Source of the DNA: a virus
DNA: 35,529 nt
Virus record (IMG/VR): IMGVR_UViG_3300030099_003332
Span: 1 to 35,529 of that record
Reading direction: 5' to 3' (one strand)
Below, piece by piece: positions 1-35,529 of this stretch. How positions within the stretch are numbered: the first letter of the stretch is position 1; the number at the start of each line of letters is the position of its first letter. The notes under the pieces are model-generated. The model searched no databases, was not told the DNA's origin, and saw only the letters and a program-made list of their open reading frames with translations. The translations under genes and the position numbers were made by a program.

Positions 1-102
1 GTAGCAATAAAAAAAGTCTATAAAGGATATAAAATAGGTAATATACCTGAAGAATGTAATCATTGGTTTAACTATAAAGGTTATACCTACGTAATAAATT
101 AA
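1..102 (+). CDS. C-terminal end of an unknown protein (partial)
   Basis: An open frame enters from the left edge and ends at a TAA at 100-102, giving 33 residues with several Lys, Tyr and aromatic positions. No start is visible, so the gene begins outside the window. It lies 2 nt before the next small gene and shares its orientation. I do not recognise a family. The short length makes this only moderately certain, but the spacing fits the compact layout that follows. Confidence 0.45.
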   Translation, partial: VAIKKVYKGYKIGNIPEECNHWFNYKGYTYVIN

Positions 103-104
103 TT

Positions 105-245
105 ATGGCAAGAAGAATGAACACAGGTCGTTTATGCGACTTTTTTGAAAAAACTGGAACTTATCACAAAATGACTAAGAAAGAACAGGAATTTGTTGAT
201 AGAAGAGACTTTGGTAAACAAATTAAAAAGAAAAGGGACTCATAG
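105..245 (+). CDS. Small basic hypothetical protein, 46 aa
   Basis: It starts MARRMNTGRLCDFF and ends QIKKKRDS, and is strongly basic. The ATG follows the preceding stop by 2 nt, and an AT-rich leader replaces a Shine-Dalgarno site. There are no domain motifs I recognise. After its TAG the coding pattern breaks off until 492, so it is the last gene before the structured non-coding stretch. Confidence 0.5.
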   Translation: MARRMNTGRLCDFFEKTGTYHKMTKKEQEFVDRRDFGKQIKKKRDS

Positions 246-290
246 CGTGAAATAAAGCGAACCCCGTTTAACATAAAACAGAGATCACTA

Positions 291-338
291 CCGATGAGAT
301 GACTATGTTATCTGCCGATGAGGTGAATACTGTTAATG
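291..338 (+). repeat. Two adjacent imperfect 24-nt direct repeats
   Basis: Units 291-314 and 315-338 abut exactly and both begin CCGATGAG. They share 16 of 24 positions without gaps, more if one gap is allowed. They sit in the non-coding interval, just upstream of a hairpin and the tRNA-like element. They could be protein-binding iterons or part of an RNA fold. The function is unknown. Confidence 0.45.
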
Positions 339-358
339 TTAGCAGTGCACTTGCTAAC
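338..358 (+). other. Stem-loop upstream of the tRNA-like element
   Basis: GTTAGCA (338-344) pairs perfectly with TGCTAAC (352-358), and a G-T wobble at 345/351 extends the stem. The loop is about five nt. No T-run follows, so it is not an obvious intrinsic terminator. It stands 3 nt before the closing stem of the tRNA-like fold and may belong to the same RNA. Confidence 0.5.
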
Positions 359-361
359 TGA

Positions 362-443
362 CGCTAGGTCAGGTGATAGTCACACTTGTGTGTTATACTA
401 TCGACTGCTGCAGCATGAAAGGTTCGATTCCTTTCTCTAGCGC
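362..443 (+). ncRNA. tRNA-like cloverleaf RNA (atypical or degenerate tRNA)
   Basis: A closing stem, CGCTAGG (362-368) with TCTAGCG (436-442), gives six Watson-Crick pairs and one wobble. A T-arm-like hairpin at 417-435 carries the canonical loop TTCGATT between AAAGG and CCTTT. Between them, GATAGT (375-380) pairs with ACTATC (397-402) and encloses CACA/TGTG (381-384, 389-392). A weak hairpin TGC/GCA lies at 406-415. The acceptor-like stem and T-arm look genuine, but I cannot draw a normal D-arm with GG or a normal five-pair anticodon arm. No encoded CCA is visible. It may be a tRNA mimic, an RNase P target in a transcript, or a decayed tRNA gene. Being followed directly by a coding leader suggests it is part of an mRNA. 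Confidence 0.5.
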
Positions 444-448
444 TAAAA

Positions 449-469
449 AGATCTGCACGAGGTAGATCT
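449..469 (+). other. Stem-loop between tRNA-like element and leader repeat
   Basis: AGATCT at 449-454 pairs with AGATCT at 464-469, extended inward by a wobble (455/463) and C-G (456/462), leaving a five-nt loop. It immediately precedes, and by one base overlaps, the 15-nt leader repeat. There is no poly-T tail, so a terminator role is unlikely. It may insulate the downstream leader from the tRNA-like fold. Confidence 0.45.
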
Positions 470-483
470 AATAACTATAAAAT
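469..483 (+). promoter_or_regulatory. 15-nt leader repeat, copy 1
   Basis: TAATAACTATAAAAT occurs here and again, identically, at 3558-3572. In both places exactly 8 nt separate it from an ATG (492 and 3581), and in both it follows a hairpin-rich non-coding stretch. The A/T-rich sequence could act as a ribosome-binding enhancer of the Bacteroidota type, a promoter -10-like element or a processing site. The sequence and spacing are seen directly; the function is inferred. Confidence 0.5.
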
Positions 484-491
484 ATAGTAAA

Positions 492-659
492 ATGTATAAA
501 TTAATTAAAGAATTACAAAATCTATACTCTTGGAATCAGTTTTACCAAGAACGTAAGATGAAACCTGAAATGAAGAAATGTCAAGCTCAAATCAAAGCTA
601 AAAAGCAAGAGGTAAATGAGTTTAAAATGTCTAAAAAGAAAAAAGGAGGTAAGAAATGA
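492..659 (+). CDS. Small basic hypothetical protein, 55 aa
   Basis: It begins MYKLIKELQNLYSW and ends KMSKKKKGGKK, with a charged helical middle rich in Lys, Gln and Glu. It is the first gene after the structured interval and starts 8 nt after the 15-nt leader repeat. Its TGA overlaps the ATG of the next gene as ATGA. Its last codons (AAA GGA GGT) double as a strong Shine-Dalgarno site for that gene, implying translational coupling. I do not recognise a family. Confidence 0.55.
   Translation: MYKLIKELQNLYSWNQFYQERKMKPEMKKCQAQIKAKKQEVNEFKMSKKKKGGKK
642..650 (+). promoter_or_regulatory. Strong Shine-Dalgarno site for the gene at 656
   Basis: AAAGGAGGT ends 5 nt before the ATG at 656 and is an almost ideal match to the 16S rRNA tail. 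Most other starts in this window have only A/T-rich leaders, so this site stands out. It is embedded in the Lys-Gly-Gly codons at the end of the preceding gene. Confidence 0.6.
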
Positions 660-985
660 CTACGCAAGAGGTATTAGAAAATAAAATTAATAAGCATTTT
701 AATGCTGAAGTAAATGACTTAGTTGAAGAGGTTCATGAAATAATTAGAAAAGCAAGAAATAAATATAGAGGATATTCTACTTCTAATGGAGATGAGGTAA
801 TTACAAAGGAAAAATTGGAACGTATTTTTGAAAGATATGCCAGTGTGAAACAATATGGTAGTCCACAAACTTGTTATCTTTCACAACTTATCAAAGCTAT
901 AATTATTATAGACGTTGAAGAAAATGGAAAGAAGCAATTAACTGATAAATTACTAAATCAAATTGAAAACTTTTTTAAAGACTAA
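656..985 (+). CDS. Hypothetical phage protein, 109 aa
   Basis: The protein is predicted to be mainly helical and charged, beginning MTTQEVLENKINKHF, with many Lys/Glu pairs. No catalytic motif, Cys cluster, signal peptide or membrane segment is visible. The start is supported by the AAAGGAGG site 5 nt upstream and by the ATGA overlap with the preceding stop. The next gene follows after 3 nt, so it belongs to the same operon-like series. I do not recognise the family. Confidence 0.65.
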   Translation: MTTQEVLENKINKHFNAEVNDLVEEVHEIIRKARNKYRGYSTSNGDEVITKEKLERIFERYASVKQYGSPQTCYLSQLIKAIIIIDVEENGKKQLTDKLLNQIENFFKD

Positions 986-988
986 GAC

Positions 989-1309
989 ATGAAGAATTAT
1001 AAACAACTATGTGTTTTGCCAGCTACTTTACCACCCGATGATATAAATGAATTTGAAGAATTTTTCAAAGAGAATTTCGGTGTTAAAGTTAAGTTTGCAG
1101 AACAAACATATACATTACCTGATCCAGGTAAAGAAGATACTACAGGTGGCAGAAGCGACCTGTTGTTTTATATACACGACATGGATATAAATAGATTCGC
1201 TATACCTAGGTTTAGAATGAACATAAGATGGTGGGAAGATGTATTCTACAACGATCAAGAACATTTATATAGTGAAGAAATATTAAATAAATACCCTAAA
1301 ACTTGGTAA
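989..1309 (+). CDS. Hypothetical phage protein, 106 aa
   Basis: The protein starts MKNYKQLCVLPATLPP and is acidic in its first half (DDINEFEEFF). Its C-terminal half is rich in Arg and Trp, including MNIRWWEDVFYN and a terminal KYPKTW. It may be a compact alpha/beta fold, but no known motif is visible. It lies 3 nt after the preceding gene and 1 nt before the HAD gene, so it is probably co-transcribed and coupled with them. Confidence 0.65.
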   Translation: MKNYKQLCVLPATLPPDDINEFEEFFKENFGVKVKFAEQTYTLPDPGKEDTTGGRSDLLFYIHDMDINRFAIPRFRMNIRWWEDVFYNDQEHLYSEEILNKYPKTW

Positions 1310-1310
1310 T

Positions 1311-1787
1311 ATGAGTGAAGATGACAAAACATTATGGATTGTATGGGATTTAGATGATACATTAGTTGATCTAAGTTTCAGGAAAGACTTATTTGAAAAG
1401 TCTAATAAGAATTATGAAGTTCTTTTTTCACCTGAATTAGTTCAATTTGACAAAGTAAATCCTATAGTATTAACTCTTAAGCAGCATTTAAATAATTTAC
1501 CTAACGTAAAACACTTAATATTGTCTGCTAGACCAGTTACAATGTTAAAGGCAACCACTGATTGGTTACTTAAAAACAATATTGGTTACGATGAAATTAT
1601 ACTAAAAGGCAATGATCAGAAAAGTAAATACCTATACACTCCACAATGGAAAATGGATAGAATATTAGGTATTACTTTAGATCAACCTACAAATGTAGTT
1701 TTAGCTGTTGACGACAGTGATGAAGTGCTTAGATTATATAAGCAGCACGGAATCAGTGCGTTAGATGCAAAACTTTTTACAAATTAA
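1311..1787 (+). CDS. HAD-superfamily phosphatase/nucleotidase
   Basis: This 158-aa protein has the HAD signatures in order. Motif I is WDLDDTLVD, with the nucleophile D13 and the acid/base D15. Motif II is ILSARP, with S72. A Lys-rich stretch near residues 99-114 could supply motif III. Motif IV is AVDDSDE, with D134 and D135. The size fits a single Rossmann-like HAD domain with little or no cap, as in small phage 5'-nucleotidase or phosphatase-like proteins. These enzymes remove phosphate from nucleotides, sugar phosphates or DNA/RNA ends; the substrate cannot be read from the sequence. A second, very different HAD lies inside the giant protein on the other strand. The gene sits in an early-type small-gene cluster, 1 nt after its neighbour. 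Confidence 0.8.
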   Translation: MSEDDKTLWIVWDLDDTLVDLSFRKDLFEKSNKNYEVLFSPELVQFDKVNPIVLTLKQHLNNLPNVKHLILSARPVTMLKATTDWLLKNNIGYDEIILKGNDQKSKYLYTPQWKMDRILGITLDQPTNVVLAVDDSDEVLRLYKQHGISALDAKLFTN

Positions 1788-1814
1788 ATACGAATAGCAA
1801 TTGATAATATAATT

Positions 1815-1958
1815 ATGAAAACATTTAAATTAAAATTGAAAGATCAAGATAACAAAGTTACTACTAAAACTGTTAAAACAGATAACATAGATAAAGTTGC
1901 TTTTGACTTGATGCAAACTAAAATTTACAAAGAAGTAAAATATGGAAAAGGAAATTAA
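1815..1958 (+). CDS. Small basic hypothetical protein, 47 aa
   Basis: It begins MKTFKLKLKDQDNK and ends KEVKYGKGN, with alternating Lys and hydrophobic residues that suggest short beta strands. It starts 27 nt after the HAD gene behind an A/T-rich leader. It overlaps the next gene by 17 nt in another frame, a common arrangement here. There is no recognisable domain. Confidence 0.5.
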   Translation: MKTFKLKLKDQDNKVTTKTVKTDNIDKVAFDLMQTKIYKEVKYGKGN

Positions 1959-2169
1959 AAAAGCATTGCATAAAAACAGGCATGAACAATTAAATCCACA
2001 ACCTATGTTTGGCGATCGTGAAACCGTTATGGAAGCTTTTGATTATGCGAAAATGGTAATGGAAAGATCAACAGATCCAAGTATGCATGTATACGGTATG
2101 ACAGCACTTATGGTTATATGGAATACATTAGCAAAAAATTATAAACCATTAGAAAGGAAAATTAAATGA
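1942..2169 (+). CDS. Hypothetical phage protein, 75 aa
   Basis: A predominantly helical protein starting MEKEIKKALHKNRHEQ. It has a Met-rich centre (MEAFDYAKMVMERS) and a basic C-terminus. GGAAAAGG-like purines surround its start, inside the end of the previous gene. Its stop overlaps the ATG of the next gene by 4 nt, which points to coupled translation. I do not recognise a family and see no catalytic motif. Confidence 0.6.
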   Translation: MEKEIKKALHKNRHEQLNPQPMFGDRETVMEAFDYAKMVMERSTDPSMHVYGMTALMVIWNTLAKNYKPLERKIK

Positions 2170-2411
2170 AAAGATTAACTTTATACGAAAGATTAAGACC
2201 AGAAGTGAAAGCAAGATTATTAAATCAAGACGAAGCTTATAGTGTAGTTGTAGATAGAATGATCAATTTACTAAAAAGTAAATACCATTACACTGATCTT
2301 AGAATTAGAGACTCACAAACATTACATACTTTCACAGATACTATAGCAAAAGATGTATATGATTTTAAATGGGGTGAACACTTATTTTTAGATTACAATC
2401 ATGAAGATTAA
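2166..2411 (+). CDS. Hypothetical phage protein, 81 aa
   Basis: It starts MKRLTLYERLRPEVKARLL and ends in an acidic tail (LFLDYNHED). The N-terminal half looks like basic amphipathic helices; no known motif is present. The ATG overlaps the stop of the preceding gene, and its own 3' end overlaps the next gene by 11 nt. It is clearly part of the same coupled string, but its function is unknown. Confidence 0.6.
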   Translation: MKRLTLYERLRPEVKARLLNQDEAYSVVVDRMINLLKSKYHYTDLRIRDSQTLHTFTDTIAKDVYDFKWGEHLFLDYNHED

Positions 2412-2820
2412 AGAAATATTAGAAATGTTTGAAGTAATGGGTATTAAAGATGTTACTACGGACAGACAAAGAAAAAACGGTACTACTGTATTTGAAATAC
2501 CTTTTGAAAAATATAAAGGTCATAAAATGAGATTTGCAGAGTATAGCACGGGTTATGTGAGAAGCTTAAATGCTTGTTCACCATATCAATTAAATAAAAA
2601 AGTAATTGATAAAACTTACGTACATGAATGGGGTAAATATCACACTCACAAACGTCAATTAATACCAAAGAGAAAACATAGATTACAATATCTATTTAAA
2701 TTTTTACTTAAAAACTATTATAGTAAAATACACGTAAAAGAGAAAGTTGTACATAGAGATAGATTTTACGAACAATCTATATCTGTTGTAGTTGACGGGC
2801 ATAAGTATAAAATACAATAA
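2401..2820 (+). CDS. Basic hypothetical phage protein, 139 aa
   Basis: The protein starts MKIKEILEMFEVMGIKD and becomes strongly basic after residue 60, with His, Lys and Arg in HTHKRQLIPKRKHR. This hints at nucleic-acid contact but is not a defined motif. There is no signal peptide or membrane segment. It overlaps the gene before it and is followed after 1 nt by an acidic protein. I do not recognise a family. Confidence 0.6.
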   Translation: MKIKEILEMFEVMGIKDVTTDRQRKNGTTVFEIPFEKYKGHKMRFAEYSTGYVRSLNACSPYQLNKKVIDKTYVHEWGKYHTHKRQLIPKRKHRLQYLFKFLLKNYYSKIHVKEKVVHRDRFYEQSISVVVDGHKYKIQ

Positions 2821-2821
2821 A

Positions 2822-3238
2822 ATGGATTTAGAAAGAAAAATAGAGTTATTAGAAAAGTTTTTTGACTCATCGATAACTAAAAAAATGGATGATGAGCTTA
2901 ACACTGATTATCATTGTTATGAAGAAACAACAGCAGATGGTTATAGTATACATGTTTTAAAACCAACACGAGATAAATTTGTAAGTGTTAATGATAATGT
3001 TTATTACTATCACCATGATTTAGGTCATCAAGTTGTAGAATTATTTGAGTACTATAATACAAGTATATATGTAGATGAGTATTTATATGATGATCTAGAT
3101 TTAGACAATGAATTATTTCATCTATTTGAAGAATATGTTGATGAAATAATAGATAAACTAGATGTAGATATAACTGAAGAAGAATTAAATGATTTAAAAG
3201 AAGAATATGGAATCGAAGAAGAAACAGAAAACGCCTAA
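2822..3238 (+). CDS. Very acidic hypothetical protein, 138 aa
   Basis: The ATG at 2822, 1 nt after the preceding stop, gives MDLERKIELLEKFF and is preferred over an upstream in-frame ATG at 2792 inside the previous gene. The protein is extremely acidic. DE-rich stretches such as YDDLDLDNELFHLFEE fill the C-terminal two thirds, and it ends EYGIEEETENA. Acidic phage proteins of this size often mimic DNA or bind basic host proteins, but nothing specific identifies this one. The downstream gene overlaps it by 32 nt. Confidence 0.6.
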   Translation: MDLERKIELLEKFFDSSITKKMDDELNTDYHCYEETTADGYSIHVLKPTRDKFVSVNDNVYYYHHDLGHQVVELFEYYNTSIYVDEYLYDDLDLDNELFHLFEEYVDEIIDKLDVDITEEELNDLKEEYGIEEETENA

Positions 3239-3482
3239 ATGGTTTCACGGAACTGTCTATACGGAAGGTGGAACAGTACAAAACCCATTTAGTGGGCAAG
3301 AATATAAATTAAATAATCTAGAACTATCTATATATGATATGATTATAGGTGCTCAACTTATGGTTGATGCATTTGGTGGGCCATTTAACCCTAATACAGC
3401 TGAATTTCAGGAAGAAATGGCTAAAGGAATAAGTTGGTTTAGATCAAATAATGCAGAAGCATATATGGTATTACTAGATTGA
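3207..3482 (+). CDS. Conserved phage protein of unknown function, 91 aa
   Basis: Its pattern, from memory, resembles a hypothetical family met in marine phages: an N-terminal WFHGTVYTEGGTVQNPFSG, a middle LELSIYDMIIGAQ, and an ending GISWFRSNNAEAYMVLLD. I know no function for it. The start lies 32 nt inside the preceding gene in another frame. Its TGA touches the first base of the large stem-loop that follows, so the hairpin begins right at the end of this gene. Confidence 0.65.
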   Translation: MESKKKQKTPKWFHGTVYTEGGTVQNPFSGQEYKLNNLELSIYDMIIGAQLMVDAFGGPFNPNTAEFQEEMAKGISWFRSNNAEAYMVLLD

Positions 3483-3547
3483 CACGAAATAGCAAAGGCA
3501 TCGCGCCGCGGCGTAGCTCATACTCACAAGGTATGGGCTTTTCGTGT
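3482..3547 (+). ncRNA. GC-rich structured intergenic RNA element
   Basis: An outer stem pairs ACACGAAA (3482-3489) with TTTCGTGT (3540-3547). Immediately inside it, AGCTCATAC (3515-3523) pairs with GTATGGGCT (3531-3539) with one wobble, around a seven-nt loop. The remaining arm (3490-3514) includes the GC-rich tract GCGCCGCGGCG, which stands out in this AT-rich genome. The layout suggests a branched RNA of about 66 nt. It lacks a 3' U-tract, so it is not a clear terminator. It ends 10 nt before the second copy of the 15-nt leader repeat. The class of RNA is unknown. Confidence 0.5.
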
Positions 3548-3557
3548 TAGAAGACAT

Positions 3558-3572
3558 TAATAACTATAAAAT
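3558..3572 (+). promoter_or_regulatory. 15-nt leader repeat, copy 2
   Basis: This is identical to 469-483 and likewise lies 8 nt before an ATG (3581), downstream of a structured non-coding element. The shared sequence and spacing argue for a common promoter, translation enhancer or processing signal rather than chance. Confidence 0.5.
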
Positions 3573-3580
3573 TAAATTAT

Positions 3581-4021
3581 ATGGGAACAAGAAGTTTAAC
3601 AAGGGTGATACCACGGCAAAAAGGATTATCTTACGCAGATGGTCATTTGCACCCTGAAAAAGCAGTGGTTAATATGTATAGACAATATGACGGTTATCCA
3701 GAAGGTCACGGTCAAGATTTAGCTGACTTCTTGAGTGAATTTGTAACAGTAAATGGTTTAAAATTAAATGAATCTAGAAAAGTTGCTAATGGCACAGGTT
3801 GCTTAGCGGCTCAATTAGTTAAACATTTTAAAGATGACGCTGGTGGAATTTACTTAGAAACCTGTGATGGTGAGCCTGGTGATTGTATGGAAGAATATAT
3901 TTACACTGTATATCCAAAAGAAGGTGAGTCAACTTATATATCTATTTACGATGTGTATTCGAAAGAAGTTATATTTGTAGGAACTCCGTTGGATTTACAA
4001 ACTAAATACGACATCTATTAG
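3581..4021 (+). CDS. Conserved phage protein (MGTRS / YRQYDGYP type), 146 aa
   Basis: The protein begins MGTRSLTRVI and carries NMYRQYDGYPEGHG near residues 31-44. From memory this pattern recurs in hypothetical proteins of many phages, which open with MGTRS and contain a MYRQ-DGYP-GHG motif. A second conserved-looking region includes NGTGCLAAQLVKHFK. No enzymatic function has been assigned that I know of. Several Cys residues (in GCLA, ETCDGEPGDC) are present without a clear zinc pattern. The gene starts 8 nt after leader repeat copy 2 and opens a new transcription or translation segment after the structured RNA. Confidence 0.7.
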   Translation: MGTRSLTRVIPRQKGLSYADGHLHPEKAVVNMYRQYDGYPEGHGQDLADFLSEFVTVNGLKLNESRKVANGTGCLAAQLVKHFKDDAGGIYLETCDGEPGDCMEEYIYTVYPKEGESTYISIYDVYSKEVIFVGTPLDLQTKYDIY

Positions 4022-4039
4022 ATAATAATATTATAGATT

Positions 4040-4360
4040 ATGACAAAAAAAGAGTTAAATGAACTTTCTGATCTTATAGTTAGTAAACTTATGATCAATT
4101 TAGGTATTGATGAGTTTAAACCTACACAAGATTTAGAAGACGAAAGACACGAAGAAGTACACCGTAAGATCTTAAATGAACTTATTATGGGTGACTCAGA
4201 GTATTTTATAACTGAAGAAGAAATGTTAGTTGGAGAATTAGCTAGATTACAGACGCTTATGATGATGTATGAAGGTGAAGATTCAATTGACGGTTATAAA
4301 AAAGCTGCAGTTATCCTTGGAAAATTAAAAGCAGTACAAAGAAAATTAGAAAAATTATGA
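4040..4360 (+). CDS. Helical hypothetical protein, 106 aa
   Basis: The protein starts MTKKELNELSDLIVSKLM and has a helical, charged composition. It ends in a likely coiled segment, GKLKAVQRKLEKL. No motif is recognised. It lies 18 nt after the preceding gene behind an A/T-rich leader, and its stop overlaps the ligase start by 4 nt (ATGA). It is therefore probably translationally coupled to the ligase. Confidence 0.6.
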   Translation: MTKKELNELSDLIVSKLMINLGIDEFKPTQDLEDERHEEVHRKILNELIMGDSEYFITEEEMLVGELARLQTLMMMYEGEDSIDGYKKAAVILGKLKAVQRKLEKL

Positions 4361-5244
4361 TAAAACCAATGTTAGCCCATAAGTTTAATCCTGATAAAGC
4401 AGTATTCCCTGCTCTATTACAACCTAAACTTGATGGAGTTAGATGTGTATTTACAAAAGAGGGAGCTTTTTCTAGAACAGGTAAAGAGTTTAAAAATGTA
4501 GATCATATCAAAGAAACCTTAAAACCATTGTTTAAACAACATCCATGGATGATATTAGATGGAGAATTATATAATCATGACTTGAAAGATGATTTTGAAA
4601 AGATTATTTCATTAGTAAGAAAAACTAAACCCACACAAGACCATAAAGATGAGGCAGAAAAACTAGTACAATATCATGTATATGATATAGTGTCACCTAA
4701 TGATCTTATTGTAGAAAATGGATTTTCCATTTGGCCTCCAAACTATGAAGAAAGATTAGATACATTGATTGATACAATTGCTCAATCTACATACAATGGA
4801 CATTTCTTAAACTTAGATCATGTAAAAATAACTTTAACAGTGCATGTTGAAGATATAGATAAAGCTAAACAATGGCATGAAAAGTTCTTAAATGAAGGCT
4901 ATGAAGGATCTATTTATAGAAATCCTGACGGACTATATAAAGGAACTAGGTCATGGGATCTTATGAAGTTTAAAGATTTTAGTGATGCTGAAGCTACAAT
5001 CGTTAACTATGAAATAGGTAAAGGCAAGCGTGAAGGTACATTAGGTAAGTTTATTATGCAGGATGAAGATGGTAATATATTCGGTTGCCCTCCAGGTAAA
5101 GGTTATAATTACCAAGATCTAACTAATATATTAGATAATATACATGATTATATGGGTCAAGTAGCAACTTTTACTTATTTCGAAAGAACTAAAGCAGGTA
5201 GTTACAGACACCCACAGTTTAAATGCTTAAGAAATTACGAATGA
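4357..5244 (+). CDS. ATP-dependent DNA ligase
   Basis: This 295-aa protein is a compact phage-type ATP-dependent ligase. Motif I is QPKLDGVR, with K24 as the AMP-accepting lysine and D26, G27 and R29 in place. LDGELYNHD (E70) matches motif III. EGSIYR near residue 183 and the later MKFKDF match motifs IV and V. The last 80 or so residues (EGTLGKF, TYFERTKAGSYRHPQF) fit the OB domain. It seals nicks during replication and recombination and would work with the primase-helicase and nucleases downstream. The ATG overlaps the preceding stop. The length is close to small T7-like and viral minimal ligases, and no extra DNA-binding domain is seen. Confidence 0.92.
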   Translation: MIKPMLAHKFNPDKAVFPALLQPKLDGVRCVFTKEGAFSRTGKEFKNVDHIKETLKPLFKQHPWMILDGELYNHDLKDDFEKIISLVRKTKPTQDHKDEAEKLVQYHVYDIVSPNDLIVENGFSIWPPNYEERLDTLIDTIAQSTYNGHFLNLDHVKITLTVHVEDIDKAKQWHEKFLNEGYEGSIYRNPDGLYKGTRSWDLMKFKDFSDAEATIVNYEIGKGKREGTLGKFIMQDEDGNIFGCPPGKGYNYQDLTNILDNIHDYMGQVATFTYFERTKAGSYRHPQFKCLRNYE

Positions 5245-5732
5245 ATATATTTTATTTACACGAGGATCCAGTTATTGCGGCTAAGTTACAATATAATAAA
5301 CATGTTGTAAAGATGATCTTAGAATCAGCCCAGATGCTTTGTACAGCTCATCATTGTTATGGTGATAAAGATCAAATACAAAACGTGCCGTACAAACAAG
5401 CTCATTTAAACCATCCGTCAACAGTATGGGCTAGACGTTCAAAGTCTACATATATGTGGCTATATAATCACATGATGGCATTAGGTGATGAGTATACAAA
5501 ACGATATGGTAAAACACATTTAAGTATAATCAAATGTAAAAACTTTTTGGCTAGACCACCTGTACATATACAAGGTAATGAGTTTGTGCAACCACCACAG
5601 GCAATGCCAGATGAGTATAAAGATCCATGCAGTGTTAAAGCCTACTGGAATTATTATATAGCAGAAAAACACGTGGTAGCTGGAAAAAACGAAGTTATAT
5701 ATACACAAATGCCTTATGAAAAAACGAATTAG
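5241..5732 (+). CDS. Conserved phage protein, possibly pyrimidine-dimer glycosylase-like
   Basis: The ATG at 5241 overlaps the ligase stop as ATGA and gives MNIFYLHEDPVIAAKLQ, the usual opening of a widespread phage family. Its pattern continues KHVVKMILESAQML, NHPSTVWARRS, then PPQAMPDEYKDP and AYWNYYIAEK. An in-frame upstream start at 5223 inside the ligase is less likely. Members are sometimes annotated as pyrimidine dimer DNA glycosylases, but I cannot confirm catalytic residues, so I treat function as unknown. The His, Tyr and Trp-rich composition suggests a small globular DNA-related enzyme. Position after the ligase fits a DNA repair or metabolism role. Confidence 0.7.
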   Translation: MNIFYLHEDPVIAAKLQYNKHVVKMILESAQMLCTAHHCYGDKDQIQNVPYKQAHLNHPSTVWARRSKSTYMWLYNHMMALGDEYTKRYGKTHLSIIKCKNFLARPPVHIQGNEFVQPPQAMPDEYKDPCSVKAYWNYYIAEKHVVAGKNEVIYTQMPYEKTN

Positions 5733-5934
5733 AAAAGCACAGCATATAAGTTATATGTATAAAAGAATTAATGAATTACATAATGAAATATTTAATACAG
5801 CTTGTGATTGGCTAGGTGACTGTAAACCTCATATAAATAAAATGTGTATAGCACACCACGATTGGAATAATATTTCAGTTAAAATTGAATTATATAAGAA
5901 ATACAATAAGCGATTGCGTTTACTTGAATATTAA
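5716..5934 (+). CDS. Small basic hypothetical protein, 72 aa
   Basis: It starts MKKRIRKAQHISYMYKRI and ends YNKRLRLLEY, and is basic and helical. Two Cys and several His residues lie in the middle (CDWLGDCKPHINKMCIAHH). This could be a small metal site, but the pattern is not one I recognise. It overlaps the preceding gene by 17 nt. After it comes a 100-nt stretch with hairpins and a possible tiny leader ORF before the HTH gene. Confidence 0.55.
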   Translation: MKKRIRKAQHISYMYKRINELHNEIFNTACDWLGDCKPHINKMCIAHHDWNNISVKIELYKKYNKRLRLLEY

Positions 5935-5955
5935 TAGGTAATTAAATATACTTAA

Positions 5956-6045
5956 ATGAAACAGAAATTAAAAAATAAAATCCTAAATTCAGGTGTTTTG
6001 TACCAAACACTTAACTGTGACAATAGGCCTAATATAAATGAGTAA
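5956..6045 (+). CDS. Possible 29-aa leader peptide
   Basis: An open frame from the ATG at 5956 encodes MKQKLKNKILNSGVLYQTLN and nine further residues, ending 8 nt past the ATG of the HTH gene at 6038. It contains a small hairpin, GTGTTT (5993-5998) with AAACAC (6005-6010). It also runs through the large inverted repeat at 6016-6060. If translated it would carry ribosomes through that palindrome and could couple or attenuate the next gene. It may equally be a chance ORF. Confidence 0.3.
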   Translation: MKQKLKNKILNSGVLYQTLNCDNRPNINE

Positions 6046-6060
6046 GGGCCTAATGTCACA
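6016..6060 (+). promoter_or_regulatory. Inverted repeat enclosing the start codon of the HTH gene
   Basis: TGTGACAATAGGCCT (6016-6030) is the inverted complement of GGGCCTAATGTCACA (6046-6060) except for one A/A mismatch (6023/6053) and one T-G wobble. The 15-nt spacer holds the ATG (6038-6040) in its centre. As DNA it is a plausible operator for a dimeric repressor, perhaps the HTH protein it precedes. As RNA it forms a stem of about 15 pairs that displays the start codon in the loop, suitable for translational control. The symmetry is seen directly; the regulator is inferred. Confidence 0.65.
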
Positions 6061-6673
6061 TAATAGAAACTTAGATTATTTGCATCGACATAAGATTATA
6101 TATCGTACAGAGCCAAGTTTAGATAACGTAACCAAAGTTTATGACTGGGGTTATTACTTTGAACACGGTACTCACGATTGTTATCAACTGTTTCGTAGCA
6201 AAGCTAAGATCAACACTTATAAGTCACTTAAGTGGCACCTGTTAGTTTTATGGTACTTAAACCCAGGATTATCTCCAGATGACTTTGAAGGTTTAGCTAA
6301 ATATATTACTTATAAGCAAAACGGTTTTGTAACATTCACTGTTACTGATAAGTTATTAGCTGATGTTATATACGAGGTATATATGAGTGATCTAGAAAGA
6401 CCACCCAAAAACAGAGCTAGAAAAATTATATTTAAAGTTACTTGCGGGTTATCTGTGGATGAAAAATTAAAGATTGTGGGACAGTTGTCAGGTAAGACAA
6501 AGAAAGTCAAAGAAGATGACATTTATGAATGCATGTTAGATATTCACGATTGTGGTCGTAGAATAACTATTATTGAATTAGCATCTCTGTTAGACTGTTC
6601 TGTGAGAACTATTCATAGGAATATGCCTTATGAACTGAAGAAAGAAAAACAACTATTAAACTTTGAGCTTTGA
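6038..6673 (+). CDS. Putative DNA-binding protein with C-terminal helix-turn-helix
   Basis: This 211-aa protein has a C-terminal segment (about 175-197) with helix-turn-helix character: IIELASLLDCSVRTIHR, where IIELASLLD would be the first helix and SVRTIHRNM the recognition helix. The basic region RPPKNRARKIIF precedes it. The N-terminal 110 residues are aromatic and His-rich and match nothing I know. A later ATG at 6053 is possible. The start at 6038 sits inside the 6016-6060 palindrome, and the 3' end overlaps the sigma factor gene by 4 nt. The coupling suggests the two act in one transcriptional programme. It could be a repressor, activator or replication initiator; the HTH call is moderate. 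Confidence 0.6.
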   Translation: MSKGLMSHNRNLDYLHRHKIIYRTEPSLDNVTKVYDWGYYFEHGTHDCYQLFRSKAKINTYKSLKWHLLVLWYLNPGLSPDDFEGLAKYITYKQNGFVTFTVTDKLLADVIYEVYMSDLERPPKNRARKIIFKVTCGLSVDEKLKIVGQLSGKTKKVKEDDIYECMLDIHDCGRRITIIELASLLDCSVRTIHRNMPYELKKEKQLLNFEL

Positions 6674-7428
6674 AAAAGTATAATGTAAAAAACTACATTC
6701 GTTGGAAAGAAGACGTTAAGTTCAACATTCAAAGAATACCTAAAAGAGATTGGGTTGATTATTCGGATAAAGAACTAATTACATTGTTTCTACCATTAGT
6801 TGAGAATATATCTCGTAAGTTTTCTACAGCACAAGAGGCTTCAGGTACATTATCTATATTAGATATTATACAAGAAGGTAGTGCTAGTTTAATTAAAGCT
6901 GTAGGTAAATTAGATAGATTAGTTCTAATAGAATCTGAAGACCAAGAGAAAACCTTAAAATCTTTTCTTGCTAAAAGAATTAAAGGTGGGATCAGACGTA
7001 ATATAGATAAAAATAGAGCTATGATGCGTATACCTGAGCACAAGTTAAATGAGATCAGAAAAGACGGAGGTAAAGACAAGGAAATGGTTAGAATGTTTTT
7101 CAACAGTATATTCTTGAGTATAGATAATAAACCTAAAGACGATGAAGATATGATTTATCAAATACCTGATAAATCTGAACCATATAATATGGCTTTATTA
7201 AATACATACTTAATGAGTTTATTAAAGAAACATTTGACTGTTGCAGAATACCATGTACTTAGACTAAGTTATGGTTTAGATTGCGAGAAGCATTCAGCTA
7301 AAAAAATTGCAGAGTATCTATCTATCCCAGGAGTAAGCGCTTACGTGCGTGTTTCTGAGCTAAAAAAGCAAGCTGTAGAGAAACTTATAGAAAATGTAGA
7401 TCACTCGCAAGTGATTGATTATCTGTAA
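6670..7428 (+). CDS. Phage-encoded sigma-70-family RNA polymerase sigma factor
   Basis: This 252-aa protein shows region 2: ELITLFLPLVENISRKF (region 2.1), ILDIIQEGSASLIKAVGKLD (region 2.2, core binding; about 63-82) and FLAKRIKGGIRRNI with MRIPEHKLNEI (regions 2.4 to 3.0; about 99-129). Region 4 follows at about 180-242 with LTVAEYHVLRLSYGLD and a helix-turn-helix AKKIAEYLSIPGVSAYVRV. Both would let it bind host RNA polymerase and redirect it to phage promoters. No phage RNA polymerase is visible here, which fits this strategy. The start is a TTG at 6670 overlapping the previous TGA; no in-frame ATG exists before region 2. The 5' overlap couples it to the HTH gene. Confidence 0.85.
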   Translation: MKKYNVKNYIRWKEDVKFNIQRIPKRDWVDYSDKELITLFLPLVENISRKFSTAQEASGTLSILDIIQEGSASLIKAVGKLDRLVLIESEDQEKTLKSFLAKRIKGGIRRNIDKNRAMMRIPEHKLNEIRKDGGKDKEMVRMFFNSIFLSIDNKPKDDEDMIYQIPDKSEPYNMALLNTYLMSLLKKHLTVAEYHVLRLSYGLDCEKHSAKKIAEYLSIPGVSAYVRVSELKKQAVEKLIENVDHSQVIDYL

Positions 7429-7494
7429 GTTAGCAATGTAAATTGCAATATTAATATGTAATTATATCAATAGGTTTAATTTAAAAATGAACGA

Positions 7495-8049
7495 ATGACT
7501 ATAAACGAAAAATTAACCAAAATCCAAACTGAGTTTAAATCAAAGAAATCAAGATTTAACTCATTCGGTAAGTATTATTTCCGATCTGCCGAAGACATCC
7601 TCGAAGCAACAAAACCCTTTTTAAAGGAGCTAGGAGTTACAGTAAGAATTAATGAAGAATTAATTTCTTATCCTGAAATGGGTGGTGAAGTATTTTCTCC
7701 TGTGTTACAATGTACAGCTACATTATCTGACGGTGAAAACTCTTTATCAGCAACTGCTATAGTTGGTGTAGACCTTAATCAAAAAGGTATGCAAACTCCA
7801 CAGCAATATGGTGCTGCGTCTTCATACGGTAAGAAATATGCTTTAGGTAATCTATTCTTAATAGACGATACGCAAGACAGTGATGCGACAAACACTCACG
7901 GCAAAAATGGTAGTGCAAAACAAAAGCTTACCAAAGATGCACTTAAAAAAGCAAAAGAATACATAGCTAAAGGTGGTAGTATTGACACTATTAAGAAGAA
8001 ATACATAGTATCTGAAAGCGATGAAAAGTTATTGCAACAAACGTTATGA
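7495..8049 (+). CDS. ERF-family single-strand DNA annealing recombinase
   Basis: This 184-aa protein fits the ERF family of phage annealing proteins. The N-terminal KIQTEFKSKKSRFNSFG and YYFRSAEDILEATKPFLKEL are followed by the diagnostic PQQYGAASSYGKKYALGNLF and IDDTQDSDA (about 102-130). The C-terminal 45 residues are basic and less conserved. ERF proteins form rings on single-stranded DNA and promote strand annealing, usually with a partner exonuclease, and the next gene supplies one with a 4-nt overlap. It opens the recombination/replication cassette after a 66-nt A/T-rich spacer that may contain a promoter, though I see no convincing consensus. Confidence 0.88.
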   Translation: MTINEKLTKIQTEFKSKKSRFNSFGKYYFRSAEDILEATKPFLKELGVTVRINEELISYPEMGGEVFSPVLQCTATLSDGENSLSATAIVGVDLNQKGMQTPQQYGAASSYGKKYALGNLFLIDDTQDSDATNTHGKNGSAKQKLTKDALKKAKEYIAKGGSIDTIKKKYIVSESDEKLLQQTL

Positions 8050-8783
8050 ACAAAGAACAAATATTAGAAAAGCTTCGTGATGATGAATATTATTATGGTG
8101 AGTTTGGTAAACAATACTTAAGTAATTCTGACATCAAAACGTTGCTTTCTAATCCATTAGAGCTACATAAACCTAGTAAGAGTAATCCTAACTTTTTAGT
8201 TGGTGGTTACTTTCATACCGCGATTCTAGAACCTGACAAAGTTAAAAACTTTAAGATTATAGAAACAACCAGTAGAAATACAAAAGTTTATAAAGAAATG
8301 TCCGGTGGAGAGTTGTGCTTAATACAACATGAAGCCGACATGGTCGAATGGTTGGTTGAAAAGATCATGGACAACGACGTATGCAGAGGGCTAATACAAC
8401 CAGTTGCAGCTAATGTAGAATACGAAGTTCCAGGTATAGCAGAATTATGTGAAACAATGTGGAAAGGTAAAGCTGATATACTTAATCATGAAGAAGAACT
8501 AATTATAGATCTTAAAACTACTAGTGATATTGATGGATTTAGATGGAATGCTAAAAAATATAATTATGACTCTCAAGCTTATATTTACAGAGAGTTATTT
8601 GGATATGAAATGGTATTCATAGCTATCGATAAAAAAACAGGTAGGATAGGAATATTCGACTGTTCACCGGACTTTTATAGCTCTGGCAAAACTAAAGTTG
8701 AAAAAGCTGCAGAAGCTTATGACTTATTTTTTAACACTGAGGATTTTAAACCTCAGCAATATTTTATTAATCAAACCTTATAA
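8046..8783 (+). CDS. PD-(D/E)XK exonuclease (RecE/exonuclease VIII-like)
   Basis: This 245-aa protein resembles the exodeoxyribonuclease VIII-like PD-(D/E)XK family. It begins with a conserved YLSNSDIKTLLSNP, then GGYFHTAILEP, whose H57 fits the family's catalytic His. The nuclease core follows: GKADI (D144), IIDLKTT (D155 and K157), and a Q-x3-Y motif in DSQAYIYRE. It would resect double-stranded ends to make single strands for the ERF protein, to which it is coupled by a 4-nt overlap. A hairpin (8737-8756) lies near its 3' end. All key residues appear present. Confidence 0.87.
   Translation: MNKEQILEKLRDDEYYYGEFGKQYLSNSDIKTLLSNPLELHKPSKSNPNFLVGGYFHTAILEPDKVKNFKIIETTSRNTKVYKEMSGGELCLIQHEADMVEWLVEKIMDNDVCRGLIQPVAANVEYEVPGIAELCETMWKGKADILNHEEELIIDLKTTSDIDGFRWNAKKYNYDSQAYIYRELFGYEMVFIAIDKKTGRIGIFDCSPDFYSSGKTKVEKAAEAYDLFFNTEDFKPQQYFINQTL
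8737..8756 (+). other. Stem-loop near the end of the exonuclease gene
   Basis: CTGAGG (8737-8742) pairs perfectly with CCTCAG (8751-8756) around an eight-nt A/T loop, inside the last codons of the exonuclease gene. A weakly T-rich sequence follows. It may slow transcription or protect an mRNA end. It is too short and lacks a proper U-tract to be called a terminator. Confidence 0.35.
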
Positions 8784-8794
8784 ATTTTAGACTT

Positions 8795-9004
8795 ATGGCT
8801 AAGACAAAAACTTGTACAATATCTGGATTAACCCTTCCAGTAAGCGAATTTTACGAAAACAAAACTCAAGGCGACAACCTTCATCCTTATTGTAAGGAAG
8901 TAGATGATATCAGGAGAGTTAAAAAGTTTACAGCACCTGAATTGAGAACATTGTTCACGAACGTCCAATCTGTAAATAAATACTATAACAAACTTAAAAA
9001 ATAA
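8795..9004 (+). CDS. Small protein with degenerate zinc-ribbon-like N-terminus, 69 aa
   Basis: The protein reads MAKTKTCTISGLTLPVSEFY followed by a region ending HPYCKEVDDIRRVKKF. This resembles the short phage or HNH-associated pattern with two Cys pairs around an F-Y-x-D loop. Here each pair keeps only one Cys (C7 and C33), the others being Gly or Asp. It therefore may not bind zinc, or may do so with other ligands. The basic C-terminus could bind nucleic acid. It lies between the exonuclease and SSB-like genes, which suggests a replication or recombination accessory role; this is inference. Confidence 0.6.
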   Translation: MAKTKTCTISGLTLPVSEFYENKTQGDNLHPYCKEVDDIRRVKKFTAPELRTLFTNVQSVNKYYNKLKK

Positions 9005-9007
9005 TCT

Positions 9008-9319
9008 ATGGCAGGAATAGTAAAAGCAAGTATAAACTTGGATAACATCCCAAAAGATAAGATAATTAAAGGTAAGAAGGGAAAATATCTTCCTATTACT
9101 ATAACTATCAATGATGAACCAGATCAATTTGGGCAACAAGGTCCAGTCTGTGTTGATCAAACTAAAGAGGAAAGAGAAGCTAAAACGGCTAAAACTTACC
9201 TTGGTAATGTAAGAGTTGTATGGACAAACGGTGAGTTTCCAGACAGAATACCTTACGATGATCAACCAGCAAAACAACAAGCCGTTGAGGTAGATGACGG
9301 AGATGATCTACCATTTTAA
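9008..9319 (+). CDS. Putative single-stranded DNA-binding protein
   Basis: The 103-aa protein has a lysine-rich beta-type N-terminus: VKASINLDNI, then KGKKGKYLPITITIND. It ends in an acidic tail, VEVDDGDDLPF. The DDLPF ending is like the C-terminal interaction tip of bacterial and phage SSBs (typically DDDIPF). It is shorter than cellular SSBs, as small phage OB-fold SSBs often are. Position between the exonuclease and the primase-helicase supports a single-strand binding role at the fork. I did not identify the OB fold directly, so the call rests on the tail, size and context. Confidence 0.65.
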   Translation: MAGIVKASINLDNIPKDKIIKGKKGKYLPITITINDEPDQFGQQGPVCVDQTKEEREAKTAKTYLGNVRVVWTNGEFPDRIPYDDQPAKQQAVEVDDGDDLPF

Positions 9320-9332
9320 TTAAATCAAATAT

Positions 9333-11054
9333 ATGCAAGTCGAAGATAAAGAAATCAATGGTTTTATAATTGAGGAATTTAATCAGTATGGCTTAGACGT
9401 AGGTAAAACGCAGGGGACTTGTCCCCTGTGTTCTATTTCCAGGAAACCGGAGAATAGGAAAGCTAAATGTTCTTCGTATGACTGGGAAAGAGGCTTAGGA
9501 ACTTGTCACAATTGTAACCAAACATTTCAGCTACACACTTTCAAACGAAAAGGTAAAGCTGATAAAACTTATGAAGTACCTGAAGACATAATATATAGCG
9601 ACGGTAATGGTATGCCTAAAAAGATTTTAAAATTCTTTACTGATAGAGGTATATCTGAAGAAACTGTGATAATGTGTAACGTTTATTATGGCAAAGAATA
9701 TATGCCACAAACTCGTAAAGAAGAAAACGTTATTATGTTTAGATATAAGATGGGTAATAAACTCGTTAATATCAAATATAGAGATGGGCGTAAAAACTTC
9801 AAACTATATAAAGGTGCTGAAAAGATATTTTTTAACATAGATAATATAGTTAATCATGATTGGTGTGTTATAACTGAAGGAGAAATGGATGTATTAGCTT
9901 TGTATGAAGCTGGTATTACTAATGCTGTATCAGTTCCAAATGGCGCAACCTTAAATTCTAATAACTTAGATTATCTTGATAGTTGTATAGATTACTTTGA
10001 AAATAAAGATAAGATTATACTAGCTGTCGATTCAGATGAAGCTGGTCAAGCTTTACAGAGAGAGTTAATTCGTAGATTAGGTGCTGAGGTATGTTATTTA
10101 GCAGACTTTGGCGATCTTAAAGATGCGAATGAATATTTATTACATCATGGTAAAAAAGCTCTTAAAGAAAGAATCTTAAAAGCCAAACCAGTTCCATTAG
10201 AAAATGTTACAACATTTAAAGATATAGAAGACGAAGTTACAGACTTTGTTGAAAATGGTTTCAAACCAGGTTTTCAAATAGGTTTAGAAAACTTTGATGA
10301 TATATTTAGTACATACACAGGTCAATTTATTACAGTTACAGGTATACCTTCATCAGGTAAATCAGACTGGGTGGATCAGATGTGTGTAGGTTACAATAAA
10401 AACTACGGATGGAAAACAGCGTTTGCGTCACCTGAAAATGCACCTACATTTTTACATGCTCATAAACTAATGAGGAAAGTATGGGGTGATATGCCTAACA
10501 AAGGTCACATAGGTGGCGATAAGTGGAATACAATTGCAGATCATATTAATAGTAATTTCTTTTTCATTGATATGGAAAGATATACTTTAGAATCTGTACT
10601 ACGTAAAGGTGCTGAATTAGTTAAGCGTAAAGGTATTAAATGTCTAGTGATAGATCCATTTAACAAGGTGAGAGATGTCGACTGCCAAACAGAGGACGTC
10701 AACAGATATACTATGGAGTATTTAACTAAGATCGAAACGTTTGCTAAAAAGTACGATGTACTTGTATTCATCGTTGCACATCCAACTAAAATGTATAAAA
10801 ACAGCGATGGAAAAATTGAAGAACCAACTATGTACAATATCAAAGGTGGTGGTGAATGGTACGATGCAAGCTACCACGGTCTTCTGGTACATAGGGACTA
10901 TGAAGCGAAAACGACTAAAGTTAAAGTTCTTAAGGTTAAATTCCAAAATCTTGGAGAAAACCAAGGTGAAGCCTTCTTCACGTGGGAACACAGATCAGGA
11001 TGCTTCATTCCAGAAGTACAACCAGAATTAGATGAGAAAATGCCATGGGAATAA
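9333..11054 (+). CDS. T7 gp4-like DNA primase-helicase
   Basis: This 573-aa bifunctional protein has an N-terminal zinc-binding primase domain with C30-x2-C33, C46 and C58-x2-C61. A TOPRIM domain follows: ITEGEMDVLALYEAG (E182 with D186) and LAVDSDEAG (D233/D235). The C-terminal RecA-like hexameric helicase has Walker A in TGIPSSGKSDW (K343), Walker B in CLVIDPFNKV (D441) and VAHPTKM (H483). It unwinds DNA and primes lagging-strand synthesis. A GC-rich hairpin (9408-9431) is embedded in the codons of the first zinc pair. A small membrane-protein gene overlaps its 3' end. All main motifs are intact. The DNA polymerase is not in this window. Confidence 0.95.
   Translation: MQVEDKEINGFIIEEFNQYGLDVGKTQGTCPLCSISRKPENRKAKCSSYDWERGLGTCHNCNQTFQLHTFKRKGKADKTYEVPEDIIYSDGNGMPKKILKFFTDRGISEETVIMCNVYYGKEYMPQTRKEENVIMFRYKMGNKLVNIKYRDGRKNFKLYKGAEKIFFNIDNIVNHDWCVITEGEMDVLALYEAGITNAVSVPNGATLNSNNLDYLDSCIDYFENKDKIILAVDSDEAGQALQRELIRRLGAEVCYLADFGDLKDANEYLLHHGKKALKERILKAKPVPLENVTTFKDIEDEVTDFVENGFKPGFQIGLENFDDIFSTYTGQFITVTGIPSSGKSDWVDQMCVGYNKNYGWKTAFASPENAPTFLHAHKLMRKVWGDMPNKGHIGGDKWNTIADHINSNFFFIDMERYTLESVLRKGAELVKRKGIKCLVIDPFNKVRDVDCQTEDVNRYTMEYLTKIETFAKKYDVLVFIVAHPTKMYKNSDGKIEEPTMYNIKGGGEWYDASYHGLLVHRDYEAKTTKVKVLKVKFQNLGENQGEAFFTWEHRSGCFIPEVQPELDEKMPWE
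9408..9431 (+). other. GC-rich hairpin inside the primase zinc-finger codons
   Basis: ACGCAGGGGA (9408-9417) pairs with TCCCCTGTGT (9422-9431) around a CTTG tetraloop, ten pairs including one wobble. It uses codons such as GGG, CCC and CTG that contrast with the A/T-ending codons around it (residues T26 to C33). That suggests selection for the nucleic-acid structure and not only the protein. A role as an RNA switch, protein-binding site or replication signal is speculative. Confidence 0.55.
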
Positions 11055-11164
11055 AGAAAATAATTAAGTTTATATTAGCAATGATAGGTTTAGTTCTTTT
11101 AGGATTAGTAGCAGCTTTATTCATTGCAAGCTTACTATCTATATTATTAATAGCATTTGCTTAA
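11045..11164 (+). CDS. Small single-pass membrane protein, 39 aa
   Basis: It starts MGIKKIIKFILAMIGL and is almost entirely hydrophobic after the first eight residues, with three Lys at the N-terminus. This is a classic short membrane anchor with a positive-inside start. It overlaps the last codons of the primase gene by 10 nt. It could be a holin-like or exclusion peptide, or a membrane modulator; none is proven. It was found by reading the short frame between two larger genes. Confidence 0.55.
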   Translation: MGIKKIIKFILAMIGLVLLGLVAALFIASLLSILLIAFA

Positions 11165-11174
11165 AACCAAAACG

Positions 11175-11417
11175 ATGAGTAAAGAAGATTATAGCCATTG
11201 GGCAGATAAAAGAGATACTTGGTTTAAGACAATGCAACTAGCAGAAACTGAGATATCTGAAGTTAAAATGAAGTATTTTAATAAATGGAATATTATAGGT
11301 AATGTATCTAAAGAACAGTTTGATGAATGTAATAAAGAGATACAAGCTATATATGATAAATATGAGATACAAGTAGATAGAGAACCTAAATCACTAAACC
11401 AAAACAAAGATGAATAG
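11175..11417 (+). CDS. Helical hypothetical protein, 80 aa
   Basis: The ATG at 11175 gives MSKEDYSHWADKRDTW and is preferred to an upstream TTG at 11157 inside the previous small gene. The protein is charged and helical, with a likely coiled region through residues 20-65 (AETEISEVKMKYFNKW). One Cys is present and no known motif. The downstream lipoprotein gene overlaps its end by 8 nt. Confidence 0.55.
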   Translation: MSKEDYSHWADKRDTWFKTMQLAETEISEVKMKYFNKWNIIGNVSKEQFDECNKEIQAIYDKYEIQVDREPKSLNQNKDE

Positions 11418-11529
11418 ATTATTTTTAATATTGTTATTAGTAGGTTGTTCACCTGCTAAGAAAACTAAACCATGTAAGCAGTGTCCACAATACACTGAAT
11501 TAAAACAACAAGTAGATGCCAAAGAGTAA
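11410..11529 (+). CDS. Putative small lipoprotein, 39 aa
   Basis: It begins MNRLFLILLLVGCSPAKKTK: a short positively charged start, a hydrophobic stretch and a lipobox LLVGC with the acylation Cys at residue 13. The remaining 26 residues include a C-x2-C pair (PCKQCPQ). It would be lipidated and held in the inner or outer membrane. Tiny phage lipoproteins often serve as Rz1-like outer-membrane spanins or superinfection-exclusion factors; the choice is open. It overlaps both neighbours, by 8 and 14 nt. Confidence 0.6.
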   Translation: MNRLFLILLLVGCSPAKKTKPCKQCPQYTELKQQVDAKE

Positions 11530-11785
11530 AACACCTGTAATGACACCACCACCTTGGGGTGATGATATGACATTAGCCAGTTACTCTTGGTGTTTAAGAA
11601 AAGGCATATACATAAGAGCATTTGCTTGTGGACCAGGTTATGCTAATAAAAGCTGGACTTTAGAGGTTGAAGTTAATGGTAAGAAAATAACAAGTCCAAA
11701 AGAGTATGGACCAACAGAACTTTACCCTAAAATGTTTGAGCTATATAGATTTTACTACGATAAATATAATAAAGATGAGGAATAA
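11516..11785 (+). CDS. Hypothetical phage protein, 89 aa
   Basis: The protein starts MPKSKTPVMTPPPWGDDM and contains a beta-rich centre, WTLEVEVNGKKITSPKEYGP. It ends in an aromatic helix, MFELYRFYYDKYNKDEE. No catalytic motif is visible. It begins inside the lipoprotein gene, and its end overlaps the start of the thymidylate-synthase-like gene by 11 nt. This suggests translational coupling to that enzyme, but the function is unknown. Confidence 0.55.
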   Translation: MPKSKTPVMTPPPWGDDMTLASYSWCLRKGIYIRAFACGPGYANKSWTLEVEVNGKKITSPKEYGPTELYPKMFELYRFYYDKYNKDEE

Positions 11786-12473
11786 TTTTTTAACAGCACA
11801 AGATGCATTTGAGTATTATTACGATTACATAAGTGGATGGGGCAAACCGTTTGACAGAACTAACACCATATTCAATGTAGGTTTTACAATAGATAAACCA
11901 ACAGATAATTTAATAAATACAGATTTCAGAAAGTGGAGTCACAAATATGCTCATTCTGAATGGTTGTGGTATTTAACTGGTGATCGTGATATACACAAAT
12001 TAGGAAAAATACATGGTATGATACCTAAGATATGGATTAATATGGCTGATAAATATGGTAATGTTAATTCTAATTACGGTTATCAATGGGATAGAGGGTT
12101 TCAATTAGATAAGGTTGTAGCTAAATTACAAAACAACCAAGAGACGCGTCAAGCTGTAATATCTATATATGACGGTAAAGAAATACATGAATATGAAAAT
12201 GACACTCCATGCACAACCGCAATACAGTTTTCGATATACAATTGTAAACTGAATATGTGTGTTACGATGCGATCTAATGATCTCTGGTACGGTTTCTGTA
12301 ACGATCAGTATTGTTTTTCACAATTACAAAAAATGATTGCAGAGAGACTGTCTATTGACGTTGGGGAATATTACCATTTTGCACATAACATGCATATATA
12401 TTGGAAAGACTTAGGTAAAGATAAACCAAACGAAGAAAGCTTTTTACAAAAGCGATCCGAACATTATAAATAA
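11775..12473 (+). CDS. Thymidylate-synthase-family enzyme, probable dCMP hydroxymethylase
   Basis: The ATG at 11775 yields 232 aa. Motifs follow the family: PKIW and NSNYGYQW, the nucleophile Cys in DTPCTTAIQF (C146), the phosphate-binding and core MRSNDLWYGF (R166, D169), and HFAHNMHIY (H207, Y209). In thymidylate synthase residue 177 is Asn and reads uracil. Here GFCND puts Asp at that place, as in T4 dCMP hydroxymethylase, whose GFRND and PKIW segments look very similar. It probably adds a one-carbon unit from methylene-tetrahydrofolate to C5 of dCMP, making hydroxymethyl- or methyl-dCMP for modified phage DNA. An alternative is a divergent TS. Two MazG-like genes follow. Earlier in-frame starts inside the preceding gene are less likely. 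Confidence 0.8.
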   Translation: MRNNFLTAQDAFEYYYDYISGWGKPFDRTNTIFNVGFTIDKPTDNLINTDFRKWSHKYAHSEWLWYLTGDRDIHKLGKIHGMIPKIWINMADKYGNVNSNYGYQWDRGFQLDKVVAKLQNNQETRQAVISIYDGKEIHEYENDTPCTTAIQFSIYNCKLNMCVTMRSNDLWYGFCNDQYCFSQLQKMIAERLSIDVGEYYHFAHNMHIYWKDLGKDKPNEESFLQKRSEHYK

Positions 12474-12483
12474 ATTAAATAAA

Positions 12484-13329
12484 ATGACTTATTATTTATA
12501 CCACATACCGGGTAAAAAGATCGGTGTGACAAGTAATCTTAAAGATAGGGTTACAAAACAACAAGGCTATAAGTCAGACGAGTATGAAGTTCTTGATCAG
12601 AGTGAAGATATAGATTATATATCTAAACGTGAGATAGAACTTCAACAGTCTTATGGCTATAAGGTTGACAGAAAATTATATAAAGACTTATTTGATAATA
12701 TGAAAATAAACGCAACAGAGATGACATCTACTTTTCCAGTACCACTTAACAAGTTGAAAGGTAGATTGATGGATAATTTAGGTAAAAGTTGGGAAACAGC
12801 TTTTGGTACATTTACACTTAACATGGATTCAGTTAAATGGATAATAGAAAATGCTAAAACATCTATGTACGATGAAAACAGAAGTTATATTTACAATAAA
12901 GCTTTCTTTGAAGAGATATTAAATAAATATGAAAATGTATCTAATAAAGTTGCAGAACGAAATAAAGAGTTTATAGCCGCGTTAAAAGCTGAATTAGTAT
13001 CTAAAGATGATGACTTTAAATCAGTTGACCCTAATAACGATAGATTTGATAATATAAGATCATGGGCTAAACAAAGAGGTTTATATGATAAAGGCGATAC
13101 TAAAACTCAGTTTTGTAAATTAATGGAGGAAGCTGGTGAGCTTGGTAGAGCTGTGCTTAAAGATGATAAGACTGAATTTATAGATGCTATTGGTGATATG
13201 ATTGTAGTATTAACTAACATGGCACACTTAGGCGGTACAACTGTTGAGCATTGTATTGATTCAGCTTATGAAGTTATATCTAAGCGTACAGGTAAAATGG
13301 TTAACGGAACATTTGTAAAAGATAATTAA
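12484..13329 (+). CDS. GIY-YIG-like / MazG nucleotide pyrophosphohydrolase fusion
   Basis: The 281-aa protein has three parts. Residues 1-65 look like a degenerate GIY-YIG domain: YYLYHIPG, then KKIGVTSNLKDRV with R22, and SKREIELQ. The middle (about 75-180) contains INATEMTSTFPVPLNKLKGR and matches no function I know. Residues 188-281 form a MazG-type all-alpha domain with KLMEEAGELGRAV (E215, E216, E219) and EFIDAIGDMIVVL (E231, D234, D238), the metal-binding pattern of NTP pyrophosphohydrolases. It could cleave dCTP/dUTP to monophosphates for the preceding enzyme, or lower ppGpp-like signals. The substrate is unproven. It lies 10 nt after the TS-like gene. Confidence 0.75.
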   Translation: MTYYLYHIPGKKIGVTSNLKDRVTKQQGYKSDEYEVLDQSEDIDYISKREIELQQSYGYKVDRKLYKDLFDNMKINATEMTSTFPVPLNKLKGRLMDNLGKSWETAFGTFTLNMDSVKWIIENAKTSMYDENRSYIYNKAFFEEILNKYENVSNKVAERNKEFIAALKAELVSKDDDFKSVDPNNDRFDNIRSWAKQRGLYDKGDTKTQFCKLMEEAGELGRAVLKDDKTEFIDAIGDMIVVLTNMAHLGGTTVEHCIDSAYEVISKRTGKMVNGTFVKDN

Positions 13330-13330
13330 T

Positions 13331-13624
13331 ATGAAAGAGAAAACAATTAAATTTAGAGATCCAGTTGTCGAAAGTGTAGTAGATAAGTTTGTATCAAGAT
13401 CAGATGTTGGTTTTGAAAAGTACGGTAAAACGTTACATGATGAGAGAACTGGTGGTCATAAAGACTTGTTAGGTTATCTTAACGATGTACAGGAAGAATT
13501 AATGGATGCAGTATTATATATACAAGCTGCACGTGAAGAGCTAGCAGAAAGAAAAAATGATGGTAGCTTTTTCAGAGGCGAAAGCCAAGGTTTACCTTAT
13601 TACGTAACAGATGTGGCGGGGTAA
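13331..13624 (+). CDS. Small MazG-like (all-alpha NTP pyrophosphatase) phage protein
   Basis: This 97-aa protein carries SRSDVGFEKYGKTLHD followed by GYLNDVQEELMDAVLYIQAA (about residues 48-67). The latter resembles the E-E-x2-D metal-binding helix of MazG-like and dimeric dUTPase-like proteins, in a form often found in phages. It is shorter than complete MazG domains and may be a half-size or accessory version. The C-terminal 20 residues look extended. It lies 1 nt after the MazG fusion gene and overlaps the endonuclease gene by 14 nt. A nucleotide-pool role fits its neighbours but is not certain. Confidence 0.6.
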   Translation: MKEKTIKFRDPVVESVVDKFVSRSDVGFEKYGKTLHDERTGGHKDLLGYLNDVQEELMDAVLYIQAAREELAERKNDGSFFRGESQGLPYYVTDVAG

Positions 13625-14090
13625 AAAGAAAAAGAAAGGTCCAGTTAGAGCAAAGAAAACCGTCGTTGACGGTATTTCTTTCTCTTCAGGACTTGAAGCT
13701 TATATGTACAAAGCTTTAAAAGAAGCTAATATAAAAGCTAAATATGAAGGTAAAACCTATGAGATTATGCCAGCATTTCAATTTAAATGTGAAGCATACG
13801 AACGACAAGCAAATAGCAAAGGTGAATATAAAAATAGAGGAAATACGAAAGTACGTAGTATTAATTATACACCGGACTTTGTGGGAACTGGCTTTATCAT
13901 CGAATGTAAGGGTAGACCCAATGAGTCTTTTCCTATACGTTGGAAGCTATTTAAAGCTTATGTTGTTAAGAATTTACCAAAGGTTAAACTGTACAAACCA
14001 CAAAATCAAAAAGAATGCGACGAGACGATAAAGTTAATAATTGGAAGTCGAAAGAAAAGGCAAGACGTAAATATAGAGAACGTCAAATAG
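13611..14090 (+). CDS. Endonuclease I-like Holliday-junction resolvase (T7 gp3 type)
   Basis: This 159-aa PD-(D/E)XK nuclease aligns by eye with T7 endonuclease I. FSSGLEAYMYKAL places the catalytic E29 (T7 E20). INYTPDF supplies D89 (T7 D55). FIIECKG supplies E98 and K100 (T7 E65, K67). An insertion rich in charged residues (about 58-82) separates the first and second motifs. The very basic start, MWRGKKKKKG, may bind DNA. It would resolve branched replication and recombination intermediates before packaging and degrade host DNA. It works logically with ERF, exonuclease and ligase. It overlaps the genes on either side. Confidence 0.85.
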   Translation: MWRGKKKKKGPVRAKKTVVDGISFSSGLEAYMYKALKEANIKAKYEGKTYEIMPAFQFKCEAYERQANSKGEYKNRGNTKVRSINYTPDFVGTGFIIECKGRPNESFPIRWKLFKAYVVKNLPKVKLYKPQNQKECDETIKLIIGSRKKRQDVNIENVK

Positions 14091-14176
14091 AAAAATTTAT
14101 TAAATGGAGTGTTGACCAAAAAGGTTATTTAAAACTCAGCGAACTAAAAGAATATGAAGAAAAATATAAACAGTGA
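14015..14176 (+). CDS. Small highly basic protein, 53 aa
   Basis: It starts MRRDDKVNNWKSKEKARRKY and ends LSELKEYEEKYKQ. The first half is Arg/Lys-rich and the second half helical and charged. It overlaps the endonuclease gene by 76 nt in another frame and the next small gene by 23 nt. Frame-sharing makes it less certain, but it fills most of the interval and has a clear ATG. The function is unknown; the charge suggests nucleic-acid binding. Confidence 0.45.
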   Translation: MRRDDKVNNWKSKEKARRKYRERQIEKFIKWSVDQKGYLKLSELKEYEEKYKQ

Positions 14177-14309
14177 ATGGGGTCTTAGTATAGGTTTTTA
14201 CACTGGGCTATTATTAGGTATTAGAACCTATAAACAAAAGTCAAGAACTGATCACGTTTTATACTTACCTTTTTTGATTGATATATGTTTAACAATTTAC
14301 CATAATTAA
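14154..14309 (+). CDS. Small membrane-associated phage protein, 51 aa
   Basis: The protein reads WGLSIGFYTGLLLGIRTY in its first half and HVLYLPFLIDICLTIYH at its end: two hydrophobic stretches around a basic loop. From memory, similar short proteins with a YLPF ending occur in marine phages, with no known role. The stop is directly followed by the next ATG at 14310. It is probably membrane-associated; the topology is not clear. Confidence 0.5.
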   Translation: MKKNINSEWGLSIGFYTGLLLGIRTYKQKSRTDHVLYLPFLIDICLTIYHN

Positions 14310-14522
14310 ATGAAAGAGCAAACATTATTAGAAATGAAAAATAAAGTTGAGGCTACTAATAGAGTTATTCAGCAAATGATTAATGAGCTGATGCATCTTA
14401 GAGAGTTAGGAGTTGGAACTTTAGAAACAATTAAACTAATGCCTGGGTATGACGAGGCATTAGAAAAACTTAAAGAATCCTTAACTAAAAATGAAAAAGA
14501 AAAAGACGAACTACCCACTTAA
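14310..14522 (+). CDS. Coiled-coil hypothetical protein, 70 aa
   Basis: The protein starts MKEQTLLEMKNKVEATNR and is almost wholly helical, with heptad-like spacing through IQQMINELMHLREL and a highly charged end (KNEKEKDELPT). It probably forms a coiled coil or helical hairpin. It begins right at the preceding stop and overlaps the secreted-protein gene by 32 nt. I do not recognise the function. Confidence 0.6.
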   Translation: MKEQTLLEMKNKVEATNRVIQQMINELMHLRELGVGTLETIKLMPGYDEALEKLKESLTKNEKEKDELPT

Positions 14523-15375
14523 AACCTTTTGGTTGTTTTTAATAGCTTTCTTTTTAGGTTTATGCGAGCAAACATGTGGTCAAACTGTAGGACTAATGCC
14601 AGCAGATGGTCTTTGGTACGAATGGACTGTTGACGATGCTTTATTGTATGACGACGGTTATACAGGTAATTATAAAAATGATGGACTAGGAGCCTTAACA
14701 GTTTACCCAACTGTAGGGTATACTTCATTTGAATTTATTGATTTCGATGTAGAATTTGAAGCGTCTAACTGTGGTTGGGATTATTTAGAAGTATACCATG
14801 GTGAAACATTTGATAGTCTAATAGGTAGGTATTGTGGAACAACTCTACCTCCTATTATAGAAAGTTCACATCCTTCTGGAGCTTTAACTTTATTGTGGAG
14901 CTCAGATCTTAGTGTTAGTAGAAGTGGTTTTATAATATATATAAAAACATTATCAGGTCCATTGCCTATTACTTTAAAGTCTTTTGTTGGTTATCCAGCT
15001 CAAGACGGTGTTATAGTTGAATGGACTGTATTGTCTGAAGTTAATAACAACTACTTTACTATTGATAGATCATTTGATTGCTATGACTGGGAGGAGTTAA
15101 CTACAGTTCCAGGAAATGGTAATCACAATAACGAAATGTCATATAGCGCGTTTGATGAAAACCCAATTATAGGTATTAATTATTATAGGTTAAAACAAAC
15201 TGACTATAATGGTGATTATGAATACTTCAATCCTATCGCTGTTGTTGTAAAACCTAAAAGAAGATTTTTAGAGAAAGTAATTAACCTCACTGGTCAAGAG
15301 GTAGATGAGAATTATAAAGGAGTAGTTATTGATATCTACTCAGATGGTGTTAACGAGAAAAGAATACAAAAATAA
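14491..15375 (+). CDS. Secreted CUB-domain protein with T9SS-cargo-like C-terminus
   Basis: This 294-aa protein starts with a signal peptide (KKKK, then TFWLFLIAFFLGL; cleavage likely near residue 31). A CUB-like domain spans about 32-152, with CGWDYLEVYHG (C94), IGRYCGTTLP (C115) and SRSGFIIYI. Residues 158-252 match the linker typical of Bacteroidota surface proteins: LPITLKSFVGY, EVNNNYFTIDRS, GINYYRLKQTDYNGDY. The end, VINLTGQEVDENYKG and DIYSDGVNEKRIQK, resembles the last strands of a T9SS sorting domain, though the usual N-terminal YPNP part is missing. It should be exported and perhaps anchored on the host surface. It was probably acquired from a host. The ribonucleotide reductase gene overlaps its stop by one nt. 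Its role (adhesion, exclusion, host behaviour) is unknown. Confidence 0.8.
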   Translation: MKKKKTNYPLKTFWLFLIAFFLGLCEQTCGQTVGLMPADGLWYEWTVDDALLYDDGYTGNYKNDGLGALTVYPTVGYTSFEFIDFDVEFEASNCGWDYLEVYHGETFDSLIGRYCGTTLPPIIESSHPSGALTLLWSSDLSVSRSGFIIYIKTLSGPLPITLKSFVGYPAQDGVIVEWTVLSEVNNNYFTIDRSFDCYDWEELTTVPGNGNHNNEMSYSAFDENPIIGINYYRLKQTDYNGDYEYFNPIAVVVKPKRRFLEKVINLTGQEVDENYKGVVIDIYSDGVNEKRIQK

Positions 15376-17234
15376 TGGAGGTATCAAATAGAATTTTGTC
15401 AGATATTACAGTATATATGAAGTATGCTAAGTATATACCGGAATTAAATCGAAGAGAAACGTGGGATGAATTAGTGACGAGGAATATGAACATGCATATA
15501 AAGAAATATCCAAAACTAGAAGAGCAAATAAGAGACAATTACAAGTTAGTGTATGACAAAAAGATTTTACCTTCAATGCGTAGCATGCAATTCGGTGGTA
15601 AGCCGATTGAAATATCTCCTAATAGAATTTATAATTGCGCTTACTTACCTGTTGAGACTGTTGACGCTTTTAGCGAGATAATGTTTTTATTATTAGGTGG
15701 TACTGGTATAGGTTACTCAGTACAGAGACATCACGTAGCTAAACTACCACCTGTTAATAAACCATATCCAAAACGTAAACGTAGATTTTTAATTGGTGAC
15801 TCAATAGAAGGTTGGGCTGACGCTATTAAAGTATTAATGAAGTCTTATTTAAATGGTAAGAGTTCACGTATTGAATTTGACTACTCAGACATCCGCCCTA
15901 AGGGAGCGCAACTTGTAACTTCAGGTGGTAAAGCTCCAGGTCCTCAACCATTGAAAGAATGTATTGTAAAACTAACCGGTATGCTTGATCAAAAAGAAGA
16001 TGGTGATCAACTTACGACAGTTGAAGTACATGATATGGTTTGTCATATTGCTGATGCTGTGTTAGCTGGTGGTATTCGTAGAGCGGCTTTAATAGCTTTG
16101 TTCTCTGCAGATGATAATGAAATGATAGCATGTAAGTCTGGTAACTGGTGGGAAACTGATCCACAAAGAGGTAGAGCTAATAATTCAGCTGTATTAATGA
16201 GACATAAGATAACTAAAGAGTTTTTTATGGATATATGGAAACGTGTAGAACTTTCTGGAGCTGGTGAACCTGGTATATACTTAAATAATGATAAAGATTG
16301 GGGAACTAATCCATGTTGTGAAATAGCTTTACGTCCATATCAATTCTGTAACTTATGTGAAGTTAATGCTTCAGATATTGTTGATCAAGAAGATTATGAA
16401 TCAAGAGTTAAAGCTGCAGCGTTTATAGGTACGTTACAAGCGGGTTATACAGACTTTCACTACTTAAGAGACGTATGGAGAGAGACTACAGAGAAAGAAG
16501 CATTGATTGGTGTTAGTATGACTGGTATTGCTTCAGGTGCTGTGTTAGGTTTAGATATGGCTAAAGCTGCTGAAGTCGTTAAAAAAGAGAATGCAAGAGT
16601 TGCAAAGTTGATTGGTATAAAAACATCAGCACGTACGACAACCGTAAAGCCTGCAGGGACGACATCTCTGACATTAGGAACATCATCGGGTATTCATGCA
16701 TGGCATAACAAATACTATGTACGTAGGATCCGCGTAGGTAAAAATGAATCTATATATAGTTATATAGCTAAAAACCATCCTACATTAATTGAAGATGATT
16801 ATTTCCGTCCTCACGATACAGCAGTAATATCTATTCCACAGAAAGCTCCAGCTGGTGCAATACTTAGAACTGAATCACCATTTCAACTATTAGATCGTAT
16901 AAAGAAGATCGCTACTGAGTGGGTGAGAACTGGTCACAGAAGAGGAAGTAACACTCACAATGTATCAGCTACAGTATCATTAAAAGAAAATGAATGGGAG
17001 GCAGCTGGTGAATGGATGTGGGATAACAGAGATTACTACAATGGTTTATCTGTATTACCTTACGATGGTGGTACTTATGTTCAAGCACCTTTTGAAGATA
17101 TAAAAGCTAGTGAGTACAATGAGATGATGAAACAATTAGAAGATATTGATCTATCTAAAATCTCAGAGACTGAAGATAACACAGATCTTTCAGGTGAATT
17201 AGCTTGCGTTGGTGGTGCTTGCGAAATAGTTTAA
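15375..17234 (+). CDS. nrdJ: Class II (adenosylcobalamin-dependent) ribonucleoside triphosphate reductase
   Basis: This 619-aa protein fits the monomeric B12-dependent class. YNCAYLP (C88) and FCNLCEV (C325) supply the redox pair. NPCCEIAL supplies the thiyl Cys C314 and E316, equivalent to C408/E410 of the Lactobacillus enzyme. MFLLLGGTGIGYSVQRH and SGNWWETDPQRGRANN are also typical. The tail CVGGACEIV carries the shuttle cysteines C611 and C616. It makes dNTPs from NTPs and needs neither oxygen nor a small subunit, but depends on host cobalamin. It is shorter than cellular homologues, as phage versions usually are. It is the last + strand gene and is followed within 10 nt by the terminator hairpin. 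Confidence 0.92.
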   Translation: MEVSNRILSDITVYMKYAKYIPELNRRETWDELVTRNMNMHIKKYPKLEEQIRDNYKLVYDKKILPSMRSMQFGGKPIEISPNRIYNCAYLPVETVDAFSEIMFLLLGGTGIGYSVQRHHVAKLPPVNKPYPKRKRRFLIGDSIEGWADAIKVLMKSYLNGKSSRIEFDYSDIRPKGAQLVTSGGKAPGPQPLKECIVKLTGMLDQKEDGDQLTTVEVHDMVCHIADAVLAGGIRRAALIALFSADDNEMIACKSGNWWETDPQRGRANNSAVLMRHKITKEFFMDIWKRVELSGAGEPGIYLNNDKDWGTNPCCEIALRPYQFCNLCEVNASDIVDQEDYESRVKAAAFIGTLQAGYTDFHYLRDVWRETTEKEALIGVSMTGIASGAVLGLDMAKAAEVVKKENARVAKLIGIKTSARTTTVKPAGTTSLTLGTSSGIHAWHNKYYVRRIRVGKNESIYSYIAKNHPTLIEDDYFRPHDTAVISIPQKAPAGAILRTESPFQLLDRIKKIATEWVRTGHRRGSNTHNVSATVSLKENEWEAAGEWMWDNRDYYNGLSVLPYDGGTYVQAPFEDIKASEYNEMMKQLEDIDLSKISETEDNTDLSGELACVGGACEIV

Positions 17235-17240
17235 ATAAAA

Positions 17241-17266
17241 AAAGGGAGGTTTAAATACCTCCCTTT
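17241..17266 (+). terminator. Bidirectional intrinsic terminator between converging gene blocks
   Basis: AAAGGGAGGT (17241-17250) pairs perfectly with ACCTCCCTTT (17257-17266) around a six-nt loop. It is flanked by an A-run on the left (17237-17243), which is a U-run for leftward transcripts, and by a modest T-rich stretch on the right. It lies between the last + gene (ends 17234) and the last gene of the - block (ends 17309), exactly where both transcription units must stop. Confidence 0.85.
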
Positions 17267-17308
17267 GGTTACAGGAACTTTGGGTATGGTGCCCATTTTT
17301 TATGTTCC

Positions 17309-17584
17309 TTATTTTTTAGCTTTATTGTTATTGCAGAACTTACTTGCAGCTTCTCTACTTCCAAATCCCCACTTCTTCAAAGCCATAGCGTAATTAGATG
17401 GTTCTCCATTTTTCTTTTTCATACTACCTTTCATTCCAGCAAATCTACAAGCAAATGATATTCTACGTTTACCCTTACCGCTGGTCTGTCTTTTACCTAA
17501 AGTCTTACCAGTTTCTTTTTTATGTTTAGCTCGCATTTTCCTATTACGCTTTTCATATCTAGCGTTAGAACTCATCTTACTCAT
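17309..17584 (-). CDS. Basic phage protein of unknown function, 91 aa
   Basis: The N-terminal 45 residues are extremely basic (NARYEKRNRKMRAKHKK). The C-terminal half, RRISFACRFAGMKGSMKKKN followed by ALKKWGFGSREAASKFC, resembles a small-protein motif recurring in marine phage genomes near structural genes. The ATG overlaps the upstream stop (TGA/ATG); a second Met lies three codons in. It may bind DNA or act in head assembly; I have no firm function. It is the last gene of the - block before the terminator. Confidence 0.65.
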   Translation of the reverse strand: MSKMSSNARYEKRNRKMRAKHKKETGKTLGKRQTSGKGKRRISFACRFAGMKGSMKKKNGEPSNYAMALKKWGFGSREAASKFCNNNKAKK

Positions 17585-17712
17585 TTCTTTTTCTTTTTAA
17601 CAGGTACACAGTTAGGCACTTTACGTCCACCTTTGTTTTTCATACCTATCATTTCATATCCTTTCCAGCAAGGGCTTTTCTTACCCTTTCTTTTAGTTTT
17701 CATTTTAGCCAT
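17581..17712 (-). CDS. Small Lys-rich protein with conserved Cys motif, 43 aa
   Basis: The protein reads MAKMKTKRKGKKSPCWKGY and then MIGMKNKGGRKVPNCVP before a poly-Lys end. The pattern CWKGYE-x-IGMK...VPNCV occurs, from memory, in small or terminal segments of other phage proteins of unknown role. Its two Cys might form a disulphide or bind metal. It overlaps the genes on both sides by one to four nt, so all three small genes are coupled. Confidence 0.6.
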   Translation of the reverse strand: MAKMKTKRKGKKSPCWKGYEMIGMKNKGGRKVPNCVPVKKKKK

Positions 17713-17801
17713 TACTTTTTCTTTTTGTATGGTTTCTTTTTATCTTTAGGTTTTTTAGAAGCTTTAGCTTTTGACATTGTTTTCTTTTTTCCGTATCCCA
17801 T
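17712..17801 (-). CDS. Tiny poly-basic protein, 29 aa
   Basis: The protein MGYGKKKTMSKAKASKKPKD continues as KKKPYKKKK. It is almost all Lys, with no hydrophobic core, so it is disordered. It lies 3 nt after the giant protein gene and shares a base with the next start. It may be a nucleic-acid condensing or packaging peptide. The short length keeps confidence modest, but the tight spacing supports translation. Confidence 0.45.
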   Translation of the reverse strand: MGYGKKKTMSKAKASKKPKDKKKPYKKKK

Positions 17802-17804
17802 AAT

Positions 17805-20800
17805 TTAAGGTTTATATTTTTTATTATTTCTTTTTTCGGCTTCCATAATAGCTTCAACTCTTTGCTCTTCAGTTTTTAATTTCTTTTTAATATAGTTAAC
17901 GCTATAACCGTGTTTTCTTAATATTGTAGTTTGTTCTACTTTAGTATAATCGTAGTACAACTTTTGTTTTTCAATTTGCTCTTTAGTTGTTTTAGGTTTG
18001 TAAAACTTTTTATTCTTTTTCTGCAACCTAAGTATTTCTTCTACTCTCTGATCCTCAGTCTTTAATTCTTTTATTTGCTTTTCATTTAAACCAAACTTCT
18101 CTAATATTTCAACTTGTTGTTTCTTAGAATATACGTCAGGGTTTTCTTTAGCATAGTTAAAGTCTTTCTCATCTTGAGATAGCAATTGCCACTCAGGCCA
18201 ACCTAATACCATAGCTGTTGATTGCCAAGCTTCATGTTCACCATCAAACGCAGCGGATAAATTATCAGCTTTCTGAAACAACCTCTCTAAAGGTAAAGCA
18301 GTAGCTCCTTGTACAACCTTAGCTAACGATCTCCAAGCTGGATTATCTAAGCTAAATCCTTTTTCAAATATCTCATCAGAGTGTTTATCCCATATTCTAC
18401 CGGCTCCTTGAAACTGTTGTAATTTACTTTTTATTGCTGGTGAAAAACCTAATAACTCTTGCCACGCGTCTACATATTCAGGTCTGTCTTTCTTGCTTCT
18501 TTCGTATATGTCTATACCTGTGTTTTTAAGAACAGATACAGTCATACCAGCTAAACCAATACCTCTAAGTATATTATCAAGCATGCTATTAACAATACCA
18601 AACTCTCGCTTTTGCCATTCTTCTTCTGTGTTATCTCCAAACCCTAACATGAAAGCACCTTGTTGGAAGAAGTTAAACCAAATGTTTTGAGCAACACCGT
18701 AGTAAATTATTTTAGATATATGCTCTTTTTTATCACCTCTACCATTCATTAAATCTTGAAAAGATCTTTTCTGTAATCTAGCATACTGCATAGGAGTGTT
18801 AACAAACTGTAGCATTACTCTACCAATATCACTTGCTTGCTGTTGTGATATCTTACCAGGATCAGATGATTGTTGAGATGCTTCTGAAACATTTCTAAAT
18901 TCTTCAAAAGCTATTTCTTCTGCTTTACTTAGTTCCATGTCAGGAAACTTCTTCATTAAATCTTTTATCCTATTTCTATAAAACGTAGCTCCACCAGAAG
19001 CTATAGCAAAACTATCAGCAAACTTAGTAGGTAAATAACCTTTTTCTATAATGTAGTTAAGAACAGCTTTAGCTTTATTAGTGGATGTTTTAGCGGCGTC
19101 AGCTATTTCATTTTCACTAATGTTTAATTTCAAACCATTACGTCTATCAACTAGATAATCAGAGTTTATTAACTTATAAAAGTCTTTCCAGTATTGTGGT
19201 TGATTAGCAAATGCTTTACCAGCTCTATAAGGATTATTAAAACTCCAGTTAACATAGTTAACAGAAGATATAGTCTGTAATAAAGCTGATCTCATGTTAG
19301 TAAACATAATAGCTCCTTGTCCTTGGTTTATGTAATTAAGAACACCATTACTCAATCTATTACCTCCTTCAATCCTATTTTTACCAGCTTTCATTCTAGC
19401 TAAACTGTTCTCTAAAGCTTCTCTATATTTACTACCGTATATAGCTTCTAACTTATTTAAATTTTTTGGTGAGAAAATAAGTTTAACATTTTCATTCCAC
19501 TCAGCTAGATATTTATTTCTCTTTGTAGTATTCAATAAGTCTATAAGATCAGTTGTAATTGTACCACTTAGCCAATGTCTACCAGGTTCAGAGTAACCAT
19601 CACCTTTAGTTATCTCTAATATTTGATTAGCAAAAGCTTCTAAGTTAGGATCTTTTTCAATAATTTTATTTAACTCTGCTAAATCAGTTTTAGAAAGTCC
19701 AGGTATTTCCTTACCAGTTTTATTCCATAAATAAACTCTAACAGCTTGTTCATTTGTAAAACCAGACTTAGTTGTTTTACGTAAATCTTTAGGTACGTTT
19801 AGTTGTTTCTTTAACGCTTTAAAGTCAGTCATTAAATTTGCTCTGTCTGTACTTAAATTAGCTGTCGCTCTACTGTATGGTTTAAATAAGTGTTTATTAT
19901 ACCAGTCCATGTTAGCTTCACCTGTTTTACCTTTACCAAGTGTAGGATATAATAAACCTAAGAAATCTTCAGCTGATGGTGGTATAAAAAATTTACGTCT
20001 ACCTTTTTTAGCACCTATTACTTCTGCTTTAGCGGGTGAAAACTCTTTATAAGCTTCAACACCAGTGCTACTTTCTAGCAACTCATTAAACTCTCTATCT
20101 ACATCTTTACTAAATGAAGCTCTCTCTTGTTGAACTTCACCTTTTATATCAACTTGATTTAACACTTGTCTTACACCTGCGGTTTGTTGACTTTGTAATA
20201 CCTCTCTTACAGCAGCTTGTTCTTCAAGAGTAAATGGTTCAATTGTTTCAAAATCTTTTGGAGCAGGATCTGAAGCTTGCATTTCAAATCCACGTCTATC
20301 TACCTTTTGGTCAATCAACTTTTGAGCCCACTCTTGTCTAGATATTGCGAAGTCAGCTCCAGTTTCACTGTAACCCTCGTAACGTTTCATATTCCATCCA
20401 AGTTCGTCAGCCCACATTTTAGCTATACGTTCATACACTTTACTTCTACTAGGTCTGTCAGCTGAAAATACTATTTCTTTAATAGGTATTTTATTTGACT
20501 TAATAAGATCAACTAACCCGTTAGTAACTATGCTTACAACCTCGTAAGCGTTACCGTCACCAATCATATCAAACACTCTATCTTTTCCAACAACTCTAGC
20601 AAATGCAAATTCCACGTTACCTCTACCACTAGCATCTGCTAAAATAACTTCATACTTCTTGTCGCCTATCTTAAACTTACTTATAAAAGTTCTATCATTT
20701 TCTTTATGTTGTTTCCATTTTAAATCTCTTTTCGTATCTAAACTAAAGCTAGCTTTTTTACCTTTCAATTTACCACTTGTTGTATCGGGTTTACCGGATA

Positions 20801-23800
20801 ACCTAGCGGATTTATAACCAGGTTTAGATATAGTATAAGATCCGCTGCCATCTAAATAGACATCAGCTTCAAACTGCCAACCTAATCTTTTAGCCCACAG
20901 TTTAGTAAATGTTTCATAAACTCTAGCTCTGCTTGGTTCTAAAGCTGAAAAGTTTATTTCTTTTAAACCTTGTCTATTTATTAAATCAGTTACTCCATTA
21001 CCAACAACACTAAATATTCTATAAGCATCTCCTTTACCTGTTATGCCTAACTTACCTATTGAGTCTTGAAATTTCTTTTCCCCAACTCCAAAGTCTAATT
21101 CCCAAGAACCTTTTTCTACTTCAGTTAGTCTTATATTAACTTTTTGACCACCAACTTCTGTTGAGGTATTAAATTCATTTCTATAAAACTCTTTAGTTTT
21201 CTTCCAGTCTAATTCTTTTTTAGTGTCAAAGCTAAAGCTAACATCTTTACCAGAGTTTTTACTTAACTCTTTATTTAAGTCTTGTGTAAGTTTTTCTTCG
21301 CTAGGTAATTCTTTAGGTTTAGCTCTTTGTACTTTAGATTTTACTTGTAAACCTTTTAAAGCTTGACCTACAGCTTGAACATTTCCGATGTGATCATCAG
21401 CAAAATAAAAGTCATTATAACCTTCAGCGGCTTTTTCAACCATCCATCTTGCCTTAGCAGCAGGTGCACCATCAGCTAATCCAGTTATATTTTCTATAGG
21501 TATATCTAATCCCATAGATTTTAAGAACTCATGTATAGATGCAGCTGCTTCAGGTGGACGAGCAGTTAATACAAACATGTTACGATCACCTTTAGCTTCA
21601 TTAATCATTTTAGCTACATTAAGTAATGGACCTTCTTTACCTTCGATTACTTTTGAAAATTCTCTAAAATCAAATTGCGCACCCTCACCAGCTAACTTAT
21701 CTCCTAACTCTGCAAAACCACCAGCTTGAAGTTTACCTCTTTCAGTAGCGTTTAATCTTTCATTTACAGCTTGAACAAACTCTGTTGGTACTTCACCTGG
21801 TTTTAAGTTATCTGTGTTAACCTCAAAAAAGTCTTCACCAAATTCTTTCGCGTATTCTGCCTTATTAGCATTAACCTTATCCCAAGTAGTTTCAACAATA
21901 AAATCTTTTAATGATCTCTCTTTACGCGCTCTGTTACGTTCTAATGCAACATCTTTTGACGTCTCAACATAAATCATCTTAACGTCATATCCTTGATCCT
22001 TAAGTGCCTCTACCTTAGCCCTCGTGGCCTTTAATGAAGCTCCAGTACCATCTAATATAACACCGTCACCTCTAGTAGTAAATTTATCTAACTTTGTATC
22101 AGCTATTTTTTTAGCCAACGCACCCATTTCAGATCTTACTGACCTTTGAACAGCATCGTAATTAGCTTCAACTTCAGAAAGTCCAACTAATTTCTTAGCC
22201 CACTCAAGTGATATATCTTGATTAACAATTTTATAACCTTGCTTTTCTAAACCTAAACCTTTTACAATACTAGATTTACCACTACCAGGACCACCAGCTA
22301 ATACAACTGCTTTAAGTTTAGTTGATGGTTTACCAGTGGTGTTAGGTTTACTATATATAACTCTACTGTTTGTTCTAGCTAATGTGTCATCAAAATCAAA
22401 TACTCTAGCTTTTTTAGGTGTTTGATTTCTTTTTCTAGCATTATCTAAAGCTTTATCAAACATCTCAGCGTTTTTAGTTTGAGATGCTGCGTTTCTTGGT
22501 ATATCTTTAGAATATGAAGGTTGAACTTCTAAATTAGCTTTAATAGCTTTTTGTACTTCAGCATACGCATTGGCTTGATACTCTCCTATTTTTTTAACTC
22601 TTCCATTTTCAAAAGTAATAATAGGTTCTTTGAACATTCCATAAGTAAACTCGTTTAAGTATCTATCCCATCTCGATGTATACTCCAAGGGTTTGCTTTC
22701 TTGATATCTTAAGTTTACTATTTTATCTATAGTTTCAGGTATTATACTAGCTGAAGTATCTTTAAATATATCTCTTAGTTGTGCCTCTGTTATTTCACCT
22801 TTGACAAATCTAGCAAGTTCAACTTGAATAGTTCTAACAGGTGGGTTATGTTCATAAACATAGTCTTTATAGTTTTTAGATTTACTAGGTATAAAACTAT
22901 CTACATGATAAGCCGCTCTTAATGGAGAGTTCATATTACTAACAAGAGTTTTCATATACATGTCAATATCTCTAATATCTACTTCTCCTTTTTCTAATAA
23001 CTCTTTTAAACCTGAAACATCTTCTATTATTATTTCTTTATTTAGATCAGCATACTCTTTACTTAATTTTAAATCTTGTTTTAACTTATCATTTAACTTA
23101 GCACCTTCTTCTATAGATTGACCTTCAAAATTTTTAAGAAACTTTTTAGTGGCTTGCGAGGATTGAGCAAAGCTTTTTGTTTCAACTTTTTTACCATCAA
23201 CTGTTACACTTTTTATATCACCTTTGGGACCTCTTTCTACTTTAACAGACTCATTAAAAACTTTTTCACCAAGTATTGGTTTAACTAAAATATCAAGAAG
23301 TTGTTGTTGATTATAAAATATACCATCTCTAGAACTACTTTTCTTTATTCCAGTAGCAACTAATAAACCATCAACCCAATTCAAACTTGCATTACCAAGT
23401 CTAGCATTACCTGCTAAACCATTTTTATATCTTTGTAAAATATCTTGTACAAAGTCATAATTATTTTTGTAGTTTTCGTATCTATTTCTGTTTAGCTTAA
23501 TAAGTGAATTAGTAAAACTATATACTCTTTCACTACTATTAAACATATCAGTCTCCGTATTACCAAGTAGTTCACTAGTGTTGCCTTCTTTAAACGTTTG
23601 CTCTATATAGGAGTTTTCTAGATACTTTTGTAAATCTTCTGCTGTAACTTTTTTAAGACCTTCTTTTAGCGTAGGCGCTTGTTCAATAACTTTTGACCAT
23701 TCTTTATTTATAAGATCTAATATACCTTTCTGTATTCCTTTTTCTCCAAATAGTTTATTAGTCAACGTTTCTATAGGCGCAATATCATTAGACAAAGCGT

Positions 23801-26800
23801 GCATAAACTCGTATACATTTTCAGTATATATTTCTAAATTTTTTTCAGAGTTTTTTAATGTCTTTATTTTACTTACAATTTTACCTAAGTTCTCCCTTTG
23901 GTTTTCTATACCTTTTACTAACTCAGCAAAGTTTTTAGTTTGAGATAAAGCTATTTCTTTAGAAAAACTAACAGTTGGATCAACACCTATTTTATCTGCT
24001 ATTTTATTAATAGCACTTTCACCTTCAATCAATAACTTTTCTGCTTCAGTTAGTCTTTTGCTTTCAACAAGAGCTGTAGATAAAGCGTCTTTAGCTATTT
24101 TCTCTGCTAATAACTTTCCAACAGCTAACCTCATTTCGTTAGGTCTACCTTTAGTAGTTAAATAATCAGCTATTTCTTTTGGTGTAGGATTTTTCTGTCT
24201 ATACTTAGCTCGTTGAGAAGCTATATCAGTTATACGCTCTTGCGCTGGAGCTTTTTTAGCTTCTGCGAAAGTGTACTTACCAACCTCTTCATAAAATATA
24301 TCCCACTTTCTGTTTCTTAGTAACTCAGGATTTTCTTTATTTATTTTAAGAAGTTCTGGTGCTAACTTATCTTCTAAAAACTTTCTGTATTCTGGTTTAA
24401 TTTTACCAGCTCCACCACTCTTAGGTATATTTTCTAGTATGTCTTTTTTAAGTTTCTCTTGTACAACTTCAGTAAATCTTGGACCAGGTTTTTCTCCCTT
24501 TCTTTTTCTTTGAAAAAAAGTATAATCACCTTTTTTAATATTAGGTAGTTGTTCTTTTACGATGTCAGCAACAGCATCCATTACTTCTGCTTGCTTTTCA
24601 CCACTTAGATTTACAACTTTCTTAGCTGTAGACTTAACTACTTTTTGTCTAGCTTCAGCATCCATTCTAGCTTCAACACCGCTCTCAGCTCCAGTTTCTT
24701 TTACAGCTCCAACTTCTCCAGCAGCAACATCTAATGACTTAGTAAATTCTGTTTTCTTAAACTCCTTTATAACATCGCCTCTTCTAAACTTAATTAAAGG
24801 ATTTAAATAACCTATTAAACTATTGTTCTTTTCTGGATTAAACTTAATAAGTTCGTTGGTTATTTTATCTCTCATCTCAGAGTTAAACTCTTCAAAAGAT
24901 TTACCAAATACATTATCACCTGTTAAATCTCCTTTGAATAGAGGATCTAATTTACCTTTATTTAAAGCTTCATAAGCTTTTTTAATACCAGTATTATTCC
25001 ACTGTTCTTTGGTCATTTTATAATTACCATCTACATCTCTACCGCCTTCAACTAGTTCATTTATAATTTCATTTTGATCTGCTAATCTATTACCTTTATC
25101 TTTACCAAATTTTTTTACTAGCTTACTTCTTTCCTTCGCGTTAAATTCCTCTGTCGCTTTGTTTTCAGCTTGAATTACTTCTTGTTTTTCAGCATTGATT
25201 TCTTTTAACTCAGCAAGTAACTCTGCTTTCTTTTCACCTTCAGCAGCTTTCCATTCTTTCGTTTTAGCAATAGCTTTGTCTTGGATCTTTCTTACTTGTT
25301 CAGACATTATGTCTTTAGAAGCAGCCATTTTAACTGGCTCAGTAGCTTTTCTTTCTTTTGGTACAAAACCTAATTCACCTTCAGTATAGTTTTTTATAAA
25401 CTCATATACATCTTTACCACTATTAAACTCTGCATTTTTAGCTGGAGTTTTCTTAAATATATTAGTGATAGCTTTTCCAATACCTAAATAGTTTTTACTT
25501 TTAGCAGGAGAATATTCTATTGAACCATCTTTAATAGCATCGTTAAAAGCATTGAAAAATTCTTTTTCAACATCTTGGTTTTGCATATCCATTTTTCTTT
25601 GAACTTCAGTTAGTTCTTCAAATGACAATTGCTTTTTAAGTTCTTTAACTAATCTACTAACTTCTGCTGGATCTTTTAAATATGGATCTAATAAAGCATG
25701 TAATACTTCATGCGTACCAATAGTTATCTTACCTACTTCTTGAGCTCTTTGAAGATCAATAAATACTTTACCAGTACCTTTCTCTATAAAAAATCCAGTT
25801 GCACCAGTAGCATCAACTCCTATTTCTTTAGCAGCTTCTAAAAACTCCTCTGTAGTCTCAAATGTTTTGTAGTTTTCTTCTACTATTTGCTTAGCTTTAT
25901 CAATAGATATTTTTTGCTTTTTGCTAATTGCTTCGGCGTATATCTGTTTTGATTGCTCTATGTCTTCAAGTCTTCTAGTTTCTAGATATCCTTCATTTTC
26001 TACAATAAGATCATCTACTCTACTATCTATTTGTTTTAATCTTTGCTGAGCTTGTTTTAATTCTACTATTCTAGTTGTTTGTTCTTTATTTTCTTTTATG
26101 TTATCTATTTTATCTTGTAGATTTTCACTTTCTTGTTGTAAATCAAACAACTCAGTTCTTTGCTCACTGTTTCTTTTAAATCCCATAGCATCAGCAGACT
26201 CAGACATCTGTGAATACTTTTTCTTTATCATGTCTGCTGTATAATCAGTTACAGCCGTCTCTGCAGTCTTAACATCACCACCCATAACTAACTCAAGTAT
26301 AGTCTTAGGACATCTTTCGATAAAATCAATTTGTTCAGGACTTAGATTTATTTCACCACCAGGGTTATTAGCTCTTTGCTCAGATATAGTTTTAATTATT
26401 TCTGCAGCCTTTTGTTGATAAACGTTATATGTATTTTTAGGGTTATTAGCTTCGGTTATCATAGCTTTGACGGCTTGTAGTTCTTTATTAAAACTTAAAG
26501 TCCTAGCGTCATATTCTAACTCAGATAGTTTTTTAGATAATTCTGTTCCTATAAAAGCACCACCAGTCTCTGGATCATATTGACCTTTATATTTAGGATC
26601 GTTTAATAACTCTTTTCTTTTCTTATTGAAAGCATTGTCAAGCATTTCGTTAGTATACCACTTATTACGTATACCATACTTTTTGGCTATAGCAACAACA
26701 TTATCTGAACCTTGATAACCTAATATTTCTTTATTTAATTGTTTTTGAAAACGCCTAAGTTGAGCTGGTGCATTTACAGAATGAGACATATAGCCAGACA

Positions 26801-29237
26801 ATATCATTTGAGTTGTTAATATAGCGGCTTTTTCTAAGCTAGTTATATGCTTAAATGTTTCTTCATCAAGATTACCTCTAGCCCAAGCGTCAAATAATTC
26901 TACAGCTACAGCTATACCAGAAGCACCTACACCTGTTACAGTTCTCTGCGCAAGAGTTCTTACTGGTATGGTTATCATACTTTTAGGTTGGCCTTTCATT
27001 ATTGGCGCTAATACCTTACTATTATATATTTTTTTACTAATAGGCTTCATTAAACCAAAACCAGCGGCAATAGACAAAGGCATTCCTTCACCACCAGTTA
27101 ATTCAGAAATTTCATTATAAACAGACATAGCGCCTATCTCTGTACCAGCATTAGCCATCATTTCTAAACCAAAAGCTAACGACTTAGATTCACTTATAGC
27201 AATAGCTTCAGCGGCTTGGGCAGCTCCCTTAGCTTTACTAGACTCTAAAGCTACTTTTGCAAAAGATCTACCAATAGCGTTTGATGATCCACCAAAAAGT
27301 CTTGATGCGACTTTAGCTATAGGTCCTCCAGTTAGATGAACAACACCCATCATCATCATAAAGTCTGGTAATCCAGCTGTAACTTGCTCAGTAAAACTTA
27401 CTTTAGCTCTTTCCTTTAAATTATCAGGTATGTTATATCCTAAATCAGTCATAACACCTTCAAAGTCTGCCGCTATTTTATTAGCTGTTTCAGTTTTTAA
27501 ACCACCTGTCATTCTATTTAAAACAGCCTCACCCATTACGTCAAACCAACCAGTTCTTTCCATAGAAGCTGGATCATAGTTATATTCAATAGCTTTAGTA
27601 AGAGTTAAAAACTTAGCAAGCTTATCATTATATAAAGCTGTGTATTCGTTTATGTCAGGTAGTCCAGTTAAGTGATAAGCCATTCTTTCACCTGGCTTAC
27701 CAGCCATTGCCATGCGTTTTAAATTTTCTTCAAAGCTTATGCCTTTTGTTTCAAAAGCTTGCTCTGCATTTTCAAACTTTTTTCCAGGAGTAGTTTTGCT
27801 TTTAAAAAAAGCTTCTTTACCTATTTGAGATAACTGTTTAAAAGTGCCTTGATCTCTACCGTCAGCTATTATCTTACCCAACACAGGACTATCTTGATCA
27901 GTAAATAGTTTATTTAATGCAACCATCTCGTACATTAGTTTATTTCTATCTTCTTTTAACTGATCTAAATCTGTCTTACCTTCTTTAGCTTGTTCTAAGA
28001 TCTGCTTGTTTTCTTCGGCTTGTATTGGATTTCTTTTAGCATAGTCATTTATAAAAGTTTCTGTTTCTTCATTAAATAACTTCGAACCTGTTTCGGCGCC
28101 TTGACCTTCACCAATTACAGCACGCCATTTTATATCATATAGTAGTTTAGCTTTTTTAACCTCTGGGTCATCATTGCCTTTTTCATCTCTAAGTTTCTTC
28201 CACTCTTTTTCTTTTTCTTTTAACTCCAGCATTTCTTTAGTAGCGTACATGCTAGTAGTCATTTCGGCATTTTCATTTATTTCTTCTTCTGCCTCTTTTA
28301 TTAACTTAGATTCTTCTATTACACCTGGAGCACCAACAGCATATACACCATATCCAGGTGTATCTTTTCTTAACACAACAGTACCTTCTTTATAATACTT
28401 TTGTCTTTTTTCTTTTACTTTAGCATCAATGTCTTCTTGATATGTTAAGCTACCTTCATGATCAATCCATTGTTGTTGTAGTTGAGAAAGTTCACTTTCA
28501 TTTTTAACTGGATTAAACATCGAAGGACTTAATCTATTGTATTTTAAGTCTGGATCACTAATAAACATACTACCATCAGCAAAGCTTTCTTCCCAAACGT
28601 TATATCCAAAGTGACTAGTTTTAACATTAAAGTCTTCTATTTCCTCTTTATTTATAACTCCTTTTTTGTATAAGTCTATTACTTCGTCATCTGCTTCAGG
28701 ATATAATTCTTTTATTTTAGCATCTTCCTCTTGTTTCTTTTGAGCAGTAAACATTCCTTCGGCTACAGCTTCAGGATCTGGACCAATACCAATATTAAAA
28801 TTATCAACCATATTGCGATAATTTTCACTATCTTCAAATCCAGTCTCTTGTTTCCATTGCTCAAACTCTTCGTTAATTTCTTTTTTAACATCATCTTCTG
28901 AAGGTTCAACAATCGGATCAATAAAAAGTGGATCAGTAGTAACAGTTCTTTCAGTTGTTATAGTTGGTTTAGTTAAACCTAACTGACCCATTTTAACAGC
29001 TTGCTCATCAACTTCTAACTCAGCTACTTCAAGCTCCTTCTCTCTTTCTACTTCTGTTTCTACGCTTGGATCTGGTGGCGTAAAATCTAAATTATAGTTT
29101 TGATTTACAGAAGAACCAGAAGGACTATACGGACCAGAAGATACATCAATAGCACTAGGATTTTCTTGAACAAATTTGTCTATGTTTTCTTCAGAAACAT
29201 TGTATACTGTACCATCTTCAGTTTTATAAATTGGCAT
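17805..29237 (-). CDS. Giant multi-domain internal virion protein, 3810 aa
   Basis: I read, in order: a short N-terminal motif (IYKTEDGTVYNVSEENIDKF); acidic helical segments; a Gly/Ala/Met-rich hydrophobic region (about 620-840) that could insert in membrane; a coiled coil before the zinc-protease motif HEVLH (1176-1180); long helical regions; a HAD phosphatase whose motif I (DFDDT, 2281-2285) and motif II (LTARP, T2558) are separated by a P-loop kinase (GGPGSGKSS, 2315-2323), with motif IV ADDH (D2614/D2615); a duplicated domain (about 2667-2828 and 2830-2995); FFIPPSAEDFLGLLYP near 3080; and two C-terminal repeats (about 3707-3747 and 3767-3810). The motif S-[FY]-S-x-[DE] recurs between domains. 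Size, position among virion genes and mixed enzymatic domains fit a protein packaged and ejected with the DNA. I see no RNA polymerase signature. Exact functions are inferred. Confidence 0.85.
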   Translation of the reverse strand: MPIYKTEDGTVYNVSEENIDKFVQENPSAIDVSSGPYSPSGSSVNQNYNLDFTPPDPSVETEVEREKELEVAELEVDEQAVKMGQLGLTKPTITTERTVTTDPLFIDPIVEPSEDDVKKEINEEFEQWKQETGFEDSENYRNMVDNFNIGIGPDPEAVAEGMFTAQKKQEEDAKIKELYPEADDEVIDLYKKGVINKEEIEDFNVKTSHFGYNVWEESFADGSMFISDPDLKYNRLSPSMFNPVKNESELSQLQQQWIDHEGSLTYQEDIDAKVKEKRQKYYKEGTVVLRKDTPGYGVYAVGAPGVIEESKLIKEAEEEINENAEMTTSMYATKEMLELKEKEKEWKKLRDEKGNDDPEVKKAKLLYDIKWRAVIGEGQGAETGSKLFNEETETFINDYAKRNPIQAEENKQILEQAKEGKTDLDQLKEDRNKLMYEMVALNKLFTDQDSPVLGKIIADGRDQGTFKQLSQIGKEAFFKSKTTPGKKFENAEQAFETKGISFEENLKRMAMAGKPGERMAYHLTGLPDINEYTALYNDKLAKFLTLTKAIEYNYDPASMERTGWFDVMGEAVLNRMTGGLKTETANKIAADFEGVMTDLGYNIPDNLKERAKVSFTEQVTAGLPDFMMMMGVVHLTGGPIAKVASRLFGGSSNAIGRSFAKVALESSKAKGAAQAAEAIAISESKSLAFGLEMMANAGTEIGAMSVYNEISELTGGEGMPLSIAAGFGLMKPISKKIYNSKVLAPIMKGQPKSMITIPVRTLAQRTVTGVGASGIAVAVELFDAWARGNLDEETFKHITSLEKAAILTTQMILSGYMSHSVNAPAQLRRFQKQLNKEILGYQGSDNVVAIAKKYGIRNKWYTNEMLDNAFNKKRKELLNDPKYKGQYDPETGGAFIGTELSKKLSELEYDARTLSFNKELQAVKAMITEANNPKNTYNVYQQKAAEIIKTISEQRANNPGGEINLSPEQIDFIERCPKTILELVMGGDVKTAETAVTDYTADMIKKKYSQMSESADAMGFKRNSEQRTELFDLQQESENLQDKIDNIKENKEQTTRIVELKQAQQRLKQIDSRVDDLIVENEGYLETRRLEDIEQSKQIYAEAISKKQKISIDKAKQIVEENYKTFETTEEFLEAAKEIGVDATGATGFFIEKGTGKVFIDLQRAQEVGKITIGTHEVLHALLDPYLKDPAEVSRLVKELKKQLSFEELTEVQRKMDMQNQDVEKEFFNAFNDAIKDGSIEYSPAKSKNYLGIGKAITNIFKKTPAKNAEFNSGKDVYEFIKNYTEGELGFVPKERKATEPVKMAASKDIMSEQVRKIQDKAIAKTKEWKAAEGEKKAELLAELKEINAEKQEVIQAENKATEEFNAKERSKLVKKFGKDKGNRLADQNEIINELVEGGRDVDGNYKMTKEQWNNTGIKKAYEALNKGKLDPLFKGDLTGDNVFGKSFEEFNSEMRDKITNELIKFNPEKNNSLIGYLNPLIKFRRGDVIKEFKKTEFTKSLDVAAGEVGAVKETGAESGVEARMDAEARQKVVKSTAKKVVNLSGEKQAEVMDAVADIVKEQLPNIKKGDYTFFQRKRKGEKPGPRFTEVVQEKLKKDILENIPKSGGAGKIKPEYRKFLEDKLAPELLKINKENPELLRNRKWDIFYEEVGKYTFAEAKKAPAQERITDIASQRAKYRQKNPTPKEIADYLTTKGRPNEMRLAVGKLLAEKIAKDALSTALVESKRLTEAEKLLIEGESAINKIADKIGVDPTVSFSKEIALSQTKNFAELVKGIENQRENLGKIVSKIKTLKNSEKNLEIYTENVYEFMHALSNDIAPIETLTNKLFGEKGIQKGILDLINKEWSKVIEQAPTLKEGLKKVTAEDLQKYLENSYIEQTFKEGNTSELLGNTETDMFNSSERVYSFTNSLIKLNRNRYENYKNNYDFVQDILQRYKNGLAGNARLGNASLNWVDGLLVATGIKKSSSRDGIFYNQQQLLDILVKPILGEKVFNESVKVERGPKGDIKSVTVDGKKVETKSFAQSSQATKKFLKNFEGQSIEEGAKLNDKLKQDLKLSKEYADLNKEIIIEDVSGLKELLEKGEVDIRDIDMYMKTLVSNMNSPLRAAYHVDSFIPSKSKNYKDYVYEHNPPVRTIQVELARFVKGEITEAQLRDIFKDTSASIIPETIDKIVNLRYQESKPLEYTSRWDRYLNEFTYGMFKEPIITFENGRVKKIGEYQANAYAEVQKAIKANLEVQPSYSKDIPRNAASQTKNAEMFDKALDNARKRNQTPKKARVFDFDDTLARTNSRVIYSKPNTTGKPSTKLKAVVLAGGPGSGKSSIVKGLGLEKQGYKIVNQDISLEWAKKLVGLSEVEANYDAVQRSVRSEMGALAKKIADTKLDKFTTRGDGVILDGTGASLKATRAKVEALKDQGYDVKMIYVETSKDVALERNRARKERSLKDFIVETTWDKVNANKAEYAKEFGEDFFEVNTDNLKPGEVPTEFVQAVNERLNATERGKLQAGGFAELGDKLAGEGAQFDFREFSKVIEGKEGPLLNVAKMINEAKGDRNMFVLTARPPEAAASIHEFLKSMGLDIPIENITGLADGAPAAKARWMVEKAAEGYNDFYFADDHIGNVQAVGQALKGLQVKSKVQRAKPKELPSEEKLTQDLNKELSKNSGKDVSFSFDTKKELDWKKTKEFYRNEFNTSTEVGGQKVNIRLTEVEKGSWELDFGVGEKKFQDSIGKLGITGKGDAYRIFSVVGNGVTDLINRQGLKEINFSALEPSRARVYETFTKLWAKRLGWQFEADVYLDGSGSYTISKPGYKSARLSGKPDTTSGKLKGKKASFSLDTKRDLKWKQHKENDRTFISKFKIGDKKYEVILADASGRGNVEFAFARVVGKDRVFDMIGDGNAYEVVSIVTNGLVDLIKSNKIPIKEIVFSADRPSRSKVYERIAKMWADELGWNMKRYEGYSETGADFAISRQEWAQKLIDQKVDRRGFEMQASDPAPKDFETIEPFTLEEQAAVREVLQSQQTAGVRQVLNQVDIKGEVQQERASFSKDVDREFNELLESSTGVEAYKEFSPAKAEVIGAKKGRRKFFIPPSAEDFLGLLYPTLGKGKTGEANMDWYNKHLFKPYSRATANLSTDRANLMTDFKALKKQLNVPKDLRKTTKSGFTNEQAVRVYLWNKTGKEIPGLSKTDLAELNKIIEKDPNLEAFANQILEITKGDGYSEPGRHWLSGTITTDLIDLLNTTKRNKYLAEWNENVKLIFSPKNLNKLEAIYGSKYREALENSLARMKAGKNRIEGGNRLSNGVLNYINQGQGAIMFTNMRSALLQTISSVNYVNWSFNNPYRAGKAFANQPQYWKDFYKLINSDYLVDRRNGLKLNISENEIADAAKTSTNKAKAVLNYIIEKGYLPTKFADSFAIASGGATFYRNRIKDLMKKFPDMELSKAEEIAFEEFRNVSEASQQSSDPGKISQQQASDIGRVMLQFVNTPMQYARLQKRSFQDLMNGRGDKKEHISKIIYYGVAQNIWFNFFQQGAFMLGFGDNTEEEWQKREFGIVNSMLDNILRGIGLAGMTVSVLKNTGIDIYERSKKDRPEYVDAWQELLGFSPAIKSKLQQFQGAGRIWDKHSDEIFEKGFSLDNPAWRSLAKVVQGATALPLERLFQKADNLSAAFDGEHEAWQSTAMVLGWPEWQLLSQDEKDFNYAKENPDVYSKKQQVEILEKFGLNEKQIKELKTEDQRVEEILRLQKKNKKFYKPKTTKEQIEKQKLYYDYTKVEQTTILRKHGYSVNYIKKKLKTEEQRVEAIMEAEKRNNKKYKP

Positions 29238-29248
29238 ATTGTATTTTA

Positions 29249-30772
29249 TTAATTTTTCTTAATTACTTTTAACACGCTCGCTCTGTCTTCCGTTTTATTT
29301 ATATTACCTATTGCTTTGAAAGGTTTTGATTCTACATCCACTATAGTAGTAGGATTGTATTCGTAAATCACATCTGCGTCAAGTTCTCCATATGACTCTA
29401 ATTGCTCAAGTGCTGTTGGATCAGCGCTGTATTGATCTTTTAATTCTTCTATTTTTTCCATCATCATATTACCATCAAAGTATTGCTTACCTCCAACTGG
29501 TTGGAAATTATTTACATACTCTAATAATCTAGGTAAACCAGCACTTACTTGACCACCTCTTCCAAACGTTCCTAATTGTTGTTTTTTACTAGCCTCGTCC
29601 CATAGTCTATTGAAATCAGATTCTACTATTTTAGTGCTACCAGTGCCGCTACCATCTTTAGTAGTTCTATCATAAATAACAGCTGTTTTAATTCTACCAG
29701 AACCTGGATCTAAATAACCACTATTAGGATCTTCAACATACATTCTCAATAGTTTGTCACCTAATTGTTTTTGCTTTAAAGCTTCTGGTGTTAGTTTACC
29801 GTTTTCATAACCTTGACTAGTGCCGTAAAACCACTGACCGTCTAAAGGTATATCACCATAGTTTAAATCTTCTTTACTTAATTGATCACCATACATGTCT
29901 ATTAAAGAACCAAAGCTATTTTTAAAATCAGTTCTTAACATGTACTTGTCAAAATAATTTGGATTAGCTGCTATTGACTTTAAAAGCACCCCATCTCTAC
30001 CTGTAAGATTTTTATATTGAGTTGTTTTAGTATCTCCTTTAATTGTCTCTTTTAAACCAGAATCATAGTTTAATTCTTTTTTAGTACCATCAACTAACTT
30101 ACCTATCGATGCATTAAAATCAGGAACTTTAGGTATCATTTCAACGCCTTCATAAGAAGTTTTATTAAACATCGCTCCATTTAAAACTACATCTTCTTCC
30201 CCTTCACCTCCTGGTATTCTATACATAACGTTACCGTTCTGCCAATCTGGTTCATACATTATATTCTTACCACCGTTATCTCTAAACTCCTTGTACAAAG
30301 CACTTAATCTTGGATCTAAATTGTCTACATCCACATAACCTGCTGTTCCTGGTTGTAGTTGCATTGCGGCATTCATATCATCAAAAAAAGCTTTAGCTGA
30401 AGCATTAAAGTTAGACATTGTGGAAGGTATCTTTTCAAGATTATTTAATAGGTTTTTTCCTTCAGAATATGGTATATTACCTTTATTTATTTCATTAGCT
30501 ATATTGTAGTATTCATTTCCACCAGCTCTAAGAACATCTTGACCATGCGTATCATACTCTAGCATTCCAGTGTTTTTTACATCACCAATAGATGTTTGCC
30601 AAGTATTATAATCTTTATTAGTTTGGTTTATAAGATCATTGTTCTTTTTCTTGCGTGCAGCAGCATTTGCTTGCATTGACTTAACAACAGCAGCCATACC
30701 GCTTTGCATGCCTTCACCTATTACAGAAGTGTCTGCTACTTTTATTTCACCAGGTTGTCTATAAGTTCCCAT
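29249..30772 (-). CDS. Probable internal virion or tail-associated protein, 507 aa
   Basis: It begins MGTYRQPGEIKVADTSVIG, then a helical stretch with KSMQANAAARKKKN, followed by a long soluble region with aromatic and Gly-rich segments (PGGEGEEDVVLNGAMF). There is no signal peptide, enzyme motif or membrane span. It is transcribed between the giant protein and a small Gln-rich protein, as in the ejection-protein cassettes of podovirus-like phages. That context, not homology I can name, supports a virion core or ejection role. The gap to the giant gene is 11 nt. Confidence 0.65.
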   Translation of the reverse strand: MGTYRQPGEIKVADTSVIGEGMQSGMAAVVKSMQANAAARKKKNNDLINQTNKDYNTWQTSIGDVKNTGMLEYDTHGQDVLRAGGNEYYNIANEINKGNIPYSEGKNLLNNLEKIPSTMSNFNASAKAFFDDMNAAMQLQPGTAGYVDVDNLDPRLSALYKEFRDNGGKNIMYEPDWQNGNVMYRIPGGEGEEDVVLNGAMFNKTSYEGVEMIPKVPDFNASIGKLVDGTKKELNYDSGLKETIKGDTKTTQYKNLTGRDGVLLKSIAANPNYFDKYMLRTDFKNSFGSLIDMYGDQLSKEDLNYGDIPLDGQWFYGTSQGYENGKLTPEALKQKQLGDKLLRMYVEDPNSGYLDPGSGRIKTAVIYDRTTKDGSGTGSTKIVESDFNRLWDEASKKQQLGTFGRGGQVSAGLPRLLEYVNNFQPVGGKQYFDGNMMMEKIEELKDQYSADPTALEQLESYGELDADVIYEYNPTTIVDVESKPFKAIGNINKTEDRASVLKVIKKN

Positions 30773-30782
30773 ATTATTTATT

Positions 30783-31421
30783 TTATGATCCAGGAGTTAA
30801 ATCAAACTCATATCCTCCTGAGCTAGTAACACCACCTGCAACACTACCTAATGTTCCAGCTATATTACCCATTGCGTTATAAACATTTTGTTGATGCATC
30901 TGTTGCTGTTGTAGATCGTTATCCATTAAAGCTTGTTCTCTATCTAACTCTTGTAATTGTCTTTCTTCTTGCTGTGCCCATTTCCATTGTTCACCACCAG
31001 CTTTTAATTTTTGAACTTCCATAGCACCTTGAGCTCTTAGTTTTTCATTGTTAGCTTCTTGTTGCTCTATACTAGCAGATATACCCATTTTACTTTTTAA
31101 TGCTGCTTGCGCTAAAGCTGTAGCTCCACCAGCACCAGCTCCCGTTGCCATTAATGTATCTAAAGTATTAGCTAAAGCAATATCAGCTTCTTGAGCTTGA
31201 AACTCTGCAGCTTGAGTAGCCACACCTATATTAGCATATTCATTAGACATGTTTTCGTAAGGATTTATAAGAGCTTGTCTATTTTCTTCTAATTGCTTTA
31301 TTTCTAACTCATGATTATAAGCATCATTTTCTCTGTCTTTTGCTTTTTTGTTTTGGCTAATAGCTGTATATGTACTCATACCTATACTAGCAGCGCCTAA
31401 TCCTACTAATATAAAACTCAT
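30783..31421 (-). CDS. Probable internal virion protein with N-terminal membrane segment, 212 aa
   Basis: The N-terminus MSFILVGLGAASIGMSTY is hydrophobic and may span or insert in a membrane. Long coiled-coil regions rich in Gln, Glu and Ala follow (NRQALINPYENMSNEY, later ALAQAALKSKMGIS and a Gln/Met-rich QQQQMHQQN). A Gly-rich hydrophobic segment near the end (GNIAGTLGSVAGGV) could be a second insertion helix. This build is typical of small ejection or core proteins that form a channel (T7 gp14-like in architecture, not by proven homology). It sits 10 nt upstream of the 507-aa gene in the same block. Confidence 0.65.
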   Translation of the reverse strand: MSFILVGLGAASIGMSTYTAISQNKKAKDRENDAYNHELEIKQLEENRQALINPYENMSNEYANIGVATQAAEFQAQEADIALANTLDTLMATGAGAGGATALAQAALKSKMGISASIEQQEANNEKLRAQGAMEVQKLKAGGEQWKWAQQEERQLQELDREQALMDNDLQQQQMHQQNVYNAMGNIAGTLGSVAGGVTSSGGYEFDLTPGS

Positions 31422-31424
31422 GAT

Positions 31425-31886
31425 TTATTTATTTTTAATGTATTCTTCATAATCTTCAAAATTCAATGAAACTATTTCGCTTTCCAACTCATCTAGATTT
31501 TCATTATTATTTGGGTTCTTGTGTATGTTTACGAATATTGAATCTTCAACTGCGTATATAACTCTTTTACTACCAGGTTTTGCTAGCTTATAACATGGAG
31601 CTATATACTCTTCTGTTGTATTCTCAGTTGCAACGATTAAATGACCTGTTAGTAGAAACCATACATGCAGATGATTATGTATAGCACCAATGACAGCGGA
31701 GCCTTTGTCCATGTTCATTTGTCTTACATATATACCATCTGCAAAAGTATGTTTTAATGGAAACTCTTTTGTGTGAACGATATGTTTACCGTCACCTTTA
31801 ATATCATATTTTTCGTTGTTATGTATTAATATATCCTGAAGAGTTTGTATAGTTTTTCTTTTATTTAAAATTAAATTATCTTTCAT
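31425..31886 (-). CDS. Cupin-like phage protein
   Basis: This 153-aa protein has a His cluster in IHNHLHVWFLLTGHLIV (H70, H72, H74), followed by a second strand region with PGSKRVIYAVEDSIFVNIHK (H122). This follows the cupin pattern of a metal-binding beta barrel. Similar single-cupin proteins are encoded next to tail genes in other phages, with unknown substrates. It could bind a metal or a small ligand, or serve as a structural tail component. It lies 3 nt from the small internal virion protein and 4 nt from the tail gene. Confidence 0.65.
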   Translation of the reverse strand: MKDNLILNKRKTIQTLQDILIHNNEKYDIKGDGKHIVHTKEFPLKHTFADGIYVRQMNMDKGSAVIGAIHNHLHVWFLLTGHLIVATENTTEEYIAPCYKLAKPGSKRVIYAVEDSIFVNIHKNPNNNENLDELESEIVSLNFEDYEEYIKNK

Positions 31887-31890
31887 TAAA

Positions 31891-33690
31891 TTAGTATGAT
31901 GACATTACAAAGTTGGATGAAACGGCGAATAATTCTTTTGCTCCAGCTAGATCTGTTGAGCTGTCTGTTCTGAGAGTAACAGTTACATAATAGCCTTTTA
32001 TACCGCTCATTTGATTACCAAATACTATTTCACCAATTCTTTGCTCTCTATTATTATTAATTATACTGGCTACGTATCTATTTTCTTTACGATCGAACCC
32101 AGATCTATAAATCACACCTCCATCAGTATATTTACCTTCTTCATAACTTTTAGTTAGCAATATTGCATCTTCATAAGATGTTGGTATTCCGTTTAAATCA
32201 TCAAACTCTTGTGGATCAGATATACCTGTGAAAGCTTCCCAACCATTACTACCTTCGTAAGAAAGAGTATTGAAATTTTTAGTCATAGATGGACTAGGAT
32301 TAAACACTAAACTTATAGTTGAATCATTGTATGTATTATAAAACGTATTTCTACCTTGATTTAAGTCGTGATGTTTCCATAATTTACCATCATAAAAACT
32401 GTAGTAACTACCTCTTAAACTATCTACAAATTGAGGTTTATAAGTATAAAAACTAACCCAACCTTTAGCTCCTTCATCATATACTAAAGTATCGTAAGTA
32501 TCTGTGTCTTGTGAATAGTTAGGTGGGTCTTTTTGTATAGACAAAACATATTCATCATTATAGTTGTCATAACCACCAACTATTCTTTGTCTTTGGTATA
32601 TAACAAAATAAACTTCTGTAGCGTTGTTTAAGTAAGCAATAGATTGAGCCGTCCATTCATTTTGAACATCCACTATTACCTCTCCACTTGAAATTGTACT
32701 ACAATCTTGTATTGCACTTTGTTGATTTCCGTCACCATTAATACCACTACTGTTTTCAACATTCAAGATTTGAAAACCATCCGTAGCGTCAATAACAGCT
32801 ATTGCCGCACCTGGTATCGCTTCACAACAATCGTTTATTCCGACATCAAATATATTATCTGATCCAGTAGCGGTATTGTCAAAAGTGTATGGTCCTAGTA
32901 AAACTTGTTGGTAATCATCAGATAGTTCAGCAAATTGATCTCTAAAATAATCACGCATACCATAGTTGGATATTTCAGTTATACCATCTCTAGATAATCT
33001 AAGAACTTTATTTCTATATCTATCAGTATAATATTTTCTGTAACCAAATACAGCAAAACTTTCTGGATTTTTACTTATACCATATTCACCTAAGTAAGGT
33101 ATAATTTGTCCTATGACTAATCTACCTGAAGTTGTTAATGCGCTACCCTCAGCTGAATAAACAGCATCTTTATCTATTAATGCCTTACTTGTTTTGTTCT
33201 CTTGAAATATAGTTAAGTCTGTATTTTCAGCATGTAATTTCTGTATTGATCCTTGTAGCGGATCTAAACTTCTTGTTATCTCTTCACCTGATGGGAACTG
33301 ATTGGTGTTATTAACACCAGTTCTAGAGTTATATATACCAGAATAGATTAACGATGCATCTCTATTATCAGCTGTTGTATCTTCTTCTTTTAAATAAGCT
33401 TTAGCACCTAAATCAACACTCGTATTATTATATCCTCCATTAATTCTAGATTCCTCTACATACCAATAATAAGCACTTACTTCATCTTCCCCGCCAGTGT
33501 CAGTGTTCCATGTTCGACTTGGTCCAAATGGATAAGTCGGCCAACCGCTAGGATTCCATGGTAAACCAGGCCAATCACACCATTCTGGATCTTGATCTAA
33601 TTCTGGATCAGCGACTGGATCAACAGCTTTAGCTGTAACTTTTTTCAACCAAAAAGAGTTATAATATTTTACTTTTAGTGAGAATGCCAT
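31891..33690 (-). CDS. Large tail protein (crAss-like-phage type), 599 aa
   Basis: The protein has a Trp/Pro-rich N-terminal region (WNPSGWPTYPFGPSRTW). A segment that I recall from large tail or stabilisation proteins of crAss-like and other Bacteroidota phages follows: IYSGIYNSRTGVNNTNQF, ENTDLTIFQENKTSKALIDK, YLGEYGISKNPESFAVFGY and VLRLSRDGITEISNYGM. The rest is beta-rich. It probably forms part of the tail hub or connector that retains DNA. This rests on remembered sequence patterns, not a search. It overlaps the upstream gene by 1 nt, and the two may be pieces of one larger ancestral protein. Confidence 0.65.
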   Translation of the reverse strand: MAFSLKVKYYNSFWLKKVTAKAVDPVADPELDQDPEWCDWPGLPWNPSGWPTYPFGPSRTWNTDTGGEDEVSAYYWYVEESRINGGYNNTSVDLGAKAYLKEEDTTADNRDASLIYSGIYNSRTGVNNTNQFPSGEEITRSLDPLQGSIQKLHAENTDLTIFQENKTSKALIDKDAVYSAEGSALTTSGRLVIGQIIPYLGEYGISKNPESFAVFGYRKYYTDRYRNKVLRLSRDGITEISNYGMRDYFRDQFAELSDDYQQVLLGPYTFDNTATGSDNIFDVGINDCCEAIPGAAIAVIDATDGFQILNVENSSGINGDGNQQSAIQDCSTISSGEVIVDVQNEWTAQSIAYLNNATEVYFVIYQRQRIVGGYDNYNDEYVLSIQKDPPNYSQDTDTYDTLVYDEGAKGWVSFYTYKPQFVDSLRGSYYSFYDGKLWKHHDLNQGRNTFYNTYNDSTISLVFNPSPSMTKNFNTLSYEGSNGWEAFTGISDPQEFDDLNGIPTSYEDAILLTKSYEEGKYTDGGVIYRSGFDRKENRYVASIINNNREQRIGEIVFGNQMSGIKGYYVTVTLRTDSSTDLAGAKELFAVSSNFVMSSY

Positions 33691-35529
33691 TATGATATAT
33701 TTACTGTTACTGTTGACGATACAGCGCTAGCGTTACCAGCGTCTATAACTCTAAATGTTATTTCATAGCTATCTTGAGGAGCTGGATTATTTGCTAATGC
33801 GACTTGTCCATTAATTCCAGATGGTGTAGTATAGAAATAATTTACTGGATTTGCTGATGAATCTGTTTGAGATTCTACTATAAATGTTAAATCATTAGTG
33901 TTATTTACTGGATCAGCACTACCATTTATTGCTTTAACAGGGTTGTTAAATGTAATATTACCACCACTTGTAGAGCCAGTACCAAGAGTAGGAAATGGAG
34001 TTAGAAAGCTTGGTAATATATTAAGTATTATAAAAGGACCTACTACTATTTGACTAGATATTTGTGTTAGAGCTTCTGTTACTTCAATAGTAAAATAAAA
34101 TTCATTTTCACTTTGGTTAGCGCTAAAAGTTACATAGTCGACTAATTCTAGTTTGTAATAACCTAAAGGATCGTCTAAAGTTAAGTTAAATTTATTTGTA
34201 ACAACATTACCCGCGTTATCCTTCACTTCAACTAAAGACATGCCTCCTGGTGCTGAAGTGTCAACATCTGGAGCTAACGTTACAGCTGGATCATTAAAAG
34301 CGCCTAAAATATTATCATTAATAACAATATTCACTGGAGAAGATATAGGATTATTACTTTCCGCAACATTAGTTTTAAACAACTGTGAGTTCCAAGCGGA
34401 AGAGTAAGGGCTGATGTTTCTTCTAAATAAATTAACTGTTTCTGTAGTATTAGCAATTATATTGTTATTTAATTCTTCTATTAAACCAGTTGTAGTAGTC
34501 TCCCAATATATATCTAGTTGAGATTCAAATGGTTCTGTTTCATACACAGATATAGTTGGTAACATATTACCAGCAGCTCCAGTTCCTGTAGCACCTATTG
34601 TTATATCTTCAACTATTAATTTACCGACTAAAGGATCTGTTGTGTCTCCATCTAAAGCCCAACCGGTAGCGTCTCCAGCTAATAGACCTAAGTCTGTTAG
34701 TTTAGCTATTGTAACAACTTCGTCTTTTAGTGTTCCATTTGTAGTATAAGGGTAAAATTGTCTACTATTTCTTAATCCAGGTACAGTACCACCAGCTTGA
34801 GTTGAAGTGTAATTAAAATTTGTAATTCTACCAAAAAGTTTTACACTAGAATTTTCCACGTTACCAGCAAAATCTACACCGCTAGCTATTAAATCTCTAA
34901 ACTCTTGGAATTGTTCTGCTATTGGTTCATCATTACCAAGTATTTGCTTGGATGATCTAAATAGAAATTGATTAGGACCTACTTCTTTTAAATCTCTTGG
35001 TATTTTATTTATATTGTCACCATGTATAACTATGTGACAAGTTGGATTTATTTCCGAGTTTTGTATAGATTGAGGGTTTCCAGAACCATCATCTACAACA
35101 TAACCACTTAATATACCTGGTATATAGGCGTTATAATAATCTTGTTCTTTCTGTTGAACAACTACTTTGTAACTAAACCAACCTAAAGGATTTAATTCTG
35201 AATGAAGTCCTGGATAGTTTTGTAAATTCGATGTTATTGGTATTGTTTCGAAAAAATCCACATTTAGCATATCGCCAACCCAAGTTGTTATATCACCTAA
35301 AGGAGAAACTTCAGAAAAACCACTTTCTTTATAGTTATTAAATACTGTAGAAAAACCTTCAAGAGAAGCTGTTATAACACCAGATTGTCTACCGTATATG
35401 TCTGACAATATAATACCAACATCATAAGATCTATTCTGTTTTAATGTATGATTTGGATATTCTACAGCATCGCTATATGCTTTATCAATAACACTCGCTT
35501 GATAATTTAAAGATGAAGGGTATGAGTGT
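33690..35529 (-). CDS. Large tail protein, 5' end outside the window (partial)
   Basis: The frame is open from the right edge to the stop at 33690-33692, giving over 610 residues. There is no stop upstream of the TTG at 35408, and coding continues as YPNHTLKQNRSYDVGIIL, so the true start is beyond 35529. The segment SYDVGIILSDIYGRQSGVIT matches a pattern I recall from Bacteroidota and crAss-like tail proteins. The centre and C-terminus are beta-rich, with Ig-like stretches (AVTLAPDVD, TIEVTEALTQIS, SYEITFRVIDAGNASAV). It is probably a tail structural protein working with the 599-aa product, whose start it overlaps by one nt. Confidence 0.7.
   Translation of the reverse strand, partial: HSYPSSLNYQASVIDKAYSDAVEYPNHTLKQNRSYDVGIILSDIYGRQSGVITASLEGFSTVFNNYKESGFSEVSPLGDITTWVGDMLNVDFFETIPITSNLQNYPGLHSELNPLGWFSYKVVVQQKEQDYYNAYIPGILSGYVVDDGSGNPQSIQNSEINPTCHIVIHGDNINKIPRDLKEVGPNQFLFRSSKQILGNDEPIAEQFQEFRDLIASGVDFAGNVENSSVKLFGRITNFNYTSTQAGGTVPGLRNSRQFYPYTTNGTLKDEVVTIAKLTDLGLLAGDATGWALDGDTTDPLVGKLIVEDITIGATGTGAAGNMLPTISVYETEPFESQLDIYWETTTTGLIEELNNNIIANTTETVNLFRRNISPYSSAWNSQLFKTNVAESNNPISSPVNIVINDNILGAFNDPAVTLAPDVDTSAPGGMSLVEVKDNAGNVVTNKFNLTLDDPLGYYKLELVDYVTFSANQSENEFYFTIEVTEALTQISSQIVVGPFIILNILPSFLTPFPTLGTGSTSGGNITFNNPVKAINGSADPVNNTNDLTFIVESQTDSSANPVNYFYTTPSGINGQVALANNPAPQDSYEITFRVIDAGNASAVSSTVTVNIS

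Follow-up and report, generated by a model that had tools for sequence, protein, structure and literature searches.

A putative type IX secretion cargo with a short C-terminal tail and an exchangeable ectodomain in a marine crAss-like phage and its relatives

The gene at positions 14,491 to 15,375 (plus strand) of a viral DNA stretch of 35,529 nucleotides, here called the window, encodes a protein of 294 residues that probably represents a phage-encoded cargo of the host type IX secretion system (T9SS), a reading to which we assign a probability of about 0.7. According to the best reading of the sequence comparisons, this cargo has an exchangeable ectodomain and would, in the course of infection, be presented at the host surface or shed from it. 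A broader proposal, for which the odds are close to even, is that unrelated Bacteroidota phages share a cassette made of a Q-rule signal peptide and an FnIII/short-CTD tag, with ectodomains (CUB, MAM, P-domain and others) swapped between the two, and coat infected cells with its products via the host T9SS; on this view, the short C-terminal domain (CTD) would be a minimal T9SS signal of wide distribution that phages often carry and that existing models overlook.

An IMG/VR virus record of 61,945 bases contains the window as its left part, and its genes mark the source, a marine phage, as crAss-like: the crAss-like muzzle proteins PF25729 and PF25731 score above their Pfam cut-offs, the gene order is that of crAss-like phages, and a P22_portal match reaches 25.7 bits, slightly below the 26.1 cut-off. 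We infer both the host of the phage and the timing of its infection. The same record (G000, 53821-55374; locus L177) carries a GroEL/Cpn60 homologue (PF00118, 6.7e-58) that is adjoined by a small, apparently GroES-like ORF.

The putative cargo gene, its neighbours and its domains

As the initial annotation had placed it, the gene sits between a small predicted coiled-coil ORF (14,310..14,522, plus strand) and a class II ribonucleotide reductase (RNR; 15,375..17,234, plus strand), the latter recognized by an RNR-II insertion domain above the Pfam cut-off and by phrog_367 (2e-130). The start of the cargo gene falls within the coiled-coil ORF, with which it shares 32 bases, and its stop overlaps the ATG of the RNR at 15,375 (TAATG), which suggests coupled translation. 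A DUF1064 (PDDEXK/endonuclease-like) gene (13,611..14,090, plus strand) forms the left edge of a variable DUF1064-RNR slot and, as indicated by comparison with sister phages, a small basic protein gene (17,309..17,584, minus strand) is kept beyond the RNR. The gene at 12,484-13,329 encodes a MazG/PRA-PH pyrophosphohydrolase with a fused N-terminal stretch that weakly matches T5orf172 (GIY-YIG-like), and a single gene on the minus strand (17,805-29,237) encodes a protein of 3,810 residues that appears to comprise metalloprotease-like, HAD/kinase-like and alpha-helical parts, and whose C-terminal region is kept in sister phages.

The cargo protein is composed of a signal peptide (residues 1-30), a CUB domain (38-154), an FnIII-like domain (158-253) and a tail (254-294), and as a whole it matched no family in NCBIfam or PHROGs. 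Its AlphaFold2 model has a mean pLDDT of 74, with lower values in the CUB half and values above 90 over most of the C-terminal half. The Sec signal peptide (14,491..14,580, plus strand) that had been read at the N terminus was recovered by a pattern test, with a predicted cleavage site CG|QTVG at residues 30/31 that follows the Q-rule described for signal peptide cleavage in Bacteroidota (PMC5837995); the protein thus begins as a short-CTD cargo is expected to. The pattern [ASGTC]|Q after a hydrophobic stretch is found in 64/64 relatives with a recognizable signal peptide, among at least 93 unique proteins, while its chance rate is 0.23 per sequence window in the same proteins (first 27 relatives tested).

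The CUB domain (14,602..14,952, plus strand) is the sole Pfam family matched (PF00431, E = 3.9e-10, 40.5 bits against a gathering cut-off of 21.4, residues 79-149). The nearest PDB entries by sequence are the CUB domains of cubilin and neuropilin (2.1e-27), and also PCPE-1, and Foldseek matches the modelled fold to solved CUB domains such as that of TSG-6 (2wno, TM 0.65 by target), so that the CUB-like domain of the initial annotation is upheld by both profile score and fold. In particular, the cysteine pair C94/C115 and the acidic residues E88, D97 and D139 are common to four aligned CUB domains (the window protein, L088, L089 and L109), the latter three presumably occupying the predicted calcium site of a calcium-binding CUB. 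The fold, the cysteine pair and the acidic positions are thus shared with known CUB proteins, whose solved members are, however, animal extracellular proteins, whereas here the domain is found in a phage protein with a Bacteroidota export signal. Our search found no relevant literature on phage CUB domains. The linker that follows (14,962..15,249, plus strand) had been likened to Bacteroidota secreted proteins, and sequence comparison and the structure model agree: it is an FnIII-like domain of the kind that commonly precedes T9SS CTDs in Bacteroidota and is encoded in 299/395 sampled Bacteroidia genomes.

The short C-terminal tail

The last 41 residues (254-294; 15,250..15,372, plus strand) form a short sorting-domain-like tail with the sequence 'KVINLTGQEVDENYKGVVIDIYSDGVNEKRIQK'. 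Strands are predicted at residues 260-265, 277-283 and 288-293 and build a single three-stranded sheet with a pLDDT of 90-95 in the AlphaFold2 model, so that structure prediction of the C-terminal half, proposed as a check of the initial annotation, returned an ordered module of the size of a short CTD (about 40-55 residues). The tail comprises a motif B-like segment, 'VINLTGQEV', followed by a final hairpin G277-x(12)-K290.

The curated models of type A sorting domains do not recognize this tail. TIGR04183 and PF18962 are unmatched, nothing is retrieved from NCBIfam even at E <= 10, and Pfam returns CUB only. Motif A, the YPNP strand, is absent, as the tail extends 58 residues past the linker motif without a PNP, while the sister proteins L109, L104 and L102 do have a YPNP-type motif A. 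In a profile alignment with full CTDs, the short tail lands on motif B (E = 5e-4, equalled by 0/100 column shuffles), where a strand and an invariant glycine are found. As for motifs D and E, G277 and K290 are near-invariant, and motif D reads GVV (GxV) where GxY or GxN is usual. The profile alignment of the D/E half alone with full CTDs is not significant, with 55/100 shuffles as good, and homology of this half to full CTDs is therefore not claimed.

A precedent for such a signal exists in Prevotella intermedia, in which long (7-strand) and short (43-55 residue) CTDs coexist among T9SS cargo proteins (Ye et al. 2025, PMC11969387). Motifs B, D and E are retained in these short CTDs, whose predicted fold is a single three-stranded sheet made of the counterparts of long-CTD strands 3, 6 and 7; five cleavage sites were mapped in short CTDs, and cleavage and glycosylated C-termini were found with both kinds of CTD (PMC11969387). 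P. intermedia is stated to be the only species reported with both (PMC11969387). The phage tail, likened to these CTDs by their published description, shares with them the C-terminal three-stranded sheet of about 40-55 residues, and differs in following an FnIII-like domain and in having GxV rather than GxY or GxN as motif D. Thus, of the initial proposal that the protein ends in the terminal strands of a T9SS sorting domain lacking its usual part, the likeness of the strands and the absence of YPNP stand, while the description of a lacking part does not, since the tail matches the published short CTD. By analogy, then, the missing YPNP part probably marks a short-CTD kind of signal and not decay.

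The alternative is that the tail is a degenerate sorting domain, so that the protein would be exported by Sec to the periplasm only, there acting on envelope processes or doing little. The lack of a library match and the D/E half without significant alignment to full CTDs are in its favour. Nevertheless we consider it unlikely, as the tail is under purifying selection in CUB orthologues (dN/dS 0.07-0.16), short CTDs have been established experimentally in P. intermedia and bacterial secreted proteins carry the tail independently. Indeed, a profile search found it at the end of secreted proteins in 17/395 Bacteroidia genomes, among which there appear to be a multicopper oxidase, leucine-rich-repeat proteins and a serine hydrolase-like protein (some of these names were read from the sequence). 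Bacterial secreted proteins at six loci (L174, L161, L166, L172, L165 and L160) have the terminal short tail without an FnIII-like linker; the tail is therefore an independent module, and one that NCBIfam models do not cover. A scan of genome contigs gave one bacterial relative only. SprA is present in 17/17 short-tail genomes but also in 385/395 of the sampled Bacteroidia genomes, and its co-occurrence is therefore uninformative on T9SS dependence. On these comparisons, the tail qualifies as a conserved C-terminal module of phages and bacteria, with chance similarity excluded.

Relatives and exchange at phage loci

The relatives comprise at least 93 unique phage proteins on 90 contigs, drawn from 32 loci and the best 80 of 198 candidate stretches in alignment-based scans of viral contigs. 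Among them, the length from the YYRLxQ motif to the C terminus is bimodal: at least 76 tails are short (50-64 residues, one of 37), at least 16 are full (85-106 residues) and none lies between. Since short-tail proteins supplied the query, the ratio of short to full tails is biased, while the gap between the classes is unbiased. The exact C-terminal position and conserved length of the tail in at least 76 phage proteins again argue against degeneration. The ectodomains are of the CUB, MAM, P-domain and PKD-like types, several relatives exceed 900 residues, and some are already present in viral databases, either unnamed or under names such as 'CUB domain' and 'Secretion system C-terminal sorting domain'. 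The search for homologues in phages and genomes suggested by the initial annotation was thus productive in phage contigs and Bacteroidia genomes, and found none among the named isolates of the phage collection. A tree of the FnIII-like domain, computed without the window row and with too few columns to time transfers, shows clustering but no single origin. In the phage collection, relatives with tails of either class are encoded by four uncultured huge phages (462-642 kb); these T9SS-cargo-like proteins (L084-L087, in LR745206, LR756500, LR756502 and LR756504) include one with a full TIGR04183 domain (L085) and some with short or altered tails.

Full tails are recognized by the curated models. 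TIGR04183 scores above its cut-off in L104, L109, L102 and L085, and PF18962 in L104, L109, L102 and L253 (for instance, 26.1 bits against 23 for TIGR04183 in L109 and 31.4 against 27 for PF18962 in L253). The check with sorting-domain models therefore failed for the window protein itself and succeeded for its full-tail relatives. Five relatives (L109-L112 and L253) are laid out like the window protein, except that a full T9SS sorting domain closes the chain, and L109 is 52% identical to the window protein in the CUB domain and 53% in the linker. The recognized type A domains of L109, L104, L102, L085 and L253 share with the window protein the FnIII-like linker ahead and a motif B-like strand, while the first half, with the YPNP strands, is what the window protein lacks. 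A Foldseek search with a model of the FnIII-like domain and full CTD (pLDDT 70, 4 sequences) returned generic FnIII/Ig pairs and no named T9SS CTD. At one syntenic phage locus, whose downstream genes are mostly 73-88% identical, L109 and L104 have full tails and L097 and L100 have short ones. Read from these sequences, the alternation represents a natural exchange of full and short forms, which also speaks against a degenerate tail.

The position of the gene varies as well. Sister phages have the order MazG, a gene for a 97-residue protein, DUF1064, slot A, RNR, slot B, small basic protein and giant protein, and the window cargo gene occupies slot A, between DUF1064 and RNR. In seven sister contigs, slot B is occupied by an oppositely oriented gene for another secreted protein, one that shares the FnIII-like domain and tail (cargo loci L034/L094, L090, L093, L095, L096, L098 and L099). 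Other relatives, whose terminases are 64-65% identical, instead have a CUB-FnIII-tail gene upstream of their terminase gene (L187, L197, L200, L203, L204, L206 and L209). As the cargo gene is found at differing positions, it is therefore a mobile accessory within the phage group. In slot A of L198, again before the RNR, the encoded protein has a signal peptide closer to that of the window protein than any other (score 44, the next being 28) and an FnIII-like domain and tail 49% identical to those of the window protein; in place of CUB, its ectodomain seems to consist of repeats resembling MAM domains.

These positions bear on whether the product could be a virion component, that is, a fibre or decoration protein that attaches to the host through its FnIII and CUB domains. 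CUB- and FnIII-type domains are known in phage structural proteins, related phages have the CUB gene near terminase and tail-fibre-like genes, and L002 lies among fibre-like genes. This reading is nonetheless very improbable, as every relative with a readable N terminus has a Q-rule signal peptide, which is incompatible with ordinary cytoplasmic virion assembly; furthermore, the window gene belongs to a nucleotide operon far from structural genes, and relatives end in real T9SS sorting domains. Least probable of all is a recently acquired host gene fragment or a contaminated assembly without any phage role. All domains are typical of bacterial T9SS cargo, yet orthologues occur in several unrelated phage types beside terminase, portal or capsid genes (for cargo-type genes, L105, L091 and L115), dN/dS is low and the cargo gene overlaps neighbouring phage genes. 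Assembly contamination in particular was rejected on the gene's repeated presence in phages, the low dN/dS and the overlap with phage genes.

Proposed role and known systems

The proposal that the host T9SS places the CUB protein outside the cell has comparative support in the Q-rule signal peptides (64/64), the relatives with full CTDs and the tails alternating at a syntenic locus, while the window tail itself lacks a TIGR04183 or PF18962 match. Upon Sec export and cleavage at the Q-rule site, the protein would fold in the periplasm, where the three-stranded short CTD, with its putative counterparts of motifs B, D and E, may be recognized by SprA/PorV; for P. intermedia, insertion of the equivalent loop into the PorV barrel has been reported. 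The protein would then cross the outer membrane, PorU may remove the tail, and the CUB-FnIII part would be anchored at the surface or released. In earlier work on the HBP35 CTD (reviewed in PMC10202324), its terminal 22 residues proved enough for the secretion of GFP, and motif E lysines were found to be needed.

The surface of the infected cell would thereby be remodelled, in the simplest case, and more speculatively, by masking phage receptors or by binding competing particles (superinfection exclusion). Surface remodelling is the most likely outcome because production together with the early or middle nucleotide genes would precede lysis by a long time, and because relatives exchange the ectodomain but retain the export signals. 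In particular, the placement with the RNR suggests expression before lysis, and exchange of ectodomains with retention of the export parts suggests selection by extracellular agents, for instance competing phages, predators or particles. Export by T9SS could instead serve adhesion between cells or to particles, with aggregation, attachment to marine particles or altered gliding aiding spread or persistence. This possibility, tentative but by no means small, is in line with CUB, MAM, P-domain and PKD-like ectodomains being general adhesion or binding modules and with the relatives of more than 900 residues; the position in the replication operon suggests, on the contrary, a role in intracellular development. 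The most tentative part of the proposal is the benefit to the phage, for which we consider superinfection exclusion the simplest candidate and adhesion or aggregation nearly as plausible.

Phage cargo of the T9SS is already known. 'Cryophage' encodes a type A cargo, for which hijacking of the host system was proposed (Bellas et al. 2020, PMC7468147), and T9SS sorting domains were found near crAss-BACON ORFs (de Jonge et al. 2019, PMC6949934). As in the window family, the phages in these cases encode secreted proteins that bear a host T9SS signal, and the cargo domains vary between phage variants. They differ in that their type A sorting domains are recognized by the libraries and are attached to glycosidase, PA14 or BACON proteins, while the window family has a short signal unseen by TIGR04183 and PF18962, a CUB ectodomain and a distribution over at least 90 contigs. 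The short signal, the CUB family and the swapping of tails and ectodomains are thus new; in the literature searched, there was no report of phage short CTDs, of a CUB-FnIII-short-CTD family or of exchange of tails or ectodomains at syntenic phage loci. The T9SS is the main route for extracellular enzymes and adhesins in Bacteroidota, which are major marine degraders. If the proposal is correct, a large phage family borrows this system and gives infected cells surfaces chosen by the virus, and a signal of about 40 residues, which annotation models overlook and which has up to now been demonstrated in a single oral species, would be widespread and relevant for counting T9SS secretomes.

Other putative envelope or secreted proteins are encoded in related phages. 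The DUF1064-RNR slot of one sister phage (L015:1742-2374) holds a TonB C-terminal domain (PF03544, 3e-20) with a proline-rich spacer, which points to a phage TonB-like envelope protein, and slot B of three others (L007:2610-3182, L033:4567-5145 and L098:7022-7594) holds a conserved lipoprotein-like protein of 191-193 residues whose signal ends in LxSC. Downstream of a T9SS-type gene, two otherwise different contigs (L105:6417-8850 and L106:1364-3862) encode three more signal-peptide proteins (428, 187 and 190 residues), 30-42% identical between them, possibly a phage secreted-protein cluster. In a distant phage (L118:5461-6363), with an RNR 55% identical, an FnIII signal-peptide protein lies directly upstream of the RNR and ends in a shortened tail of another sequence type.
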